This document shows, one piece after another, positions 1 through 64,000 of a DNA stretch of 64,000 nucleotides. The notes under the pieces are model-generated. The model searched no databases. It had not been told where the DNA came from and saw only the letters and a program-made list of their open reading frames with translations. Numbering within the stretch: position 1 is the first letter of the stretch; every line of letters starts with the position of its first letter. The position numbers and the translations under genes were made by a program. Origin of the DNA: Natronoarchaeum philippinense (GTDB lineage: Archaea > Halobacteriota > Halobacteria > Halobacteriales > Natronoarchaeaceae); assembly GCF_900215575.1 (NCBI RefSeq), contig NZ_OBEJ01000005.1, positions 1 to 64,000 of the forward strand. Reading direction: 5' to 3'.

Positions 1-759
1 GTCACCGAGACTCTCGGGGGTCCATCGGCTTCCGTTCCACTCGAAGACGGTGGCGTTCCCGCCGCTGACGGTCACGTCGTCGCGGCCGTCGCTGTCGAGC
101 CCGTAGAACGTCACGTCGGCGTCCTCGATGCCGATCGGCTCCCACGTGACGCCGTCGGTCGTCTCGAACGCGCGCCCGTTCGTGTCGATCGCGTGGGCCG
201 AGCGCGGGCCGAACGTCTCGATTGCTGGGAGGGCGGACCCGCTCCCGGGCGTCACGTAGTCCCACGTTCCCTCCTCGCCGTTGGCGAAGCTGTAGTAGAT
301 CTTGCCCGAGTCGCCGGCGACGTACACTTCGGCGTCGCCGGCGTCTCCGACCACGGCGACGTCGTTGAAGTTGTTCGTAACGTCCATCGGCGCCGAACGA
401 TCCTCTAGGCTGCCCGTCTCGACGTCGTACTCGCCGATCGCGCCGCTGGCGCCGACGAACCAGAGACGCCGGCCGTCGTCGGTCGCGGCCGCGCCGTAGA
501 GGTTGTTCCCGTTGCCGGTGGGGCCGCCGTCGAGCAGCTTGCGCCAGCCCTCGTCTATCCGGCGGAGCACGACGCCGCCGCCGCCCACCGCGTGGGCGCC
601 GCGTGCGGTGTACTGCACGTCGTGGAGGGTGCCGTCGACAGGGGTCTCCGCGACCGTCCACTCCTCGGCGGTCGCTGCTCCCGAGCCCACTGCAACGGTC
701 GTCGCGGCGAGCGATGCGCCGACTGCTTTCAGTACCGAACGTCGCGTGTGCTCTGTCAT
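1..759 (-). CDS. Tat-exported beta-propeller-like protein, 3' end outside window
   Basis: An open frame of 253 codons runs from ATG at 759 to the window edge with no stop, so the C-terminus is missing. The N-terminus has a twin-arginine signal (RRSVLK, residues 6-11), a hydrophobic stretch and an Ala-rich cleavage region near residue 30, so export in folded form is likely. The mature part repeats short Gly-rich blades with W/Y and D turns (for example GRRLWFVGASG, then EVYVAGDSGKIYY), as in BNR/WD40/YVTN-type beta-propellers. No catalytic motif is visible. The substrate or partner is unknown; surface or periplasmic-equivalent location is inferred from the signal only. Confidence 0.75.
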   Translation of the reverse strand, partial: MTEHTRRSVLKAVGASLAATTVAVGSGAATAEEWTVAETPVDGTLHDVQYTARGAHAVGGGGVVLRRIDEGWRKLLDGGPTGNGNNLYGAAATDDGRRLWFVGASGAIGEYDVETGSLEDRSAPMDVTNNFNDVAVVGDAGDAEVYVAGDSGKIYYSFANGEEGTWDYVTPGSGSALPAIETFGPRSAHAIDTNGRAFETTDGVTWEPIGIEDADVTFYGLDSDGRDDVTVSGGNATVFEWNGSRWTPESLGD

Positions 760-1120
760 GGCGCAGTCGAGGCTTCCCGTGCTTGCCATGTAAGGCCCGG
801 CGACGCTTGACGCCGTTTATCACGCTTCAAAACCGTCGAAAACCCGGTCGAACGGCCGAATTTCTACGGCTCCAAAACCGCCGATTTCACGCCGGTTTTG
901 AACGGGTTTCTCCGGGCGTCACAGCCCGCCCCGGTCGTGGTTCGCTCATACGCTCAGTGGTCGACAGTGCGGCCCGCATTCGATCCCGGCTTGAGCGCCC
1001 GAAACCGGCGAAACAGCGGCTTTCGGCGAGCACGAACGATCGTAAATCCGCTTAAATCGGGCTGATTCGCCCCCACGATCACGACGGTTCAATACCGTTC
1101 CGTCCCGACGTGTGATCGCA
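760..1120. other. Intergenic region between divergent genes
   Basis: Non-coding by composition. It holds the promoter side of both flanking genes. About 820-915 is locally richer in A/T and contains related short segments (TCAAAACCG, CCAAAACCG and the opposite-strand GGTTTTGAACG), giving imperfect inverted repeats. A TATA-like CTTAAATC lies at about 1052-1060, some 60 nt before the downstream ATG. I see no RNA gene here. Confidence 0.4.
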
Positions 1121-1378
1121 ATGCTCCAAACCAAGCTCCTCACGCTGGTCGCGGTGACGGTACTGCTCGCGAGCGGCGTCGCGGGCGCGGCGCCCGCCGC
1201 CCCCTCCCCGAACGACGGACCGCCGGTCGACGTGCCCGACATCGGTCCGCCGTCGGACCTCCCCGACGTGGTTCCGGACTTCGTCGGTGACATCCACGAC
1301 TCCGTCACCGAGCACGTCGAGAACGGCGTCGACAAGCTGGGCGAGCGGATCAGCGACCTGACGCCCGGCGAGAGCTAA
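1121..1378 (+). CDS. Small secreted Pro/Asp-rich protein
   Basis: 85 residues from ATG at 1121; an in-frame GTG at 1112 would add three residues. Residues 1-27 form a typical Sec signal peptide (a Lys, then a Leu/Val/Ala core, ending near ASGVAGA). The mature part is a short Pro/Asp linker with repeated VPDIGPPSDLPDVVPD-like text, followed by an amphipathic helix (residues about 55-80) rich in Asp, Glu and Val. No cysteine or catalytic motif is present. It may be an exported structural or adhesive micro-protein; no function is assigned. The next gene points the opposite way, so it is probably monocistronic. Confidence 0.55.
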   Translation: MLQTKLLTLVAVTVLLASGVAGAAPAAPSPNDGPPVDVPDIGPPSDLPDVVPDFVGDIHDSVTEHVENGVDKLGERISDLTPGES

Positions 1379-1435
1379 CGCGCGCTGTTTTCGGTTCACT
1401 TCCGTTCTTCCCCGTACGACTGCCGCCGAGCAGGC

Positions 1436-2131
1436 CTATCTGGGATGCTTGTCGGGATCGCCGTCGTGAGCTAGTTCGACGAGATGCGCGGCCTCCTCGG
1501 CGACGATGCGGTCGACGCCGAGGCGCGCGATGGACTCGACGCCCGGCAGACAGAACACCGGGACGGTCGTGACGATGCCGGCGGTCGCGCGCGTGGCGAC
1601 GACTCGCGTGGCGACCTCGTCGTAGGCCAGCAGGCGAAGCAGTTCGCCGAACCCGTCGAGCTCCTTGTCGAACAGCGGCTCGGCCGCCTCGATCGCCACG
1701 TCGTCGGGCGTGATGCCGGTGGCGCCTACGGTGACGACGACGTGGACATCCGAGCGGTCGGCCAGTCGGTCGATCGCCGCTTGGACGTTGTCGTACTTTG
1801 CCTCGACCAGCTCGCGCGTGACGATCTCGGTCCCGACCGCCTCTAGCTCCTCGACGGCGGCGTCGCCCGGCGGGTCGTCCGAGAGCGACCGCTCCGAGGA
1901 TATCGTCAGGACGGCCGCGCCGAGATCGTCCGGGTCGGGGGCGGCCGGCACGTCGGCATCGCGGGTCTCCGGACTGTCGGCGTCGCCGCGCTCGCCTTCT
2001 TCTGATTCGGGCGACTCGACGTCTTCATCGCCACTGCTCGATGCCGCGTCGTCGGCGTCGTTCGACGCCGATTCGTCATCGTCGTCGGACCGCAGATCCC
2101 GTCGGGTGTCGCGCTGCTGGAAGTCGACCAT
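1436..2131 (-). CDS. moaB: MoaB/MogA-family molybdenum cofactor protein
   Basis: 231 residues from ATG at 2131. Residues 70-231 form the MogA/MoaB fold that binds molybdopterin and adenylylates it in molybdenum cofactor synthesis. The core motif TVGATGITPDDVAIEA (134-149) matches the family TTGGTGxTxRDVTPEA, with Ala for the second Gly. The C-terminal LPG motif precedes an amphipathic helix ending in AAHLVELA. The first 68 residues are a low-complexity, extremely acidic extension absent from bacterial MoaB; this is common in haloarchaeal proteins. A longer frame continues upstream but lies antisense to the divergent oxidoreductase gene, so I used this ATG. Confidence 0.85.
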   Translation of the reverse strand: MVDFQQRDTRRDLRSDDDDESASNDADDAASSSGDEDVESPESEEGERGDADSPETRDADVPAAPDPDDLGAAVLTISSERSLSDDPPGDAAVEELEAVGTEIVTRELVEAKYDNVQAAIDRLADRSDVHVVVTVGATGITPDDVAIEAAEPLFDKELDGFGELLRLLAYDEVATRVVATRATAGIVTTVPVFCLPGVESIARLGVDRIVAEEAAHLVELAHDGDPDKHPR

Positions 2132-2260
2132 GGGCGGGCTTTCGGACGAGGGTTTGAAACGCTTTCCGGCGTCTCGGAAGTCGGCGTCACCGGCACAGCG
2201 AAACCGGCGATGCCCGCCCCCTCGCGTACCGTTTTGACTATGCTTGGTGATGACTCTCGC

Positions 2261-3301
2261 ATGGACGCAGTCAAATTCACCGGCCACGGCGGCACCGATG
2301 TCATCGAGTACGGCGAGTTCCCCGACCCCGAAATCGGCGCCGACGACGTGCTCGTCGACGTGAAAGCCGGCGCGCTCAACCACCTCGACGTCTGGACGCG
2401 CAAGGGCCTCCCCGGCGTCGATCTGGAGATGCCCCATATCCCGGGCAGCGACGGCGCCGGCGTCGTCGAGGCGGTCGGCGAGCACGTCTCACGATTCGAA
2501 CCGGGCGACCGCGTCGCACTGGCGTCGGGCCGGTACTGCGGCGAGTGCGAGTACTGCCGCCACGGCGAGGAATCTCAGTGCGTGAACTACCACATCATCG
2601 GCGAGCACGTCCGCGGCGTCCACTCCGAACTCGCGGCGATTCCCGAGGAGAACCTCGTCAGCGTTCCCGAGGGCGTCGACTGGGCGACGGCGGCGGCCGC
2701 GCCGCTGGTCTTCCAGACCGCGTGGCGCATGCTGATGACTCGCGCTGACATCGAGCCCGGCGAGACGGTGCTCGTACTGGGCGCCAGCGGCGGCGTCGGT
2801 CACGCCGCGGTCCAGATCGCCGACTACGCCGGCGCGACGGTGTACGCGACGGGTGGCTCCGACGAGAAGTGCGCGTACGCCGAGGAGATCGGCGCCGAAG
2901 CGGCGATCAACTACGAAAAAGACGACTTCGCCGCCGAAATCCGCGATCTCACCGGCAAGCGCGGGGTCGACGTCGTCGTCGACCACGTCGGCGCCGACAC
3001 GTGGACCGACTCGCTTGCGAGCCTCGCCAAGGGTGGACGGCTGGTCACCTGCGGCGCGACGACCGGTCACGCGCCAGAGACGAACATCAACCGGATCTTC
3101 TGGAACCAGCTCAGCGTGCTCGGCTCGACGATGGCGACGCCGGGCGAGATCGACGACGCACTCGAACGGGTTTGGGACGGCACCTTCGAGGTCCGGATCC
3201 GCGAGGAGTTGGCGATGAGCGAGACGGTCCGCGCCCACGAACTGCTGGAGAACCGTGAGGGCTTTGGCAAGGTAGTCGTAAGACCCGATAGTGAGCTCTG
3301 A
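2261..3301 (+). CDS. Zinc-type medium-chain alcohol dehydrogenase/quinone oxidoreductase
   Basis: 346 residues. The N-terminal GroES-like domain carries the structural zinc lobe Cys93, Cys96, Cys99, Cys107 (CGECEYC plus a later Cys), and the Rossmann domain has GASGGVG at 174-180 for NAD(P)H. The positions that hold the catalytic zinc in alcohol dehydrogenases read ALNHLD and GSDGAG, so the usual Cys and His-Glu are missing. That combination is typical of the quinone-oxidoreductase branch and suggests a zinc-independent reduction. The ATG at 2261 was chosen because MDAVKF is the usual family start. The next small membrane gene overlaps its end by 11 nt, suggesting co-expression. Confidence 0.85.
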   Translation: MDAVKFTGHGGTDVIEYGEFPDPEIGADDVLVDVKAGALNHLDVWTRKGLPGVDLEMPHIPGSDGAGVVEAVGEHVSRFEPGDRVALASGRYCGECEYCRHGEESQCVNYHIIGEHVRGVHSELAAIPEENLVSVPEGVDWATAAAAPLVFQTAWRMLMTRADIEPGETVLVLGASGGVGHAAVQIADYAGATVYATGGSDEKCAYAEEIGAEAAINYEKDDFAAEIRDLTGKRGVDVVVDHVGADTWTDSLASLAKGGRLVTCGATTGHAPETNINRIFWNQLSVLGSTMATPGEIDDALERVWDGTFEVRIREELAMSETVRAHELLENREGFGKVVVRPDSEL

Positions 3302-3665
3302 GACCGATGGCGCGGGCGACGCCGGATCGTCGAGCGACACCTACACCCACGACCCGGCGGCGTTCGAGGCCAACGGCGAGCGACGCTCCCCGGAACGTTC
3401 GAGCGGGCACGGCCCGCGAGAAGCGGACGAGCGGGTCGACGGCGAGTCGCCCGACGGCGTCGTCCACCCCGCCGACGCGGACCGCGAGTTCGACTGGCGA
3501 GGCTGGCTGCTCGTCGGCGTCATCTTCTTTGCCTTCGTCATCGCGCCGATCGTCACCTACCTGCGCCCGCCGCAGTTGCCCTACTTCCCGGCGCTGATCG
3601 CGTTCCCGCTGCTGCCGGCGCTCGCGCTCGGCATCGTTGCGGTCTGGGCGACGACGCGGCCGTAA
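3291..3665 (+). CDS. Small two-TM membrane protein with acidic N-terminus
   Basis: 124 residues from GTG at 3291, overlapping the oxidoreductase stop by 11 nt, so probably translated from the same message. Residues 1-65 are hydrophilic and rich in Glu, Asp and Ser. Two hydrophobic segments follow (about 72-90, WLLVGVIFFAFVIAPIV, and about 98-120, LIAFPLLPALALGIVAVW), joined by a short Pro-rich turn. The topology is a cytoplasmic tail with a membrane hairpin. No family motif is recognised; such hairpin proteins are common in haloarchaea and usually lack a known role. Confidence 0.65.
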   Translation: MSSETDGAGDAGSSSDTYTHDPAAFEANGERRSPERSSGHGPREADERVDGESPDGVVHPADADREFDWRGWLLVGVIFFAFVIAPIVTYLRPPQLPYFPALIAFPLLPALALGIVAVWATTRP

Positions 3666-3681
3666 AAATTGGTCACTGCGG

Positions 3682-4038
3682 TCACTGCAGCGCGGCCGGC
3701 GGTTCGACGAACGTCTCGTCGAGTCGGCGGCTCAGCGTCACCGCAGTCGCGACTTCGTCCTCGGGCGTCTCAGGTTGCTCGGCGTACTCCGAGAGGGCGC
3801 GGCGAAGCCGCCACGCCTCATAGCAGGTGAACGGGCGGTCGGTGCCGGTTGTCGACGTGTCGCCGTACACCGGCCGGTCCTCGAGCTTCTCGATCGCGTT
3901 CATCGCCCACCACGGTGGCGACTCGCCGTCCTCGCGGTGGGATTCGACCTGCTGCAGCATGACGTGGTGGACGACCCACTGCTCTTGGCGGCTCATCTCG
4001 ATCGGGGTCGTATCACGCCGTCGTGCGGTTGTGCTCAT
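3682..4038 (-). CDS. Haloarchaeal hypothetical protein (118 aa)
   Basis: 118 residues from ATG at 4038. The protein is soluble, with no signal or membrane segment, and is rich in Glu and Arg. Features visible are SRQEQWVVHHVMLQQVES, a WWAMNAIEKLE segment and a C-terminal helix EDEVATAVTLSRRLDET. The coding look (GC at third positions, acidic character) supports a real gene. It converges with the membrane hairpin gene, 16 nt apart. I do not recognise a function; the helical, His/Trp-containing N-terminal half resembles small haloarchaeal domain-of-unknown-function proteins. Confidence 0.65.
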   Translation of the reverse strand: MSTTARRRDTTPIEMSRQEQWVVHHVMLQQVESHREDGESPPWWAMNAIEKLEDRPVYGDTSTTGTDRPFTCYEAWRLRRALSEYAEQPETPEDEVATAVTLSRRLDETFVEPPAALQ

Positions 4039-4183
4039 GATCTCTCGCGGGGCCGTTCACCTGCCCCTACGTACTGCTTGGTGGTGGTCACGTATAAATC
4101 CTTGCCAGATGTTAACACGCCATGCACGAGCGCAAGCGACGCCACTCACGGGGGCAACGAGCGCTAAAAGTGGCGTCGTGGCG

Positions 4184-4744
4184 CTACTCGAAGTCCCGCC
4201 GCATCGCAATCTCGAACCACGGGCACAGGCGCAGTTGCCGGTACCACTCGGGATGCTCGTGGAGGCGCTCGTAGGGGACCCACATCAGCCCGGCGACCTC
4301 CTCCTCGTCGGGGTCGAGCGAGGTGTCGTCGAGCGTGACCTTGAGCACCGCACAGACTTCGTGTTCGATGCCGGCGTTTTCGTAGTAGCGGCGGTACTCG
4401 AATCGGTCGGTCACGCGCAGGTCGTCGTACTGATCGGGCGTGATGCCGAGCTCCTCTTCGAGACGCTGGCGGGTGGCTTCCTCTTGGCTCTGGCCCTCGA
4501 CGGGGTGGGAGGCGACGGTGCCGTCCCAGTGGGTGTCCCAGAGGCGCTTGTTGGGGGCGCGCTGTGCCAGCAGAATGTTGCCGTCGCCGTCGAACACCAG
4601 CGACGTGAACGCGCGGTGGCGGATGCCGTCGCCCGTGTGGGCGTCCAGTCGGTTGACCAGCCCCTCGGGGTTGTCGTCGGCGTCGACCGCGATCACGTCC
4701 TGCTTGGCGTTCTCGTGTGTTTCGTCGGCGTTCTGCGTGCTCAT
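4184..4744 (-). CDS. idi: Isopentenyl-diphosphate delta-isomerase, type I
   Basis: 186 residues, Nudix fold. It interconverts IPP and DMAPP, feeding archaeal isoprenoid lipids and carotenoids. Seen are metal-ligand region RHRAFTSLVF (His43), the conserved HWDGTVASHP block (72-81, His80), the Nudix-like helix GQSQEEATRQRLEEELG (84-100), and EHEVC (127-131) holding the catalytic Glu129 equivalent of E. coli Glu116. The catalytic Cys67 of E. coli aligns with Ala78 here, which is odd for the family. ATG at 4744 gives the family-like MSTQ start; an upstream in-frame ATG at 4810 is less likely. Confidence 0.88.
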   Translation of the reverse strand: MSTQNADETHENAKQDVIAVDADDNPEGLVNRLDAHTGDGIRHRAFTSLVFDGDGNILLAQRAPNKRLWDTHWDGTVASHPVEGQSQEEATRQRLEEELGITPDQYDDLRVTDRFEYRRYYENAGIEHEVCAVLKVTLDDTSLDPDEEEVAGLMWVPYERLHEHPEWYRQLRLCPWFEIAMRRDFE

Positions 4745-4806
4745 TAGGGCTATAATCTCCGAGGTGGTTGAAACCCCCTTCGGTTCCGCGTAACCCGCCG
4801 TCGCCG

Positions 4807-5052
4807 TCACGCCGTCGGTTCGGGATCGTACCCCTCACCGACGAACAGCGAGAGGCGCCCGGGATCGACCGCGATGTCCAGCGACGGCGTCGAGACGATC
4901 TCGCCGTCGAGGCTGAACGCGATCAGTTCACCGCCGAGTGCGTCGATCTCTCGCGTCTCGCCGCGCTCTGTTCTCCCCCATGTCCGGTCGTTCGACGAGC
5001 AGCCCAAAAGGCGTCGGGCGTCGTCGATTTTTCCATCGAGCGCGTAAGACAC
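4807..5052 (-). CDS. Doubtful small protein, start uncertain
   Basis: 81 codons from GTG at 5052. The second half (about residues 35-81, IDALGGELIAFSLDGEIVSTP and after) has the strong third-position GC of real haloarchaeal genes and reads like a small beta-rich domain. The first third has weak codon bias, and the GTG is only two bases from the divergent ATG at 5055, leaving no room for normal promoters. The true start may be a later TTG, or this is a remnant of a longer gene. It lies just upstream of idi on the same strand, so it could be its operon partner. Confidence 0.35.
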   Translation of the reverse strand: MSYALDGKIDDARRLLGCSSNDRTWGRTERGETREIDALGGELIAFSLDGEIVSTPSLDIAVDPGRLSLFVGEGYDPEPTA

Positions 5053-5054
5053 AC

Positions 5055-5393
5055 ATGGGCACTGAATCACGGACCGATGCCGCGACGCGGGTCGTCGTCT
5101 CCTATCCGGCAGATCTCAGCGACTGGGGCCGTCGGCAGGTCGAGCGTTCGTCGTTCCGGGCGTTTCTCCGGCGCACCCGCGAGACTGCCACCGAGGGCGA
5201 TCTCTGGGAGGAGTTCGTCGGCGTGGGCTGCTGTGGCGACTCGCTCGACGTTCCCCTGCGGGTCGAACACGTCGAGGGGGGTCCCGCGATCGACGCCGCC
5301 ACCGAGTTCGACTTCGAAGTGCGCGAGGCGTGTGGCATTCAGGGCAGTTGGCGCGTTCAGAGCGCCGGCGGCCCCTCGGCGGCGAAAAAGTAG
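5055..5393 (+). CDS. Hypothetical cytoplasmic protein with Cys-Cys motif (112 aa)
   Basis: 112 residues from ATG at 5055. No signal or membrane segment. The middle part holds a compact GVGCCGDSL motif (about 68-76), and a further Cys lies in REACGIQGSW (about 95-104). Three cysteines in a small acidic protein could hold a metal or form a disulfide, but no known family pattern is met. Strong GC third-position bias supports coding. It converges with the DUF5812-like gene downstream (30 nt gap). Function not assigned. Confidence 0.65.
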   Translation: MGTESRTDAATRVVVSYPADLSDWGRRQVERSSFRAFLRRTRETATEGDLWEEFVGVGCCGDSLDVPLRVEHVEGGPAIDAATEFDFEVREACGIQGSWRVQSAGGPSAAKK

Positions 5394-5423
5394 GCGGGTG
5401 ATCGTTCGTCGACGTCGTCCTGT

Positions 5424-5897
5424 TCAATCAGGCAGGTAGCGCACGTTCAGGACGCCGTCGTCTTCCTCCCGCCGGACCTCGACGCGGACGGCCCCGAGTC
5501 TGGCGGCGCGCTCGATTGTCCCCTCGTCGTCGAGCACGTCGGCGGCGGCGTCCTCGGTCGTCTCGGGCGGCACCGACAGCACGTGTACCTCGCCCTCGCC
5601 GGCGCGCTCGACGCGCTCTACGTCGCCGACCTCCTGTTCGGCGGCGATCTCCATCGCTTGGGTCGTCGGCGACAGGTCCGTATCGACCAGTTCGATCTCC
5701 CGCCGTTCCGCGACCTCGACGACCTCCCACGCGACCTCCATCGGGGGCTGAGGTCGGATCGTCGCCTCCAGAACGTCCTGCTCGGCCACGTCCGGGTTCG
5801 ATGCCATCGTGTGAACTTGGCCGTCGCTCACGTCTCGAAACACCGCCGAGCCCTCGTCGGCGTGGGTGACGAGGAAGGTTCCGGTCTTCTCGCTCAT
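5424..5897 (-). CDS. DUF5812-like haloarchaeal protein
   Basis: 157 residues from ATG at 5897 (MSEKTGTFLVTHADEGSA). The N-terminal 60 residues read as a small beta-barrel-like domain (TGTFLVTHAD, then DVLEATIRPQPPMEVAWEVVEVAER), followed by a linker and a C-terminal alpha/beta part ending RREEDDGVLNVRYLP. The text matches what I know of the haloarchaea-only DUF5812 family, whose function is unknown. An in-frame ATG 24 nt upstream exists but departs from the family start. It is 46 nt downstream of the membrane protein gene on the same strand. Confidence 0.75.
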   Translation of the reverse strand: MSEKTGTFLVTHADEGSAVFRDVSDGQVHTMASNPDVAEQDVLEATIRPQPPMEVAWEVVEVAERREIELVDTDLSPTTQAMEIAAEQEVGDVERVERAGEGEVHVLSVPPETTEDAAADVLDDEGTIERAARLGAVRVEVRREEDDGVLNVRYLPD

Positions 5898-5943
5898 ACC
5901 CACTCGTAGGGCGCGGCGCACACTTCGGGCTTTCGAGCCCCGC

Positions 5944-6504
5944 CTACCGACTGAACCGCTGGACGAGTGCGATCACCAGCGCGCCCAGAATGGGTGCGAG
6001 CACGCTCGACAGCGCCGGTAGCCCGTAGAGCACGTCGATCACTGGTGCGAGCGCGCCCGTCGGCTCGGTCTGGAACTCGGTCGGCGCAGAGATGACCAGC
6101 GCGAGGTAGATCGACAGCACGTACAGGTATCCAGCCACCCCGAGCGCGGCGTCGCTCCGCCCGGTCGCCGTCCCCCGGCGGTGGTTTCGCGCGGCGTAGA
6201 CCACCGGTGCGAACAGCGGCACGAGCAGGCCGAGCACGATCACGGGTAACACCCCGCGGCTGATCTTGTTGAGCGCGGAGTGGCCGATCGTCTGCGCGAT
6301 CCAGACCGGTAGCGCCAGAATCACCGTTATCACCAGCAGCAGGCCGATCAAGGCGCTGACCCACACGTACGACCGGAGCAGCCGCGAATCGCTTTCGCGG
6401 CGCGCCCGGCCCAGCGCCCGACGCAGGGCGCTGTAGGATGTCGGTCGGCTGTCCTCGCTCGCGGCGTCGCTGTCGGTGCCGTGGGTGGCGCCGCCGTCGG
6501 TCAT
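5944..6504 (-). CDS. Polytopic membrane protein, unknown family
   Basis: 186 residues from ATG at 6504. An acidic, Ser-rich cytoplasmic tail of about 45 residues precedes four hydrophobic segments (about 48-72, 82-104, 122-140 and 160-182). Between segments two and three is a basic loop RNHRRGTATGR, consistent with a cytoplasmic location. No transporter or enzyme motif is visible. It precedes the DUF5812-like gene by 46 nt on the same strand and may share its transcript. It is divergent from pgi. Confidence 0.6.
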   Translation of the reverse strand: MTDGGATHGTDSDAASEDSRPTSYSALRRALGRARRESDSRLLRSYVWVSALIGLLLVITVILALPVWIAQTIGHSALNKISRGVLPVIVLGLLVPLFAPVVYAARNHRRGTATGRSDAALGVAGYLYVLSIYLALVISAPTEFQTEPTGALAPVIDVLYGLPALSSVLAPILGALVIALVQRFSR

Positions 6505-6641
6505 TCTGCGTCACTTAGGGCGGACCGGGGTTAAACGCCGCGGTGTCCGGCGTTCGACGCCATCAGCGACAGGCAACCCCGCGGTTCAGCAGTCACCCGC
6601 CGCCCCGCGGGTTTTTGCCCCGGCGCGCTCAGGTGTCGGGT

Positions 6642-7937
6642 ATGTACGTTGATCTGGGCAACGCGCTGTCGTCAGTAGCATCACCGGGCGTTTCGCGGGA
6701 ATCGCTGGATCGTCTCGACGAGGACGTAGCAGTAGCCCACGAACGCATCGAACGGGGCCGCGCGAACGCCGAACACGGCTACGCCGCGTTGAACCTGCCC
6801 GGGACGGCCGATCCCGACGCGATCAAAGCGACCGTCGAACCGGTGGCGGACGCCGAGGCGCTGGTGATCGTCGGTATCGGCGGATCGGCGCTGGGCGCGG
6901 CAACGCTCGCCGACGCACTTGACAGCGAGGTCGACACGTACGTTCTGGATAACGTCGACCCCGAGCACACGACCGCCCTGCTCGACGACCTGCCGCTGTC
7001 CGAGACCGCGATCAACGTCGTCTCGCGGTCTGGGACGACCGCCGAGACGCTGGCGAACTTCCTCGTGGTTCGGGAGGCGTTCGAGACCGCGGGCGTCGAC
7101 TGGACCGAGCGCACGGTTGTGACAACTGGTGAGGCGGGACCGCTGCGGGACTTGGCGCAAAAGCACGACCTGCCCGTGCTGAAGGTACCTGACGGTGTCC
7201 CCGGGCGATTTTCGGTCTTGTCGACGGTGGGTCTCGCTGCGGCGGCGATCCGCGGCGACGACCTCGACGCCCTGCTGCAAGGCGGCCGGGACGTGGCCGA
7301 GAGCCTCTCCGGATCGCTGTTCGAGGCGCCGGCCTACGCCTACGGTGCGACGACGTACGCGCTCGATACTCGGGGTGCCTCGGTCAACGCGATGATGCCC
7401 TACGCCGAGGGATTAGAGACCTACGCGGAGTGGTACGCCCAGTTGTGGGCCGAGAGCTTGGGCAAGGACGGACTGGGCCAGACGCCGGTGCGCGCGCTGG
7501 GGGCGACCGACCAGCACTCTCAACTGCAACTCTACCGAGCGGGACCGCGCAACACGATGGCGACGTTCGTCCGCCCGCGCGAGCGCATTGATCGGGCAAT
7601 TCCGGCGACCGACGTTGACGGGCTGTCGTATCTCGGCGACGCCACACTCGGGGAGCTACTGGACGCCGAATTCGAGGCGACGGAGGCCAGCCTCGCGGCG
7701 GCGGGGCGTCCCAACGTCCGGATCGAAATCGAGCGCGTCGACGAGCGCGGGCTGGGCCAACTGCTGTACGGACTCGAAGCGGCCTGCGTGCTGGCGGGTG
7801 AACTCCACGGCGTCGACACGTTCGTCCAGCCCGCCGTCGAGTGGGGTAAAAACGCCGCTCGCGGACTGTTGGGCGCCGAGGGTAAGTTCGAGGAAGCCCG
7901 CGCAGTCGAGGAGAAGACGCGCTTGCGCGTGGAGTGA
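6642..7937 (+). CDS. pgi: Glucose-6-phosphate isomerase
   Basis: 431 residues, PGI superfamily with two SIS domains. It interconverts glucose-6-phosphate and fructose-6-phosphate, in haloarchaea mainly for gluconeogenesis. Visible motifs are the phosphate-binding GIGGSALG (78-85), SRSGTTAET (128-136), the GRFSVLSTVGL segment, GATDQHSQLQLYRAGP, and the C-terminal signature QPAVEWGKNAAR containing the active-site Lys region. ATG at 6642 follows a GGGTTTTT element about 30 nt upstream, so a leaderless or short-leader message is likely. A longer frame upstream is non-coding by composition. A hairpin terminator candidate follows. Confidence 0.93.
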   Translation: MYVDLGNALSSVASPGVSRESLDRLDEDVAVAHERIERGRANAEHGYAALNLPGTADPDAIKATVEPVADAEALVIVGIGGSALGAATLADALDSEVDTYVLDNVDPEHTTALLDDLPLSETAINVVSRSGTTAETLANFLVVREAFETAGVDWTERTVVTTGEAGPLRDLAQKHDLPVLKVPDGVPGRFSVLSTVGLAAAAIRGDDLDALLQGGRDVAESLSGSLFEAPAYAYGATTYALDTRGASVNAMMPYAEGLETYAEWYAQLWAESLGKDGLGQTPVRALGATDQHSQLQLYRAGPRNTMATFVRPRERIDRAIPATDVDGLSYLGDATLGELLDAEFEATEASLAAAGRPNVRIEIERVDERGLGQLLYGLEAACVLAGELHGVDTFVQPAVEWGKNAARGLLGAEGKFEEARAVEEKTRLRVE

Positions 7938-8014
7938 TACGTCGGCGCCAGTGTCAGCCGGCAATCGGCGTCGGCGACAGCCGGTCGGCATCTGTACGCC
8001 CTCAGCACCTCGCC

Positions 8015-8035
8015 GAACCAGAACGCTGGTTCTTT
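8015..8035 (+). terminator. Stem-loop terminator candidate after pgi
   Basis: A perfect 7-bp stem (GAACCAG at 8015-8021 and CTGGTTC at 8026-8032) with a 4-nt loop AACG is followed by TTT. It lies 78 nt past the pgi stop and 26 nt before the next ATG. The T tract is short, so it may act only weakly. Confidence 0.5.
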
Positions 8036-8060
8036 GGTGGCGACCGCTCTCCATTTCGGT

Positions 8061-9182
8061 ATGAGCCAACGGTACGCTCCCGGCGTCGGCGTCGTGCTGG
8101 CCGGGGTCGCACTCGCCGCCTCCCTCCAGCCGTGGCCCGATGCTGGCACGCTGCTGTCGGCCGTCCCCATCGCCGGCGGTGCCGCGAGTCTGACGCCGAT
8201 CGCGGGAGTGCTGTCGGCCGTCGCGCTCGCCGCCTTTCTCGCCAGTCGGCACGGCGCCCTCGACCGTGCTCGCGGAAACGTCGCCGCGGGCGTCCCGAGC
8301 GTCGGCGTCGCGCTGTACGCTGCCGTCGTCGCCGTCGGTGCGCTCGACGCCGGCGACGCGGTTGGTCTGTGGGTCCTCCTCGCCATGGCTGCCGGCGCTG
8401 GTGCGGGCCTCGCGGCGCTCGTCGACGGCCTCGAACTCCCCGTCAGCGGCGTCCTCGATCGCCTCCAGTTGACGGTTTCCGGTGCGATTCTGGGGGTCCT
8501 TGGACTGCTCGCGCTCTCGCTGTGGAACACGCTGCTCGTGTCGCTTTTTACTGCCGTCGCGGGGTCGCCCGGACCGACGGCGCGTATCCTGATCAGTACG
8601 TCTGCGACCGGTCTCGGCGGGGTGACGATCGTCCTCGGCTATCTCAACAGCACCGACCGCGGGCTCGATTTTATCGATGCCGGATGGCTCGACACCCGAG
8701 ATGTCGTCTACGGCGTCGGGGGGTTCGTTGTCCTGTTGCTCGTGTTGCTGGTCAGTTCCGAACTGATCGAACTGTTCGGGCTCTCCTCGGCCGAACACAG
8801 CATCGTCCAGACGGCCCGGGCCAACGACCCTCGGGTTCTCCTGTGGCTGCTCGTCCCCTCGGTGTTGCTGGTCGGTCCCGGCGAGGAACTACTGTACCGG
8901 AACGTGATCCAGAAGTCGCTGTACGATTCCTTCTCCCGTACTGGCGCGGTGCTTGTTACGAGCGTCCTGTTCGCGCTTGTGCATTTTCCCGCCTACGCGA
9001 CCAGCGGCGTCCTCGATGCGATCGGTAGCCTGCTGTTGATCCTCCCGCTGTCGATCGTACTCGGGGTTGTCTTTGCACGCACCGAGAACGTGGTCGTCCC
9101 GGCGCTGATCCACGGCGCGTTCAACGCGTTCCAGTACGCCGCCTTGTACGTGGCGCTCACCAGCGGCATCGAACTGGTCTGA
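8061..9182 (+). CDS. CPBP-family intramembrane metalloprotease
   Basis: 373 residues with about nine hydrophobic segments. The C-terminal domain (about 230-373) carries the three CPBP (Abi/CAAX-like) motifs: EELLYR (Glu275-Glu276, Arg280), FALVHF (His308) and HGAFN (His351, Asn355), which bind zinc and cut substrates within the membrane. The N-terminal 220 residues are Ala/Gly/Leu-rich membrane spans of no recognised type. Family members process prenylated proteins, bacteriocins or unknown substrates; the haloarchaeal substrate is not known. ATG at 8061 is preferred to the in-frame GTG at 8034, which lies in the terminator hairpin region. Confidence 0.88.
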   Translation: MSQRYAPGVGVVLAGVALAASLQPWPDAGTLLSAVPIAGGAASLTPIAGVLSAVALAAFLASRHGALDRARGNVAAGVPSVGVALYAAVVAVGALDAGDAVGLWVLLAMAAGAGAGLAALVDGLELPVSGVLDRLQLTVSGAILGVLGLLALSLWNTLLVSLFTAVAGSPGPTARILISTSATGLGGVTIVLGYLNSTDRGLDFIDAGWLDTRDVVYGVGGFVVLLLVLLVSSELIELFGLSSAEHSIVQTARANDPRVLLWLLVPSVLLVGPGEELLYRNVIQKSLYDSFSRTGAVLVTSVLFALVHFPAYATSGVLDAIGSLLLILPLSIVLGVVFARTENVVVPALIHGAFNAFQYAALYVALTSGIELV

Positions 9183-9266
9183 CTCCCCGCAACTATCCTG
9201 AAACGGCCCCGAGCAAAACCCCCACATACGCTTATGCGTCGTACCGTCGACACTCTCACGCGAACC

Positions 9267-9491
9267 ATGCAACAGCCCGGAGTCACGCCCGCTGGCGCCC
9301 TCACGGAACTGGAGTCGCCCCGCGCCAAACTGGTGTATCTCTACCTCTCGATGTCGGGGTGGAGTACGGTCTCGGACATCCAGCACGCCCTCGGGTTACA
9401 GAAGATCGCTCTCCTCAGCATCCTCGACACGCTCGATCGCAACGAGTTCGTCGAGCGAAGCGGCGACGCCGTCCGCTGCCGACCGACCTAA
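9267..9491 (+). CDS. Small winged-helix/TrmB-like DNA-binding protein
   Basis: 74 residues from ATG at 9267; an in-frame ATG at 9234 would add 11. The sequence ALTELESPRAKLVYLYLSM, then STVSDIQHALGLQKIALLSILDTLDRNEFVE reads as a compact winged helix of the TrmB/HTH type: a helix, a turn with Leu-Gly-Leu, a recognition helix and a short wing. Many haloarchaea carry such stand-alone HTH proteins. No ligand domain is present. It lies between a membrane protease and an uncharacterised gene on the same strand; target genes are unknown. Confidence 0.75.
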   Translation: MQQPGVTPAGALTELESPRAKLVYLYLSMSGWSTVSDIQHALGLQKIALLSILDTLDRNEFVERSGDAVRCRPT

Positions 9492-9577
9492 CCGCCGGCG
9501 TCGCGTGCTCTCTCGACACGGCGCACGCTATCACGCGTCCCGACTACTTCTTATTTCGCCGTCACGAACGGGAGGTC

Positions 9578-10387
9578 ATGAGAGAGCGGCAGCGGTTCCA
9601 CGGCGACGCGTCGGTACTGCACCGCAACGCCGTCAGGACGCCGCTGCCCGACGCCGATGCCGAGCGGCTGTTCCACCGGAACATGCTGTCGGTCGCGGAG
9701 GGCCGCGAGCGCAAGGCCGAACTGCTGGTCGATCCGGACGTGTCGCTGCTCGACGCCTACGAACGGGAGCTAGAGCGCGTCGCGGAGAGCTTCGAGCGTC
9801 GCCTCCGCCAGTTCGCCGGCGAGGGCTACGAGGAAATCGCGCTGGCAACACAGCGCGGCGAGCGCGACGATCGGATCGGCCGGCTCACCTCCTATTACTT
9901 CGAGGGGCTCTGGCGCATCCAGCAGCGCACGACGATCTCGGAGATGTTGTTTTTCCCGATCATTCTTCGGTACCCCGACAGCTTCACGATGAACGTCCGC
10001 TTTGCCAGTGGCTACGCGACCACTGAGTCGGTGCTCTACGAGTCGCCCGCCCACTCGACCGAACAACTCGACGACGAGCACGCCGAGACGTACTACGAGG
10101 AAAGCGCCTACTCACAGCGTAAAGCGGCTGCATACCTCCGGGAGACCGCCCAGATCATCCGCGATGAGTTCCCCGACCCCGACGAGTCCGATGTCGAAGA
10201 CCGATACGGCGGCATCGTTTCGGCCGGCGGACGCCGCGGATCGACGTTCTCGGCGATGCTCAAACGCGTCGAACCCGATCCCGGTCGCTTCTCGTCGCCC
10301 GCCGACGAGACGATGCTCGTGTCGGCCGGCCCGGAGGCCCGGCGGACTGCGGACGAACTGCTCGACGACGACGCCGTGTTCCTCTGA
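9578..10387 (+). CDS. Haloarchaeal hypothetical protein (269 aa)
   Basis: 269 residues from ATG at 9578. TTCTTATTTC about 25 nt upstream fits a leaderless promoter. Long charged helices dominate the N-terminal half (LHRNAVRTPL, RERKAELLVDPD, YERELERVAESFERRLRQFA), followed by YYFEGLWRIQQRTTISEMLFFPIILRYPDSFTMNVRFA, the one hydrophobic region, and a second helical part (QRKAAAYLRETAQIIRDEF). No nucleotide or metal motif is obvious. It may be a scaffold or nucleic-acid-associated helical protein; I do not recognise the family. Convergent with sufU. Confidence 0.7.
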   Translation: MRERQRFHGDASVLHRNAVRTPLPDADAERLFHRNMLSVAEGRERKAELLVDPDVSLLDAYERELERVAESFERRLRQFAGEGYEEIALATQRGERDDRIGRLTSYYFEGLWRIQQRTTISEMLFFPIILRYPDSFTMNVRFASGYATTESVLYESPAHSTEQLDDEHAETYYEESAYSQRKAAAYLRETAQIIRDEFPDPDESDVEDRYGGIVSAGGRRGSTFSAMLKRVEPDPGRFSSPADETMLVSAGPEARRTADELLDDDAVFL

Positions 10388-10407
10388 GCGCGAGAACGAA
10401 ACGGCGA

Positions 10408-10848
10408 CTACTCCTCTGTCGAGGTCTGCTCGTCTTCGGTCGAGGTCTTGTCGAGGTCTTTCTCGCCTTCGTAAATCTCGTAGCCGTCCTGTGCGACCTT
10501 CTCGGCGAGCACGGCACATTTGACCCGCATCGGGCTGATGTCGACGCCGAGCATCTCGGTCACGTCGTCCCGGTCCATCTCCATCAGCGTCTCGACGGAT
10601 TTCCCCTGCAGTTCCGACGAGAGCATGCTCGCGCTGGCTTGGCTGATCGCACAGCCGTCGCCCTGAAACGCGACGCGCTCGATCTCGCCGGCGTCCTCGT
10701 CGATCTCGACGTCCATCCGAATCTCGTCGCCACACATCGGGTTCTCGCCGACGTGCGTGTAGGTGGGATCCTCGAGTTCCCCGTAGTTACGAGGGTTCTT
10801 GTAGTGGTCGAGAATCTGCTGTCGATACATATCCGAGCCCATTCCCAT
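10408..10848 (-). CDS. sufU: SufU/IscU-type Fe-S cluster assembly protein
   Basis: 146 residues. The NifU-N/IscU fold carries three cysteines and the conserved Asp: NPMCGDE (Cys39, Asp41), GDGCAISQASASM (Cys66) and RVKCAVLA (Cys111). The 18-20 residue spacer typical of SufU, rather than the shorter IscU form, is present between the second and third Cys. SufU accepts sulfur from SufS as zinc sulfurtransferase and/or scaffold. A SufS gene lies 4 kb away in the same orientation, a natural partner. The start at 10848 gives MGMGSDMYRQQ, common in haloarchaea. The C-terminal 20 residues are an acidic Thr/Ser tail. Confidence 0.9.
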   Translation of the reverse strand: MGMGSDMYRQQILDHYKNPRNYGELEDPTYTHVGENPMCGDEIRMDVEIDEDAGEIERVAFQGDGCAISQASASMLSSELQGKSVETLMEMDRDDVTEMLGVDISPMRVKCAVLAEKVAQDGYEIYEGEKDLDKTSTEDEQTSTEE

Positions 10849-10958
10849 AGTGGTTCGAGGTAGGCGCGTTCGGCGGAAAAGCGTTCCGACGCCGGCGTTT
10901 GGACGCTACACGAGCATTCGAATCCAACCGTGGCCGTGGTGGTAGCTCCGGTCGTCAC

Positions 10959-11939
10959 TCACTCCTGTGCGATGTCCTCGGCGGGTTGGGGACTCTGCTC
11001 GTCGCTCGTGCGCTCGTAAGCCGACCGATAGCGAGCGAGTTTTCGGTAAAGCAGGTAGCCAAAGAAGCCGTCGTACACGAGGATGAGGACGAGCAGCCCC
11101 GTGAACGGCAAGCCGAGCGCGCTGACGAGCGTGTTGTAGGTCGCGTGGATCAGCGCCGCCGTCAGGATTCCTTTGACGACGATCGGCCCGGCGTCGTCGG
11201 GGTTGAACTTCGCCAGCCCGAGGTAGTAGCCCGCGAATCCGGAGTAGATGACGTGGCCCGGACCGACGAACGCGCGCTGGGTGGCGGTTTCGGCAGCCAT
11301 CTCCAACTGCTGGCCGACGCCGGCGGCGCTCGCTGCGGTCAGGAACTCGCGGGTGATATACAGCGTGTTCTCGATCGTCGCGAAGCCGAGGCCGGCGACG
11401 GCGCCGTACACCGCGCCGTCGGTGACGGTTTGGAACGCGTCGCCCCGGTAGGCGTACAGCCGGACCGCCAGCAGTTTGACGATCTCCTCGATCGGCCCGA
11501 CGACGAGGAAAAAGTACAGCACGATGCCGACGACGGGCACCATCGCAAACGGCACCCGGAGGACCGTGTTGACGACCGCGGCGAAACTGGCGAACAGCAC
11601 GGCCAGCAGGAACGTCACCGCGAGGGGCCCCAGTGGCTCTTTGACCGTCGGATCGGCCTGCCATAGAAAGGCCGCGAGCGCGAGTGCGGGTACCGCCGAC
11701 AGCAACGTCAGCAGGCCCAGCGACGGCGTCCGGAAGATGACGTATCCGCTGGCGGCGAGTTGGGTCACGAGCAACAGGAGTGCGAGCCCGATGACGAGGT
11801 AGATCGAAACGAGGCGCACCCCGTGATAGATCGCGACGGCGGTGCGATCGAGCAGGCTCCGGGACTCCCATGTGGCGATGTCGTAGAGGTCCTGTTCTCC
11901 GTCGGCGCGTTCTTGCAACGGATCTCGTCGGTCTCCCAT
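10959..11939 (-). CDS. PrsW-family intramembrane metalloprotease
   Basis: 326 residues with about eight membrane spans. The PrsW motifs are visible in order: GPIEEIVKLLAV (EExxK, metal/catalytic Glu pair), GLGFATIENTLYI, GPGHVIYSGFAGYYLG with its His, and ALIHATYNT with a second His. Family members cut membrane proteins by regulated intramembrane proteolysis, for example anti-sigma factors in bacteria; archaeal substrates are unknown. The ATG at 11939 gives MGDRRDPLQERADGEQDLYDIATWE, the usual cytoplasmic N-terminus. The upstream in-frame ATG at 12044 runs into the acyl-CoA ligase promoter and was not used. Confidence 0.88.
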   Translation of the reverse strand: MGDRRDPLQERADGEQDLYDIATWESRSLLDRTAVAIYHGVRLVSIYLVIGLALLLLVTQLAASGYVIFRTPSLGLLTLLSAVPALALAAFLWQADPTVKEPLGPLAVTFLLAVLFASFAAVVNTVLRVPFAMVPVVGIVLYFFLVVGPIEEIVKLLAVRLYAYRGDAFQTVTDGAVYGAVAGLGFATIENTLYITREFLTAASAAGVGQQLEMAAETATQRAFVGPGHVIYSGFAGYYLGLAKFNPDDAGPIVVKGILTAALIHATYNTLVSALGLPFTGLLVLILVYDGFFGYLLYRKLARYRSAYERTSDEQSPQPAEDIAQE

Positions 11940-12079
11940 CAGTACGCGCTCTTTGTGATGGACTACCGTGGTTCTTGTGCCTCCATTCTGCTTCGCCGGT
12001 CGCCATCGACCGTTCGGGGAACGTGGCCGATCTCGCTTGCTCACGAAAGATCATTAGTGTTGGCTGTGAACTGGAACCT

Positions 12080-13747
12080 ATGCCCGGAGGAAGCGACCAG
12101 ACGCTCCGACCGTTCCTGTGGCGTGCCAGTAAACTGTATCCCGACCGCGAGATCGTCTCGCGGACGCACGAGGGCGTCGAACGGTACACGTACGACGAGT
12201 ACGCCGACCGAGTCGCCGCGCTCGCGTCGGCGCTCGACGACGCCGGCATCGAGGAGGGCGATCGGGTAGGGACCGTCTGCTGGAACCACCACCGTCACTT
12301 CGAGGCGTACTTCGCCATCCCCAGCGTCGGCGCCCAGCTGCACACGATCAACCCGCTGTTGCCCGAGCATCACCTCCAGTACATCGTCGAGAACGCGCAG
12401 GATCGCGTCCTCCTCGTCGACCCCTCGCTACTGGAGGCGATCGAGGCCGCCTACGACCCCGAGGCGTTCGAGAGCGTCGAGCAGTTCGTCGTGATGGGAT
12501 CCTCGGTACCGGACACCTCGCTCGAACCGGTCGTCGCCTACGAGGAGTTCGTCGACGGCGACGCCGAATTCGACGAGTACGATTGGCCCGACGTTCCCGA
12601 GTCCCAGCCGGCAGGACTGTGTTACACCTCCGGGACCACGGGCGATCCCAAGGGCGTCGAGTACACCCAGCAGATGCTGTGGTCCCACACGATGGCGACG
12701 CTGCCACAGGCGGGCCTAGACATCGGCGCCGACGATGTCGTGATGCCGGTGGTCCCGATGTTCCACGTCAACGCGTGGGGGATGCCGTTTTCCTCGACCG
12801 CCGCGGGCGCCAAGCACGTCTATCCCGGTCCCTCCCCCGATCCAGCCGATCTCGCACAGCTGATCGAGGAAGAAGGGGTGACCCTTACCGCGGGCGTCCC
12901 GACGGTTTGGCTCGGCTTGCTGGAGTATCTCGAAGAGAACGAGGTCGATCTCAGTAGCTTAGAGCAGATCGTCATCGGCGGTAGCGCGGCGCCCGAGTCC
13001 GTGATCCGGCGGTTCGACGAGGAGTACGACGTGGACGTGGTCCACGCGTGGGGCATGACCGAGACGGCGCCGATCGGGACGGTCGCCCACCTCAAACCGA
13101 AGATGGACGCGTGGGACGCCGAAGACAAGTACGCAAAGCGCGCCAAGCAGGGGCTGCTCGTCCCCGGACTGGAGTTCAAGGTCGTCGACGACGACGGCGA
13201 AGAGGTGCCGTGGAACGGCGAGGACTTCGGCGAGTTGTTGATCAAGGGGCCGTGGGTCACCACGGAATACTTCAAACGCCCCGAGGCCACCGAAGCCGAG
13301 TTCGACGACGAGGAGTATCTCAGAACTGGCGACGTGGTCACCGTCGACGAGGACGGCTACGTCCACATCGTCGACCGCGCCAAGGACGTCATCAAGAGCG
13401 GCGGGGAGTGGATCTCCTCGCTCGAACTCGAAAACGCGCTGATGGGCAACGAACACGTCGCCGAGGCGACCGTGATCGGCGTCCCACACGAGCGCTGGCA
13501 GGAGCGGCCGGTCGCGTTCGTCGTCCCCGCCGAAGACGCGGACGAGGACGACCTCGCGGACGGCCTCGCGTCGATGATCGAGGATGAGTACCCGCGCTGG
13601 TGGGCGCCCGACGAGTTCGTGTTCATCGACGCCGTGCCAAAGACTGCGACCGGCAAGTTCGACAAGAAGACGCTCCGAGAGGAGTACGCTGACGAATCGC
13701 TGGTCGAAGGACAGGCGCCCGACGACGCCGCACCCGAGCAGGACTGA
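12080..13747 (+). CDS. Long/medium-chain acyl-CoA synthetase
   Basis: 555 residues, ANL superfamily. It activates a fatty acid with ATP to the acyl-adenylate and then to acyl-CoA. Motifs in order are the P-loop YTSGTTGDPKGVEYT (from residue 182), AWGMTETAPIG, YLRTGDVVTVDEDGYVHIVDR with the hinge Asp/Arg, DVIKSGGEWIS, and the catalytic Lys in KTATGKFDKK near the C-terminus. Haloarchaea do not make fatty-acid membrane lipids but many degrade fatty acids by beta-oxidation, which fits. Chain length cannot be read from the sequence. The gene stands alone between divergent and convergent neighbours. Confidence 0.9.
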   Translation: MPGGSDQTLRPFLWRASKLYPDREIVSRTHEGVERYTYDEYADRVAALASALDDAGIEEGDRVGTVCWNHHRHFEAYFAIPSVGAQLHTINPLLPEHHLQYIVENAQDRVLLVDPSLLEAIEAAYDPEAFESVEQFVVMGSSVPDTSLEPVVAYEEFVDGDAEFDEYDWPDVPESQPAGLCYTSGTTGDPKGVEYTQQMLWSHTMATLPQAGLDIGADDVVMPVVPMFHVNAWGMPFSSTAAGAKHVYPGPSPDPADLAQLIEEEGVTLTAGVPTVWLGLLEYLEENEVDLSSLEQIVIGGSAAPESVIRRFDEEYDVDVVHAWGMTETAPIGTVAHLKPKMDAWDAEDKYAKRAKQGLLVPGLEFKVVDDDGEEVPWNGEDFGELLIKGPWVTTEYFKRPEATEAEFDDEEYLRTGDVVTVDEDGYVHIVDRAKDVIKSGGEWISSLELENALMGNEHVAEATVIGVPHERWQERPVAFVVPAEDADEDDLADGLASMIEDEYPRWWAPDEFVFIDAVPKTATGKFDKKTLREEYADESLVEGQAPDDAAPEQD

Positions 13748-13829
13748 GCAGTCTCCACAGCGGCGTCCCGCGGTGGCCGTGTCAGAATCGTTCGCGGCCG
13801 TCGTCACAGGGCCGTTCGCGGTGGCCGTC

Positions 13830-14198
13830 TCAGAGCCGTTCGAGTAGCTTCGCGCTCGCGGACGTTCCGTCCCGGTTAAACGAGAGCACTTTCGCCCGAA
13901 GCATATCGGCCGGTTCGACGTCGTCGGGTACGTCCGTGACGAACACGACGAAGCCCTCGACTTTCACGAGCGCGTCGGTGCGCCCGCTGTGGTGTTCGGT
14001 CAACTCCTCGACGCCGACCTCGATCACCTCGCCTTTGTCGACCGGTGGCTCTCGCTCTTGTGCGGCCTCGTGTGCGCGCTTTGAGGCCGCTGCGGTCGAT
14101 CTGAGCGACCGGACGCGCCAAGCCAGCGCGGCGACGAGCAGCGCCACGACGACGAGTCCGGCGCCGAGCAGGTAGTTCATCTCCACTGGGAGGTTCAT
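13830..14198 (-). CDS. Membrane-anchored TRAM-domain protein
   Basis: 122 residues from ATG at 14198. Residues 7-27 form one transmembrane helix (LLGAGLVVVALLVAALAW), followed by a basic stretch and then a TRAM domain (about 55-122: PVDKGEVIEVGVEELTEHHSG, VKVEGFVVFVTD, DMLRAKVLSFNRDGTSASAKLL). TRAM is a small beta-barrel that binds RNA, and in haloarchaea and methanogens stand-alone TRAM proteins act as RNA chaperones. A membrane tether on a TRAM domain is less usual. An in-frame ATG at 14180 (MNYLLGAG) is an alternative start. Confidence 0.85.
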   Translation of the reverse strand: MNLPVEMNYLLGAGLVVVALLVAALAWRVRSLRSTAAASKRAHEAAQEREPPVDKGEVIEVGVEELTEHHSGRTDALVKVEGFVVFVTDVPDDVEPADMLRAKVLSFNRDGTSASAKLLERL

Positions 14199-14388
14199 GC
14201 CAACTGGGTGCAGTTCGGGCACCAAAAATCCGATTGCTTTGGCGTCGGCACCGGCCGATTCGATGCACCGGTTCCGGTACTGGTGCCACTTTTGACCGCT
14301 TTTCGTGTGTCTTGGTAGCTATTGACGCAATCGTTAAGCACTCAGCACGCCTCTGTACAGTCGCGCAGCGGCGCGCGGTGACGAACCG

Positions 14389-14655
14389 ATGGAAAAGAAC
14401 GTCGGCGGATTCGACAGGACGTGGCGGCTGGTCGTCGGCCCGGTATTAGTACTGGCTGCGGTCGCCGCCTTCGGTGGCCTCGTCTCTCTGAGCACACCCG
14501 TCGCCGTGATCGCACTGGTCGCGGGCGTCGTATTCCTCGCCACGGGGGTCTTACAGACGTGCTTCCTCAACCGGCTGCTCGGACTCGACACGTACCACGA
14601 CGCGGGCGAGGAATCGGACGCCTCCGGCGGGATGTCCGAAGAGAGACCGCAGTAA
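14389..14655 (+). CDS. DUF2892-like inner membrane protein
   Basis: 88 residues. MEKNVGGFDRTWRLVVGPVL is the hallmark start of the DUF2892 family (the membrane part of YgaP-like rhodanese proteins), followed by two hydrophobic helices (about 12-30 and 36-55) and FLNRLLGLDT. A Cys occurs in LQTCFLNRLLG, also common to the family. The function is unknown; in bacteria the family is often fused to rhodanese domains or found beside sulfur-handling genes. Here it converges with the cysteine desulfurase gene sufS, which may or may not be meaningful. A TTAAGC box lies about 55 nt upstream. Confidence 0.82.
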   Translation: MEKNVGGFDRTWRLVVGPVLVLAAVAAFGGLVSLSTPVAVIALVAGVVFLATGVLQTCFLNRLLGLDTYHDAGEESDASGGMSEERPQ

Positions 14656-14702
14656 CCGTCTTTTGTGACACCTTTCGCGGTCGAAGGCGTCTTGCCGAGA
14701 TA

Positions 14703-14821
14703 CTTCTACGAGAAGAGCCCCTAGCGTCACCGAAGCGACTGCGTCGCTTCGAGCCCTGCCTCGGCTTCGTCTCGGCAGGACGTCCCTCCGCGAGAGAACT
14801 CTACGAGAAGAGTTCTCTCGC
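14703..14821. terminator. Cluster of stem-loops between convergent genes
   Basis: Four inverted repeats stand in line: CTTCT/AGAAG (14703-14715), a 9-bp perfect stem CGAAGCGAC/GTCGCTTCG with 3-nt loop (14731-14751), CCTGCC/GGCAGG (14755-14779), and a 12-bp perfect stem GCGAGAGAACTC/GAGTTCTCTCGC (14790-14821) with an 8-nt loop. The last one contains the sufS stop codon. A 13-nt direct repeat, TCTACGAGAAGAG, starts at 14705 and at 14800. The position between convergent genes suggests bidirectional termination or mRNA 3'-end protection. Confidence 0.55.
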
Positions 14822-16051
14822 GTCGTCGATGGCGTCGACAAGCACGTCGATCTCCTCGCGGGTGTTGTAGACGTAGAAGGATGCCCGCGCGGAGGCGGCG
14901 ACGCCGAGCTTGTCGTGGAGCGGCTGGGTGCAGTGATCGCCCGCCCGGATCGCCACCGCCGAGTCGTTCATGATCGAGGCCAGATCGTGGGCGTGGACGC
15001 TGTCGAGATTAAAGGAGACGAGCCCACCCCGGTCCGGCCCCGGCTCGGGACCGTAGATCTCGATGTCGTCGAACTCCGAGAGCCGGTCGTAGGCGTACTC
15101 GGCCAGCTGTTCCTCGTGCGTTCGGATGTTGTCCATACCCAACTCGTCGAGGTAGTCCGCGGCTTCCGCCATCGCAATCCCCTCGGCGATCAGGGGCGTG
15201 CCGGCCTCGTACTTCCAGGGCAGTTCGTTCCACGTCGCGTCCTCGTAGGTGACCTTCGTGATCATGTCGCCGCCGTAGAGGAACGGCTCCATGTCTTCGA
15301 GGATCTCTTTCTTGCCGTAGAGGCCACCGATGCCGGTGGGACCGGCCATCTTGTGGCCCGAGAAGGCATAGAAGTCGGCGTCGATCGCCTCGACGTCGAC
15401 CGGGCGCGTCGGGACGGCTTGGGCGCCGTCGACGAAGATGTAGGCGCCGGCGTCGTGGGCCAGTTCCGCGAGGTCGGCGACCGGGTTGACGGTGCCGAGC
15501 GTGTTCGAGACGTGGACCGCGCTGACCATCTCGGTGTCCTCGTCGATCAGTTCGGCGGCGTGGTCCATGTCCAGTCGGCCGTCGTCGTCGACGCGGATGT
15601 ACTCCACGTCGGCGCCGGTGCGCTTGGCGATCTGCTGCCACGTGACCAGCGAGGCGTGGTGTTCCATCTCCGTGAGCACGACCCGGTCGCCGGAGCCGAG
15701 TTCGTTCAGGCCCCACGCGTAGGCGACGAGGTTGATGCTCTCGGTCGTGTTTTTCGTGAAGACCATCTCCTCGCGCCCGCCCGAGGCGCCGATGAACTCG
15801 GCCATGCGGTCGTGGGCTTCCTCGTAGGCGATCGAGGCCTCCTGACTGAGGTGGTGGATGCCGCGGTGGACGTTGGCGTTGTACCCGCGGTAGTAGTCGC
15901 CGAACACGTCGATGACCTGCTCGGGTGTCTGGGTCGTCGCCGCGTTGTCCAGATAGACGACCTGCACGTCGTCGCCGACGCGTCGCTGGAGGATCGGGAA
16001 GTCCTCGCGGATGCGCTCGACATCGAGCGCCCCGGACTGTGTCGTTTCCAT
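14801..16051 (-). CDS. sufS: Cysteine desulfurase SufS
   Basis: 416 residues, group II cysteine desulfurase. It uses PLP to take sulfur from L-cysteine for Fe-S cluster assembly. Visible are LDNAATTQTP near residue 35, TEMEHHAS (His131), the PLP lysine in FSGHKMAGP (Lys234), and the persulfide cysteine in RAGDHCTQPLH (Cys374) followed by the family C-terminus ASFYVYNTREEID. SufU 4 kb upstream in the same direction is the expected sulfur acceptor; no sufBCD genes are in the window. ATG at 16051 (METTQS) matches the family start; the longer frame to 16114 does not. Confidence 0.93.
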   Translation of the reverse strand: METTQSGALDVERIREDFPILQRRVGDDVQVVYLDNAATTQTPEQVIDVFGDYYRGYNANVHRGIHHLSQEASIAYEEAHDRMAEFIGASGGREEMVFTKNTTESINLVAYAWGLNELGSGDRVVLTEMEHHASLVTWQQIAKRTGADVEYIRVDDDGRLDMDHAAELIDEDTEMVSAVHVSNTLGTVNPVADLAELAHDAGAYIFVDGAQAVPTRPVDVEAIDADFYAFSGHKMAGPTGIGGLYGKKEILEDMEPFLYGGDMITKVTYEDATWNELPWKYEAGTPLIAEGIAMAEAADYLDELGMDNIRTHEEQLAEYAYDRLSEFDDIEIYGPEPGPDRGGLVSFNLDSVHAHDLASIMNDSAVAIRAGDHCTQPLHDKLGVAASARASFYVYNTREEIDVLVDAIDDARELFS

Positions 16052-16128
16052 TGCTAGAACGGTGGGGCCGAAGGCAAAACACTTCTTCGGTCCGGCAGCG
16101 ATGCCGCCCCGCAACCAGCGCGTCGGCG

Positions 16129-16941
16129 TCAGTCAGCGCGCTCGTCGCCGCCGTTCCGGCGCCGCAGTTCGGCCAGCACCGACGGCCGCGTCCGTCGGAG
16201 CATCAGTTCGGAGTAGCGCGCACAGACCCACGCGATCGCGTTGAACAGGTGCAACACGACCAGCGCGACCGGCACGCCGACCGCCGAGACCACAAGCGCG
16301 CCCCACACAGAGCCCGCCAGCGTCGAGATCACCTCGCCGGCCCGAAGCGTCGCCTCGAACGGCATCGTGAGACCGACCGTCCAGCCGTCGTGCTGATAGA
16401 GTAAGTCCGGTATCTCGATGTGGACCGGGCGGCCGAAGTGGATCCCGACCTGCTCGTTCTGGTAGTGCAGCGGCGCCAGCAGCAGCGTCAGCGAGAACGA
16501 GACGCCGGTGACCAACGCGACGAACGCGCCGATGCCGAGCACGAACTTGCTGAACAGAAAGACGAGTCCTTTCCACGTGCCCGCCGACAGCACCAGCCCC
16601 GACAGCCAGTCGACCGGCCCTTCCGCGGGTTCCAGATCGTCGGCCGGAACGTCGGCGTCCAGCAGCGCTTCGGCGAGCGTTCGCTCGACTGCCGCGAGCT
16701 GGGTCGAGAGGTACACGACCCCCAACAGGATCGGGATGCCGACCAACAGGATAGCGAGGCTGGCGCCGACCGAGAGCCCGACGACCAGAAACACGAAGTA
16801 CGCCAGCCCGAGCGGAAACGCGAACGCGAGATACGCTAGATTCGTGTACGTCTGTGCTCGTAGCGGGACGCCGAAGAACCATCGAGCTACCCGTCGGCTT
16901 CCGTCGACGACGCCGCCTGCGGTCCGGGTCTGTTCGCTCAT
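16129..16941 (-). CDS. Membrane 'sensor' domain protein
   Basis: 270 residues from ATG at 16941. The opening, RWFFGVPLRAQTYTNLAYLAFA, then FPLGLAYFVFLVVGLSVG and VGIPILLGVVYLS, matches the putative sensor domain that precedes histidine kinases in actinobacteria and occurs alone in haloarchaea. There are about five hydrophobic segments, with a polar stretch (about 170-200, HYQNEQVGIHFGRPVHIEIPD) likely outside or at the membrane surface. No kinase or DNA-binding domain is attached, so a signalling output is not evident. It is followed 77 nt upstream by sufS on the same strand. Confidence 0.75.
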   Translation of the reverse strand: MSEQTRTAGGVVDGSRRVARWFFGVPLRAQTYTNLAYLAFAFPLGLAYFVFLVVGLSVGASLAILLVGIPILLGVVYLSTQLAAVERTLAEALLDADVPADDLEPAEGPVDWLSGLVLSAGTWKGLVFLFSKFVLGIGAFVALVTGVSFSLTLLLAPLHYQNEQVGIHFGRPVHIEIPDLLYQHDGWTVGLTMPFEATLRAGEVISTLAGSVWGALVVSAVGVPVALVVLHLFNAIAWVCARYSELMLRRTRPSVLAELRRRNGGDERAD

Positions 16942-17062
16942 CGTCGCTTCCTCCTCGGCCCCGACGTGACGCCACCGCGGGGAACCGTTTCGTGCGTTCG
17001 TTTGGGATATTGCATGATAAGTGTTGGTGTGCTAATCTGTTTGGTACTCGTGGGATGCAGCG

Positions 17063-17380
17063 TCATCCGTCCGCTCCCCCCAGCGAGTGTGCGATCGACG
17101 CCAGCCCGAGCAGGTTGCAGGCGGTGATCACAAGCACGATCACGCCGTCGCTGGCCGTCGTCAGCAGGTCGACGCCGTAGGACAGGGCGAACGGAATCGG
17201 CGTCACGAACGCGACGCCGATGGCCAGAAACAGCATCGGTCGGCTGCCGTTACGGGCGTACCCGCGGTAGGCTTGCGCCGCGACGAACGCGCCGAGCGCG
17301 GCCGCGACCAGTCCCATCACGAAGACACTCCCAGCCCCGTCGAACGCGATGGCGCCGACTGCAGTCCGTAGCTGGGTCAT
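17063..17380 (-). CDS. Small three-TM membrane protein, paralogue of neighbour
   Basis: 105 residues from ATG at 17378-17380. Three hydrophobic segments (about 18-38, 48-66, 75-98) are joined by short loops, the first containing AYRGYARNGSRPMLFLAIGVAF. This loop plus the following helix resembles ASGYRAARAPALLWLAVGVAL in the next gene, and both proteins have 105 residues, so they look like a tandem duplication. The family (possibly DUF7521-like) is typically found beside winged-helix genes in haloarchaea. Role unknown; sensing at the membrane is a guess from context. Confidence 0.7.
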   Translation of the reverse strand: MTQLRTAVGAIAFDGAGSVFVMGLVAAALGAFVAAQAYRGYARNGSRPMLFLAIGVAFVTPIPFALSYGVDLLTTASDGVIVLVITACNLLGLASIAHSLGGADG

Positions 17381-17435
17381 GGCTCTGGCTCCTCTCGCTG
17401 CGGTTCGTTCGCCGCTTGCTGGCGTCGTGGTCCTC

Positions 17436-17753
17436 TCATGGGTCCCCGTAGATCGCGTACAGTATCGCCGTCAGCCCGAGCAGTTCGCCGATCAGCGCGA
17501 CGCCTCTGACGATCTCCGTAGGCGCCGTCGTCAACGTCGGCAACAGCACCCGCGCGGCCGTCGGGGCGGCGCTGAGCAGCGCGACGCCGACGGCCAGCCA
17601 CAGCAACGCCGGCGCTCTGGCGGCTCGATACCCGCTCGCAGCCCGGTAGACGATCCAGCACGCCAGTGCGAACGCGATCGCCTGCCCAACCAGCGCGGCC
17701 ACCGCCACCGGCACCGACCCGCCCGTCGCCGACTGGAGGATGAGCCCCGACAT
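17436..17753 (-). CDS. Small three-TM membrane protein, paralogue of neighbour
   Basis: 105 residues from ATG at 17753, starting 5 nt after the stop of the winged-helix gene, so almost certainly co-transcribed. Layout matches the downstream paralogue: an N-terminal helix (VAVAALVGQAIAFALACWIVY), a basic loop with YRAARAP, a second helix (LLWLAVGVALLS) and a C-terminal helix (IVRGVALIGELLGLTAILYAI). The conserved loop Y-R-A/N places Arg residues on the cytoplasmic side. No enzyme motif. It probably forms a small membrane partner of the regulator encoded before it. Confidence 0.72.
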   Translation of the reverse strand: MSGLILQSATGGSVPVAVAALVGQAIAFALACWIVYRAASGYRAARAPALLWLAVGVALLSAAPTAARVLLPTLTTAPTEIVRGVALIGELLGLTAILYAIYGDP

Positions 17754-17758
17754 CGAGA

Positions 17759-18100
17759 TCAGAGCTCCTCGTACAACCGGGTGAATCGGTCGGCGGCGTC
17801 CTCCTCGGTTCGCTGGACGCTAACGTCGAACTCGCCGTCGTCGAGCTCGACGGCGACGCGTTCGAGCCGGGCTCGGTATATTTTGTAGTGGTTACCGTCC
17901 GGATCGAGTTCCTGCTCGGCTTCGACCAGATCGTGCTCGTCGAGCCGGTCGATCCGGCGGTAGACCGTCGGCGGCGAGGCGTCACAGCGCTCGGTGAGCA
18001 CGTCTGCGGACATGGGTTCTTTGCTCGTCTCGATGAGGATCGCTCGCGCGTACTCGTCGTCGAGCAGCCCGAGCAGTTCCGCGTCCTCATCGTCGGTCAT
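17759..18100 (-). CDS. Winged-helix transcriptional regulator (ArsR-like)
   Basis: 113 residues from ATG at 18100. A winged helix fills residues 5-75: DDEYARAILIETSKEPMSADVLTERCDASPPTVYRRIDRLDEHDLVEAEQELDPDGNHYKIY, with the recognition helix SPPTVYRRIDRL and a wing ending HYKIYRARLERV. The C-terminal tail is charged. It heads a three-gene unit with two membrane paralogues and is divergent from an ABC exporter. A perfect 15-nt palindrome lies between the two promoters. Its own TATA box (CTTTTATATC, about 18124-18133 on the minus strand) sits about 25 nt upstream, suggesting a near-leaderless message. Confidence 0.85.
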   Translation of the reverse strand: MTDDEDAELLGLLDDEYARAILIETSKEPMSADVLTERCDASPPTVYRRIDRLDEHDLVEAEQELDPDGNHYKIYRARLERVAVELDDGEFDVSVQRTEEDAADRFTRLYEEL

Positions 18101-18141
18101 ACTACGGTTTGTTTCATTGATTGATATAAAAGCACCAGTAG

Positions 18142-18156
18142 TTTCCGAGTCGGAAA
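18142..18156. promoter_or_regulatory. Palindromic operator candidate between divergent promoters
   Basis: TTTCCGA-G-TCGGAAA is a perfect palindrome with 7-bp arms. It lies between the TATA box of the winged-helix gene (about 18124-18133, minus strand) and the TATA-like ATTAAC of the ABC exporter (about 18168-18175, plus strand). The spacing would let one bound dimer touch both promoters. Binding by the adjacent winged-helix protein is inferred from position only. Confidence 0.55.
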
Positions 18157-18202
18157 GTGCCGCCGGGGTATTAACGTGGCTCCGGCATAAGCCGAAGACG
18201 AA

Positions 18203-19159
18203 ATGACCGCAATCGAGACTGACGGACTCACCAAGCGATTCGGTGATGTCGTCGCCGTCGACGACGTGAACTTACGCGTCGAAGAGGGCGAAGTGTTTGG
18301 CTTTCTCGGCCCCAACGGCGCCGGCAAGTCGACGACGATCAACATGCTGCTCGACTTCGCCCGCCCGACGGCCGGCTCCGCGACGGTGCTTGGCTACGAT
18401 TCCCAAGACGAAGCCGAACAGATCCACCGCCGCATCGGCGTCCTTCCGGAGGGGTTCGACCTCTACGAGCGCCTCTCGGGACGCAAGCACATCTCCTTCG
18501 CCATGAAGACCAAAGGCATCGACGGCAACCCCGACGACATCTTGCGTCGCGTCGGCCTGAGCGATGAGGACGCTCGGCGTCCCGCCGGCGGCTACTCCAA
18601 AGGGATGCGCCAGCGCCTCGCCTTCGGGATGGCGCTCGTCGGCGATCCCGACCTCCTGCTCATGGACGAGCCCTCCAGCGGCCTCGACCCGACCGGCATC
18701 AACGAACTCCAAGAGCTCGTCCGCGAGGAGACCGAGCGCGGCACGACGGTGTTTTTCTCCAGCCACATCCTCGAACACGTCGAGGCGATCTGCGACCGTG
18801 TCGGGATCATGAACCAGGGCGAACTCGTCGCCGTCGGCACGCTCGAAGAGCTCTACGAGCAGATCGGCGGCGACGCGACGCTCGAACTCGATCTCGATGG
18901 GGTTCCCCAGCGGGCGCTCGAGGACCTGCCGTCGATCGACGGCGTGACCGGCGCCGAACGCACTGACGAGACTGTCGTCGTCCGCTGTGACGACCCGACG
19001 GCGAAAGCCAGAGCGATCAACCGCGTCGAAGCCGCCGGCGCGACCGTCCTCGACATCCGCGTCGAGGATCAGTCGATCGACGAACTGTTCGAGCAACTCA
19101 CCGGTGCTGGGGAAGCACACGAAGCCGTCGAACAGCCCGCCGAGGAGGTCGTCGCATGA
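18203..19159 (+). CDS. ABC transporter ATP-binding protein (exporter type)
   Basis: 318 residues. The nucleotide-binding domain has Walker A GPNGAGKS (36-43), Q-loop region RIGVLPEGFDLYERLSG, signature YSKGMRQ (131-137), Walker B LLLMDEP (151-157) and the switch His in SSHILEHVEAICDR. The C-terminal 80 residues are the extension found in ABC-2 exporters (drug, Cu or Nos type), ending in a helical SIDELFEQLTG. The permease follows with a 4-nt ATGA overlap, so the pair forms one complex. The substrate is unknown. The divergent regulator and intervening palindrome suggest ligand-controlled expression. Confidence 0.9.
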   Translation: MTAIETDGLTKRFGDVVAVDDVNLRVEEGEVFGFLGPNGAGKSTTINMLLDFARPTAGSATVLGYDSQDEAEQIHRRIGVLPEGFDLYERLSGRKHISFAMKTKGIDGNPDDILRRVGLSDEDARRPAGGYSKGMRQRLAFGMALVGDPDLLLMDEPSSGLDPTGINELQELVREETERGTTVFFSSHILEHVEAICDRVGIMNQGELVAVGTLEELYEQIGGDATLELDLDGVPQRALEDLPSIDGVTGAERTDETVVVRCDDPTAKARAINRVEAAGATVLDIRVEDQSIDELFEQLTGAGEAHEAVEQPAEEVVA

Positions 19160-20052
19160 ACCTCGCTGTCGTCGCCCAAAAGGACTTCGAGGACGCCGCC
19201 CGCTCGAAGATGCTCTGGTCGCTGACGGGACTGCTCGTCGTGCTCATCGGCATCTTCTACGTCGGCGCGTGGTACTTCGCCGACGATCCCGGCGCGGCCC
19301 AGCTCGTACAGGGACTTGCCCTGCCGATGCAGGTGATCGTCCCGCTCGTGGCGCTGATCGCCGGCTACATGTCGATCGTCGGCGAGCGCCGGTCGGGGAG
19401 CATCAAGGTCCTGCTCGGGCTGCCGCCGACTCGGAGCGACGTGGTGTTCGGGAAGCTCGTCGGCCGCAGCAGCGTCGTTGCGACGGCGATTTTGACGGGG
19501 TTTGTCGTCGCCGCGGTCCTGAGCGGCCTGCTGATCGGCGGCGTCCCGCTGGCCGACCTCGCCGGCCTGCTCGTGGGCTCCGTACTGCTCGGACTCGCGT
19601 TCGTCGGCATCGCCGTCGGCGTCTCCGCGGCGGTGTCCTCCCGCGGTCGAGCGATGTCGGCAGTCGTCAGCACGTACCTCCTGTTCCTCGGGTTCTGGGA
19701 CGTGCTGATCGGTGGCGTCTACCGGATTGCCACCGGCGCCTTCCCGCCGTCTCCGATCGTCCCCCAGCAGCCGGTCGAGCCGTGGGCGCTCCTCCTCCAG
19801 CGGCTCAACCCGATGGAGGCCTACGGCGTCGTCGCCACCGCGCTGATCGACAGCCGCGTGTTCCCGCTGACGCTGCAGTTCCCGATCGGTATCAACCCGA
19901 CGCCGAATCCGGAGGTTTCGACGGCCGATCTCGTCGTCGGCGACCTGCCGTTTTACCTTTCGGACTGGTTCGCGGCGGTCGTCCTGCTCGCGTGGTTCGC
20001 TGTTCCCGTCGTGCTGGGCTACCTGCGATTCCGCGGCGTCGACCTCGGGTAG
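19156..20052 (+). CDS. ABC-2 type permease
   Basis: 298 residues from ATG at 19156 in the ATGA overlap with the ATPase gene. The start LAVVAQKDFEDAARSKMLWSLTGLLVVL is the usual amphipathic helix plus first span of haloarchaeal ABC-2 permeases. About six spans are visible (20-40, 55-75, 108-130, 142-165, 178-198 and 268-290). A large extracellular loop between the fifth and sixth spans holds LQRLNPMEAYGVVATALID and FPIGINPTPNPEVS. It forms the membrane channel for the preceding ATPase. Cargo cannot be told from sequence. Confidence 0.88.
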   Translation: MNLAVVAQKDFEDAARSKMLWSLTGLLVVLIGIFYVGAWYFADDPGAAQLVQGLALPMQVIVPLVALIAGYMSIVGERRSGSIKVLLGLPPTRSDVVFGKLVGRSSVVATAILTGFVVAAVLSGLLIGGVPLADLAGLLVGSVLLGLAFVGIAVGVSAAVSSRGRAMSAVVSTYLLFLGFWDVLIGGVYRIATGAFPPSPIVPQQPVEPWALLLQRLNPMEAYGVVATALIDSRVFPLTLQFPIGINPTPNPEVSTADLVVGDLPFYLSDWFAAVVLLAWFAVPVVLGYLRFRGVDLG

Positions 20053-20105
20053 CCGCGGCGACCGCGGTCCCGGACCGTTAAGGGCGCTCGGCTCCTGTCT
20101 CGGGT

Positions 20106-20360
20106 ATGGTAACGAAGCGGTCGATCGGCGCGAGCCTGCTGTTGCTCGGGCTGGCCTTCGTCGGAATCTTCCACACGATCGCCGCCTTGGCGTTCGACAG
20201 CGGGCTGTTCTACATCGGCGTCGTGATCGCGGCGCTGTCGCTGCTGGGGATCGTTCTAGTCAACATTCCGCCCGACGAGTCGTCCGGTGATGCGGACGAG
20301 TCCGGCGGTGACGACGCCGACGAGGTGGCCGCAAACGGTCGCGGCTCCGACCGCGAGTAA
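20106..20360 (+). CDS. Small two-TM protein with acidic tail
   Basis: 84 residues from ATG at 20106. Two hydrophobic helices (about 7-30, IGASLLLLGLAFVGIFHTIA, and 34-54, GLFYIGVVIAALSLLGIVLV) are followed by a 28-residue tail of Asp, Glu, Ser and Gly. It lies 53 nt after the ABC permease and could be the last gene of that unit. No motif. The acidic tail, probably cytoplasmic, is the kind of low-complexity end common in haloarchaeal membrane proteins. Confidence 0.6.
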   Translation: MVTKRSIGASLLLLGLAFVGIFHTIAALAFDSGLFYIGVVIAALSLLGIVLVNIPPDESSGDADESGGDDADEVAANGRGSDRE

Positions 20361-20367
20361 GAGCGTC

Positions 20368-20661
20368 TCAGGCGATCCGAAGCATTTGGGCGTGGAGCGT
20401 CGATCCCACTTCGAGGACGTTGCCCTCCTCGACGAACCCGTGTTCGATAGCGAGTTCGACCGACTCGGTACCGACGATGTTTGCGACGTTGGCTCGGGCG
20501 AGGCTCTCGACGACGGCCTCCTCGTCGACGCGCTCGCCGCCGTAGAACTCCTCGGTGACGGTCAAGGACATCTCGCCGCTCTCGTAGGTTTCGCCGAGCG
20601 CGTCCCGGTCACAGACCGCGACCAGCAGCCCCTCGTCGGTCTCGCGCTCGTTGAGAATCAC
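20368..20661 (-). CDS. DUF424-family protein
   Basis: 97 residues from GTG at 20661, which sits inside the stop of the TPR gene (GTGA, 4-nt overlap). The text VILNERETDEGLLVAVCDRDALGETYESGEMSLTV (in pieces), then EEAVVESLARANVANIVGTESVELAIEHGFVEEGNVLEVGSTLHAQMLRI matches DUF424, a small archaeal alpha/beta family of unknown function with solved structures. The GTG start was chosen because it gives the family length and translational coupling; no upstream ATG exists in a coding frame. The partnership with a TPR protein is worth noting. Confidence 0.85.
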   Translation of the reverse strand: MILNERETDEGLLVAVCDRDALGETYESGEMSLTVTEEFYGGERVDEEAVVESLARANVANIVGTESVELAIEHGFVEEGNVLEVGSTLHAQMLRIA

Positions 20662-21398
20662 TCTACCAGCTCCTGTTCGGCCTGCTCGCGCAGTTCTTCG
20701 GCCTCCTCGACGATCTCTTCGGCCTCCTCGTACTTGCCGAGTTCTTCGAGCGCGCGGGCTTTCTCTTCGAGGATGGTCGCGTTGCGCATCCCCAGCCGGA
20801 TGGCGTTGTCGAGGCAGTTCAGCGCGTCCTCTGCGAGGCCCCGCTCCAGCAGGAAGAAGCCGCGATTGTACCAGCCCTGCGCGAACCGGTTGTCGATCTC
20901 GACGGCGCGCTCGGAGTGCTCTAGGGCCTGCTCGGTGCGGCCCGATTCCCAGAGTGCGTACGCGAGGTTGGTCTCGGCGGTCGCGGCGTGCTCGCTGTCC
21001 TCGTCGATCGACAGCGCCTCGCGGTGGGCGCCGATGGCGGCGTCCCACTCTTCGAGTTCGGAGTGAGCGACGCCCTTGTTCACCCACGCCTCTTGTTCGA
21101 TGTGGGCGTCGTCGGCAAAGCGTGCGGTCCGCTCGAACGTCTCGGTCGCCTGTTCGTAGCGGTTGATGCTCATGTAGTTGAGCCCCACGTCGATCAGCGC
21201 GGCGGCGTCGATGGCGTCGTCGGCGATCGACGCTTCGTCGAGCATGTCCGTGACGGCTCGCGAGTCGACGGGGTCGACCTGATCGGGATCGACCTGCAAC
21301 TCGGGCGGGTCGAGATCGAACTCGTCGTGGGCGTCGCTGAATCCCTGCCCTTCGGAGAACTGGTGTTCTTCGGGGCGCTCATCGTCCGAATCAGTCAT
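20658..21398 (-). CDS. TPR-repeat protein
   Basis: 246 residues from ATG at 21398. After an acidic, disordered N-terminus (1-55), about five tetratricopeptide repeats cover residues 65-225, each of the pattern A-x-x-x-G/N-x-A-x-x-x-x-x-x-x-Y/W-x-x-A (for example GLNYMSINRYEQATETFERTA, WVNKGVAHSELEEWDAAIGAH). The end is a Glu-rich helix, EEAEEIVEEAEELREQAEQ. TPR proteins act as scaffolds for protein-protein contacts. The stop overlaps the GTG of the DUF424 gene, so the two are translated together and may interact. Confidence 0.88.
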   Translation of the reverse strand: MTDSDDERPEEHQFSEGQGFSDAHDEFDLDPPELQVDPDQVDPVDSRAVTDMLDEASIADDAIDAAALIDVGLNYMSINRYEQATETFERTARFADDAHIEQEAWVNKGVAHSELEEWDAAIGAHREALSIDEDSEHAATAETNLAYALWESGRTEQALEHSERAVEIDNRFAQGWYNRGFFLLERGLAEDALNCLDNAIRLGMRNATILEEKARALEELGKYEEAEEIVEEAEELREQAEQELVE

Positions 21399-21741
21399 GG
21401 CCCGCCGTACGTTTGCGCGAGTGTTAAGGCCTGCGTTGGCGGCCGCGTCGCCTCGGCATCGTCGGCGTCGAGGCGCGTCGCCGACGGCGCTATTACCGGC
21501 GGATGATGAACAGGCGACGCGGCGTCCGCACCCGAAACGGTCGCGTCGCGCTCGTTGCGGATCGGCGCTTCTGATCCGCTCGGGGCCGCGCTGTGGGGCG
21601 CGACCGTATCGAGGCCGTTTCGGGCGTCAGTCAGCGCACGCCGGCGTTCGCCGCGCTCCGGTACTTGAATGTGTAGCCGAGACGCGGCCGACGAAACTGT
21701 TCCGGCGTCAACTTTACTCTCCATGACGCCGATCGTTCGAT
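21399..21741. other. GC-rich intergenic region
   Basis: 343 bases with open frames on both strands that show no haloarchaeal coding character, so I treat it as non-coding. It holds a 7-bp hairpin GCGGATC/GATCCGC (21557-21579), several near repeats of GGCGTCG/GCGTCGC, and at its right end a TTTACTC element about 27 nt before the ThpR ATG, which fits as its promoter. A GTTAAGG element at about 21421-21427 (plus strand) lies 25 nt upstream of the TPR start. Confidence 0.4.
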
Positions 21742-22302
21742 ATGGGACGGCGACTGTTCGTCAGCGTCGATCTGCCTGATGAGTTCGCGGACGATATCGC
21801 GGCAGTACAGGCGCGATTCGAGGATGCCGACGGCCTCTCGTTTACCGATCCCGAACAGGCCCACGTCACGATGAAGTTTCTCGGTGATGTCGACGAGGAC
21901 CGCGTCGAAGCCGTCGGCGACGCCGTTGCCGAGGCTGTCGCGGCCGCCGATGTCGAACCGTTTCGCGCCCGGTACGAGGGGCTCGGCGTCTTTCCGTCGC
22001 TGGAGTACATTTCGGTCCTGTGGCTCGGCGTCACTGCGGGTAACGACGAGCTGAGCCGGCTTCACGATGCCATCGAAGACCGGACGACAGCACTCGGGTT
22101 CGACGCCGAAGGGCACGAGTTCACGCCACACGTCACGCTCGCGCGGATGGAACACGCCGGCGGCAAAGAACTGGTCCAGCGCGGCGTCCGCGAGTGGACG
22201 CCGACGGTCGGCGAGGCGACAGTCGACGCTGTCTGTCTCACCGAGAGCGAACTGACGAGCGAGGGGCCTGTCTATTCGACCGTCGAGCGATTCCCGTTCT
22301 GA
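21742..22302 (+). CDS. thpR: RNA 2',3'-cyclic phosphodiesterase
   Basis: 186 residues, 2H phosphoesterase (LigT/ThpR) family. It opens 2',3'-cyclic phosphates on RNA to 2'-phosphates. The two HxTx motifs are HVTM (His41-Thr43) and HVTL (His130-Thr132), at the expected separation, and the N-terminus RLFVSVDLPDE is the family start. In archaea the enzyme may act on products of the tRNA splicing endonuclease, which leaves 2',3'-cyclic ends; an intron-containing tRNA-Met lies in this window. A TATA-like element about 27 nt upstream suggests a leaderless transcript. Confidence 0.92.
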   Translation: MGRRLFVSVDLPDEFADDIAAVQARFEDADGLSFTDPEQAHVTMKFLGDVDEDRVEAVGDAVAEAVAAADVEPFRARYEGLGVFPSLEYISVLWLGVTAGNDELSRLHDAIEDRTTALGFDAEGHEFTPHVTLARMEHAGGKELVQRGVREWTPTVGEATVDAVCLTESELTSEGPVYSTVERFPF

Positions 22303-22315
22303 CCGTCCAGTCGCC

Positions 22316-22984
22316 CTAGTGCTCTACGCCGCCGAACAGCGTCTCGATGTTGTCGGCCTCGCCGTCAGTCAACGGCGGGTAGTTCGGGTACGCGCCCACG
22401 CAGACGATAAAGTCCTCGCCGTGTGCTACGGGATTCGTGACGTGTAACGTGAGATCGACGGTCTGGCCCGTGCCGGCGAACGTCGCCTCGCCCTCGTACT
22501 CGCCGACCGTCGCTTGGCTGCCGAGGATGCTGGTGGTGTACTCGCCGACGCCGGTAACGTCTTCGAGGCCTTCGTAGCTGTCTTGAACCAGCTTTACCAG
22601 ATCCCGGTGGCTCTTGTCGCCGACGGGGTTGAGCGTCCTGTCGGCGATGTCGATCTCGACCTGCGGCGTCGAGAACGCGATGAACTTTGCTCCGCGGAAG
22701 CTATCGAACCCACTGACGTTGACAGAGCGGTCGTACTCTGCCTGCCAGTTCGAGGCCACGACCGTCCGCTCTTGGCCGCCGACCTCGAACGTCCGCTCGA
22801 TATCGACTTTCTCGACGGTGTTTTCCTCGTACTCCGTGTCGTCGAGCGCGCTCTGTGCGACCGTCGCTTTGTTGGCCGACACTTCCAGAGCGTCGTTGCC
22901 CAGAATGAACCCGGTACACCCCGCGAGTGCCCCGCTCAACGCGGTGCCTGTCCCCGCTAGAAACCGCCGGCGGTTTGATGACAT
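22316..22984 (-). CDS. Tat lipoprotein, DUF6517-like
   Basis: 222 residues from ATG at 22984. The signal has twin arginines (RRRFLAG, 5-11) and a lipobox ALAGC (Cys23), so it is exported by Tat and lipid-anchored at Cys23, the common haloarchaeal route. The mature part runs ALEVSANKATVAQSALDDTEYEE, VEKVDIERTFEVGGQERTV, FIAFSTPQVEI and NPVGDKSHRDLVKLVQDSYEGL, which matches haloarchaeal DUF6517. No enzyme motif. The upstream in-frame extension to 23386 is antisense to the divergent radical SAM gene and was not used. Confidence 0.85.
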   Translation of the reverse strand: MSSNRRRFLAGTGTALSGALAGCTGFILGNDALEVSANKATVAQSALDDTEYEENTVEKVDIERTFEVGGQERTVVASNWQAEYDRSVNVSGFDSFRGAKFIAFSTPQVEIDIADRTLNPVGDKSHRDLVKLVQDSYEGLEDVTGVGEYTTSILGSQATVGEYEGEATFAGTGQTVDLTLHVTNPVAHGEDFIVCVGAYPNYPPLTDGEADNIETLFGGVEH

Positions 22985-23134
22985 ACCCGTGGAATGTGGT
23001 CGGCGGCTTGTATATGCTGTGGCCGCCGATTCCGGCTCGTTGACGCTTGACATGGCCGGTTCGTGCGAACGCTCCGTCCGGCTCGATGGCTTTCGCACGC
23101 TTTTTGCGTCCGCGGGATCAATGACAGGCAACGA

Positions 23135-24130
23135 ATGATCTCGAAGGGCTGCGAGCAGTGCGCCAACGGGGGGAAGATGGTGCTGTTCGTCTACGGCTAC
23201 TGCGACCAGCGCGACTGCTTTTACTGCCCGCTCGGCGAGAACCGCAAGAACGTCACCGACGTGTACGCCAACGAGCGTAAGGTCGAGTCCGACGAGGACG
23301 TCATCGCCGAGGCTGAGCGAATGGACGCGCTGGGTACCTCGATCACCGGCGGCGAGCCACAGGAAGCGCTGGATCGGACCTGCCACTATCTCGAACTACT
23401 CAAAGACGAGTACGGCGAGGACCACCACACCCACCTCTACACCGGCATCACTGGCGGGCGCGAGAACATGCGCCGCCTCTCGGAGGCCGGCCTCGACGAG
23501 ATTCGCTTCCACCCGCCGTTCGAGCAGTGGGGCGATCTCCACGGCACCGAGTGGGAGGACATCCTCTACATCGCCCGCGAAGAAGGCCTCACACCCGCGT
23601 TCGAGATTCCTGGCATCCGCGCCGAGGAGGAGTTCCTCGAATTCCTCGACGAGGGCGCCGCCGACTTCTGTAACATCAACGAGTTCGAGATGAGCGACGG
23701 CAACTACCGCCGGATGCAAGAGCAGGGTTTCGAACTCAAAGACGGCCACATGAGCGCTGTCGAGGGCTCGCGCGAGGAAATTCTCGACGTGATGGGCGAC
23801 CACGAGCGCGTCTACTTCTGTACGAGCGTGTTCAAAGACGCCGCCCAGCACCGCCGCCGGCTCAAGCGCATGGCTCGGAATATCCGCCGGGAGTTCGACG
23901 ACGTTACCGACGACGGCACGCTCGTCTACGGCAAGACGTGGGTCACGGAGCGGCGTCTCGACGAACTCGGCGTCCCCGAGGAGTTCTACACCGTCAAGTC
24001 CGACCACGTCGAGCTTGCGTGGTGGCTTCTCGAAGAGATGGTCGAGGACGGCGACGTGTCCGAGGGCGAGATCGTCGAGCAGTACCCGACGGTTGACGGC
24101 ACGGTTGTCGAGCGGACGCCGCTGGCGTAG
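23135..24130 (+). CDS. Radical SAM protein with CX4CX2C cluster motif
   Basis: 331 residues from ATG at 23135. The cluster motif reads YCDQRDCFYC (Cys23, Cys28, Cys31), that is CX4CX2C instead of the canonical CX3CX2C, and an extra pair Cys6/Cys9 stands before it. A SAM-binding Gly-rich stretch follows (SITGGEPQEAL, about 70-80) and a TIM-barrel-like alternation continues to about residue 270. The C-terminus ends EQYPTVDGTVVERTPLA. The family is conserved in archaea without an assigned reaction, as far as I can tell. The last 18 codons and the following DNA are duplicated downstream. Confidence 0.85.
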   Translation: MISKGCEQCANGGKMVLFVYGYCDQRDCFYCPLGENRKNVTDVYANERKVESDEDVIAEAERMDALGTSITGGEPQEALDRTCHYLELLKDEYGEDHHTHLYTGITGGRENMRRLSEAGLDEIRFHPPFEQWGDLHGTEWEDILYIAREEGLTPAFEIPGIRAEEEFLEFLDEGAADFCNINEFEMSDGNYRRMQEQGFELKDGHMSAVEGSREEILDVMGDHERVYFCTSVFKDAAQHRRRLKRMARNIRREFDDVTDDGTLVYGKTWVTERRLDELGVPEEFYTVKSDHVELAWWLLEEMVEDGDVSEGEIVEQYPTVDGTVVERTPLA

Positions 24131-24370
24131 CGATGAGCACCGCGAACGACCGTCGGGAGTGAGCGGCTTTTTGGCCCAGATTTTTCGAGGAGTGGTCGGT
24201 GTGCGACCCGACGAGAAAAAGGTGGCGTCCGAGCAGTACCCGACGGTTGACGGCACGGTTGTCGAGCGGACGCCGCTGGCGTAGCGACGAGTACCGCGAA
24301 CGCCCGGCGTTTTTGGCCGAGCTTTTTGCCGTAAGAGGTCGTGCTACGTGCGATCCGAACAGAAAAGGTC
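24076..24370 (+). repeat. Tandem duplication of radical SAM gene 3' end and flank
   Basis: Bases 24076-24133 are identical to 24230-24287 (58 nt, offset 154). The next 19 bases match at 16 positions, and similarity continues more loosely through the flank: a GGC-T5-GGCC stretch, a G(C/T)GGTCG(G/T) stretch and GTGCGA(C/T)CCGA-CAGAAAA-like text appear in both. The unit is therefore about 154 bp and carries the last 18 codons and stop of the radical SAM gene plus its 3' flank. The second copy is out of frame with the gene and non-coding. Confidence 0.85.
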
Positions 24371-24371
24371 G

Positions 24372-24977
24372 CTATTCGTCCCCGGCCGTCCGCACGTCGG
24401 TGACGTACGTCTGCTCGTGATCCGGGAACACGTCGCTGATGGCCGCCTCTCCCTCTTTCTCGGCCAGTAGCGCCCGCAGCTCGGCTTCGTAGTCCGAGCG
24501 GGAGATCTCCTCGCTCGGACCGACCGTCACGTCGAACGTCGCGTCGACGAGCCGATCGACGGCGCCGCGGCCAAAGCCAGACAGCGGCGCGATGTAGTCG
24601 ACGCCGCGACGGTCTTCGAGACTCTGGGCCTGCGCCCGGGACACCGAGGGGACCCGGTCGTCACGGCGAGTGCCGTCGGCGACTGCCTCGAAGTCCATGC
24701 CTGCGACGGTTTCGATGGCATGCATGTGGACCGACTGGATGGCGTTGCGGGGATAGCCATCCTCGATTAGCTGTTCGACCGCCTCCTCGGCCACGTCGCC
24801 GTCGAGTTCGACGCGCTCGAACTCGTAGTCCAGTCGCTCGGCGGTTGCCTTGGCGTGTTTCCAGTCGTCGGTGACGCCGAAATGCGCCGTCACCAGCGTC
24901 ACGTCGTAGAATTGGTCGAGGAGCAACGCCGCGAGCGTCGAGTCCTTCCCGCCGCTGTAGAGCAGCCCGAGCCGCAT
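24372..24977 (-). CDS. PP-loop ATP pyrophosphatase (Dph6/asparagine-synthase-like)
   Basis: 201 residues. MRLGLLYSGGKDSTLAALLL carries the N-type PP-loop SGGKDS (8-13), which binds ATP and forms an adenylate with release of pyrophosphate. The rest, with ADGTRRDDRVP and ALVDATFDVTVGPSEE-like segments, resembles the archaeal DUF7411 or Dph6/DUF71-type group that work on tRNA or diphthamide. The exact substrate is unclear. It begins one base after the PDCD5 stop and so is translated with it; S19e lies just upstream, a translation-linked context. Confidence 0.8.
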   Translation of the reverse strand: MRLGLLYSGGKDSTLAALLLDQFYDVTLVTAHFGVTDDWKHAKATAERLDYEFERVELDGDVAEEAVEQLIEDGYPRNAIQSVHMHAIETVAGMDFEAVADGTRRDDRVPSVSRAQAQSLEDRRGVDYIAPLSGFGRGAVDRLVDATFDVTVGPSEEISRSDYEAELRALLAEKEGEAAISDVFPDHEQTYVTDVRTAGDE

Positions 24978-24978
24978 C

Positions 24979-25329
24979 TCAGCGCCGGCTGATGTTGAAG
25001 CTCTGGGAGTCGGGCTTGAGTTCCCGGAGGAGGTCTTTCATCTGGTCTTCGTCGATCTGGCCCTGCACGCGGCCGCTCTGGGCCAGCGCGACCACCTGAC
25101 GCTCGACCTGCTCGCCGAAGTCGGGCTTGGACATCTTGACCGTGTTGAGCCGCTTGCGGGCGCCGTCGGTGAGGTTCTGCCGGAGGAGCGCCTTCTTCTG
25201 GGCGTCGGCCTGCTCTTGGCGGGCTTGCTGGGCCTCTTGAGCGCTTTCGCCGCCCTGTTGTTCTTTGAGCTGTTCCATCTTCTTCTTGCGGATCTCCTCG
25301 ATCTCATCGTCGTCTGGGCTGGGGCTCAT
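24979..25329 (-). CDS. PDCD5-family DNA-binding protein
   Basis: 116 residues from ATG at 25329. [14 protein letters not shown] followed by [61 protein letters not shown] (read in parts) is the archaeal/eukaryotic PDCD5 (TFAR19) fold: a charged N-terminal helix and a three-helix core. Archaeal members bind nucleic acid and contact the ribosomal or chaperonin machinery; the role is still open. As in most archaea it follows the S19e gene (25468-25923) in the same direction, and the PP-loop gene follows after one base, a conserved cluster. Confidence 0.92.
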
Positions 25330-25467
25330 ACTACTCGTACGTTGATTCGCTGGCGGGAAAATCATTACGGACGCTACCGTCTCGGCCACGGTCTCACAGC
25401 TGCTCGTGACCCACGCACGGCTCCGGACGAGAAATTAAATGGGAGAAAAACGGCGTCGGAATGCGAG

Positions 25468-25923
25468 TTAGGCGTACTTCTCGAGCTCGGGGCGGTCGAG
25501 GTCCTCCATGACCTCCTCGGCCGTCTCGTCGAGCAGGCTTTGGCCGTCGGCGGTGACGCGGCGGCCCTCGCCTTCTGCGGTCTCGATGAGGTCTTCCTCT
25601 TCGAGCTGCTGGAGGATGGTGCGGATGATCTTCTTGCTGCCGTCGACGCGCTTGTCGGGCGCGACGCGGTAGCGGTTCGAGCCGTTCTTGGAGCCGCCGT
25701 ACTGCGTCGAGAGGCGCTCGACGCCGACGGGGCCGTCGACGGCGACTTTGCGGAGCAGGCTGGCCGCGCGAGTCTCCCAGAAATCGTCCTGCTCGGGGGG
25801 CAGTTCGGCCTCGACGCCGGTGGCGGCGAACTCGGCCCAGTCGGGTTCCTCGATTCGATCGGCGAGGTCCTCCGCGAGCGCGTCGATGAGCGCTTCCGCG
25901 GGAACGTCGTAGAGCGTCGTCAT
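25468..25923 (-). CDS. rps19e: 30S ribosomal protein S19e
   Basis: 151 residues from ATG at 25923. MTTLYDVPAEALIDALAEDL, PPEQDDFWETRAASLLRKV, GPVGVERLSTQYGGSKNGSNRYRV and KKIIRTILQQLEEEDLIE are the winged-helix core and conserved basic segment of S19e, found in archaea and eukaryotes only. It is needed for small-subunit maturation. Overall acidic character with a basic patch around KNGSNRYRVAPDKR is normal for a halophile. It leads the S19e-PDCD5-PP-loop cluster, with a 138-nt gap before PDCD5 that may hold a separate promoter. Confidence 0.95.
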   Translation of the reverse strand: MTTLYDVPAEALIDALAEDLADRIEEPDWAEFAATGVEAELPPEQDDFWETRAASLLRKVAVDGPVGVERLSTQYGGSKNGSNRYRVAPDKRVDGSKKIIRTILQQLEEEDLIETAEGEGRRVTADGQSLLDETAEEVMEDLDRPELEKYA

Positions 25924-26000
25924 GGACACGTGTTCCCCGCGCCGGCATTTAAGACCATCGTATCCGGCTCGCTCGGACCCCTCGCGGGACCGCTCTGTCG

Positions 26001-26978
26001 CTACGATGTCGTCGCCGGGCGTTCGAGATCGTAGGTGACGCCGGTCAGCTCCTCGGATGCACCCCACAGCTCGGCAGCCAACTCGCGGTCGTAGGACAGA
26101 TCGCTGGAGCGCTGGCGCTCGGGGTGGCCGCGCATGTTCATGAAGCCTCCGGGGCCGATGTACTCGCCGCCCTGCACGTCGGCCGCCGTCGCGGCGTACA
26201 GCATCGGCAGGGCGCCGTCGTCGGCGCTCTGAGCGAGCAGGCGGTTGGCCGCCCGCTGGAACCAGAGCTTGACTGTCGAACCGGTCATCTCGGCACCGCG
26301 GGTCTGTAAGTTCGTGGCGGCGTAGCCGGGGTGACACGCTGTGCTCGCTACGTTCGCGCCGGTGGCGTCTAACCGCCGGTCGAGTTCGTAGGCAAAGAGC
26401 ACGTTCGCCAACTTGCTCCGGCCGTAGGCTGCCCAGCGGTCGTAGTCGTCCGGCTGGCCGTCGCGCTGTGCGCGCCGCCGCACGCGTTCGACATCGATGT
26501 CGCCGCGCTCGTGGAGACCGCTGCTCTGGGTGACAACGCGCGCCTGCCCGTCGGCTTCCCGCAGCGAGTGCAGCAGGTAGCCCGTCAGCGCGAAGTGTCC
26601 GAGATGGTTGACGCCGAACTGGCGCTCGATTCCGTCGGTCGTCTCCCGGTAGGGAATTGCCATCACGCCGGCGTTGTTACACAGCACGTCGAGCGCGTCG
26701 TGACGGTCCCGAAATTTCTCGGCGAACGCCCGGATCGAGGAACGGTCGCCCAGATCGCACTCGCGCACCGACAGCGAGGCCTCGGGCACCTCGGATTCGA
26801 TCGCCGCTCTGGCCTCCTCCCCGCGGTCCGTGCTCCGGCAGGCCATCACGACGTGGGCGCCCTTTCGGGCGAACTCGCGGGTCGCCGCCGCGCCGATTCC
26901 GCTGTTTGCGCCGGTGACGACGACGGTCCGATCCGAAAGATCGGGCATCTGCGCGGCCGTCCACTTGTCGTTCGGCAT
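26001..26978 (-). CDS. Short-chain dehydrogenase/reductase
   Basis: 325 residues. Classical/extended SDR: cofactor motif TGANSGIG (22-29), NNAG in VLCNNAGVMA, and the catalytic group Ser in VVTQSSGLHE with YGRSK (Tyr and Lys). Arg after the first strand (ACRSTDRG) suggests NADPH. The layout, with a long C-terminal part containing GGEYIGPGGFMNMRGHPERQ, resembles retinol dehydrogenase/WW-domain oxidoreductase-like members. The substrate is not known. ATG at 26978 was used; an in-frame ATG at 26948 (MPDLSDRT) is a possible shorter start. It is divergent from thiL. Confidence 0.88.
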   Translation of the reverse strand: MPNDKWTAAQMPDLSDRTVVVTGANSGIGAAATREFARKGAHVVMACRSTDRGEEARAAIESEVPEASLSVRECDLGDRSSIRAFAEKFRDRHDALDVLCNNAGVMAIPYRETTDGIERQFGVNHLGHFALTGYLLHSLREADGQARVVTQSSGLHERGDIDVERVRRRAQRDGQPDDYDRWAAYGRSKLANVLFAYELDRRLDATGANVASTACHPGYAATNLQTRGAEMTGSTVKLWFQRAANRLLAQSADDGALPMLYAATAADVQGGEYIGPGGFMNMRGHPERQRSSDLSYDRELAAELWGASEELTGVTYDLERPATTS

Positions 26979-27083
26979 CGTCGGTCAGTACGGAGTCCAC
27001 CGGCTAAACACTGCAGGTTCGTTCACTCCCATCTCGTCTGCCGACCGGGCGGTTTTTGCCACCGTGTGCCGAACGTCGCCGCC

Positions 27084-27962
27084 ATGGACGAGCGCGAGGC
27101 GCTGACGATGCTCGCGGCGGACCTTGACGACGCCGGCGACGACGCGGCGATTGTCGACGGGCTGGTCGTCACGACGGATATGCTCCACGAGCGGACGGAC
27201 TTTCCCGACGGAACGACCCGCTACACTGCGGGCTGGCGAGCCGTCGGCGCATCGCTGTCGGACGTGGCCGCGATGGGTGCCCGAGCGACCGCCGCCGTCG
27301 CGGTGTACGCTGCCCCCGAGTTCGACCGCGAGGAACTGCGAGCGTTCGTCGCGGGCGCGAGCGATGTTTGTGACGCCGTCGACGCCGCCTACGTCGGCGG
27401 CGATCTGGACGGCCACGACGAGTTCACCGTCGCCACGACCGCGCTCGGCGAGACCGACGATCCGATCCCGCGATCGGGCGCCGAGTCCGGCGACGCGGTC
27501 TGTGTCACCGGGACGCTCGGCCGGAGCGCCGCCGCGCTCGAACTGTTCGATGCCGGCGAGCACGAACGCGCGAACGATCTCTTTCGGTTCGAGCCCCGCG
27601 TCGCCGCCGGCCGCGCGCTGGCCGCCGACGCCACCGCGATGATGGATTCCAGCGACGGCCTCGCCCGATCGCTCCACCAACTCGCCGAGGCCAGCGCGTG
27701 CGGCTTCGAGATCGAGGGTGACGCCGTCCCGATCGACGACGCCGTCGACGAGGTAAGCGATGACGACGCCGAGCGCCGCGAGATGGGCCTGTCCTTCGGC
27801 GAGGACTTCGAACTCGTCGTCACGGTTCCCGACGACCGACTCGACGCCGCCGTCGAGCGCTGCCCGACGCCGCTGACCCGGGTGGGGACTGTTGTGGACT
27901 CGGGCGTCGAGATCGACGGCGAACCGTTACCGGACCGTGGCTTCACGCACGGCGACGACTGA
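27084..27962 (+). CDS. thiL: Thiamine-monophosphate kinase
   Basis: 292 residues from ATG at 27084. PurM/ThiL fold: VDGLVVTTDMLHERTDFP (metal/ATP Asp), AVGASLSDVAAMGARATAAVAVYA with the conserved Ser-Asp, GGDLDGHDEFTVATTALG, DSSDGLARSL near the domain link, and the C-terminal SFGEDFELVVTV. It phosphorylates thiamine monophosphate to the active cofactor thiamine diphosphate. Other thiamine genes are not in the window. The long upstream frame from 26511 is antisense to the SDR gene. An ATP-dependent kinase of the PurM type is the only family matching all motifs. Confidence 0.92.
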   Translation: MDEREALTMLAADLDDAGDDAAIVDGLVVTTDMLHERTDFPDGTTRYTAGWRAVGASLSDVAAMGARATAAVAVYAAPEFDREELRAFVAGASDVCDAVDAAYVGGDLDGHDEFTVATTALGETDDPIPRSGAESGDAVCVTGTLGRSAAALELFDAGEHERANDLFRFEPRVAAGRALAADATAMMDSSDGLARSLHQLAEASACGFEIEGDAVPIDDAVDEVSDDDAERREMGLSFGEDFELVVTVPDDRLDAAVERCPTPLTRVGTVVDSGVEIDGEPLPDRGFTHGDD

Positions 27963-27976
27963 CGCAGCTGTCGGCG

Positions 27977-28399
27977 TCAGCCCGGGACCGTACGCTGTTC
28001 GCGGTAGCTGGCGTACGCGTAGGCCGCGGGGATCACCACGAGAACTGCAGGGGTTGCGAACGCGACCTGCGCGAACGGGTCGGGCGGCGTCACGAGGGCG
28101 CCGATGATGAACACGACGACGATACCGACCACCGTGGCGTTCAGCGTCCGGTCGAACCGCGACGGCGGTTCGCTTCGCGGACCGATCCGTTCTCGCAAGA
28201 GTAGGTAGATCACGGGAATGATCTGAAAGCCGACGACGCTGGCGATCGCCCAACCGAACGGGTACGTGCTTCCCCTGAGTGCGGCGTCCCGATACACCCA
28301 GTACCCGACTGCGAGAATCAGCCCAAGGATCAGCACGATCCAGACGCCGATCAACAACTGCAGTTTTGTTGGCGTGCCGGCGAGAGTGTCGACTGCCAT
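27977..28399 (-). CDS. Membrane protein, unknown family (140 aa)
   Basis: 140 residues from ATG at 28399 (MAVDTLAGTPTKLQ). Four hydrophobic segments are seen (about 15-37, 45-66 with GWAIASVVGFQIIPVIYLLL, 86-105 and 110-128). The loop DAALRGSTYPFGWA and the basic loop RERIGPRSEPPSRFDR suggest cytoplasmic N- and C-termini. The YWVYRDAALRGS text is shared by small haloarchaeal membrane proteins related to phospholipase D-nuclease N-terminal (PLDc_N) domains, but the match is partial. Convergent with thiL, 14 nt apart. Confidence 0.6.
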   Translation of the reverse strand: MAVDTLAGTPTKLQLLIGVWIVLILGLILAVGYWVYRDAALRGSTYPFGWAIASVVGFQIIPVIYLLLRERIGPRSEPPSRFDRTLNATVVGIVVVFIIGALVTPPDPFAQVAFATPAVLVVIPAAYAYASYREQRTVPG

Positions 28400-28469
28400 A
28401 TCAGTCGGTTCTCCGACAGTATTTAAATATCTTCTCACGAAAGAAACGCCGACTGTGTCGTCCGATTTC

Positions 28470-29579
28470 TTATCCGATCATCTCGATCGGCACCGGCGTG
28501 AAACACAGCCCCGCGAGCACGAACGTGACGACGCCGACGGCGAACCGCTTGCGGCCGAGCGACGAGTCGTCGATCGGACGGACGGCGCCGACCAGCGACA
28601 TGAACAGCGCGATCGCGCCCCAGAGGAACCAGATCCCGACGCTGTTGAGCGACACGTCGCCGACGAAGTGCAGGTAGCCGCCGAGCGCGATCAGCGCGCC
28701 GGGGACCGCCGCGGCGAGCGTCTCTTGGTACTCGCCGAACATCGCCCGAGAGACGTGCCCGCCGTCGAGCTGGCCGACCGGGATCATGTTCAGGAACGTG
28801 ATGAACATGCCGAGCCAGCCGCCGACGACGACTGGATGGTAGTTCGTCTGGTCGGCCTGTCCGGTCAGCGCTGCCAGCGCATCCAGCAGCGGCGGATGGT
28901 TGAGCCGGAGTAACACAGCCTCGCCGCTTCTGGCGGCCGGTTCGACCGTCGCTACCGGCTCCAACTGGAGGCCGATGATCGTCACGACGAACGTGGCCGC
29001 CAGCCCGGCCAGCGGCCCCGCGACACCGATGTCGAACAGCGCTTTGCGGTCGGGCATCTGGCCTTTCATCTTGATGACCGCGCCCATCGTTCCAAACAGC
29101 GTCGGCACCGGGATGAAATACGGCAGCGACGCGCGGACGCCGTGGTACCGGCTCATCACGTAGTGGCCCATCTCGTGGACGCCGAACACGCCCATCACCG
29201 CGGCGGCGAATGGCCATGCCCGGAGAACCGCCAGCGGGCCACTCGTCACGTCGATCTGGTACCACGCTGCCCCGACCAGCAGCGTCGAGACGACCGTCGC
29301 CAGAAACAGGACGATGTTCGTCCACGGCACGTCGGATACCTCGCCGTCATCGGCCGGTTCGGCGACCAGTACCGTCTCGCCGTACTTGCGTTCGTAGCTG
29401 AGTTCGTACCCTTCCTTCTGGAACGCCGGCCAGAGTTCTTCGAGGACGCGCTGGCGCGGTAGCAGCGGCGTCCCGAAGTACTCGATGCGGTCGCCGTCCT
29501 CCCGGACTTCGTAGACGTAGAACGTGTCCGCGAACGCCGATGTTGGCGGCCCCTGATCGGTCCACTCCGGTCCGGACAT
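28470..29579 (-). CDS. Site-2 protease family (M50) membrane metalloprotease
   Basis: 369 residues from ATG at 29579. The soluble N-terminal 85 residues (YVYEVREDGDRIEYFGTPLL, LVAEPADDG) precede six spans. The zinc site is HEMGH (His135, Glu136, His139) and the third ligand lies in MIPVGQLDGGH (Asp271). FDIGVAGPLAGLAATF is the usual substrate-access segment. Such S2P enzymes cut membrane-bound substrates; the fully soluble N-terminal domain resembles the plant and cyanobacterial EGY group. Its target in haloarchaea is unknown. No linked anti-factor gene is seen. Confidence 0.92.
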   Translation of the reverse strand: MSGPEWTDQGPPTSAFADTFYVYEVREDGDRIEYFGTPLLPRQRVLEELWPAFQKEGYELSYERKYGETVLVAEPADDGEVSDVPWTNIVLFLATVVSTLLVGAAWYQIDVTSGPLAVLRAWPFAAAVMGVFGVHEMGHYVMSRYHGVRASLPYFIPVPTLFGTMGAVIKMKGQMPDRKALFDIGVAGPLAGLAATFVVTIIGLQLEPVATVEPAARSGEAVLLRLNHPPLLDALAALTGQADQTNYHPVVVGGWLGMFITFLNMIPVGQLDGGHVSRAMFGEYQETLAAAVPGALIALGGYLHFVGDVSLNSVGIWFLWGAIALFMSLVGAVRPIDDSSLGRKRFAVGVVTFVLAGLCFTPVPIEMIG

Positions 29580-29783
29580 CTACGACACGCTAGTTCGGCC
29601 ACGGTTAAAGAGTCCACGCACGCGGCCGTTTTGGTCGGTGGCCGGCGTGCGCGTCCGTTCCACTGAGCTCCTCGGTTCTGCGGTCGGAAAATCAGGCGAT
29701 GCGACACCCTGTGTCGGGGACCTGCTCGTCGGGGCGAGCGTCACAGCGGCGTCGTCGCGTCTTCGTCGTCCCGTTTTCGGCGT

Positions 29784-30044
29784 TTACGCGGGCTCGACGC
29801 GCCACGTCGTCGCGCTCGTGTAGGACCACTTCTCGATCTCGAGGTTCGTACACGACTTGCTCAACTTGACCATGAGGGCGCCGATCTCCTTGGCGGAGAG
29901 GCCGACCTCGTCGGCGATGAACTTGCTCTTGAAGTAGAGCTCGCCGTCGGTCGCCTTCTCGGCGAGATACTGCTGGAGGCGCTGTTCTTTGCTCGCGGTC
30001 GTGGGCTGCTCGCCGTCCGTGGAGGACTGTGATGTGGCGCTCAT
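29784..30044 (-). CDS. DUF7123-like winged-helix protein
   Basis: 86 residues from ATG at 30044; an in-frame ATG at 30065 is possible. LQQYLAEKATDGELYFKSKFIADEVGLSAKEIGALMVKLSKSCTNLEIEKWSYTSATTWRV (read in parts) is a compact HTH domain: the helix SAKEIGALMVKL is the recognition helix and WSYTSATTWRV the wing. It matches haloarchaeal DUF7123, abundant proteins thought to act as DNA-binding regulators. A TTTATAAC box about 40-45 nt upstream (minus strand, near 30081-30089) is its likely promoter. The coding sequence is short but strongly conserved in type. Confidence 0.85.
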   Translation of the reverse strand: MSATSQSSTDGEQPTTASKEQRLQQYLAEKATDGELYFKSKFIADEVGLSAKEIGALMVKLSKSCTNLEIEKWSYTSATTWRVEPA

Positions 30045-30450
30045 GGAAACCACCTGATCGGTCATCCGTCCGGGGATATGTTATAAAGCGAGGATGCTTC
30101 GGTCGGTTTCGACTGCATTTATGATTTCCACGGCGAGCGTCAGACATTTTACGCGGTCGGCTGATCTTTCACGACTCGATTAGAACCACGTAGATGTTTT
30201 AAAACCGCACGAGAATCGCTAGATCCGATTACCGATCGCCATTACAGCATGCAATGATGACGCTCGCGCTGTGTGGCTAATGCGGATATATTCTCCGCAA
30301 AAATGGCGGGGACTGCCCCGAAATCGTGTTGCGCGCGCCGACGGTCCGACGCGACGCATCGCTGTGAATCCTCGGTCGCCAGCAGTTTCCAACGCCGGGA
30401 ACGGCGAGTTGACAACCCTTAAGACCGCAACCGGGTTACGACGGGGTAGC
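30045..30450. other. A/T-richer intergenic region with promoters and a hairpin
   Basis: 406 bases without a protein gene, clearly lower in G+C than the surroundings. Contents are the TATA of the DUF7123-like gene (near 30081-30089, minus), a TTTTAAAACC box at about 30190-30200 facing either way, a 6-bp hairpin TGCGGA/TCCGCA with TATATTC loop (30281-30299), and CCCTTAAGACC at about 30417-30427, the likely pyrH promoter 25-30 nt before its ATG. The central TATA-like box has no assigned gene and might drive a non-coding RNA. Confidence 0.45.
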
Positions 30451-31176
30451 ATGAAGGTCGTCGTTTCTATCGGCGGAAGCGTGCTCGCACCGGATCTGGG
30501 GGCCGAACGGATCCGCGAGCACGCGGCCGTCATCGAGCAACTCGTCGAGGACGGCTGCACCGTCGGCGTCGTCGTCGGCGGCGGTAGCGTCGCCCGCGAG
30601 TATATCGGCACAGCACGGGAACTGGGCGCTAACGAGATGAACCTCGACGAGATCGGTATCGACGTGACCCGGCTCAACGCCCGGTTGCTGATCTCGGCGC
30701 TCGGCGAGACCGCGAACCCCTCGCCCGCGGAAGACTACGAGGAGGCCGGCGCCGCACTCAAGCGCGGCGACGTTTGCGTCATGGGTGGTGTCGCGCCGGC
30801 CCAGACGACCGACGCCGTCGGCGCCGCGCTCGCGGAGTACGTCAACGCCGACCTGCTGGTGTACGCCACGAGCGTCCCCGGCGTCTTCAGCGACGACCCC
30901 AACGAGACAGACGACGCGACGAAGTACCCCGAACTCTCGGCGACCGAACTCGTCGACGTGATCGCCGGTATCGAGATGAACGCGGGCAGTTCGGCGCCCG
31001 TCGACCTGCTGGCCGCGAAAGTGATTCAGCGCTCGGGAATGCGCACGGTCGTGCTCGACGGCACCGAACCCGAGCGCACCCTCGACGCCGTGAAGTACGG
31101 CGATCACGACGGCACCGACGTCATCCCGGCCGGCGCCGACGACGAACCGACCTACTGGGCCGACGCCGATCTATGA
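30451..31176 (+). CDS. pyrH: UMP kinase, archaeal type
   Basis: 241 residues. Amino-acid kinase fold: MKVVVSIGGSVLAP (nucleotide-binding Lys2 and Gly-rich loop), VVVGGGSVAREYI, EIGIDVTRLNARLLISAL, APAQTTDAVGAALAEYVNADLLVYATSVPGVFSDDP and the C-terminal MNAGSSAPVDLLAAKVI. It makes UDP from UMP and ATP for pyrimidine nucleotide supply. Archaeal UMP kinases of this short form are not allosterically activated by GTP as bacterial ones are. A CTTAAGAC element 25-30 nt upstream suggests a leaderless transcript. The lysS gene overlaps its stop (ATGA). Confidence 0.95.
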   Translation: MKVVVSIGGSVLAPDLGAERIREHAAVIEQLVEDGCTVGVVVGGGSVAREYIGTARELGANEMNLDEIGIDVTRLNARLLISALGETANPSPAEDYEEAGAALKRGDVCVMGGVAPAQTTDAVGAALAEYVNADLLVYATSVPGVFSDDPNETDDATKYPELSATELVDVIAGIEMNAGSSAPVDLLAAKVIQRSGMRTVVLDGTEPERTLDAVKYGDHDGTDVIPAGADDEPTYWADADL

Positions 31177-32867
31177 GCGCCGACGGCGAGGGAGACGGAC
31201 CCGACCACGGCGTCCCGCCGGAGTACGACCCCTACCTCCTCCGCGAGCGCGAGGACGGCGAGGAACGACACGCCTTCTGGGCCGATCGAGTAGCTGACGA
31301 GATAGAATCTCGGAGTCCCGACGACCCCATCGTGATCAAGGGCGGCATCTCTCCCTCCGGCATCCCGCATCTGGGCAACGCCAACGAGATCGTGCTTGGG
31401 TACTTCGTCGCCGAAGTGCTCCGCGAGCGCGGTCACGAGGTCCGGCAGGTGTTCACCACCGACGACCGCGACCCGCTCCGCAAGCTCCCGCGCAAGCTCG
31501 CGGATCTGGACGGCGAGATCGTCGATCTGGGCGACGTGAACGCCGGCGCGCTCGGCAAGAACCTCGGCCGGCCCTACACCGACATCCCCGACCCCTTCGG
31601 GTGTTGTGACTCGTATGGCGCGCACTTCTCGACGCTGATCGGCGGCATCGCCGAGGACCTCGATATCCCGATCGACGTAGTCTCGAACACCGACCTCTAC
31701 GAACGGGGCGAGCTCGACGACACCGTCGCCGACCTGCTCGGGGACGCCGAGCGTGCCCGCGAGGTACTTTCCGAGTACCAGGACAAGGTCGACGAGGACT
31801 ACTACCCCTTCAACCCGATCTGCGCCGAGTGTGGCAAGATCACCGAGACCGTGACCGGCGTCGACGCCGACGCCGGCACCGTCTCGTACCGGTGTACGGA
31901 CATGGAAGCCGGCGACCGAACCATCGAGGGCTGTGGCCACGAGGGCGAGGCCGGCTTCGGCGAGGGGAAACTCCCGTGGCGCTTCGAGTGGGTCGCCCAG
32001 TGGGACCAGTTGGGCGTCGACTTCGAGCCGTTCGGCAAGGACCACGCCGAGGGCTCGTGGCCCAGCGGCGTCGACATCGCGTTGAACGTCTTCGACACCG
32101 AGCCGCCGGTGCCGATGGTCTACGAGTGGTTCACGCTCGACGGCCAGCCGTTCTCCTCGTCTGAGGGCCACGTCGTGCTGGTGTCGGACGTGCTCGAACT
32201 GATCGAGCCCGAAGTGCTCCGGTACTTCTTCGCCACGGACCCCTCGAAGGCACAGGACTTCTCGATCGAACGGCTCGACCAGCTCGTCAACGAGTTCGAC
32301 CGCCTCGAACGGATCTACTTCGGTGAGATCGACGCCGACGACGCCGAAGCGGCGTTCGCCGAGCGCGTCTATCCGTTCTTAGTCGAGGAGGTCGACGAGG
32401 AACGCGTCCGCATCCCCTACTCCTTTGCCGCCGTGCTGGGGATGACCGACGACCCCGATCTGCGCGAGGAGATCGCCCGCCGCGAGGGGCATATCGACGA
32501 GGACACGCCCGAGTGGGCGGTCGACGCGGCGCTCGAACGGGTCGAGCGCGCACGCGAGTGGGCGCGCCGCACGGACAACGCCTACAACTACGATCTCAAG
32601 CGCGACGAGATTCCGACTGTCGACTTCGACGAGAACGTCGAGGCGGCGCTGGACGAACTCGCCGACTTCGTCGAGCGCCACGACGACCCCGAGGAGATTC
32701 AGGGCGAGATCTTCGAGACCGCGCGGCGTCACGACGTGGATGTCGGCGACTTCTTCGCCGCGGGCTACCGGCTCTTCTTCGATCAGGAGGACGGCCCGAA
32801 GCTCGGTCCGTTCCTGGCGAAACTCGACGAGGCGTTCGTGCTGGCGCGGCTTCGGCGCGAACGCTGA
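31173..32867 (+). CDS. lysS: Lysyl-tRNA synthetase, class I
   Basis: 564 residues from ATG at 31173 (4-nt overlap with pyrH). Class I LysRS, mostly archaeal, charges tRNA-Lys. The HIGH-type motif is GGISPSGIPHLGN (57-69), followed by FTTDDRDPLRK, the zinc-like CAECGKI and CGHEGEA region, PWRFEWVAQWDQLGVDFEPFGKDHAEGSW and DFSIERLDQLVNEFDRLERIYFG. The KMSKS position reads GQPFSSSEGHVV (324-335), with neither lysine. The C-terminal helical domain is intact and length is normal. Confidence 0.94.
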   Translation: MSADGEGDGPDHGVPPEYDPYLLREREDGEERHAFWADRVADEIESRSPDDPIVIKGGISPSGIPHLGNANEIVLGYFVAEVLRERGHEVRQVFTTDDRDPLRKLPRKLADLDGEIVDLGDVNAGALGKNLGRPYTDIPDPFGCCDSYGAHFSTLIGGIAEDLDIPIDVVSNTDLYERGELDDTVADLLGDAERAREVLSEYQDKVDEDYYPFNPICAECGKITETVTGVDADAGTVSYRCTDMEAGDRTIEGCGHEGEAGFGEGKLPWRFEWVAQWDQLGVDFEPFGKDHAEGSWPSGVDIALNVFDTEPPVPMVYEWFTLDGQPFSSSEGHVVLVSDVLELIEPEVLRYFFATDPSKAQDFSIERLDQLVNEFDRLERIYFGEIDADDAEAAFAERVYPFLVEEVDEERVRIPYSFAAVLGMTDDPDLREEIARREGHIDEDTPEWAVDAALERVERAREWARRTDNAYNYDLKRDEIPTVDFDENVEAALDELADFVERHDDPEEIQGEIFETARRHDVDVGDFFAAGYRLFFDQEDGPKLGPFLAKLDEAFVLARLRRER

Positions 32868-32925
32868 CCGGGATTCCGATTTCCCGAACCCCCTGATTAC
32901 AGTATTCGGTGACGAACGTACAGCC

Positions 32926-33861
32926 GTGCCGAGACACGTCTTCTACGGCGGCAAAGGCGGCGTCGGAAAGACGACCTGCGCTGCGGCGACGGCCCTTGGC
33001 TACGCCGAGCGCGGCGAGGAGACGCTGGTCGTCTCGACAGATCCGGCCCACTCGCTGGCGGATTCGCTGGAAGCCACCGTCGAGTCCGACCCGCGCGAGG
33101 TCCAACCGGGGCTGTGGGCCGCGGAGGTCGACCCCGACGAGCGCGCCGAAAAGTACCGCGGCGCGTTCGAGGAGCTGTTCGACGACCTCTCGACGCTCGG
33201 CTTGGGGCTGGGCGAGGACGACATCGACGCGCTGTTAGACGCCGGACTCGCGCCGGGCGGTGACGAGGTCGCCGCGCTGGATCTGCTCACCGAATACGAA
33301 GCGGACGACCGCTTCGATCGGGTCGTGTTCGACACGGCGCCGACCGGCCACGCGTTGCGCCTGCTGGAGTTGCCCGACGTGCTATCGAAGGGTGCCGAGA
33401 CGGCTTCCGGCGTTCGCAAGCGCGTCAAGCGGATGTCCGACTCGGTGCGCAGCACGTTTGTTCCCGGGTACTACTACGCGAGCGGCGGGGACGACGATCG
33501 GTTCGACGACATCGCGGCACGGATGGCCCGCGCCGGCGCGGTCGTCAGGGACCCCGATCGCACCGAGTTTCGCGTCGTGACGATCCCCGAGACGATGGCG
33601 GTCCACGAGACGCGTCGGCTGGTCGAGCGCCTCGACGACCTTTCGATCCCCGTCACGGCGGTCGTTATCAACAGGGTGCTAGAGGAGATCGACGAGGACT
33701 GCGCTCGGTGTCGTTCCCGCCGGGAACGCCAGCAACACGCCGTCGCGGAGATCCGTGCGCGGTTCTCTGACTACGACGTGGTGCAACTGCCCGAACTCGA
33801 CGCCGAAGCGCGCGGGCACGACACACTGGCAGCCTTGGCGGGACGCCTCGTCGACAACTGA
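32926..33861 (+). CDS. ArsA/Get3-type ATPase
   Basis: 311 residues from GTG at 32926 (MPRHVFYGGKGGVGKTT). Deviant Walker A GKGGVGKT (9-16), switch I STDPAHSL, switch II DTAPTGHALRLLELP (136-150), and the zinc-dimer CxxC (Cys259, Cys262) that marks Get3/TRC40. Archaeal members may target tail-anchored proteins or carry metals. No ArsR or ArsB lies nearby, so an arsenite role has no contextual support. A hydrophobic helical insert with KRMSDSVRSTFVPGYYYASG (169-187) corresponds to the client-binding region. There is no upstream ATG; GTG gives the family length. Confidence 0.9.
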   Translation: MPRHVFYGGKGGVGKTTCAAATALGYAERGEETLVVSTDPAHSLADSLEATVESDPREVQPGLWAAEVDPDERAEKYRGAFEELFDDLSTLGLGLGEDDIDALLDAGLAPGGDEVAALDLLTEYEADDRFDRVVFDTAPTGHALRLLELPDVLSKGAETASGVRKRVKRMSDSVRSTFVPGYYYASGGDDDRFDDIAARMARAGAVVRDPDRTEFRVVTIPETMAVHETRRLVERLDDLSIPVTAVVINRVLEEIDEDCARCRSRRERQQHAVAEIRARFSDYDVVQLPELDAEARGHDTLAALAGRLVDN

Positions 33862-33969
33862 TCTCGCGTCTCGGGCGAGCTTCCGGCCGCACGGACGCCT
33901 CGGCCGCTGGCAGGTTCCGGAGGTGGCTAAACCAAACGCATTTCAAAGCGCCTCCCCGACCCTACACCA

Positions 33970-35760
33970 ATGGTTTCGCTGGTCTGGATCGCCGCCGGGA
34001 TCCTCGGCTACTGGGTCCTCCTCCAACTGATCGCCGACCGCGGCTGGCTGCCCGACTACGTCGGGCTGCAGGGCCCGGTCACGACGCTACACACCCAGCG
34101 CGGGAAAGCCGTGTTGAACCGGTTGGCCCAGTACAGACGCTTCTGGCGCGCGTGGGCCAACGTCGGCGTCGGCGTCGCGCTCGTCGTGATGATCGGCTCG
34201 TTCGTCATGCTGGTCCTCGTCGGCATCACAGCGGTGCTATCGCCCCAGCCGACGGCTGTCAACCAGCCTCGCAACGTGCTGGTGATCCCCGGCGTCAACG
34301 ACTTCCTCCCGCTGTCTGTCGCCCCCGAGATCATCTTTGGTCTGCTGGTCGCGCTGGTCGTCCACGAGGGCGGCCACGGCCTGCTCTGTCGCGTCGAGGA
34401 CATCGAAATCTCTTCGATGGGGCTTGCAACGTTCTCGATCATCCCAATCGGCGCCTTCGTCGAGCCAGACGAGGAGAGCCAGCGCGCGGCCAGTCGCGGC
34501 CCCAAGACCCGGATGTTCGCGGCCGGCGTCACGAACAACTTCGTGATCACGATTCTCGCCTTCGCCCTGCTGTTCGGTCCGGTCGCGGGCGCGATCAGCG
34601 TCGCACCGGGCGCCGCCGTCGGTGGTGCGCTGCCCGGCTCGGGCGCCCAAGCCGCCGACATCGGCGAGGGCGACCGGATCACCGCGCTGAACGGGCAAGC
34701 GATCGAGAGCAACGACGACCTCGGCGACGCGCTTGCGAACGTCTCCGAGCGCGAGGTGACAGTCGAGATCGACGGCGAGGACGAGCGGACGGTCGAGCGA
34801 TCGCTGCTGGTCAACGGCGTCACCGAAACCGGTCCGCTGAACGTCTCGACCGGCGATACGATCACGGCCGTCAACGGAACGCCGCTGTACACCCAGTCGG
34901 GACTGGAGTCGGCGCTGGCCGATCGTGAGGTGGCGACGTTCACCGTCGACGACGGCGACGAGCAGTATCAGACGACCGGCCCCGCGGGATCGCTCGCCCG
35001 GATCAGCGAGGGCGGACCGCTCGCCGAGAACGGCGCGACGCCCGGCAACAACGTGGTGATCGTCGCAATCGACGGCGAGCGCGTCGTCACGACTGACGAC
35101 CTCTCCACGGCGGTCGACCGCCACTCGGTCGGCGATACGGTGTCGGTCGCGCTCTACGACGACGGCGAACGAGTGACCCACGAGGTCGAACTTGCCGAGG
35201 GATCCGACGGCACGCCGGTCGTCGGCGTCCGGATCGCGCCCGGCGTCTCCGGCGTCACGGTGAGCGACTTCGGCATCCAGCTGTACCCCGCCGGCCAGTA
35301 TCTGGCCGTTCTCGGCGGTGACGGCGGCGGCGGCCTGCCCGGCGCGCTGGAAGGGCTGGCCGGCACGTTCATCGGCAAGACGCTGCTCGTACTGTTCCTG
35401 CCGTTCGCCACGATCTCGCTTGGCGCCGTCTTCCCCTACAACTTCGCGGGGTTCAAAGGCCCGATCGCGAACTTCTACGAGGTCGGCGGCGCGCTCGGGG
35501 CGGTCGACGGACTCGGCTTCCTCGTCGCGAACGTGTTGTTCTGGATCGGCTGGATCAACATTCAGGTCGGGTTCTTCAACTGCATCCCGGCGTTCCCGCT
35601 CGACGGCGGGCACATCCTGCGGACCAGCACCGAGGCGGTCGTCTCACGGCTGCCGATCGAAGGCTCCTATCAGCTCACCAAGACCGTCACCACGACCGTC
35701 GGACTGACGATGCTGTTGAGCTTCTTCGTCGTCCTGTTCGCCCCGCAACTGCTCGCCTGA
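33970..35760 (+). CDS. Site-2 protease (M50) with two PDZ domains
   Basis: 596 residues. Spans occur at about 5-20 and 65-90, then the zinc motif HEGGH (His132, Glu133, His136). After NNFVITILAFALL two PDZ-like domains follow (about 215-320 and 325-420: GDRITALNGQAIESNDDL and NNVVIVAIDGERVVTTDDL). The third ligand sits in NCIPAFPLDGGH near the C-terminus. PDZ domains guard access in RseP-type S2P enzymes of bacteria. Leader: CTAAACC/TTTCAAAG about 25-45 nt upstream. Substrate unknown. It is the longest of four intramembrane-type proteases in this window. Confidence 0.92.
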   Translation: MVSLVWIAAGILGYWVLLQLIADRGWLPDYVGLQGPVTTLHTQRGKAVLNRLAQYRRFWRAWANVGVGVALVVMIGSFVMLVLVGITAVLSPQPTAVNQPRNVLVIPGVNDFLPLSVAPEIIFGLLVALVVHEGGHGLLCRVEDIEISSMGLATFSIIPIGAFVEPDEESQRAASRGPKTRMFAAGVTNNFVITILAFALLFGPVAGAISVAPGAAVGGALPGSGAQAADIGEGDRITALNGQAIESNDDLGDALANVSEREVTVEIDGEDERTVERSLLVNGVTETGPLNVSTGDTITAVNGTPLYTQSGLESALADREVATFTVDDGDEQYQTTGPAGSLARISEGGPLAENGATPGNNVVIVAIDGERVVTTDDLSTAVDRHSVGDTVSVALYDDGERVTHEVELAEGSDGTPVVGVRIAPGVSGVTVSDFGIQLYPAGQYLAVLGGDGGGGLPGALEGLAGTFIGKTLLVLFLPFATISLGAVFPYNFAGFKGPIANFYEVGGALGAVDGLGFLVANVLFWIGWINIQVGFFNCIPAFPLDGGHILRTSTEAVVSRLPIEGSYQLTKTVTTTVGLTMLLSFFVVLFAPQLLA

Positions 35761-35797
35761 CGGGGCGATCCCTGCTTCGGAAAATAGCCTCTCGCGG

Positions 35798-36214
35798 TCA
35801 GGGCCAGTCGTCGCGCTGTTGCTCGGGTTCGTCGGCGTCGTCTTCGGCGTCGTCTGCCAGCGTCCACTCGGCGGCCTCGGCGGCGTCCTCGATCGGGAGG
35901 AACTCCCAGCCGGCGTCGTCGGCGAGTTGCTCGTCTTCCTCGGTCGTGCCAACGTAGACGTGCCGAGGCGTGTCGAACTGCTCGCCGACGCTCTCTAAGC
36001 TCTCGGCTTTGCCCCGCGGTCCAGAGAAGAAGTCCTGTCGGATGCGGTTCTTCCGGGTGAAGTTCGTCACGACGTAGGTCGGCTTCTCCGAGACGACGCC
36101 GACGTACTTGCTCCACCGGCGCGCGTCGTCGAACACGCGCTCGGGATCGGCCAGTTCCTGTAGCGCAGCAAGGTCAAAGGCGAGCGTCATCTCGCCGTCT
36201 CCGCCGCCGTTCAT
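35798..36214 (-). CDS. DUF7124-like haloarchaeal protein
   Basis: 138 residues from ATG at 36214 (MNGGGDGEMTLAFDLAALQEL). The central part DDARRWSKYVGVVSEKPTYVVTNFTRKNRIRQDFFSGPRG is highly distinctive for the haloarchaea-only DUF7124; the loop NFTRKNRIRQDFF is basic and could bind nucleic acid or phosphate. The C-terminal 30 residues are an acidic tail (DDAEDDADEPEQQRDDW). No enzymatic motif is visible. It lies convergent with the PDZ protease and upstream (same strand) is the phosphate transporter gene. Confidence 0.82.
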   Translation of the reverse strand: MNGGGDGEMTLAFDLAALQELADPERVFDDARRWSKYVGVVSEKPTYVVTNFTRKNRIRQDFFSGPRGKAESLESVGEQFDTPRHVYVGTTEEDEQLADDAGWEFLPIEDAAEAAEWTLADDAEDDADEPEQQRDDWP

Positions 36215-36307
36215 GTCGTACGATCCGCCCGGCGTGTGCAAAACCGCTTCGATATGGGGCTTTGTCGCCTGCGATCACTGCACGCACGTCGGCGTCGTCG
36301 AGGTCGA

Positions 36308-37588
36308 TCAGGCGACGCCGAGCACCGCCGACAGCACTCTGTAAAGCCCGAACCCGAGCGCGATCGAACTGACCAGCGTCAGAATCCAGAACAGCACGGT
36401 GACGCCGATTTTCCGCCGGGAGACGCCCGCCGACCCGGCCGAGAGCCCGCCGCCGATGACGCCCGAGAGGATGATGTTGTTAAACGAGATCGGAATTCCG
36501 AGCGCGATGGCGAGTTGGGCGATGACGAAGCCGGGGACCAGCGCGGCGATCGACCGGCGCACCCCAAGCTGGGCGTACTCGCGGGAGGTGGCCTGCAGGA
36601 GCCGCGGCGCGCCCATCCACGCCCCCGCGAGAATACCCATCCCGCCCATGAGCAACAACGCGATTCCCGGGAGTCCCAGCTGTGTCGTAAAGAGGTGTTC
36701 CAGCGGACCGGTCGCCAGCCCGACCTGACTGCCGCCGCTGGAGTAGGCGACGACGCTGCCAAGCACGAGCAGGAACGACCGGATCCCCTGTTCGACCGAC
36801 CGTTCCATCCGACGCCGTAGCGCGAGGAACGCGGCGACGCCGATTGCGATGGTGGCGACCAGCATGCCGAGATCGTAACCCACAGCGATCGACGGCCCGC
36901 TCCACGTCCACCGCGCCACGAGCCGCGCCAGCGTCCCCTGATCGGCCGTCGGATCGGGGATCACGCCGATCCGGACGTTGGCGAGGATCGCTCCGACGAC
37001 GGCAGCCAGCAGCGGGACGCCGACCGTCTCTGGCACGTCGTCGCGCCGCAGCAGCGTCGCGGTGGCGTAGGCGACGCTACCGGACATGAATGGAACGAGC
37101 ACCCAGAACGTCCCGATCCGCTGGTATGTCGCATACGCCGGGGCACCGCCCAGCGACAGGCCGACGCCGATCATCGCCCCAGTCGTGGCGAACGCCGCCG
37201 GGATCGGATACCCCGAGTAGATGCCGATGCCCATGAACGTCGCCGCGGTGAGCAGGCCGGCCGCGGCCGCCAGCGCGCTAAAGTCGACGCCGATGATCAG
37301 CCCGGCGCCGACCGTCTCGGAGATACTCCCGCCCTGCGTCACCGCGCCCAGCGCAGCCAGCACCCCGATCAGGAACGCCGCCCGCATCGTCGGGATCGCG
37401 TTGGCGCCGATCGCGGGCGCGAACGGCGGCGAGTTGCTGTTGGCGCCCAGCGTCCACGCGGTCACGAGCGATGCGACGATCGCGATCCCGACGAGGAGGG
37501 CGACCGAGAACCCGCCGCCCGTCTGGGCCGGCAGCAGGCCCCACGCCAACGGCGGGGTGAGCGTCCCCGCGAACGGTACACCGATCAT
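36308..37588 (-). CDS. PiT-family inorganic phosphate transporter
   Basis: 426 residues with ten or more spans. The PiT signature is repeated twice: GANSNSPPFAPAIGANAI near residue 50, a variant of the GANDVANAFATSVGSRAI type, and SFNNIILSGVIGGGLSAGSAGVS in the C-terminal half. A long loop with RLVARWTWSGPSIAV joins the halves. PiT proteins take up phosphate with cations. The ATG at 37588 overlaps the stop of the Usp gene by 4 nt, so the two are co-translated; transporter/Usp pairs are typical in haloarchaea, the Usp domain probably regulating transport. Confidence 0.87.
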   Translation of the reverse strand: MIGVPFAGTLTPPLAWGLLPAQTGGGFSVALLVGIAIVASLVTAWTLGANSNSPPFAPAIGANAIPTMRAAFLIGVLAALGAVTQGGSISETVGAGLIIGVDFSALAAAAGLLTAATFMGIGIYSGYPIPAAFATTGAMIGVGLSLGGAPAYATYQRIGTFWVLVPFMSGSVAYATATLLRRDDVPETVGVPLLAAVVGAILANVRIGVIPDPTADQGTLARLVARWTWSGPSIAVGYDLGMLVATIAIGVAAFLALRRRMERSVEQGIRSFLLVLGSVVAYSSGGSQVGLATGPLEHLFTTQLGLPGIALLLMGGMGILAGAWMGAPRLLQATSREYAQLGVRRSIAALVPGFVIAQLAIALGIPISFNNIILSGVIGGGLSAGSAGVSRRKIGVTVLFWILTLVSSIALGFGLYRVLSAVLGVA

Positions 37589-38496
37589 CGCCAGACGTTG
37601 GTGACCAGCCGTCTGATGCGCGACAGTTGTGACTCCCGACTGGCGACGATGACGGGACAGTCAGCCCGCGACCCGACTGCTCGGGGCGTCGTCCCGACGA
37701 TCTTCCTGGCGAACAGTCCCTTCCGGGTCGCCCCGAGCACGACGAGATCGTGGTCGGCGGCGGCTGACAGGATCCCGGCGACGGGATCGGCCGCTTCGCG
37801 GACGGTCGTCGTGACAGGTGCCGTCCCCTCCAGCGCGTCGGCGACGGCGTCGACCGCCTCGGCGGCGTCGGTACGTTCGCGCTCGGTCGCCTCGGCGCCG
37901 ACCAGCGACAACGCGGTGACCCGGGCATCGTTTGCGGCCGCGATCGCGCCGGCCACCTCGGTAGCCAACTCGGCGTGGACGCCGCCGACCGTCGGCACCA
38001 GCACCGACGCAACGCCGTCGGCCGTCGGCCCAACTTTCTCGACGAGCACGTCGCAGTGGGCCCGCCGGACGACCGGGTCGATCGTCGTCCCGAGCACGAC
38101 ATCGGACGCTCGGCGCTCGCTCCGCCAGCCCAGCAGCGCGAGGTCGGCGTCGAGCCGGTCGATCGCGGTCGTGATCGAGCGCGCGATGTCGCTGCCGACG
38201 AGTAGCGTGTCGTCGACCGGGACGCCGGCGTCGGCGGCCACGCTGGTCGCGCTGTCGACGATCTCGTCGCGCCCGCCCGCGAACTGCTGTTTGATGCGCT
38301 CGTCCGAAAAGAGCAAGAACGGCGACGTGTGGTGCTTGTGGATGACGCTGACGACGTGGACGCGGCCGTCGTTGGCCCGCGCCAGATCGACCGCCGTTCG
38401 CGTCAACTGCTCGGCGGTCCCCGGATTCCCGACCGCGACGAGCACGGTGTACTCGTCGGTCGGTGTCAGCGATTCGCCAGCGACTGTCGAGGCCAT
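37585..38496 (-). CDS. Tandem universal stress protein (UspA), linked to PiT transporter
   Basis: 303 residues, two Usp domains (about 15-150 and 155-303). Domain 1 has TVLVAVGNPGTAEQLTRTAVDLA and ends with DVVLGTTIDPVVRRAHCDVLVEKVG; domain 2 ends with LVVLGATRKGLFARKIVGTTPRAVGSRADCPVIVASRES, which carries the ATP-binding G2xG9xG-like pattern (GATRKGLFARKIVG). Its stop overlaps the start of the PiT gene by 4 nt. Usp proteins bind ATP and gate transporters. The extra C-terminal QLSRIRRLVTNVWR is basic and may touch the membrane. Confidence 0.9.
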   Translation of the reverse strand: MASTVAGESLTPTDEYTVLVAVGNPGTAEQLTRTAVDLARANDGRVHVVSVIHKHHTSPFLLFSDERIKQQFAGGRDEIVDSATSVAADAGVPVDDTLLVGSDIARSITTAIDRLDADLALLGWRSERRASDVVLGTTIDPVVRRAHCDVLVEKVGPTADGVASVLVPTVGGVHAELATEVAGAIAAANDARVTALSLVGAEATERERTDAAEAVDAVADALEGTAPVTTTVREAADPVAGILSAAADHDLVVLGATRKGLFARKIVGTTPRAVGSRADCPVIVASRESQLSRIRRLVTNVWR

Positions 38497-38561
38497 CCCT
38501 AGGTACTAGTTGGCGGGCAGCAGCGAAAAGCGTAGGGTGCGAAAACCGGCGGGGCGTTTGC

Positions 38562-39806
38562 TTACTGCTCTTGGGCCGGCGCGTCGAGCATGTCGACATC
38601 TATCTCGGGTTCGAGCAGCAGTTCCTTCTGGCCGGACACGTCGCGTTCTTCCCGAATGAGCTGTTTGAGCGTGCTCTGGGGCGCCAGATCGCCGATCAGG
38701 ACGCCGCCGATCACCTTGCCGTCCTTGAACACGACGCGGCGCCACTCCGTGTCGGAGTACTTGCGCTCGACGGAGTCGTCGCCGATCGTCGGGTGGCCAA
38801 AGGAGAGGAACGGGAACTCGAAGTGGGTAATCGAGTACGAGGAGACCCAGCGGAACGACTCGACCTCGTCGTCGGCGGCCATGTTCTTCGCGGCGGTCTG
38901 GCCCTGCTCTTTGGCCGAGCCCCACGAGCCGTTCTGGGCCTGCTCGCCCAGAATCGTGTCGTAGAACTGCGTGATGTCGCCGGCGGCGTACACGTCCTCT
39001 AAGTTGGTCTGCATGTACTCGTCGACGACGACGCCGTCGTCGGTTTCGAGGCCGGTGCCCTGCATGAATTCGACGTTGAAGTTCAGGCCGATCGCCGCGC
39101 CGACGAAGTCGCTCTCGTAGCGCTCGCCGTTGGAGTCGATCGTCGCCTCGACGCGGCCGTCGTCGTCGGTGACGAACTCCGCGGCGCCGCTCTGGAAGAC
39201 CGGCTCGACGCCCTTGTTGCGCAGGCCTTCATGGATGATCTCTGCGCCCTCCTGGCTGAGGGCGTAGCGCCACCAGCTGTCGCCGCGCATCAGATACTTC
39301 GCGTCGACGTCTTGGGCGCCACAGATCGCCGCGAGGTCGATGCCCAGCAGGCCGGCGCCGATGACGACGCCGGTGTCTGCCTCGCTGGCGTGTTCCTGAA
39401 TCCCGCGGGCGTCTTGGAACGTCCAGAAGTGGTGGACGCCCTCGGCGTCGCTGTTCTCGACGGGCAGTTGCGCGGGCGTCCCGCCGGTTGCGACGAGCAG
39501 CTTGTCGTACGCGAGCGTCTCGCCCTCGTGGGTGTGGACCTCGTGAGCGTCGACGTCGACGTCGGTGACGTAGGTGTTGAGTTCGAGGTCGATGTCGCGC
39601 TCTTCGTACCAGTTCTCCTCGTGAATCGAGATCGGCGCTTCGGGGAGTTTGCCCTTGGCGAACTCCTTGATTAGAATGCGATTATAGAGCGCCTCTCCCT
39701 CATCGGTGACGACGGTGATGTCGGCGTCCGGCGACTCCTCCCGGAGCGTTTCCGCCGCGGAACTGCCCGCGATCCCGTCACCGATGATTACGTACGACTC
39801 GGTCAT
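38562..39806 (-). CDS. FAD/NAD(P)-dependent oxidoreductase
   Basis: 414 residues. Pyridine-nucleotide disulfide oxidoreductase fold: FAD site VIIGDGIAGSSAAETL (6-21), ATGG in KLLVATGGTP, NAD(P) site VVIGAGLLGIDLA (about 147-159), and second FAD motif DVYAAGDITQFYD (about 262-274). The class resembles nitrite reductase or ferredoxin/rubredoxin reductase-type proteins, lacking the redox-active CxxxxC near the N-terminus. The C-terminal helical part ends QSTLKQLIREERDVSGQK. A TTTAACC element about 25 nt upstream supports the ATG at 39806. Partner protein unknown. Confidence 0.9.
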   Translation of the reverse strand: MTESYVIIGDGIAGSSAAETLREESPDADITVVTDEGEALYNRILIKEFAKGKLPEAPISIHEENWYEERDIDLELNTYVTDVDVDAHEVHTHEGETLAYDKLLVATGGTPAQLPVENSDAEGVHHFWTFQDARGIQEHASEADTGVVIGAGLLGIDLAAICGAQDVDAKYLMRGDSWWRYALSQEGAEIIHEGLRNKGVEPVFQSGAAEFVTDDDGRVEATIDSNGERYESDFVGAAIGLNFNVEFMQGTGLETDDGVVVDEYMQTNLEDVYAAGDITQFYDTILGEQAQNGSWGSAKEQGQTAAKNMAADDEVESFRWVSSYSITHFEFPFLSFGHPTIGDDSVERKYSDTEWRRVVFKDGKVIGGVLIGDLAPQSTLKQLIREERDVSGQKELLLEPEIDVDMLDAPAQEQ

Positions 39807-40075
39807 GTGCGGTGCCTTCGAAGTCCGGGTTAAAGTGGATTGCTATCTCCGGCGTCTCGCGGGGCTCGCTGGCAGTATTTGTAACTCGTCGTCGAGATTT
39901 GTGACGTTCGTCATAAAATCTGCCCGTGCTGACCCTGACAACCGTGACAGATCTCGGCTATCGGCGTCGATTTTCGCCCATTGTGACAGCCCCGTTCGAC
40001 GCGCCGTTGGGCTTTCAGCCCCAGTCCGTGCCGCCGTAGACACGTTCAAGGACGCCGAGTCCCTACCCAGCGCGT

Positions 40076-40672
40076 ATGAAAATCCATCAGAACCCGCGCC
40101 ACTGGGCGACCAAGAAGGCCATGACGACGCCCGGGCTGGGCTCGGTCGTCAACTTCGGGCTGGTCAAGCTCCACACGCGGATCTTCATCGGCAAGGCCGA
40201 CGAGGCCCGCGCCGAGGAGCGCCGCGACCACCTCGATGGCTTTTTCGACGCCACGATGGACACCTACGTCGCCGCGCTCGACGAGGGCTTCTCGGAGGCC
40301 GAGGCCCGCGAAATCACCCACATTCAGGCCAACTTCGACTTCTACAACCACGGCTGGACCGAGATGATGGAGTTCCCCAGCGACGAACTCGACGCCCACT
40401 ACGAGCGCTACGCCGACTTCTTCGAGCGTCACGGCATCTCTATCGACGATCCACTCGGCGAGTTCCGATCCGGTGAGATTCCGGAAGCGCCCTCGACGCC
40501 GGAGAAATTAGAGAATCCCGAGCACCCCCACGCAGAGGGCGGGTTCGCCGACGACGTGTACGTCGAAGACGAATCGGGCGAACTCCACGTCGGCGGCGGC
40601 CACGAACCCGACGATGTCGACGTGAGCAAGGCTGTTGGCGTCGAAGAAGATGCGGCTGACGGATCCGATTAA
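40076..40672 (+). CDS. DUF6149-like haloarchaeal protein
   Basis: 198 residues from ATG at 40076. MKIHQNPRHWATKKAMTTPG is the family start. ARAEERRDHLDGFFDATMDTYVAALDEGFSEAEAREITHIQANFDFYNHGWTEMMEFP (read in parts) contains the distinctive HIQANFDFYNHGW motif. The protein is helical with several His, Trp and Asn that could bind metal, followed by an acidic tail from about 140 on. Matches haloarchaeal DUF6149 in my recollection. No function is known. It is divergent from the flavoprotein gene, with a 269-nt gap holding no clear RNA. Confidence 0.82.
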   Translation: MKIHQNPRHWATKKAMTTPGLGSVVNFGLVKLHTRIFIGKADEARAEERRDHLDGFFDATMDTYVAALDEGFSEAEAREITHIQANFDFYNHGWTEMMEFPSDELDAHYERYADFFERHGISIDDPLGEFRSGEIPEAPSTPEKLENPEHPHAEGGFADDVYVEDESGELHVGGGHEPDDVDVSKAVGVEEDAADGSD

Positions 40673-40742
40673 CGACCTCATCTACCTGAACAACCATGTG
40701 AACAGCTGTCCGATATCGACAGTCTCGGCGGTCACTCGGTGG

Positions 40743-42179
40743 CTACTGGTGGGGCAATACTACCGTGACGAGCGCACCATCTTCACCTTCGTATTCGTAC
40801 TCGAGGTGCCCGCCGTAGTCTTCGGCAATCCACGTCGCCAGCAGGAGGCCGACGCCGCTTCCGTGGCGTAGCTGCGTGCTGTTCGTCTCACCTTCTTCGA
40901 CCGTGACGGTCCACTCTTCCGGCGGGATTCCTGGCCCGTTGTCGGCAATCTCGATGCGAGCCTCGTTCTCGGTCGTGTATACCGTCACCTCGACGCGCGG
41001 AATATCGCGCTCGGAGTGTTCGATCGCGTTTTCGAGCAACTGTGTGAACAGCGCACCGAGCCGGGCCTCACCCTCCACGACCGGCGATTCGTCGATACTC
41101 ACCTCGATTTCGGCCTTGGGATGACGCTCCTGCAGTTCTTCACGGGTCGCTTCGAGCAATTCTCCTAGGTCCACGGGGCCTTTCGTGTCCGTCGGCTCCA
41201 GCGAGAGGTTCAACAAGTCTTTGGCCGTCTCGCTCTTTCTGAGGAGGTCTGTCGCCGCTGTTTCGATCGCCTCGACGTACTCGCTCGGTGTCTCCTCTAC
41301 AAGCTCCTCGTCGAGCGTGTCCGCGTATCCCATGATCACAGACAGATCGTTCCGGAGGTTGTGGCGCAACAGCCGGTGGAGTAACCGAAGGAGCTGTTCG
41401 CGCTTTTTGAGTTCGGTGATGTCCTGTACCGCGCCGCTGAGACGGACGACCTCGCCGTTCCGGACCGTCGGCGTACCTTTGGCACGGACCCACCGTTGCT
41501 CGCCGTCCTCGGTTTGTATTCTCAGCGCCAGATCGAACGGCTCGCCGTCTTCGAGGGCGCGTTCGACGGCATCACTGATCTCCGAACGGTCCTCGGGATG
41601 GTAGAAGCCGATCGCATCGTCGAGCGAGGGTGACGCGTCATCCTGAAGCCCGTGGATCACTTTGACTTGATCGGTCCACTGGAGTTCCCAGTCTTTGACA
41701 TCCAACTCCCAGCCCCCGACATCGGCGAGCCGCTGGGTGTTAGTGAACAGGTTGTTCTGCCGCCGGAGTCGCCGCTCCGATCGCTTGCGATCGGTGATGT
41801 CGAGTATGATTCCCTCGAGCGCCACGACATCTCCGCCCTCCACGACCGGTGACCCCCGCTCGAGGACGTGTCTTATTTTGCCGTCTTGCGTCCGGATTCG
41901 GTAGGTCACCGAGAACTCGGACTGGTCGTCGACAGCGGTGCGAAGCTTGCGCTCTAGCTCTTCGACATCCTCTGAAACGACGATGTCGCCGTACTCGATT
42001 ACGCCGGATTCGAACGCCGACGCCGAGTAGCCGGTCGTGGCTTGGACTCGGCCGCCGAGGACCTTCATGTCCCTGTGTGGCTCGGGACGACACCGGTACG
42101 CGATTCCCGGAAGATTATCGACGGCCCGTTTCAGATGGGACTCCGACTCCGATGCCGAGGGCGTTTCGTCTTCTGACAC
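40743..42179 (-). CDS. PAS-PAS sensor histidine kinase
   Basis: 478 residues from GTG at 42179, with a clear GGAGGTGG Shine-Dalgarno 6 nt before it. Two PAS domains (about 18-135 and 145-260, each ending in the PAC-type GxxxDITxxK/R pattern), the phosphoacceptor His273 in RHNLRNDLSVIMGYADTL, N-box LLENAIEHSE, G1 DNGPGIPPEE and G2 GSGVGLLLATWIAEDYGG. No membrane segment or receiver domain, so it is a soluble sensor of an unknown signal, phosphorylating a partner not seen here. The RHNLRND H-box is characteristic of haloarchaeal kinases. Confidence 0.93.
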   Translation of the reverse strand: MSEDETPSASESESHLKRAVDNLPGIAYRCRPEPHRDMKVLGGRVQATTGYSASAFESGVIEYGDIVVSEDVEELERKLRTAVDDQSEFSVTYRIRTQDGKIRHVLERGSPVVEGGDVVALEGIILDITDRKRSERRLRRQNNLFTNTQRLADVGGWELDVKDWELQWTDQVKVIHGLQDDASPSLDDAIGFYHPEDRSEISDAVERALEDGEPFDLALRIQTEDGEQRWVRAKGTPTVRNGEVVRLSGAVQDITELKKREQLLRLLHRLLRHNLRNDLSVIMGYADTLDEELVEETPSEYVEAIETAATDLLRKSETAKDLLNLSLEPTDTKGPVDLGELLEATREELQERHPKAEIEVSIDESPVVEGEARLGALFTQLLENAIEHSERDIPRVEVTVYTTENEARIEIADNGPGIPPEEWTVTVEEGETNSTQLRHGSGVGLLLATWIAEDYGGHLEYEYEGEDGALVTVVLPHQ

Positions 42180-42183
42180 TTAA

Positions 42184-42220
42184 CCACCTCCGGGCACGTT
42201 GAATATTATTTTTGTCTGAT
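42184..42220 (-). promoter_or_regulatory. TATA box and Shine-Dalgarno of the histidine kinase gene
   Basis: On the minus strand the order is CAGACAAAAATAATATTC (about 42201-42218), a TATA-type element, and GGAGGTGG (about 42184-42191), which fits the haloarchaeal 16S rRNA tail, 5-6 nt before GTG. This shows a leadered message and fixes the GTG start. The element upstream of the TATA (CAGACAAA) recurs before the HalOD1 gene at 45880. Confidence 0.6.
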
Positions 42221-42288
42221 ACGCATGATCTTTTCGGCCGCTATCGACTCTGACTGTGCGATGCCACCGAGCGCAGACCGATGCCGCG

Positions 42289-43752
42289 TTACTTCCTGTC
42301 ACTCTTGGGTACTGCAGCCAGCGTCGCACAGCGGCGTCCGGCCCGCACCGCGCCGTCGACGGTCCAGTTTGGATACTGAGCTTCGCTTGCCGTACCGGCG
42401 TAGAAACATCCCTTGGCGACGGTGTCAGCCAGATCGTGCTCGATTACCGTTTCGCGGGAGCCTATCTCGTAGACGGGGCCGGCGTCGCGCACCCGCGTCA
42501 CGGTCGACCACTGGATCGTCTGGCGGTCGAAGTCGGGGAACAGGGCTTCGAGACTGTCGCCCCACCGGCGCGCCACCGTGTCATCGTCCTGCTGCCAGCG
42601 CTCGTCTCGCTGATCTGCGACCGGTGCGACGGCGTACAGCAGGTGGTCGCCGTCGTACGCAGCGGGATCGACGGCGTTCGTGTGTTCGACGAGGCGTCCG
42701 AACGGGGCGTCGTCGGCCACGGTCAGTTCGTACGTATCGAGCAGCGACGCCGAGAGGCCAAAGAGCACCGAGACCAGACTGCGTGTCTCGCCGGTCCACT
42801 CGTAGCCGGTCGCGCGCTCCAGCGCTCGCGGCGGCGTCGCAAACACGACGGCGTCGACGTCGACGGCGGTGCGCTCGCCGTCGCGTTCGACGAGCAATCG
42901 CTCGACGCGCTGGTCGGATTCCGTTGCGGTGGCGTCGACTGCTTCGACGGTGGCATCCCCGCCATCGGCTTCGGCGTCACCGTCGTTCCAGACGAACCCA
43001 GTTTCGTCGCCCTCGCCGTCGGACGCCGCGGGCGCCGCGGCGTCGTCCCCGCCTGTGGTCTCGAGGCCGACGACGCGAGCACCCAGCGAGACGTTCTCCC
43101 GGCCGACGCCCGCGATCAGGGCGTCGCCCAGCGTTGCAAACCCGCCTTCGGGGTAGACGATGCTATCGGTGCTCCTGTTGGAGTCGGCGCGGCGTCGCGC
43201 CAGATCGCCGAGCAGCCACGCCGCGCTAATCACCTCGGCACGTTCGCCGAACGCGGCGCGCAGGTGCGGCTCGACGACCTGCTCGCGGACCGACGCCGTC
43301 GCGTGGTCATCGACAAACGCGAGAGCGGGCACGTCGTCGTACGTTTCCGGGGCGTCGAGGGCATCGGTCGGTGGGCCGACCGGCCCCAGCGAGACGCCGC
43401 CGGCCAGCAGGCGCTCGAACAGTTTGTCCTGTAGGCTCAGACGCGGGAACGCGAGTTTCTCGGAAAGCCGCGTGCGGGAATGGGCGACGCCGTCGACGTA
43501 CTGGCCGCGCCTGATGTCGCGGCTCTTTAGCCGGTCTGCGATGCCCAACTCGTCGGCGAGGTCGGCGACGGCGTCGTCGTCCGCCGATAGCGTTAGAGGA
43601 ACTCGCCCGACCGGATCCCCGGCCGTCGGCGTCGTCGCCGCGAGTCCGCCGAGCGCGTTGCCAGCCTCGAACACTTGGACCTCGCGGCCGCGCTCGCGTA
43701 ACTCGCGCGCAGCGACGAGCCCGGCGATGCCGCCACCGACGACCCCGATCAT
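42289..43752 (-). CDS. FAD-dependent amine oxidase/protoporphyrinogen oxidase-like protein
   Basis: 487 residues from ATG at 43752 (MIGVVGGGIAGLVAARELRER), a GxGxxG FAD site at 6-11. Further marks are VFEAGNALGGLAATTP with the second dinucleotide motif, and the C-terminal GCFYAGTASEAQYPNWTVDGAVRAGRRCA, the third FAD site of the flavin amine oxidase family. An insert of acidic, Gly/Ala-rich text (about 250-290) is a haloarchaeal embellishment. Substrate could be a polyprenyl or porphyrin intermediate; it is not determined. An upstream in-frame ATG at 43791 adds 13 residues. Divergent from thrB. Confidence 0.85.
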   Translation of the reverse strand: MIGVVGGGIAGLVAARELRERGREVQVFEAGNALGGLAATTPTAGDPVGRVPLTLSADDDAVADLADELGIADRLKSRDIRRGQYVDGVAHSRTRLSEKLAFPRLSLQDKLFERLLAGGVSLGPVGPPTDALDAPETYDDVPALAFVDDHATASVREQVVEPHLRAAFGERAEVISAAWLLGDLARRRADSNRSTDSIVYPEGGFATLGDALIAGVGRENVSLGARVVGLETTGGDDAAAPAASDGEGDETGFVWNDGDAEADGGDATVEAVDATATESDQRVERLLVERDGERTAVDVDAVVFATPPRALERATGYEWTGETRSLVSVLFGLSASLLDTYELTVADDAPFGRLVEHTNAVDPAAYDGDHLLYAVAPVADQRDERWQQDDDTVARRWGDSLEALFPDFDRQTIQWSTVTRVRDAGPVYEIGSRETVIEHDLADTVAKGCFYAGTASEAQYPNWTVDGAVRAGRRCATLAAVPKSDRK

Positions 43753-43836
43753 GCCGTTCGGTTGCGCTCGCAGCAGGATGGGTTTTTCCATCGCGGATCC
43801 GTGGGTTTTTAGCCGCGGTCCGGCTACGTGTCGGGT

Positions 43837-44712
43837 ATGCTCACAGTGCGAGCCCCCGCGACGAGCGCGAACCTCGGTAGCGGGTTCGACGTGTTCGGGG
43901 CCGCACTCGAACGACCCGCCGACGTGGTCCGGGTCGAACGCGCCGAGGAGACCACGATCGAGATGACCGGCGCCGGCAGCGAGTTCATCCCCGAAGATCC
44001 CGAGAAAAACACCGCAGGCGCCGTCGCCGAGGCCCTCGATGCCCCCGCCCGAATCAAGATCGACAAGGGCGTCCGGCCGGCCTCCGGTCTTGGATCGTCG
44101 GCGGCCAGCGCCGCCGGCGCCGCGCTCGCGCTCAACGAACTGTACGACCGCGGGCTCTCCCGCTCGGAGCTCGTGCCGGTCGCTGCCGAGGGCGAGGCGC
44201 TCGTCTCCGGCGAGGCCCACGAGGACAACGTCGCGCCTGCCCTGCTCGGCGGCTTTACCATCGCGGCCGACGAGGGCGTCACCCGCGTCGACGCCTCGAT
44301 CCCGCTGGTCGTCTGCCTCCCCGATATCGTCGTCTCGACGCGAGATGCCCGCCGCGTCGTCCCCGATACCGCGGCCGTCGAGGACGTGGTCGACACGGTC
44401 GGCCGGGCTGCCAGACTCACGACTGGGATGCACCGTAACGATCCCGAAATGGTCGGCAGCGGCATGGAAGATCGGATCGTCACGCCCGCCCGCGCGGAGC
44501 TGATCGACGGCTACGACGAGGTCCGCGAAGCCGCCCTTGCGGCCGGTGCGACCGGCGTCACCGTCAGCGGCGCCGGGCCCGGCGTGATCGCGGCCTGCTA
44601 CGAATCCGACCGCCGCGAGATCGCCGGCGCGATGCTCGACGCGTTCGACGACGCCGGCGTCGAGAGCCGCGCCTACCAGACTCGAATCGGCGACGGCGCG
44701 ACGATCCACTGA
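43837..44712 (+). CDS. thrB: Homoserine kinase
   Basis: 291 residues, GHMP kinase family. MLTVRAPATSANLGSGFDVFG is the typical first strand and motif 1; the phosphate loop is PASGLGSSAASAAGAAL (81-97); the third motif is TGVTVSGAGPGVIAAC near the C-terminus. It phosphorylates homoserine on the way to threonine. ATG at 43837 is the family start; the ATG three codons earlier is possible but less usual. A GGGTTTTTAG element about 26 nt upstream fits a leaderless transcript. The divergent flavoprotein shares the short intergenic region. Confidence 0.95.
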   Translation: MLTVRAPATSANLGSGFDVFGAALERPADVVRVERAEETTIEMTGAGSEFIPEDPEKNTAGAVAEALDAPARIKIDKGVRPASGLGSSAASAAGAALALNELYDRGLSRSELVPVAAEGEALVSGEAHEDNVAPALLGGFTIAADEGVTRVDASIPLVVCLPDIVVSTRDARRVVPDTAAVEDVVDTVGRAARLTTGMHRNDPEMVGSGMEDRIVTPARAELIDGYDEVREAALAAGATGVTVSGAGPGVIAACYESDRREIAGAMLDAFDDAGVESRAYQTRIGDGATIH

Positions 44713-44841
44713 TCACCGACTGCGTGTTGCGCTCCTGTGTTTGCCGTCCCTCTCGTTTATCACGGTGAGCGGTATACCGTACCACGACATGAGCGGTTGG
44801 CGAGCAGGGCCTCCAGTAATCGACTGCGACGGGGCGTTCCG

Positions 44842-45210
44842 ATGACGACACGGGGAGACGCCTCGCTGGCGCTGGTCGCGTTGCTCGCCTTCGGCATCGC
44901 GCTCGTCGAACAGGGCGTCGCCCCTGATCCGGGCGCTCTGGCGGTCGGTGCGCTCGGCACGGTGTTGTTCGAGGCCGTTGCCGGCCGCTTCTACGAACGC
45001 GTTCGCCGGCACTGGGAACGCCGCGGCGTTCAGGTGCTCGCGCTGGGGCTGGCAGTCGGGGTTGCCGTCGCGGTCGCGCTGCTCGGCGTCCGTACGCTGA
45101 CAAGCGCTGCGCTCGGCGCGCTCGGCGCGTATCTCTGCCTGCTGGCGCTGGTCGCGGGCGGCGTCGTGGCGCCGCCACGCGAGTGGTTCGGTAGTGATGA
45201 CGACCGATGA
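44842..45210 (+). CDS. Membrane protein, unknown family (122 aa)
   Basis: 122 residues from ATG at 44842. Four hydrophobic helices are predicted by eye (about 7-25, 31-50, 65-88, 92-112) with the basic cytoplasmic loop RFYERVRRHWERRG between the second and third. The tail ends REWFGSDDD. No family motif. A 10-nt palindrome, CGGTATACCG (44770-44779), lies upstream in the 129-nt gap after thrB. The lycopene-cyclase-domain gene follows 61 nt later on the same strand, so a small membrane operon is possible. Confidence 0.6.
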   Translation: MTTRGDASLALVALLAFGIALVEQGVAPDPGALAVGALGTVLFEAVAGRFYERVRRHWERRGVQVLALGLAVGVAVAVALLGVRTLTSAALGALGAYLCLLALVAGGVVAPPREWFGSDDDR

Positions 45211-45271
45211 GAACCTGCTCAGCAGTGGCTCTCAGGATAGCTTCAAGCATCGGGCGCCCTAACTGACGTTC

Positions 45272-45577
45272 GTGCGACCCGATATCTCCGTGTTCGGCCG
45301 ATACACGTACCTCCTGACGGAGGTCGTCTGGGGAACCGTCGCGCTGGGACTGCTCGCGCGGGCGGGAGCGCTCCGTCGCGCCGCCGCGACCGTCCTCGCG
45401 CTGTACCCCATCGCGTACGTCTGGGACTGGTACACGCTCGAAGTCGGCGTGTTCGACATCAAGCTCCGGACCGGTCGGGAGCTATTTGGTATCCCGGTCG
45501 AGGAGCACCTGTTCATGATCGTGGTGCCCTCGCTGGTCGTCGGCATCCACGAGACGCTTCACGATCGCTGGTCCTGA
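45272..45577 (+). CDS. Small lycopene cyclase-domain protein
   Basis: 101 residues from GTG at 45272. Three hydrophobic helices; YLLTEVVWGTVALGLL, ALYPIAYVWDWYTLEVGVFD and the hallmark GIPVEEHLFMIVVPSLVV. The EEHLF motif and the paired Trp/Asp helix are those of the heterodimeric carotenoid lycopene cyclase (CrtYcd/CarR) repeats, a domain of about 100 residues that usually occurs twice. A single copy may pair with another chain or be a regulator or remnant. Carotenoid cyclases feed retinal and bacteriorubenes in haloarchaea. GTG is the only reasonable start. Confidence 0.82.
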   Translation: MRPDISVFGRYTYLLTEVVWGTVALGLLARAGALRRAAATVLALYPIAYVWDWYTLEVGVFDIKLRTGRELFGIPVEEHLFMIVVPSLVVGIHETLHDRWS

Positions 45578-45583
45578 TCTCGA

Positions 45584-45847
45584 TCACTGGGGCTCGACGA
45601 TCACCGATTTCGAGCCCCGAACACGAACGCGGTACGTCCCGATCTCGAACTCCAGCACGAGATGCCGGTCGCTGTCCCGACAGAGTCGCTCGAGCGCGTC
45701 CACGTCGACGGCCTCGTACAGCGTCAGGTCCAGTTCGGTCGGTTCGACGGACTCGGCGTCCGCGATCGCTTCGATCACAGCGGTGCTAACGGACGGGTTC
45801 TCGATCTCGCGTTCGACGCCGATCTCCCGCCGAGCATTCGTCGCCAT
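45584..45847 (-). CDS. HalOD1 output-domain protein
   Basis: 87 residues from ATG at 45847. The core SVSTAVIEAIADAESVEPTELD, then LTLYEAVDVDALERLC and LVLEFEIGTYRVRVRGSKSVIVEP is the HalOD1 domain, an output module known only from haloarchaea, where it occurs alone or after receiver domains. Ligand and output are unknown. It converges with the lycopene-cyclase-domain gene (6 nt apart). A strong TATA (ATTAAATATAT, minus strand reading TATATTTAAT) 20-30 nt upstream and a palindrome beside it suggest regulated, leaderless expression. Confidence 0.85.
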   Translation of the reverse strand: MATNARREIGVEREIENPSVSTAVIEAIADAESVEPTELDLTLYEAVDVDALERLCRDSDRHLVLEFEIGTYRVRVRGSKSVIVEPQ

Positions 45848-45870
45848 AGTTGAGTCGTCAGGATACGTTA

Positions 45871-45891
45871 TTAAATATATTTGTCAGACAA
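45871..45891 (-). promoter_or_regulatory. Strong TATA box flanked by a 13-nt palindrome
   Basis: TTTGTC-A-GACAAA (45879-45891) is a perfect 6+1+6 palindrome directly upstream of the TATA box ATATATTTAATAA (about 45868-45880, minus strand) of the HalOD1 gene. Position at the BRE side of the TATA suits an activator or a repressor that blocks TFB/TBP. Confidence 0.5.
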
Positions 45892-45953
45892 ACCTCAACG
45901 ATCGACTACGTGGCGTCAGACATACATCAGAAAATACTCACGTATTTTGCCGG

Positions 45954-46109
45954 TCACTCCAGCGGGATGACGGTGCCGTCCTCGTCGATCAGCGCCGGTT
46001 GTCGTTCGTGTCGGGCGCGTTTGGCAAGCAGATACGCACCGACCGAACACGCCGCGACGCCGGATGCAAAACCATGTAGCCACGTGCTTGTGTCCTCGTC
46101 CATGCTCAT
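45954..46109 (-). CDS. 51-residue membrane microprotein
   Basis: 51 residues from ATG at 46109 (a second ATG at 46103). Reads MSMDEDTSTWLHGFASGV, a hydrophobic helix with a Cys (AACSVGAYLLAKRA, 19-32), then a basic turn and an acidic tail ERQPALIDEDGTVIPLE. Reverse-strand TATA ATTAATATAGTA lies 25-30 nt upstream. The frame has good codon character and the tail is a common end of small haloarchaeal membrane proteins (REPQLDEEGNVIPLE type). It is short enough to be missed in routine annotation. Function unknown; single-span membrane anchoring is inferred. Confidence 0.65.
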   Translation of the reverse strand: MSMDEDTSTWLHGFASGVAACSVGAYLLAKRARHERQPALIDEDGTVIPLE

Positions 46110-46405
46110 CGTTCACCCGGTGGATACGCATACTATATTAATCTATCTCCCACGAATACGCGTAGCTGTCTGCTGCTTGCGATTGCAAGCCCGCTACACC
46201 GATCGCGCGCTGTGAGTGTCCCGTGGGTCGGGTTGATCACCTCGGCCGCTGAATCGGTAACCGATTTGGCTGCCAAATCGACCGCAGAAGTGCGTAAGAC
46301 GACTGCAAAGCAGCGCATCGGTTTGGTTGCGTCTCGCGCAGCCGTAGCTACTGATACTGCAGCAACGCATGCAACGTATTTACCCCACCTCGCGGACATC
46401 CAACT
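46110..46405. other. Intergenic region with several hairpins
   Basis: 296 bases, A/T-richer at both ends. A TATA for the microprotein lies near 46130-46142. Hairpins are GCTTGC/GCAAGC (about 46177-46193), AATCGGT-A-ACCGATT (46252-46266), and CGATTTGG-CTG-CCAAATCG (46262-46280, perfect 8-bp stem). The last two overlap, so they are alternative foldings. A CGTATTTACC box (about 46374-46384) lies about 25-30 nt before the lipoprotein GTG. No tRNA or known RNA family. Confidence 0.4.
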
Positions 46406-46903
46406 GTGCGCCGACGCACATACCTCTCCACGCTTGCGAGCGGAACCGCCCTGACCCTCGCCGGTTGTCTCGGCAGTGACGATACGGACGACTCGGACGA
46501 TCCCGACGACTCCGACGGCAACGAGACGGATGCCGACGGGGAAAACACCGACGGACAGAACAACGAATCCGACGGCGATGTTGACGATGGTCCCCAGCAA
46601 CTCGACGAGCCGCTCGACGTCTTAGTTGAAAACGACTACGACGAGGCCTACACCGTCGAAGTTGTAATCACTGACGACTCGGGTGCAACCGTCTTCGAAG
46701 ACGAGGTCGACCTCGAGAACGACGCCTCACAGCGGTTCGAGGATGTCGTCTCCGAACCCGGCACGTACACCGTCGAGGCGACGAAGGCGGGCGACATCTC
46801 TCGGTCGTCCAACTGGGAGGTCGACGCCGATTCCCAAGACGTGTACGTTCACATCGCCGAAAACGGCGAGTACACGGTCGAGGAACGCGACGTCGACGCG
46901 TAG
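46406..46903 (+). CDS. Secreted lipoprotein with acidic linker and small beta domain
   Basis: 165 residues from GTG at 46406. The signal MRRRTYLSTLASGTALTLAGC ends with a lipobox and Cys21; the Arg cluster suits Tat or Sec export. Residues 22-65 are an Asp/Ser/Glu/Asn-rich linker (DDTDDSDDPDDSDGNETD). The C-terminal 100 residues form a small beta-sandwich-like domain (LDVLVENDYDEAYTVEVVITDDSG, RFEDVVSEPGTYTVEATKAG) typical of haloarchaeal Ig-like surface lipoproteins. Ligand unknown. The GTG start is supported by TATTTA about 28 nt upstream. Confidence 0.8.
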   Translation: MRRRTYLSTLASGTALTLAGCLGSDDTDDSDDPDDSDGNETDADGENTDGQNNESDGDVDDGPQQLDEPLDVLVENDYDEAYTVEVVITDDSGATVFEDEVDLENDASQRFEDVVSEPGTYTVEATKAGDISRSSNWEVDADSQDVYVHIAENGEYTVEERDVDA

Positions 46904-47027
46904 CGGTCGCCGTCTACCTATTCACCGCTATTTATCAGCTCGACGCCGTCAGACCGAGAATACTGCCATAGAAGCTCGGCATACTACGGCGGACGCTGTT
47001 CGGAAGTAATCGACGTGAAAATCGGAG

Positions 47028-47102
47028 TGGGTTTGGGCAGATTTGAACTGCCGGCCTCCTCCATGTCAAGGAGGTGTCATAACCAGACTAGACCACAAAC
47101 CC
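47028..47102 (-). tRNA. tRNA-Val (anticodon GAC)
   Basis: 75 nt on the minus strand, without CCA. The 7-bp acceptor GGGTTTG/CAAACCC closes perfectly; anticodon stem CCTCC/GGAGG encloses TTGACAT with anticodon GAC; T stem GGCAG/CTGCC encloses TTCAAAT; discriminator A. Variable loop of five. No intron. The promoter is expected upstream at higher coordinates, where CAATTGTATCC (minus strand, near 47138-47150) is a TATA-like candidate. Confidence 0.95.
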
Positions 47103-47205
47103 GGTCTGGCGCTGTCTTGCTGCACTCACGGATACTCCGGGGATACAATTGAAGGTTTCGGATTCGCCCGCCGTACGTGGGTTCGCCGCACGCGGTCTGA
47201 CGACA

Positions 47206-47233
47206 GGCTTAAGTCATTGTACGAATTTGTACA
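47206..47233 (+). promoter_or_regulatory. trp operon promoter with two TGTAC boxes
   Basis: GCTTAAGTC (about 47207-47215) is the TATA element. Immediately after lie TGTACG (47218-47223) and TGTACA (47228-47233), 10 bp apart, one helical turn. The outer halves also form TGTAC-N6-GTACA, an inverted repeat. TrpY of Methanothermobacter recognises TGTACA TRP boxes and represses trp genes; a similar repressor could bind here between TATA and the start of transcription. Which protein does so is not shown in this window. Confidence 0.6.
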
Positions 47234-47266
47234 TTGCAAGACGAAACCGTTCACTGGTGTCTACTC

Positions 47267-48265
47267 ATGAAGGACTACATCGAGCGCGTCACGGAAGGTG
47301 AGGATCTAACTCAAGATGAAGCGCGTGCGGCCGCGAGCGCGGTGTTCGAGGGCGCAACCGAGGCCCAGATCGGTGCGCTGCTGTCGGCGCTGCGGGCGAA
47401 GGGCGAAACCGAGACCGAGATCGCCGGCTTCGCCGAGGGGATGCGCGACGCCGCGCGGACGATCGATCCCGACCGGCAACCGCTGGTCGACACCTGCGGC
47501 ACCGGCGGCGACGACTACAACACGATCAACGTCTCGACGACGAGCGCGATCGTCGCCAGCGGCGCCGGCGTACCCGTCGCCAAGCACGGCAACTACTCGG
47601 TGTCATCGAACTCCGGCAGCGCGGACGTGCTCGAAGAAGTCGGCGTCAATGTCGAGGCCGAACCGCCCGCTGTCGAGGAAGCCATCGAGGACGACGGCAT
47701 CGGCTTCATGCTCGCGCCCGTGTTCCACCCCGCGATGAAGGCCGTGATCGGCCCGCGCAAGGAACTCGGCATGCGGACGATCTTCAACGTGCTCGGCCCG
47801 CTGACCAACCCCGCGGGCGCCGACGCCCAGATCGTCGGCGTGTACGACCCCGACCTCGTGCCTGTGCTCGCCGAGGCGCTCGCTCGGATGGGCGTCGAGA
47901 GCGCGCTCGTGGTCCACGGCTCCGGAATGGACGAGATCGCGGTCCACGACCAGACGCTCGTCGCCGAAGTCCAGAACGGCGACGTCGAGGAGTACGTGCT
48001 GACGCCCGCCGATCTCGGGCTCTCGGTCCACGACATCGAGGCCGTCGCCGGCGGCACGCCCGCCGAGAACGCCGAGGACATGCGCGGCATCGTCGAGGGG
48101 GAGATCGACGGCGCCAAGCGCGAGATCATTCTGGCCAACGCCGGCGCCGCCATCTACATCGCGGGCGAGGCGGCGTCGCTGGAAGCCGGCGTCGAGGCCG
48201 CTCGCGAGGCGATCGACTCGGGCGCCGCGGCCGAGAAGTTGGCCGACCTCCGCGGGGATGTATGA
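47267..48265 (+). CDS. trpD: Anthranilate phosphoribosyltransferase
   Basis: 332 residues from ATG at 47267 (MKDYIERVTEGEDLTQDEA). PRPP-binding DTCGTGGDDYNTINVSTTSAIVAS, the KHGNYSVSSNSGSADVLEEVG loop, and FMLAPVFHPAMKAVIGPRKELGMRTIFNVLGPLTNPA (read in parts) are complete. It transfers phosphoribosyl to anthranilate, the second step of tryptophan synthesis. An in-frame TTG at 47234 is less likely. First gene of trpDFEG, with a 4-nt overlap to trpF; the upstream promoter carries the TGTAC boxes. Confidence 0.95.
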   Translation: MKDYIERVTEGEDLTQDEARAAASAVFEGATEAQIGALLSALRAKGETETEIAGFAEGMRDAARTIDPDRQPLVDTCGTGGDDYNTINVSTTSAIVASGAGVPVAKHGNYSVSSNSGSADVLEEVGVNVEAEPPAVEEAIEDDGIGFMLAPVFHPAMKAVIGPRKELGMRTIFNVLGPLTNPAGADAQIVGVYDPDLVPVLAEALARMGVESALVVHGSGMDEIAVHDQTLVAEVQNGDVEEYVLTPADLGLSVHDIEAVAGGTPAENAEDMRGIVEGEIDGAKREIILANAGAAIYIAGEAASLEAGVEAAREAIDSGAAAEKLADLRGDV

Positions 48266-48999
48266 GCCCCGATAGCCGCCCGACGCGTGTGAAAATCTGC
48301 GGTTCGACCCACGAGCACGACGTTTCGGCGGCCGTCGACGCCGGCGCCGACGCGGTCGGCGTGATCGCGGACGTGCCGGTCGATACACCCCGCGAGGTCG
48401 ACGCCGAGCGCGCTCGGGAACTGCTCGCTGCGGTCCCGCCGCTCGTCACCGGCGTGCTCGTGACGATGTCCGAGACGCCCGACGATGCGATCGACCTCGT
48501 AGACACCGTCGAACCCGACGCCGTCCAGCTCCACGGCGATCTCTCGCCCGAGGCGGCCGCGACGGTTGCCGACACCGTCTCGGCGTCGACGATCAAGGCG
48601 GTCGACGCCGACGAGCCGGAGCGCTGTCTCGCCTACGACGACGCTGTAGACGCCTTACTTGTCGACTCGGTCGACGCCGAGGGCGGCGGCGGCACCGGCG
48701 ATACCCACGACTGGGAGCGCACGCGCGAGGCCGTCACCGACGCCGAGTCGCCCGTGATCCTCGCCGGCGGGCTGACGCCGGAGAACGTCGCAGAGGCCGT
48801 CGAAACCGTCTCACCGTTTGGTGTCGACGTGGCCAGCGGAGTTGAGCGCGAACGTAGTGAGAGCGATGCACGTCAGGGAGTGGAACGGACTGACGAAGTT
48901 GAGCGTAGCGAGCGCAACGCTGACGGCCGCAAGGACGCCGACGCGGTGGCCCGCTTCGTGGCGAACGCGACCGGCCGACCGGAGGTGCTCGCCCGATGA
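48262..48999 (+). CDS. trpF: Phosphoribosylanthranilate isomerase with in-frame insertion
   Basis: 245 residues. TIM barrel with RVKICGSTHEHD (catalytic Cys13), GADAVGVIADVP, DAVQLHGDLS, LLVDSVDAEGGGGTGDTHDW (Asp135) and PVILAGGLTPENV, followed by PFGVDVASGVE. It isomerises the phosphoribosylanthranilate made by TrpD. Residues about 195-223 (ERERSESDARQGVERTDEVE and after) replace the usual short SSPGVKD loop before the last helix. This block uses poorer codons (agt, gat, gca, act, gtt) than the rest and resembles intergenic GAGCGA-type repeats. The barrel itself is complete. Confidence 0.92.
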   Translation: MSPDSRPTRVKICGSTHEHDVSAAVDAGADAVGVIADVPVDTPREVDAERARELLAAVPPLVTGVLVTMSETPDDAIDLVDTVEPDAVQLHGDLSPEAAATVADTVSASTIKAVDADEPERCLAYDDAVDALLVDSVDAEGGGGTGDTHDWERTREAVTDAESPVILAGGLTPENVAEAVETVSPFGVDVASGVERERSESDARQGVERTDEVERSERNADGRKDADAVARFVANATGRPEVLAR

Positions 49000-50687
49000 G
49001 CGCCGACCTGACGCCCGGACGAGAGAAGTTCGGCCAGCACGTCGCGGACGCGACCCGCGGCGACGACGGAACTGACGCGGCCGTCGTCAGAACGACGGTC
49101 GATCTCGACATCGAGACGACGCCGCTATCGGCCTACGCCGCGCTGACAGGGCGGACGACCGACTGCCCGCCTGCCGAGTACGCCTTTCTGCTGGAGAGCG
49201 CCGGCAAGACGGCGTCCAGCGATCCCGACGGCGCGTTCCGTCCGACGGCGGCCTCGGCCGACCGCCACGCCCGGTTTTCGTTCGTCGGCTACGACCCCGC
49301 CGCCGTCGTGACGGTCGACCCCGACGAGACTGATGTCGAGGTGCTCGGCGACGACCGATACGACGACCTGATCGATCCCACCGACGGCGACGCCACCGAA
49401 ACGCTGCGCTCGGCGCTCCCGGACGCCGAACTCGCGGGCTTCGAGAACGGCGACCGGCGCCAGCTCGACGGCGGCCTCGTCGGCTTTCTGTCCTACGACG
49501 CCGTCTACGACCTCTGGCTCGACGAGGTCGGTGTCGATCACCCCGACTCGCGGTTCCCCGACGCCCAGTTCGTGCTCAACACGAAGACGCTCGTGTTCGA
49601 CGAGGTCGCCGAGACGCTCTCGCTGGTGTTCACGCCGGTCGTCCGCCCCGACGACGATGTCGATGCGATCTACGACGACCTCGTCACCGAGGCCGAGCGC
49701 GTCGCAGAGGTGCTCGACGCCGCTGCCGATCCCGAATGTGGCCCGTTCGTGCGCGACCGGGAGGACGCCGGACCGCAAGCGGAGTACGAGGACGCCGTCC
49801 GCGCGGCCAAAGAGCACGTGCTCGACGGCGACATCTATCAGGCCGTCGTCTCCCGCAAGCGCGAGCTGTACGGGGATGTCGACCCGCTGGGATTCTACCG
49901 AGCGCTCCGAGACGTCAACCCCTCGCCGTACATGTATCTGCTCGGCTACGACGACCTGACCGTCGTCGGCGCCAGCCCCGAGACGCTCGTCTCGGTCGAG
50001 GACGAGACGGTCACTGCAAACCCCATCGCGGGCACCTGCTCGCGCGGGGCGAGTCCCGTCGAGGACCGCCGACTCGCCGGCGAGATGCTCGCCGACGGCA
50101 AGGAACGGGCCGAGCACACGATGCTCGTCGATCTGGCGCGCAACGACGTGCGCCGGGTCAGCGAATCCGGCTCCGTTCGGGTCGACGAGTTCATGAACGT
50201 GCTCAAATACTCGCACGTCCAGCACATCGAGAGCACCGTCACCGGTCGTCTCTCGCCCGACGCCGACGCCTTCGACGCGACGCGGGCGTCGTTCCCCGCG
50301 GGGACGCTCTCGGGCGCGCCCAAGATCCGCGCGATGGAGATCATCGACGACCTCGAACGCGAGGCACGCGGCCTCTACGGCGGCGGCGTGGGCTACTTCT
50401 CGTGGACCGGCGACGCCGACGTTGCGATCGTCATCCGAACCGCGACGATCGAGCACGGCGCCGACGAGGACCGGATCACAGTGCAGGCCGGTGCCGGACT
50501 GGTCGCAGACAGCGATCCGACCGCCGAGTACGAGGAGACCGAGCAGAAGATGGACGGCGTGCTGACCGCGCTCGATCGGATCGAGCGCGACCCGGACGCC
50601 GATGGTGAGGCGACGCCGAAGGATGCCGACGACGGAGCGGCGCCGAAGAACGCCGATGCGACGACCGAACCGGAGGTGAGTCGATGA
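48996..50687 (+). CDS. trpE: Anthranilate synthase component I
   Basis: 563 residues, ATGA overlaps at both ends. The N-terminal TrpE domain (FSFVGYDPAAVVTVD, GGLVGFLSYDAVYD) precedes the chorismate-binding domain: EDAVRAAKEHVLDGDIYQAVVSRK, NPSPYMYLLGYDDLTVVGASPETLV, NPIAGTCSRGAS, DLARNDVRRVSESGSV, FPAGTLSGAPKIRAMEIIDDLE and GGGVGYFSWTGDADVAIVIRTA (in parts), all with conserved active-site residues. It makes anthranilate from chorismate and ammonia supplied by TrpG. The C-terminal 40 residues are an acidic haloarchaeal tail (EATPKDADDGAAPKNADA). Feedback site not judged. Confidence 0.95.
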   Translation: MSADLTPGREKFGQHVADATRGDDGTDAAVVRTTVDLDIETTPLSAYAALTGRTTDCPPAEYAFLLESAGKTASSDPDGAFRPTAASADRHARFSFVGYDPAAVVTVDPDETDVEVLGDDRYDDLIDPTDGDATETLRSALPDAELAGFENGDRRQLDGGLVGFLSYDAVYDLWLDEVGVDHPDSRFPDAQFVLNTKTLVFDEVAETLSLVFTPVVRPDDDVDAIYDDLVTEAERVAEVLDAAADPECGPFVRDREDAGPQAEYEDAVRAAKEHVLDGDIYQAVVSRKRELYGDVDPLGFYRALRDVNPSPYMYLLGYDDLTVVGASPETLVSVEDETVTANPIAGTCSRGASPVEDRRLAGEMLADGKERAEHTMLVDLARNDVRRVSESGSVRVDEFMNVLKYSHVQHIESTVTGRLSPDADAFDATRASFPAGTLSGAPKIRAMEIIDDLEREARGLYGGGVGYFSWTGDADVAIVIRTATIEHGADEDRITVQAGAGLVADSDPTAEYEETEQKMDGVLTALDRIERDPDADGEATPKDADDGAAPKNADATTEPEVSR

Positions 50688-51382
50688 GCGACGCCGGAGG
50701 GCAGACGACCGACGACGATGTCGCCGTCGCCGCGGCGTCCGACGGGCTGCGGGTGCTGTTCGTCGACAACTTCGACTCGTTCACGTACAACCTCGTCGAG
50801 TATGTCGAGGAGGCGTTGCTTGCCTCCTCTGACCACGCAAACTCTGATGATTCTGAAGACGTGCGCGGGCACACCGAAACCAAGGTCGTCCGCAACACCG
50901 CGAGCATCGATGAGATTCGCGCGTTCGATCCCGACGCCGTTATCATCAGCCCCGGACCGGGTCACCCCAAGAACGACCGTGACGTCGGCGTCACGATGGA
51001 CGTGCTGCGCGATCTCAGTCCCGACGTACCGACGCTCGGCGTCTGTCTGGGTCTCGAAGCCGCCGTCTACGCTTACGGCGGGACGGTCGGACGCGCGCCC
51101 GATCCGATCCACGGGAAGGCGTCGTCGATCGACCACGACGAAACGGGCGTGTTCGCGGGGCTCGACCAAGGACTTCGCGGCGGCCGCTATCACTCGCTGG
51201 TCGCCACCGAAGTGCCCGAGTGTTTCGAGGTGACCGCGACGGCTGAGCATGGTGACGAGGAGCTCGTGATGGGGATTCGCCACCGCGAGCACCCGATCGA
51301 GTGCGTCCAGTTCCACCCCGAGAGCGTACTCACTTCGGCGGGCCACGACATCATCGAGAACTTCCTGTCGACGGTGCAGTAG
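50684..51382 (+). CDS. trpG: Anthranilate synthase component II (glutamine amidotransferase)
   Basis: 232 residues. Class I glutamine amidotransferase: VLFVDNFDSFTYNLVEY, ISPGPGHP, the catalytic Cys121 in GVCLGLEA, and His211/Glu213 in VQFHPES. LE after CLG instead of the usual HQ seems normal for haloarchaea. Residues about 44-64 (ALLASSDHANSDDSEDVRGH) form an insertion after the first helix, with A/T-richer codons and an 8-bp inverted repeat at its start; the flanking family text (VEYVEE, then TKVVRNTAS) is intact. Last gene of the trpDFEG unit. Confidence 0.94.
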   Translation: MSDAGGQTTDDDVAVAAASDGLRVLFVDNFDSFTYNLVEYVEEALLASSDHANSDDSEDVRGHTETKVVRNTASIDEIRAFDPDAVIISPGPGHPKNDRDVGVTMDVLRDLSPDVPTLGVCLGLEAAVYAYGGTVGRAPDPIHGKASSIDHDETGVFAGLDQGLRGGRYHSLVATEVPECFEVTATAEHGDEELVMGIRHREHPIECVQFHPESVLTSAGHDIIENFLSTVQ

Positions 51383-51555
51383 CTGATCGGCCAACTGGCG
51401 AACAGGCGGCGATTACGAGTCTACCGCGGCGTGCCACACACCCGCCTCGACCGCGGCAGGACAACTTGTCAGAACATAGGCCCGCTGGTCGCCGCATCGG
51501 TGATAAACGTGTTCCGGCGTCGCGCGGCACAACCGACTTTGTCGTCTTGTAGCGC

Positions 51556-51774
51556 TCAGAGCACGCCGGCACCCGCCATGCTGGCCACGAACAGCACGGC
51601 CGCGGCAGTGCCGGCGAGCAGTAGGAGTTTCCAAGCCAAGTTGAGTAACAATCGCGCGGCGAACACGACGACGATAGCGACCGCGATCACGCCGAGCAAC
51701 TGCGCGGCGGGATCTGAGGGAAGCGATTGGGCGACGACCGGTCCTGTGCCGAGCACGCCGACGAGACTGTTCAT
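51556..51774 (-). CDS. Small two-TM membrane protein (72 aa)
   Basis: 72 residues from ATG at 51774 (MNSLVGVLGTGPVVAQSLPS). Two hydrophobic stretches, AAQLLGVIAVAIVVVFAARLLLNLAWKLLLLAGTAAAVLFVASMA in pieces, cover about 25-44 and 48-68. Gly/Ser N-terminus may be outside. In-frame codons upstream to 51918 are antisense text and less likely. Convergent with trpG, 173 nt apart. Small hydrophobic proteins of this size are frequent beside haloarchaeal operons; no role assigned. Confidence 0.65.
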   Translation of the reverse strand: MNSLVGVLGTGPVVAQSLPSDPAAQLLGVIAVAIVVVFAARLLLNLAWKLLLLAGTAAAVLFVASMAGAGVL

Positions 51775-52124
51775 GCGCCGAATATGTCGTCGCCCGCTCA
51801 TAACTGTTCCCCCGGTCTGACTCGGGGATCTCGCAGACTGGTTCGCTCCGGTAACTGTCGAGTGTGCAGACGCCGATTGACGGTCGGCGTCCCGCCGTCG
51901 CTCCGATTTTACTTTCACTGCGGATCGACTAGGCTTAATAACCCGGGACGCTTCCGGTTCGACAAGGCCGGACCCCCACAGTCAGGGGCTTGCCGAACGT
52001 ACGCACACACGACACCGAGATCCGTCTATGCAACTGAAGTTGTAGTTGTGCAAGCTTGGGCGATTCAGGGTGTTTTATGAGGTTCCATCCAGTAGGCAAT
52101 GTCCGTCCACAACTACCCCGAACC
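51775..52124. other. Long 5' region of nrdJ with TATA boxes
   Basis: 350 bases, free of protein genes apart from the short leader ORF that follows. A CTTAATAACC TATA lies near 51932-51942. A second TATA, GTTTTATGAGG, lies at about 52072-52082, 25-30 nt before the probable start of the transcript carrying the leader ORF. Between them sits the 18-bp element shared with the class I genes. No B12 riboswitch structure was recognised. Confidence 0.45.
52031..52048 (+). promoter_or_regulatory. 18-bp element shared by both RNR operons (nrdJ copy)
   Basis: CAACTGAAGTTGTAGTTG. It matches the element before nrdA (CTACTGAAATTGTAGTAG in the direction of that gene) at 15 of 18 positions. The ends form CAACT/AGTTG, so a dimeric protein is plausible. 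It ends about 24 nt before a GTTTTATGA TATA box. Consensus by eye: CWACTGAARTTGTAGTWG. Candidate binding site for a common RNR regulator such as NrdR. Confidence 0.6.
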
Positions 52125-52190
52125 ATGACGCACACAACCCACAAAACCGCACGAGAGTATCGTGACGCGCCCGAGGTGGGCGCCGCATGA
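52125..52190 (+). CDS. 21-residue leader ORF overlapping nrdJ
   Basis: ATG at 52125, stop TGA at 52188-52190, so the stop overlaps the nrdJ ATG as ATGA. The peptide starts MTHTTHKTAREYRD, rich in Thr and His, and is in a different frame from nrdJ. The Shine-Dalgarno of nrdJ, GAGGTGG (52173-52179), lies inside it. Such an arrangement couples translation of the two and could make nrdJ output depend on leader translation. The peptide itself is not expected to be a stable protein. Confidence 0.45.
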   Translation: MTHTTHKTAREYRDAPEVGAA

Positions 52191-55100
52191 GCGACGCCGA
52201 ACTGACCGCCGACGAGCTGACCCTGCCGATCAAGCGCACCGACGGCGACACGCTGGAAGAACGGCTGACCGGGAACGCCTACGAGAACATCCTGCCGGCC
52301 CGGTACCTTCGTAAGGACGCCGACGGCGAACTGATCGAATCCCAAGAGGATCTCTTCGAGCGCGTCGGAAAGAACATCGCGCTCGCGGAAGCCGTCTACG
52401 AGGCGCGCAATCAGGACACCGAGATCACGGTCACGCCCGACCAGCTCAAGCCCGACCATCCCCGCCGCGACGAACTCGCCGCGGAGGTCTTCGGCAAGGG
52501 CACTACCGCGGACGACGACGCCGAGGCGACGCTCTCTATCTACAACGTCAACAAGTTCGCCTACGACACCGTCGTCCCCGAACTCCCCGACGACATTCAA
52601 ACGCACGTCGAGAACATCTCCGAGGAGTTCCAGGGCATGATGGAGAATCTCGACTTCATGCCGAACTCGCCGACCCTTATGAACGCCGGCGACGAACTCC
52701 AGCAACTGTCTGCGTGTTTCGTCGACTCGCCCGAAGACGACATCGACGACATCCACCAGACCGCAAAGGAGGCCGCACAGGTCTTCCAGAGCGGCGGCGG
52801 CATGGGCTATGCCTTCTGGCGACTGCGCCCCTACGGCGACGCCGTCGGCTCGACCGGCGGCATCGCGTCGGGGCCGATCACGTTCATGCGCACGTACGAC
52901 CAGATGTGCGAGACGATCGCACAGGGTGGCGCCCGGCGCGGCGCCCAGATGGGCGTCATGCGCGTCTCTCACCCCGATGTCATCCAGTTCATCCACGCGA
53001 AGAACAAGGACGTCTCGCTGGCCGAGACGCTGCGCCTGAACGACCCCGACGACTTCACGCACAACTCCTTCGAGGACGCCTTAGAGGAGGCCCGCGAACT
53101 CATCGACGACGAGGGCAAGGTTCCCAAGCACCTTCGTAACGCCGTCGAGGGCCACCTCTCGAACTTCAACATCTCCGTCGGCGTCACCGACGCCTTCATG
53201 GAGGCGCTGAAAGCCGGCGAGGAGTTCACGTTCACCAACCCCCGCACCGGCGAGCCCCACATCGCCACCCCCGAGACCAAGGAACTGTACGACATGTTCG
53301 GGCTCGGCGAGCACGTCGAGGTCGGCGAGGAACTGTCGATTCCGGCCCAAGAACTCTGGGACGACATCGTCGAGGGCGCCCACGAGAACGGCGAACCCGG
53401 CGTGATCTACCTCGAACGCGTCAACAAGGAACACTCCTTCGACGTCGAGGAACACCCCGACCACCGGATCCTCGCCACGAACCCTTGCGGCGAGCAGCCC
53501 CTCGAAGAGTACGAGGCCTGTAACCTCGGGCACATCAACCTCTCGACGCTCGCAGATCAGCAGGCGCCCGACTGGCGCGTCTGGTCGGCCGAGCACGCCG
53601 ACGAGTACGACAGCATCGAGGCCGCCGTCGACGCGTTCTTGGAGGAGGCCGTCGACTTCGAGGAGTTCGACCGCCGGATCGAGATGGGCACCCGATTCCT
53701 CGAAAACGTCGTTACGATGTCTGACTTCCCGGTCGAGAAGATCGAGCAGAAGGTCCGGGAGATGCGCAAGATCGGCCTCGGCGTCATGGGTCTGGCTCAG
53801 CTGTACATCCAGCTCGGCGTCGAGTACGGTAGCGACGAGGGCAACGAGATCGCTCGGCAGGTCATGCGCCACATCAACCACGGCTCGAAGTGGGCCTCCC
53901 ACGAACTCGCCGAGGAACGCGGCTCCTTCGACGAGTGGGACAACTCGAAGTACGCGAACCCCACCGAGTACCGCGAGTGGTTCGAGCGCCAGACCGGTCT
54001 CGACGCCGACGAGTGGGAAGACGGCTTCGCCGTGCGCAACCACAACACGACGACGATCGCCCCCACCGGGACGACCTCGATGGTCGGCAACACCACGGGC
54101 GGTTGCGAACCCATCTACAACGTCGCCTACTACAAGAACGTCTCCGACGACGTGCAGGGCGACGAGATGCTCGTCGAGTTCGACGACTACTTCCTCCGCG
54201 TTCTGGAGGAGAACGACCTCGACGTCGAGGCGGTCAAGCAAGAGGCCCAAGAGCAGATGGCCAACAACGCCTTCGACGGCGTCGCCGGCCTCTCGACGGT
54301 CCCGGACGCGGTCGGCGAGCTGTTCGTCACCACCGGCGACCTCTCGGCCAAACAGCACGCCGGCGTGCAGGTCGCCTGTCAGGAAGGCGTCGACTCGGCG
54401 ATCTCGAAGACCGTCAACGCGCCCAACGACTCGACGGTCGCGGACGCCCAAGACGTGTTCGAGTACATCTACGACCACGGCGGCAAGGGCGTCACCTACT
54501 ACCGCGACGGCACCCGCAGCAAGCAGGTGCTGACCACGCGCGCGAAGAACACCGACTTCGCCGACGAGTCCGAGGCCGCAGAAGCGCTGATCGAACAGAT
54601 TCAGGACGTGTTCGGCGGCATCGAGGGCTTCCTCGAGAACGAGGACGTGCAGGCCGCACTCGACCGACAGGTCGAGGAACTGGTCGATCTCGCCGACGGC
54701 GACACCGATCTCGCCGAGCAGTACGCGAAAAAGCGCGCGCGTCCCGACGTGCTCCACGGCGTCACCCAGCGCATCGACACGGGCTACGGCAAGCTCTACG
54801 TCAACATCAACGAGGACGAGGACGGCCGGCCGTTCGAGCTCTTTGCCAACATCGGCAACTCCGGCGGCTTCACCGCCTCCTTCACCGAGGCGCTGGCCAA
54901 GACGATCTCGACGGCGCTGCGCTCGGGCGTCGACCCCGAGGAGATCGCCGACGAACTGCAGGGCATCCGGTCGCCGAAGGTCGCCTGGGACAAGGGCGAG
55001 CAGATCCAGTCGATCCCCGACGCCGTCGGCACCGCGATGCGCCGGTATCTCGACGGCGAGATCGAGAAGGCCTATCCTCAGCAACAGAGCCTCACCGAAC

Positions 55101-55312
55101 TCGAAGACGAGGCAGAAGCGCGTGACGCCGCTGCCGAGACCGAACCCGACGGCGGCGTCGCGGCCGCCGAGGGCGACGCCGAGCAGACCTCGGCGTCCCA
55201 AGATCTGATCGACGCCGGCGAGAGCCCCGAGTGTCCCGACTGTGGCTCGCTCTCGCTGTACTACTCCGAAGGCTGCAAGACCTGCGAGTCTTGTGGCTGG
55301 TCGGAGTGCTGA
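52187..55312 (+). CDS. nrdJ: Adenosylcobalamin-dependent (class II) ribonucleotide reductase
   Basis: 1041 residues. It reduces ribonucleotides to deoxyribonucleotides with a B12-generated thiyl radical. The N-terminal part has FMPNSPTLMNAGDELQQLSACFV (first active-site Cys), QSGGGMGYAFWRLRP and GGIASGPITFMRTYD; the radical/active loop is Asn432, Cys434, Glu436 in NPCGEQPLEEYEACNLGHIN; PTGTTSMVGNTTGGCEPIYN follows. Near residues 830-980 lies the TSCPD-type domain, and the C-terminus is a zinc ribbon with CPDCGSLSLYYSEGCKTCESCGW. No intein. The gene has a GAGGTGG Shine-Dalgarno 7-8 nt before ATG. Confidence 0.95.
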   Translation: MSDAELTADELTLPIKRTDGDTLEERLTGNAYENILPARYLRKDADGELIESQEDLFERVGKNIALAEAVYEARNQDTEITVTPDQLKPDHPRRDELAAEVFGKGTTADDDAEATLSIYNVNKFAYDTVVPELPDDIQTHVENISEEFQGMMENLDFMPNSPTLMNAGDELQQLSACFVDSPEDDIDDIHQTAKEAAQVFQSGGGMGYAFWRLRPYGDAVGSTGGIASGPITFMRTYDQMCETIAQGGARRGAQMGVMRVSHPDVIQFIHAKNKDVSLAETLRLNDPDDFTHNSFEDALEEARELIDDEGKVPKHLRNAVEGHLSNFNISVGVTDAFMEALKAGEEFTFTNPRTGEPHIATPETKELYDMFGLGEHVEVGEELSIPAQELWDDIVEGAHENGEPGVIYLERVNKEHSFDVEEHPDHRILATNPCGEQPLEEYEACNLGHINLSTLADQQAPDWRVWSAEHADEYDSIEAAVDAFLEEAVDFEEFDRRIEMGTRFLENVVTMSDFPVEKIEQKVREMRKIGLGVMGLAQLYIQLGVEYGSDEGNEIARQVMRHINHGSKWASHELAEERGSFDEWDNSKYANPTEYREWFERQTGLDADEWEDGFAVRNHNTTTIAPTGTTSMVGNTTGGCEPIYNVAYYKNVSDDVQGDEMLVEFDDYFLRVLEENDLDVEAVKQEAQEQMANNAFDGVAGLSTVPDAVGELFVTTGDLSAKQHAGVQVACQEGVDSAISKTVNAPNDSTVADAQDVFEYIYDHGGKGVTYYRDGTRSKQVLTTRAKNTDFADESEAAEALIEQIQDVFGGIEGFLENEDVQAALDRQVEELVDLADGDTDLAEQYAKKRARPDVLHGVTQRIDTGYGKLYVNINEDEDGRPFELFANIGNSGGFTASFTEALAKTISTALRSGVDPEEIADELQGIRSPKVAWDKGEQIQSIPDAVGTAMRRYLDGEIEKAYPQQQSLTELEDEAEARDAAAETEPDGGVAAAEGDAEQTSASQDLIDAGESPECPDCGSLSLYYSEGCKTCESCGWSEC

Positions 55313-55338
55313 ATCCGGTCGAATCGCTAACAGGACGG

Positions 55339-55358
55339 CGTCAGACGACCGTCTGACG
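55339..55358 (+). terminator. Stem-loop after nrdJ
   Basis: CGTCAGAC (55339-55346), loop GACC, GTCTGACG (55351-55358): a perfect 8-bp stem, 26 nt past the nrdJ stop. A T5 tract follows 11 nt later, where it also forms part of the next gene's TATA. Terminator or transcript-end stabiliser. Confidence 0.5.
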
Positions 55359-55368
55359 TGCCAGTGCG

Positions 55369-55396
55369 CTTTTTAATTGGGTCGCTCTATGCGACC
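55369..55396 (+). promoter_or_regulatory. TATA box and palindrome before the RHH-like gene
   Basis: CTTTTTAATTG (about 55369-55379) is a TATA element 22-30 nt before ATG 55401. Directly after it stands GGTCGC-TCTAT-GCGACC (55380-55396), a perfect 6-bp inverted repeat covering the expected transcription start. Such a position suits autoregulation by the DNA-binding protein encoded next. Confidence 0.5.
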
Positions 55397-55400
55397 GTAG

Positions 55401-56237
55401 ATGCCGTCGCTCCGTATCGACGTTTCCGAGTCGGTGCTCCGAAAGCTCGACACCGAACGCGATCTACTTGGCTTCGAGTCCCGCGAGGCGTATCTGCGCT
55501 GGATTCTCGACCACCGGACGAGTATCGACACCGGATCGGACCGCGACCGGACGCTCTCGGCGTACGCCGACCGCGTCGAAGAGCTAGAGGCGAAACTCGA
55601 TGCGGATGCCGACACTCGGGAGCCGACCTCCGATGCGTCGGACGGCGATGCGTCCGGCCGCGATCAGGACGCCGACGATGCGCGCGCCACCGCGGCCGAC
55701 GATGCAGAGGCCGTCGAGCACAATCTCGCGCCGGGCGAGGCGCGTATCACCGACGACTCGGTGAACGAGTTGGCGACCGAACTCGCCGGCGTCGAGGGCG
55801 AGCGCCTCGATGCCTTCGCCCGCGAGGCGGTGGTCGAGATGGGGTCCCAACTGCAGGGCAGCCCCGAGAGCGGGTTGACCTACCGCTCGGACGCCACCCT
55901 TCCCAGCGCCGACAGCGACCGGCCGGGCGAGGAGATCACCGACCTCGACGAGCTGGCGGTGCCGGGCCACGACGCCGCGCTCGTCGAGCGACGCCGGAGC
56001 GCAGTGGGGGCGGCGCTGGCGCTGTTGCGCGAGCGCGAGCAAGCCCGGCGCTCGGATTTCGTCGACGCGCTGTACGACGAGCGGCCGGCGGGCTACGAGA
56101 CGGCCGATTCGTGGTGGGGCTGTGTCAAGCGCGGCCTCCGACAGGTCGACCGCGTGCGTCCCGCCGGTGAGCATCGGCGCGTCTGGGAGTTCCACACGAC
56201 GCCGGGGCGGGTGACGCGGCTTCCGAGCCGGGAGTGA
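55401..56237 (+). CDS. Ribbon-helix-helix-like protein between the two RNR systems
   Basis: 278 residues from ATG at 55401. MPSLRIDVSESVLRKLDTERDLLGFESREAYLRWILDHR reads as a beta strand plus two helices, as in ribbon-helix-helix (CopG/MetJ) DNA-binding domains. A coiled helix and an acidic, Ala/Asp linker (about 60-110) lead to an alpha-helical C-terminal domain (AVVEMGSQL, RSAVGAALALLREREQARRSDFVDALYD, SWWGCVKRGLRQVDRV). Its place between nrdJ and nrdBA and the palindrome before it suggest a regulator, but this is inference. Convergent with nrdB, 21 nt apart. Confidence 0.65.
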   Translation: MPSLRIDVSESVLRKLDTERDLLGFESREAYLRWILDHRTSIDTGSDRDRTLSAYADRVEELEAKLDADADTREPTSDASDGDASGRDQDADDARATAADDAEAVEHNLAPGEARITDDSVNELATELAGVEGERLDAFAREAVVEMGSQLQGSPESGLTYRSDATLPSADSDRPGEEITDLDELAVPGHDAALVERRRSAVGAALALLREREQARRSDFVDALYDERPAGYETADSWWGCVKRGLRQVDRVRPAGEHRRVWEFHTTPGRVTRLPSRE

Positions 56238-56258
56238 GCCCCGCGAGATCGGTGTGAG

Positions 56259-57251
56259 CTACCAGTCGAGCGAGCCGCCCGATTGGTACTCCGTGACTTG
56301 GCTCTCGAAGAAGTTCTTCTCCTTGTTGAGATCGACCTGTTCGCTCATCCAGTCGAAGGGGTTCGCGGTGCCGTACTCGTCGGGCATCTCCAACTGTGCG
56401 AGCCGGCGGTCGGCGACGTACTCGACGTACTCGGCGAACTGTTCGGGACCCATCCCGAGGATTTCGTCGGGGCAGGCGGCCTCGGCGTAGGCCTGTTCGA
56501 GGTCGACCGCCGTCGTGATCTGCTCGCGCAGTTCGGCCTCGAACTCGTCGGTCCAGACATCGGGCTGTTCGGCGCGGATCTGCTCGATCAGGTCGACGCC
56601 GAAGCCGACGTGGAGCGACTCGTCGCGCATGATGTACTCGAACTGCTCGCCGACGCCGACCATCTTGTTCTGGCGCTTGAGCCCGAGCATCATGGCGAAG
56701 CCGGCGTAGAAGAAGATCCCCTCCATGATGACGTAAAAGCCGACGAGGTCCCGGAGGAGCGCGCGAACGTCCTCGGTCGTCTCAATCGAGAAGTCGTCCC
56801 GGTCGATCGCCTGCGTGAGATCGACGACGAAGTCGTCTTTGCGTTCGATGGCGGGGATGCGGTCGTACATGCCGTACATGTACTCGGGGTCGAACCCCAG
56901 CGAGTCACAGCAGTAGATGAACGTGTCCGTGTGGATCGCCTCCTCGTAGGCCTGCCGGAGCAGGTACTGGCGACACTCCGGCGCCGTGACGTACTCGTAC
57001 AGCGCCAGCACGATGTTGTTCGCGGTCAGCGACTCGGCCGTCGAAAAGAAGCCGAGGTTCCACTCGACGAGCCGGCGCTCGGCGTCGGTGAGTTCGTCGC
57101 CGTTCCACTGGGAAACGTCGTCTTGCATCGGCACCTCGGCGGGCACCCAGTTGTTGGCGACGCCGGCCTCGTAGTACTCGCGGGCCCAGTCGTAGTCGAT
57201 CGGCAGTATCTTGTTCGGGTCGTGTTCGGCGTCGTGGTTGAGAATCGGCAT
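56259..57251 (-). CDS. nrdB: Class I ribonucleotide reductase small subunit, Ic-like
   Basis: 330 residues, ferritin-like. Metal ligands are Glu73 (TAES), Glu104 and His107 (EEAIH), Glu177 (MEGIF), Glu211 and His214 (DESLH), with spacings identical to E. coli NrdB (84, 115, 118, 204, 238, 241). Glu73 replaces Asp84, and Phe111 replaces the radical Tyr122. This pair marks class Ic enzymes, which use a Mn/Fe cofactor in place of a tyrosyl radical. It starts 27 nt after the nrdA stop and so is in one operon with it. Provides the oxidant for NrdA. Confidence 0.93.
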   Translation of the reverse strand: MPILNHDAEHDPNKILPIDYDWAREYYEAGVANNWVPAEVPMQDDVSQWNGDELTDAERRLVEWNLGFFSTAESLTANNIVLALYEYVTAPECRQYLLRQAYEEAIHTDTFIYCCDSLGFDPEYMYGMYDRIPAIERKDDFVVDLTQAIDRDDFSIETTEDVRALLRDLVGFYVIMEGIFFYAGFAMMLGLKRQNKMVGVGEQFEYIMRDESLHVGFGVDLIEQIRAEQPDVWTDEFEAELREQITTAVDLEQAYAEAACPDEILGMGPEQFAEYVEYVADRRLAQLEMPDEYGTANPFDWMSEQVDLNKEKNFFESQVTEYQSGGSLDW

Positions 57252-57278
57252 GGTTGGAGAGTGTTGGGTTCGATTTGA

Positions 57279-59861
57279 TCACTGGCAGGCGTCGCAGGTC
57301 GGGTCCTCGACGGCACAGAGTTCGTCGTCGCTCGATGCCGTTGTGGAATCGCCGCCGGACGCCGCGGCCGCATCGCCGTCGGACGGCGGCGCCGAGCCGC
57401 CGTCGGCTCTCGACGACGAATCGGCATCGCCGTCAGTGCTGTCCGACGCCGGGCGCGCCGTCGCGTCGGCATCACTGCCCGTCCCGCCGTCGCGGTGCTG
57501 TGTCTTGCCGTACTCGTCCATGTCCAGCGTCGACTTCTCGATCTGGGAGGCGCCCAGCGTCCGAAGGTAGTACGTCGTCTTCAGACCCAGTCGCCACGCC
57601 GTCCGGTAGATGTCGTCGAGCATCGAGCCGTCGGTCGAGGGGAAAAAGACGTTGTGGGACACCGACTGGTCGATCCACGTCTGGCGGTGGGCGGTGAGCC
57701 GGAGCTGGTGGCGCGGGTCGATCTCGAACGCGCCGCGGTACAGTTCCTTGAGCTCGTCGGGAACGCGGTCGATCTCTTGGATCGAGCCGTCGTGGTACTT
57801 GAGCTGGTCGACCAGCTCGTCGTCCCAGAGGTCGCGGGCCTGCAGGTCCTCGACGAGCTGATCGTTGATCACGGTGAAGTCCCCGCTCATGTTGGACTTG
57901 ACGTAGAGGTTCGAGTACACCGGCTCGATCGACGGCGTCGTCCCGTTGATCGTCGAGATCGTCGCCGTCGGCGCGATCGCCATCGTGTTGGAGTTGCGCA
58001 TCCCGTGGGTCTCGACGTGCTCGCGGACGGCGTCCCAGTCCAGCGTCTCCTCGCGCTCTGTGGGCACTCGCTGGCTCCGCTCGCGTTCGAGCAGGTCGAC
58101 GGTGTCCTGTGGCAGAATGCCCCGGTCCCACTTCGAGCCCTCGTAGGACTCGTAGGTGCCCCGTTCGGCCGCGAGCTTCGAGGAGTTCAGGATGGTGTGA
58201 TACGAGACGAACTCCTGCCAGCGGTTGGCGTACTCGACGGCGTCCTCGCCGCCCATCGGGACGCCGAGTTGCATGAGTGCGTCGTGAAAGCCCATCGTCC
58301 CGAGTCCGACGGGTCGATGACGCATGTTCGACGCTTCGGCCTCGTCGGTCGGGTAGAAACAGAGGTCGACGACGTTGTCGAGCATGCGCGTCGCCGTCTC
58401 GATCGTCTCGGCGAGGCGATCGCGGTCGAGTTCGGCGTCGCCGCGCTCGCCGGGGCTGTCGTCTCCATTCCCCTCCTCGACGTGCGTGGCGAGGTTCACG
58501 CTCCCGAGGTTACAGACCGCGTGCTCGTCGGCGCTCGTGTTGAGCGTGATCTCGGTACAGAGGTTCGACGAGTGGACGACGCCGGCGTGGTCTTGCGGGC
58601 TGCCGATGTTGCAGGGATCCTTGAACGTGATCCACGGGTGGCCCGTCTCGAACAGCCGGGTCAGCATCGTCCGCCACAGCTCGGCGGCGTCGACGCGCTC
58701 GTACTGCCGGAGTTCGCCGTTGTCGGCCTGCTCTTCGTACTTGCGGTAGATATCGGCGAAGTCCTCGCCGTAGGTCTCGTGGAGCTCGGGCACTTCGTCG
58801 GGCGAAAACAGCGTCCACTCCTCGTCGGCCTCGACGCGCTCCATGAACAGGTCGGGCACCCACGCGGCCGTGTTCATGTCGGGCGTCCGCCGGCGCTCGT
58901 CGCCGGTGTTGCGCTTGAGATCGAGGAACGACTCGAAGTCCAGATGCCAGCACTCCAGATAGCCACAGGCCGCGCCGCGGCGCTTGCCCGAGCGGTTGAT
59001 CGCCGCGGTCACGTCGTTGCTGATCCGGAGGAACGGCACCGTCCCGGTCGACTCGACGCCCGTCGATTCGATGAGCGCGCCGTCGGCCCGGAGGTTCGTC
59101 CAGTCGTTGCCCAGCCCGCCGCTCCACTTCGAGAGGACGGCGTGGTGCTTGTACGCCTCGAAGATCCCCTCCAGATCGTCCTCGATGGTCGTCAGGTAAC
59201 ACGAAGATAGCTGCGGATGGGTCGTCCCGCTGTGGAACAGCGTCGGCGAGGACGGCGTGAACTCCAGTTTCGAGAGGACTTCGTAGAACTCCACGGCGCG
59301 GGCCTGCGGGTCGTCTTCCTCCAGCGCCAGTCCCATCGCAACCCGCATCCAGAACACCTGTGGCAGTTCGAGGCGCTCGCCGTCGGCGGTCTTGAGGAAG
59401 TACCGCTGATACAGCGTATCGAGCGCCATGTACTCGAACAACTCGTCTCGGTCCGGTTCCAGCGCCGCGGCGAGTCCCTCGATGTCGAAGCGCTCGGCCA
59501 TCCGCTCGTCGAGCAGGTCGGCCTCGATGCCGCGGTCGATCAGTTCGCCCAGCGAGTCGCGGTAGGCCGAATCGAGGGCGTCCCCGGAAAGGTCCTCACC
59601 GAGAATCTCCTCGCAGTAGCGCGCTCGGAACACCGCGGCGGCGACGCGCTTGTATTCGGGCTCGCGTTCGATCCGGGCGGTCAGCACCTGCAGGACGCCC
59701 TCGTAGATCTCCTCGCGGGGCGCGCCCGCGTAGAGGTTGCGCTCGGCCGTCGAGACGATGTCCTCGACGGTCTCGTCGGGCAGCACGTCCTCGAAGTCGT
59801 CGCTCGCCCGTTCGACGATCGAACGGATCTCGTCGGTCGTAGATGTCGCGTGTTGGCTCAT
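57279..59861 (-). CDS. nrdA: Class I ribonucleotide reductase large subunit
   Basis: 860 residues. Catalytic loop NLCTE (Asn433, Cys435, Glu437) in SSNLCTEITLN; first redox Cys in PQLSSCYLTT; PTATISTINGTTPSIEPVYSNLYVKSN and LGLKTTYYLRTLG follow, with C-terminal CDAC for reduction by thioredoxin-like proteins. Residues 1-95 resemble the ATP-cone helical part without the usual VxKRdG opening, so allosteric activity control may be altered or absent. A low-complexity Asp/Ser/Ala linker (about 800-850) joins the C-terminal tail. No intein. Promoter region carries the shared RNR element. Confidence 0.94.
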   Translation of the reverse strand: MSQHATSTTDEIRSIVERASDDFEDVLPDETVEDIVSTAERNLYAGAPREEIYEGVLQVLTARIEREPEYKRVAAAVFRARYCEEILGEDLSGDALDSAYRDSLGELIDRGIEADLLDERMAERFDIEGLAAALEPDRDELFEYMALDTLYQRYFLKTADGERLELPQVFWMRVAMGLALEEDDPQARAVEFYEVLSKLEFTPSSPTLFHSGTTHPQLSSCYLTTIEDDLEGIFEAYKHHAVLSKWSGGLGNDWTNLRADGALIESTGVESTGTVPFLRISNDVTAAINRSGKRRGAACGYLECWHLDFESFLDLKRNTGDERRRTPDMNTAAWVPDLFMERVEADEEWTLFSPDEVPELHETYGEDFADIYRKYEEQADNGELRQYERVDAAELWRTMLTRLFETGHPWITFKDPCNIGSPQDHAGVVHSSNLCTEITLNTSADEHAVCNLGSVNLATHVEEGNGDDSPGERGDAELDRDRLAETIETATRMLDNVVDLCFYPTDEAEASNMRHRPVGLGTMGFHDALMQLGVPMGGEDAVEYANRWQEFVSYHTILNSSKLAAERGTYESYEGSKWDRGILPQDTVDLLERERSQRVPTEREETLDWDAVREHVETHGMRNSNTMAIAPTATISTINGTTPSIEPVYSNLYVKSNMSGDFTVINDQLVEDLQARDLWDDELVDQLKYHDGSIQEIDRVPDELKELYRGAFEIDPRHQLRLTAHRQTWIDQSVSHNVFFPSTDGSMLDDIYRTAWRLGLKTTYYLRTLGASQIEKSTLDMDEYGKTQHRDGGTGSDADATARPASDSTDGDADSSSRADGGSAPPSDGDAAAASGGDSTTASSDDELCAVEDPTCDACQ

Positions 59862-60204
59862 AGCTGTCGTACGGTCGAATGTGCGACGCTCGGGTGCCGT
59901 CCATCAGATCGACAGCGTCGCCACTATCGACGGGCCGGGCCAGTGCGGTCGCGGTCGTCACGCCGCTTCGTCAGCGACGGTCGTCGCCTCGGCGGCGGCG
60001 TCGCAGTCTGCCGGCCAGCGTCGCCACTGTGGACACTGACTGCATCCCCGAGCGTCGCGTTCGACTCTATCGGTTGTGCTGTCGGGATCGACATAAAGGT
60101 TTCTACTACAATTTCAGTAGATCAACTCAGATTGTATTACGGCGTCGTCGCACTGCTCGTCCTCGCCGAGAAGACACAAGGCGCTCGGCACCATTTCGGT
60201 GGGT
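59862..60204. other. Intergenic region between nrdA and a zinc microprotein
   Basis: 343 bases. From the nrdA side it contains about 220 bases of GC-rich leader, a TTTATGTCG TATA (minus strand, about 60088-60098), the 18-bp shared element (60103-60120), then an A/T-rich segment TCAACTCAGATTGTATTAC (60122-60140), probably another promoter facing either way. The leader from the putative transcription start to ATG is more than 200 nt, long for a haloarchaeon. Confidence 0.45.
60103..60120 (-). promoter_or_regulatory. 18-bp element shared by both RNR operons (nrdA copy)
   Basis: Read in the direction of nrdA: CTACTGAAATTGTAGTAG. 15 of 18 positions equal those of the nrdJ copy. It stands 4-5 nt upstream of the TATA-like CCTTTATG, closer than in nrdJ. 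CTACT/AGTAG ends are inverted repeats, with GAAATTGT in the middle. Confidence 0.6.
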
Positions 60205-60336
60205 ATGGCCGAGGACGGCGCCGCGGGCGGTCGCCCCTGCCCGATCTGTGAGGAGCCGCTGTACAAGCGCCACTGCAAGTACGTCTGCCCGCAACACGGC
60301 GTCATCATGGACTGCGCGGATACGTTCTGGAACTAG
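60205..60336 (+). CDS. 43-residue zinc-finger microprotein
   Basis: 43 residues from ATG at 60205. After MAEDGAAGGRP it carries CPICEEP and, 10 residues on, CKYVCPQHG, then MDCADTFWN; the CPxC-type knuckle pair with four cysteines and a His suits one zinc. This is the pattern of the CPxCG-related micro-proteins of haloarchaea (HVO_2523-like in my recollection), several of which affect biofilm or swarming. Its stop overlaps the convergent TVP38-type gene by four bases. Codon use is typical, so the short gene is probably real. Confidence 0.8.
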   Translation: MAEDGAAGGRPCPICEEPLYKRHCKYVCPQHGVIMDCADTFWN

Positions 60337-60995
60337 ATGTCTGCGCCCCGACCTCGGAAGCGCTCGTAGGCCGGCCCGGCGAGCAACAGCGCGGCCGCGG
60401 CGGTCGTGGCGACTGCCAGCGGCGTTCCGACGCCGCCGAGCCCTCGCGCGGTGATCGTCGACAGCGAACTGCCGACGACGACGGCCGCGACGGTCCACGG
60501 AATCTCGCCCACGAGCACGCCGAGCGCGAACGTCCGAAACCGCATCGCGGATAGCCCCGCCGCACAGCTCACGGCGTCGGCCGGGATCGGCGCCAACCGC
60601 GCCGCGACGACGCCGCGCAGATCGCCGACCGAGCCGAAGTAGCCGCCGCCCATCTCGGCGAGCCGCGCGATCGCCCCCGCGTCGCTTCCCTCGCCCATCC
60701 AGCGCGCGACGAAAAAGGGCGGCGCCGACGTGAGGACTGCCCCGGCGAGCCCAACCGGGACGCCCGCGGCGATGCCGAGACCGTAGCCCACGACGACCGC
60801 CACCAGCGTCGGCGGCCACAGCGCGAGCGGGCGAACGAGATACAGCGCCGCGACGACGGCGACGAACGTCGCTGGGTCCTGCGCTGCGGCGTCGACGGCG
60901 TCGACCGCGGCTGCCGGCGAGGCGGTCAGCGCGACGGCGACGACGACGGCGAGCAGGCCGACGCCCGCCAGCGATCGCCGCGTTCCCGGTTGCAT
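60333..60995 (-). CDS. TVP38/TMEM64 (DedA-superfamily) membrane protein
   Basis: 220 residues from ATG at 60995 (MQPGTRRSLAGVGLLAVVVA). About six hydrophobic segments and the family core: PTLVAVVVGYGLGIAAGVPVGLAGAVLTSAPPFFVARWMG, then VVAARLAPIPADAVSCAAGLSAMRFRTFALGVLVGEIPWTVAAVVVGSS (read in parts). The R-x-x-P-x-P-x-D motif (RLAPIPAD) corresponds to the conserved Arg/Pro region of VTT-domain proteins, which act in lipid handling or membrane homeostasis. The longer frame to 61349 is not coding in character. Confidence 0.85.
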   Translation of the reverse strand: MQPGTRRSLAGVGLLAVVVAVALTASPAAAVDAVDAAAQDPATFVAVVAALYLVRPLALWPPTLVAVVVGYGLGIAAGVPVGLAGAVLTSAPPFFVARWMGEGSDAGAIARLAEMGGGYFGSVGDLRGVVAARLAPIPADAVSCAAGLSAMRFRTFALGVLVGEIPWTVAAVVVGSSLSTITARGLGGVGTPLAVATTAAAALLLAGPAYERFRGRGADI

Positions 60996-61152
60996 CACTC
61001 CCGAGATGTCGGGCGCCCCTTGAACCTCTTTTGGTGGCGCGCAACGGGACGGCAGTCTGCTTCCCCGGCGCTGGCGGACGCCGCTTGCGCCGCGGCGTCG
61101 CCGCGCCGCGCAACGCTTAATCCGCTCGGCCGTGCAGTGACTGCCAGAAGGC

Positions 61153-61509
61153 ATGGACGGCGACCCCGTCGAGGTGGCACTCGAACTGCTCCGCGCGCTC
61201 GAACACGAGGAGCTGAGCGTCGCCGACGCGGTCGACCGCATCGAGACGGTGACGACCCATCCGGCGACGACCCGCGAGATCCTCGACACCGCCGAAAAGC
61301 GCGGCATCATCGAGCGCGAGGACGGCATCATCCGACCGCAGGGGCGCACGTACGTCAGCTTCGAGAGCCAAGTCGTCCAAAAAGAGGGAGAGTTCGAGTG
61401 CCGGCGCTGTGGCGCCGGGCTGTCGACCGGTCACTTCATCCGCTTCGACGCGGGTGATCTCGGTCCCTTCGGCTCCTCGTGCATCCGCAAAGTCACCGGC
61501 CGCGACTGA
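61153..61509 (+). CDS. DUF5830-like protein with two CxxC knuckles
   Basis: 118 residues from ATG at 61153. VEVALELLRALEHEELSVADAVDRIETVTTHPATTREILDTAEKRGIIERE (in parts) is a winged-helix-like N-terminal part; FECRRCGAGLSTGHFIRFDAGDLGPFGSSCIRKVTG has a CxxC and a further Cys in a treble-clef-like finger. The text matches the haloarchaeal DUF5830. Probably a DNA- or RNA-binding regulator, not shown. GCTTAATCC about 28 nt upstream is the likely TATA. It overlaps the convergent DUF7115-like gene by 17 nt. Confidence 0.85.
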   Translation: MDGDPVEVALELLRALEHEELSVADAVDRIETVTTHPATTREILDTAEKRGIIEREDGIIRPQGRTYVSFESQVVQKEGEFECRRCGAGLSTGHFIRFDAGDLGPFGSSCIRKVTGRD

Positions 61510-62671
61510 GTTCTTCGACCAGTTGCTCGATGACGCGGCGCTGCTCGTCGAGGCGCTCGTTTTGCTGCTCGACCACAGCTCGCAGCTCCGCGACTTCGGC
61601 CGCGAGGTCGTCGTGATCGCTCGCTGGCTCGTCCGACTCGGCGGGCTCGAACCCGGCGTCCTCGAAGTCGAACGACGATTCCTCGGACTCCGAACTCTCC
61701 CCGCGTTCCTCGCTGGCGTCCGCTTGCGCCGTCTCGGCTGCCTTCGATTGCTGGCTCGTCGACGCCTCGGTCGCCGCTGCTGACTGCTGGGTGGCGTCCG
61801 CGGACCCCGTGTTCGAGGCCGTTTGCGCGTCCGCTTGGTCGACCGCTTCGTTCCGTGCCGTCGCGCTCGCCCCCCCGACGGCGTCGCGGTCCGTGCTCGA
61901 CGCCGCGGCGTCGGCCGCCTCGTCCGTCAGGTCCTCGTCGTCGGGCGCCGGCGGGTTGGCTTCGAGCGGGTCGACGCCCTCGCCGAAGTCGACGTTCGAG
62001 GTCGCGTCGGCGTCCTCGTCGAGCGTCTCGTCGGGTGCGACGGCCGCCCGCAGCTCGTCCATCGAGTTCACGTCGTAGTAGCCGTACAGCGCTTGGGTCA
62101 ACCGCTCGCGCACTTCGCGGGCGTGTTCCTTGGGCGCCTTGATACGCTGCTGGCGGCCGTCGACTTCCAGCACGATCTGGGTGGCGACGCTGCCCTCCTC
62201 GAAGGTGAGATCGGTCACGTCGTCGTAGTGGAACTCCTCGTAGTCCTCGTCCCAGACGACTTCGCCGATGTGCTTGACCAGTCGCTCGCTGGTGATGACC
62301 AGCGTCAGCTCGCTGAAGCGGTAGGTCTTGACGACCGTTTCGCCGGGGTCGGTGACGCCGCCGGCGTTCATGATCCCCGCCAGCACCGGGTGGAGCGCCC
62401 GCTCGGCGCTGTTCGAGGGCAGGGTGAACTCCTTGGTCCCGTCGAGTGGGTACTCCAGGCTAAAGCGCGTCTTGCGGCGTCCCTCCTTGACGGTCAGTCG
62501 CTCGGCCTCGTGAGGGTACTCCTCGACCGTCTCGTCGCTCAACAGCCCTTCGGCCCGGTAGATCAGCGTTCGCGTCGGCGTGATGTACAGCACGTCCTCG
62601 CCACCGAGTGCCACTTCCGCGGCGACCGTCTCGCCGTCGAGTGTCGATTCGACTACACCGGGTACGCTCAT
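61493..62671 (-). CDS. DUF7115-like protein with PH-like domains and acidic linker
   Basis: 392 residues from ATG at 62671 (MSVPGVVESTLDGETVAAEVALGGEDVLYITPTRTLIY). Two small beta-rich domains (about 1-95 and 105-195: LTLVITSERLVKHIGEVVWDEDYEEF, DLTFEEGSVATQIVLEVDG) look like PH/bacterial-PH folds, followed by a long acidic, Ser/Ala/Gln-rich linker (about 210-345) and a terminal coiled coil ELRAVVEQQNERLDEQRRVIEQLVEEL. The coiled coil suggests oligomers. An ATG eight codons earlier is a weaker start. Function unknown; family recall is DUF7115. Confidence 0.75.
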   Translation of the reverse strand: MSVPGVVESTLDGETVAAEVALGGEDVLYITPTRTLIYRAEGLLSDETVEEYPHEAERLTVKEGRRKTRFSLEYPLDGTKEFTLPSNSAERALHPVLAGIMNAGGVTDPGETVVKTYRFSELTLVITSERLVKHIGEVVWDEDYEEFHYDDVTDLTFEEGSVATQIVLEVDGRQQRIKAPKEHAREVRERLTQALYGYYDVNSMDELRAAVAPDETLDEDADATSNVDFGEGVDPLEANPPAPDDEDLTDEAADAAASSTDRDAVGGASATARNEAVDQADAQTASNTGSADATQQSAAATEASTSQQSKAAETAQADASEERGESSESEESSFDFEDAGFEPAESDEPASDHDDLAAEVAELRAVVEQQNERLDEQRRVIEQLVEELSRGR

Positions 62672-62728
62672 GCACCATTCTTTTTCCCCCATAGCTTAAA
62701 ACCGCGGGCCGTTCGACACGGGTTCGTT

Positions 62729-62776
62729 CGGGCGAGACTCACACGCTCGCCCGCCGGAGATGAGAAGCTTAAAGGT
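62729..62776. promoter_or_regulatory. Hairpin and tRNA-Met promoter
   Basis: CGGGCGAG/CTCGCCCG (62729-62753, 8-bp stem, 9-nt loop) precedes AAGCTTAAAGG (62765-62775), a TATA element 25-35 nt before the tRNA-Met 5' end, the normal distance for an archaeal tRNA promoter. On the other strand TTTTAAGC (about 62693-62700) is the DUF7115-like gene promoter. Confidence 0.6.
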
Positions 62777-62800
62777 AATCACCGGACAACTCCGAGTCGA

Positions 62801-62952
62801 GCCCGGGTGGCTTAGCTGGACATAGCGCCGCACTCATAGGGTTCTGAGCTTCGGTGCGGCTCGCCTTGGAAGCCTCTCATGTCCGTACGAGGACTGCCGA
62901 GCCTCGAACCTGGGACATGCGGAGATCGAGGGTTCGGAGCCCTCCCCGGGCA
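62801..62952 (+). tRNA. tRNA-Met (CAT, elongator) with intron
   Basis: Exons 62801-62838 and 62917-62952 give a 74-nt tRNA (no CCA). Acceptor GCCCGGG/CCCGGGC, anticodon stem CCGCA/TGCGG, loop CTCATAA with CAT, T stem GAGGG/CCCTC, discriminator A. The 78-nt intron (62839-62916) follows position 37. It folds as a perfect bulge-helix-bulge: CTCA pairs with TGGG (one U-G), with 3-nt bulges TAG and ACA and inner helix GGTTC/GAACC. Intron position and size match those known for haloarchaeal elongator tRNA-Met. Confidence 0.95.
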
Positions 62953-63085
62953 CTTTCTCACACACGTCGCGAACCTCGTGTGAGCGACAGCTCCGTGAGA
63001 AAGTGCTCGGAACGCTCCGAACCCGCAGGCTCTCGTGAGTGAGCGATGCGAACGAACGAGAGTACGGGAGAGCTGTGCTCTCCCG
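62951..63085. repeat. Nested inverted repeats after tRNA-Met
   Basis: CACTTTCTCAC/GTGAGAAAGTG (62951-63005, perfect 11-bp stem) encloses CACACG/CGTGTG (62961-62982). Next come CTCTCGT/ACGAGAG (63030-63062) and CGGGAGAGC-TGT-GCTCTCCCG (63065-63085, perfect 9-bp stem). The text between is built from GAGCGA/GTGAG-type words, like intergenic repeats of haloarchaea. Termination of the tRNA or a mobile repeat sequence are both possible. Confidence 0.55.
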
Positions 63086-63174
63086 GAAGTTCGCGAGCCC
63101 TCCCAAGCTCACCTCACCATCGCTCTCTGCCTCGCACCTAGGTATTTCAGTATCACCGCCCAGAGTACGATCCG

Positions 63175-64000
63175 ATGACAGAACAGGACGCGGTCCGGCT
63201 CGGCGTCGTCGGGCTCGGATTTATGGGACAGACGCACGCGACAAACGCCGAGGAGCTCGGCCACGAGGTCGTCGCCGGAACCGACCTCGACCCCGACGCC
63301 CGCGAGGCGTTCGCAGCGACGTACGACGCGGCGACCTACGAGGACGTCGACGAGATGTACGACGCCGAGGCGTTAGACGCCGTCGCCGTCTCGACGCCGA
63401 ACGCCTACCACGAGTCGGCGGCCGTCGGCGCGCTCGAACGCGACATCGACGTGCTCTGCGAGAAGCCGCTGGCCGATACGCTCGACAGCGCCGAGCGGAT
63501 CGCCGCCGCCGCAGACGACTCGGACGGGTTTTGCGCCGTCAACTTCCACAATCGGTTCTCGCCCGCCGCGGAGATGTTCACCGGCTACCAGTCCGAAGGA
63601 CGCTTCGGCAAGATCAGCCACGTTCGGGCGAACTACGTCCGCAGCCGTGGCATCCCCGGCGTCGGCTCGTGGTTCACCGACGAGTCCGTCTCCGGCGGGG
63701 GCGCCGTCGTCGACATCGGCGTCCACGCCATCGACTTCGCGCTGTATCTCATGGGCTATCCCCGCGTCGAGGAGGTGTTCGCGGTCACGCGGAGCCAGTT
63801 CGGCGACCGCGAGGACTACGTCGATCCCGGTGACTGGTACGACGAGACCGAGGACGCCGTCTTCGACGTCGAGGACTCCGCGACGGCGACGATCCGCTGT
63901 GCCGACGACCGGACGATCTCGCTGGAGGTCGCGTGGGCCGCAAACGAGCCCGAGTCACAGGAAGTCGTCGCCCGCGGCACCGACGCCGGTGCGCGGCTCG
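63175..64000 (+). CDS. Gfo/Idh/MocA-family dehydrogenase, 3' end outside window
   Basis: 275 codons from ATG at 63175, open to the window edge. RLGVVGLGFMGQTHATN (8-24) is the NAD(P) Rossmann motif GxGxxG; CEKPLAD (95-101) is the family EKP signature with the catalytic Lys; VDIGVHAIDFALYLMGYP holds the DxGxHxxD substrate/catalytic motif. Length to here covers about three quarters of a typical 350-residue enzyme. Members oxidise sugars or inositols in haloarchaea, for example D-xylose or glucose. Substrate not determinable. TATTTCAG about 30 nt upstream is a candidate promoter. Confidence 0.9.
   Translation, partial: MTEQDAVRLGVVGLGFMGQTHATNAEELGHEVVAGTDLDPDAREAFAATYDAATYEDVDEMYDAEALDAVAVSTPNAYHESAAVGALERDIDVLCEKPLADTLDSAERIAAAADDSDGFCAVNFHNRFSPAAEMFTGYQSEGRFGKISHVRANYVRSRGIPGVGSWFTDESVSGGGAVVDIGVHAIDFALYLMGYPRVEEVFAVTRSQFGDREDYVDPGDWYDETEDAVFDVEDSATATIRCADDRTISLEVAWAANEPESQEVVARGTDAGARL

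Follow-up and report, generated by a model that had tools for sequence, protein, structure and literature searches.

The window, by which we mean the whole stretch of 64,000 nucleotides analysed here, carries a trp operon of four forward-strand genes, trpD, trpF, trpE and trpG, each an open reading frame (ORF) with homologues (for the last three, in other trp operons) and each overlapping the next by 4 bp. Its promoter lies within positions 47200-47269 (ACGACAGGCTTAAGTCATTGTACGAATTTGTACATTGCAAGACGAAACCGTTCACTGGTGTCTACTCATG) and holds, besides the usual archaeal promoter elements, three short boxes set whole helical turns apart. The features are as follows (loci counted among 88 trpD upstream regions, described below):

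47201..47205, + strand: BRE-like element CGACA, upstream of TATA; C at -17 from box 1 in 88/88 loci, GAYA nearly invariant
47208..47213, + strand: TATA element CTTAAG of the trpDFEG promoter; TT in 88/88 loci, at a fixed distance from box 1
47218..47223, + strand: TRP-like box 1, TGTACG; TGTAC in 73/88 loci
47228..47233, + strand: TRP-like box 2, TGTACA; +10 bp from box 1; GNNCA in 88/88 loci
47248..47253, + strand: TRP-like box 3, CGTTCA; +30 bp from box 1; probable 5' UTR
47256..47259, + strand: GGTG, 7 nt before the ATG; kept in most loci; a putative Shine-Dalgarno-like site
47267..48265, + strand: trpD, anthranilate phosphoribosyltransferase, first gene of the operon
48262..48999, + strand: trpF
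48996..50687, + strand: trpE
50684..51382, + strand: trpG

Box 1 begins 4 bp downstream of CTTAAG, and the starts of TGTACG (47218) and TGTACA (47228) are exactly 10 bp apart after the TATA element (47208-47213), as the initial annotation had described; both of its boxes are present, but its count was incomplete, since the third box (47248-47253) had been overlooked. It had also left open whether binding would be tandem or palindromic. TGTAC-N6-GTACA is literally present, but because extra boxes fall on the 10-bp grid, a direct-repeat array of near-palindromic six-mers is favoured over a single 16-bp palindrome. With the usual TATA spacing, transcription of trpD would start about 26 bp after TATA, at about 47236-47238, placing boxes 1 and 2 between TATA and the start and box 3 in the 5' UTR; a start upstream of the boxes, which had been named as an argument against their role, was thus not seen, the predicted start falling downstream of boxes 1 and 2. 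Upstream of trpD and divergent from it lies a tRNA-Val (GAC) gene (47027-47102, - strand), and a similar motif (AATTGAAGGTTTCGAAT) stands before trpD in many haloarchaea, which suggests that the tRNA-trpD neighbourhood is conserved in part of the class Halobacteria. Another ORF of the window (46406-46903, + strand) is small and resembles a lipoprotein, having a start of twin-arginine/lipobox type (MRRRTYLSTLASGTALTLAGCLG) and a body that is acidic.

One TGTAC by itself carries no information, because the window contains 90 copies against 39.7 expected. The pair is much rarer: TGTAC-N5-TGTAC has one exact match in the window (three when one mismatch is allowed, against 0.74 expected), and TGTAC-N4-TTGTACAT matches exactly nowhere else in the whole genome than at the trpD promoter. 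Scored with a box weight matrix at spacings 0/10/30, position 47218 reached 26.4, compared with 15.6 for the best of 20 shuffled windows, the window itself being one of the 88 training rows of the matrix. The second-best phased TGTAC-like match in the window (23809-23834) is probably a chance occurrence, because it falls within a coding ORF (23063-24130) that looks radical-SAM-like by eye. The genome's other box-pair matches are located within or close to unrelated genes and were set aside.

To assess conservation we compared 88 trpD upstream regions from many genera, drawn from 80 loci on haloarchaeal contigs plus additional ones from the GTDB family of the window, with the window included and one duplicate removed. 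The block running from the BRE-like CGAYA through TATA to GGTG carries 1.1-1.6 bits per base (box 1 has a mean of 1.58), whereas the 60 bp further upstream are unconserved, at 0.11-0.19 bits per base. TGTACA is the commonest form of box 2 (36/88 loci); at box 3 the commonest form elsewhere is GTACAT, one base further on, with NNNCA found at all 88 loci. Boxes 1 and 3 are offset by exactly 30 bp at 87 of the 88 loci, whereas the third element stands at varying distances from the ATG (6, 7, 8, 10, 12 and 13), and the spacing from GGTG to the ATG ranges over 6-13 nt. Box 3 is therefore in register with the other boxes and not with the start codon, which fits a DNA operator read on one face of the helix. 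Searching 64 genomes from 35 genera with a trpD operator profile yielded one strong match (E <= 1.1e-5) per genome in 63 of them, and all 30 matches that were checked directly precede trpD. The remaining genome, G029, whose profile match was weak, has TGCACT/TGTACA/TGTACA at 0/10/30 and lacks GGTG.

The remaining trp genes, trpCBA, are unlinked to trpDFEG (contigs C2 and C5, respectively, of the window's genome, G000). Their promoter has TGTACA-like boxes at 0/10/20 in 30/30 genomes, with G at positions 1, 11 and 21 invariant and with a distance from TATA to the boxes that differs from that in the trpD promoter. Together with the 88 trpD loci, these 30 trpC loci bear out the conservation before haloarchaeal trp genes that the initial annotation had proposed to look for. 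The three-box pattern TGTNC-N6-GTNC-N5-TGTNC is found again at trpC alone, in 9/9 genomes of the window's family. As patterns of a wider regulon, both this one and CTTA-N-TGTAC-N-GTAC were rejected, for apart from trpD and trpC neither has a place that recurs widely in the family. One CTTACCTGTACCC-TTCAGGTAC-like match to the latter pattern is common to the two genomes of the same genus (G000:C1:177691 and G008:C7:500309). No box array was seen at a second, trpB2-like trpB gene. The pattern scans and the one profile thus yielded few targets, namely both trp operons.

Outside the haloarchaea we scored 38 trp operons, belonging to the phylum's other classes, with a box matrix whose training set was haloarchaeal trpD alone. 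A three-box arrangement with a 10-bp step reached z>2 in 25 of these (mean z 2.80), whereas steps of 6-9 and 11-15 bp did so in 2-4 of the 38; TATACAtcatTGTACAcaatTATACA and TGTACAtaatTGTACAacttAGTACA are examples of such arrays before trpD. A three-box site with whole-helical-turn spacing is thus found before trp genes throughout the haloarchaea and in many of their methanogen relatives. Arrays are absent from families f13, f14, f17, f22, f23 and f27, though TrpY, the candidate regulator treated below, is present there. The TrpY proteins of f14 and f17 are the most divergent (VDRKVV against VDRRVVD), but f13, f22, f23 and f27 also have no array, so that the correlation between array and TrpY type is no more than suggestive.

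A search of the genome for ACT domains led to a 167-aa protein encoded outside the window (G000:C6:22288-22776; locus L141), which matches the NCBIfam family TrpY_fam (NF053754) over residues 2-164 with 237.1 bits against a cut-off of 180. It is the only TrpY-family gene of this genome and, with the conserved boxes, supports the suggestion made from the sequence of the window that a TrpY-like logic may operate in haloarchaea. The description of TrpY as a TRASH/CBS protein has to be corrected, since the family probably combines a helix-turn-helix (HTH) with an ACT-like domain. The ACT and ACT_7 matches of the protein are weak and below the Pfam cut-offs, and the N-terminal HTH is read from one alignment segment, the HTH-like VDRRVVD with its invariant DR pair. 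No convincing relative with a solved structure was found for the protein, and DUF2551 (PF10826), considered as the TrpY family, had no match in the genome. TrpY exceeds the cut-off in 194/194 haloarchaeal genomes (65 genera), with one match each except in one genome, and is present in 118/119 genomes of the phylum sample. Because every haloarchaeal genome sampled encodes it, presence and absence cannot tie TrpY to the boxes, and their co-occurrence carries little weight. The gene is unlinked to both trp operons (contig C6, against C5 for trpDFEG and C2 for trpCBA), and no conserved regulator gene was found among the conserved neighbours of trpD in 80 loci. In the genome of the window trpY immediately follows a hisB-like gene, and at no fewer than four further haloarchaeal loci (L151, L152, L169, L171) the 3' end of a similar hisB-like gene comes before it. 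Inspection of the region before trpY at 31 haloarchaeal loci revealed no box array.

The closest known system is that of Methanothermobacter thermautotrophicus, in which the TRP-box consensus is TGTACA and TrpY is described as blocking TBP at trpE; for this TrpY, binding to the boxes is not sufficient and has to be followed by further assembly, which insertions in the regulatory region prevent, a behaviour that fits the helical phasing of the haloarchaeal boxes. Both systems have TGTACA-like boxes in a trp promoter, a genome encoding a TrpY-family protein, and trp genes that are expressed under a shortage of tryptophan or aromatic amino acids. Unlike in the methanogen, the haloarchaeal trpY is unlinked and neither divergent from nor adjacent to the trp genes, the inspected trpY promoters lack boxes and hence that sign of autoregulation, the trp genes are split into two operons, and the boxes lie downstream of TATA at rigid multiples of 10 bp, one of them in the probable 5' UTR. 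The M. thermautotrophicus TrpY occupies TRP boxes in the stretch from trpY to trpE and is a repressor of trp with tryptophan, while the TrpY of Thermococcus kodakarensis neither binds nor regulates its trp operon, and haloarchaeal homologues are mentioned as unexamined (PMC6737238). The T. kodakarensis Tar (TK0271) likewise regulates an archaeal trp operon but differs in being an activator that is unrelated to TrpY and binds upstream of BRE/TATA independently of tryptophan (PMC6737238). Halobacterium salinarum responds to a lack of aromatic amino acids by inducing all seven ORFs of trpCBA and trpD1FE1G1, and no direct regulator was identified, LrpA2 being only suspected (PMC4162585). TrmB of Haloarcula hispanica acts on the same two operons, but indirectly: both respond to it although no TrmB sites are found there, and 'additional factors' were invoked (PMC10817205). 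The trpCBA promoter of Haloferax volcanii has been described as not tightly regulated (PMC13147458). Our literature search, in which subscription papers were thinly covered so that earlier reports are possible, found no description of this operator.

We interpret the boxes as the operator of a haloarchaeal trp regulon that is bound by TrpY and represses with tryptophan, and give this reading a probability of roughly 0.8; TrpY as the binder, tryptophan as the corepressor and occlusion as the mode of repression are inferred. The TrpY-family protein, a putative HTH-ACT repressor, would bind TGTACA-like boxes on one face of the helix in steps of 10 bp, laid out as 0/10/30 before trpDFEG and 0/10/20 before trpCBA. 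When charged with tryptophan it might assemble from just past TATA, over the start site and into the 5' UTR, its units, joined by tryptophan-dependent contacts, covering the start region and blocking the loading or the escape of TFB/RNA polymerase. A fall in tryptophan would then empty the array and allow both trp operons to be transcribed.

The operator might instead be read by another regulator, for example an Lrp/AsnC-family protein (LrpA2/Trh1) or a TrmB homologue, which we regard as unlikely: the conserved TGTACA is the very sequence that the TrpY of M. thermautotrophicus recognises, and the box array recurs in several classes that encode TrpY. There is nevertheless reason to consider these proteins, for in H. 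salinarum the absence of aromatic amino acids induces LrpA2 (OE2776F) 14.9-fold, and a role in regulating aromatic synthesis was proposed for it (PMC4162585), and the trp operons of Har. hispanica depend on TrmB without TrmB sites nearby, HAH_0923 having been suggested as an intermediate (PMC10817205). Neither study, however, shows direct binding of an LrpA2- or TrmB-type candidate to a trp promoter.

Conservation of the block could also reflect nothing but a core promoter (BRE, TATA and initiator) followed by a Shine-Dalgarno site, with no dedicated regulator. Few columns are indeed as conserved as those of BRE and TATA, and the GGTG close to the start codon is Shine-Dalgarno-like, but this explanation is very improbable, given that box 3 keeps its register with box 1 and not with the ATG, that trpC has the same boxes at another distance from TATA, that G029 retains TGTACA at +10 and +30 where GGTG is gone, and that the 10-bp step is specific in the trp operons of other classes. 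Even less credible is control at the RNA level by a leader, attenuator or riboswitch before trpD. About 30 nt of the probable 5' UTR are conserved, as such control would have it, but the Rfam matches are tRNA only, the leader together with the first codons has no better fold than shuffled sequences (z 0.83), the expected start comes after boxes 1 and 2, and the leader is short and has no ATG for a leader peptide.

For haloarchaeal trp genes, the analysis yields a precisely defined operator with two target operons and a single candidate gene for the regulator. The occurrence outside the haloarchaea suggests that one layout of a trp operator has lasted across several archaeal classes, which would be unusual for a control site at the DNA level. 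It is conceivable, though we advance this tentatively and with more doubt than belief, that the phased operator was ancestral to the Halobacteria and several classes of methanogens and has stayed in helical register ever since, that TrpY forms a tryptophan-dependent row on one face of its DNA, and that selection acts on the register more than on the exact sequence of the boxes. In some non-haloarchaeal relatives (L249, L256, L261, L263 and L265) single TGTACA boxes occur within about 80 bp upstream of trpY, hinting at autoregulation of trpY in these organisms.
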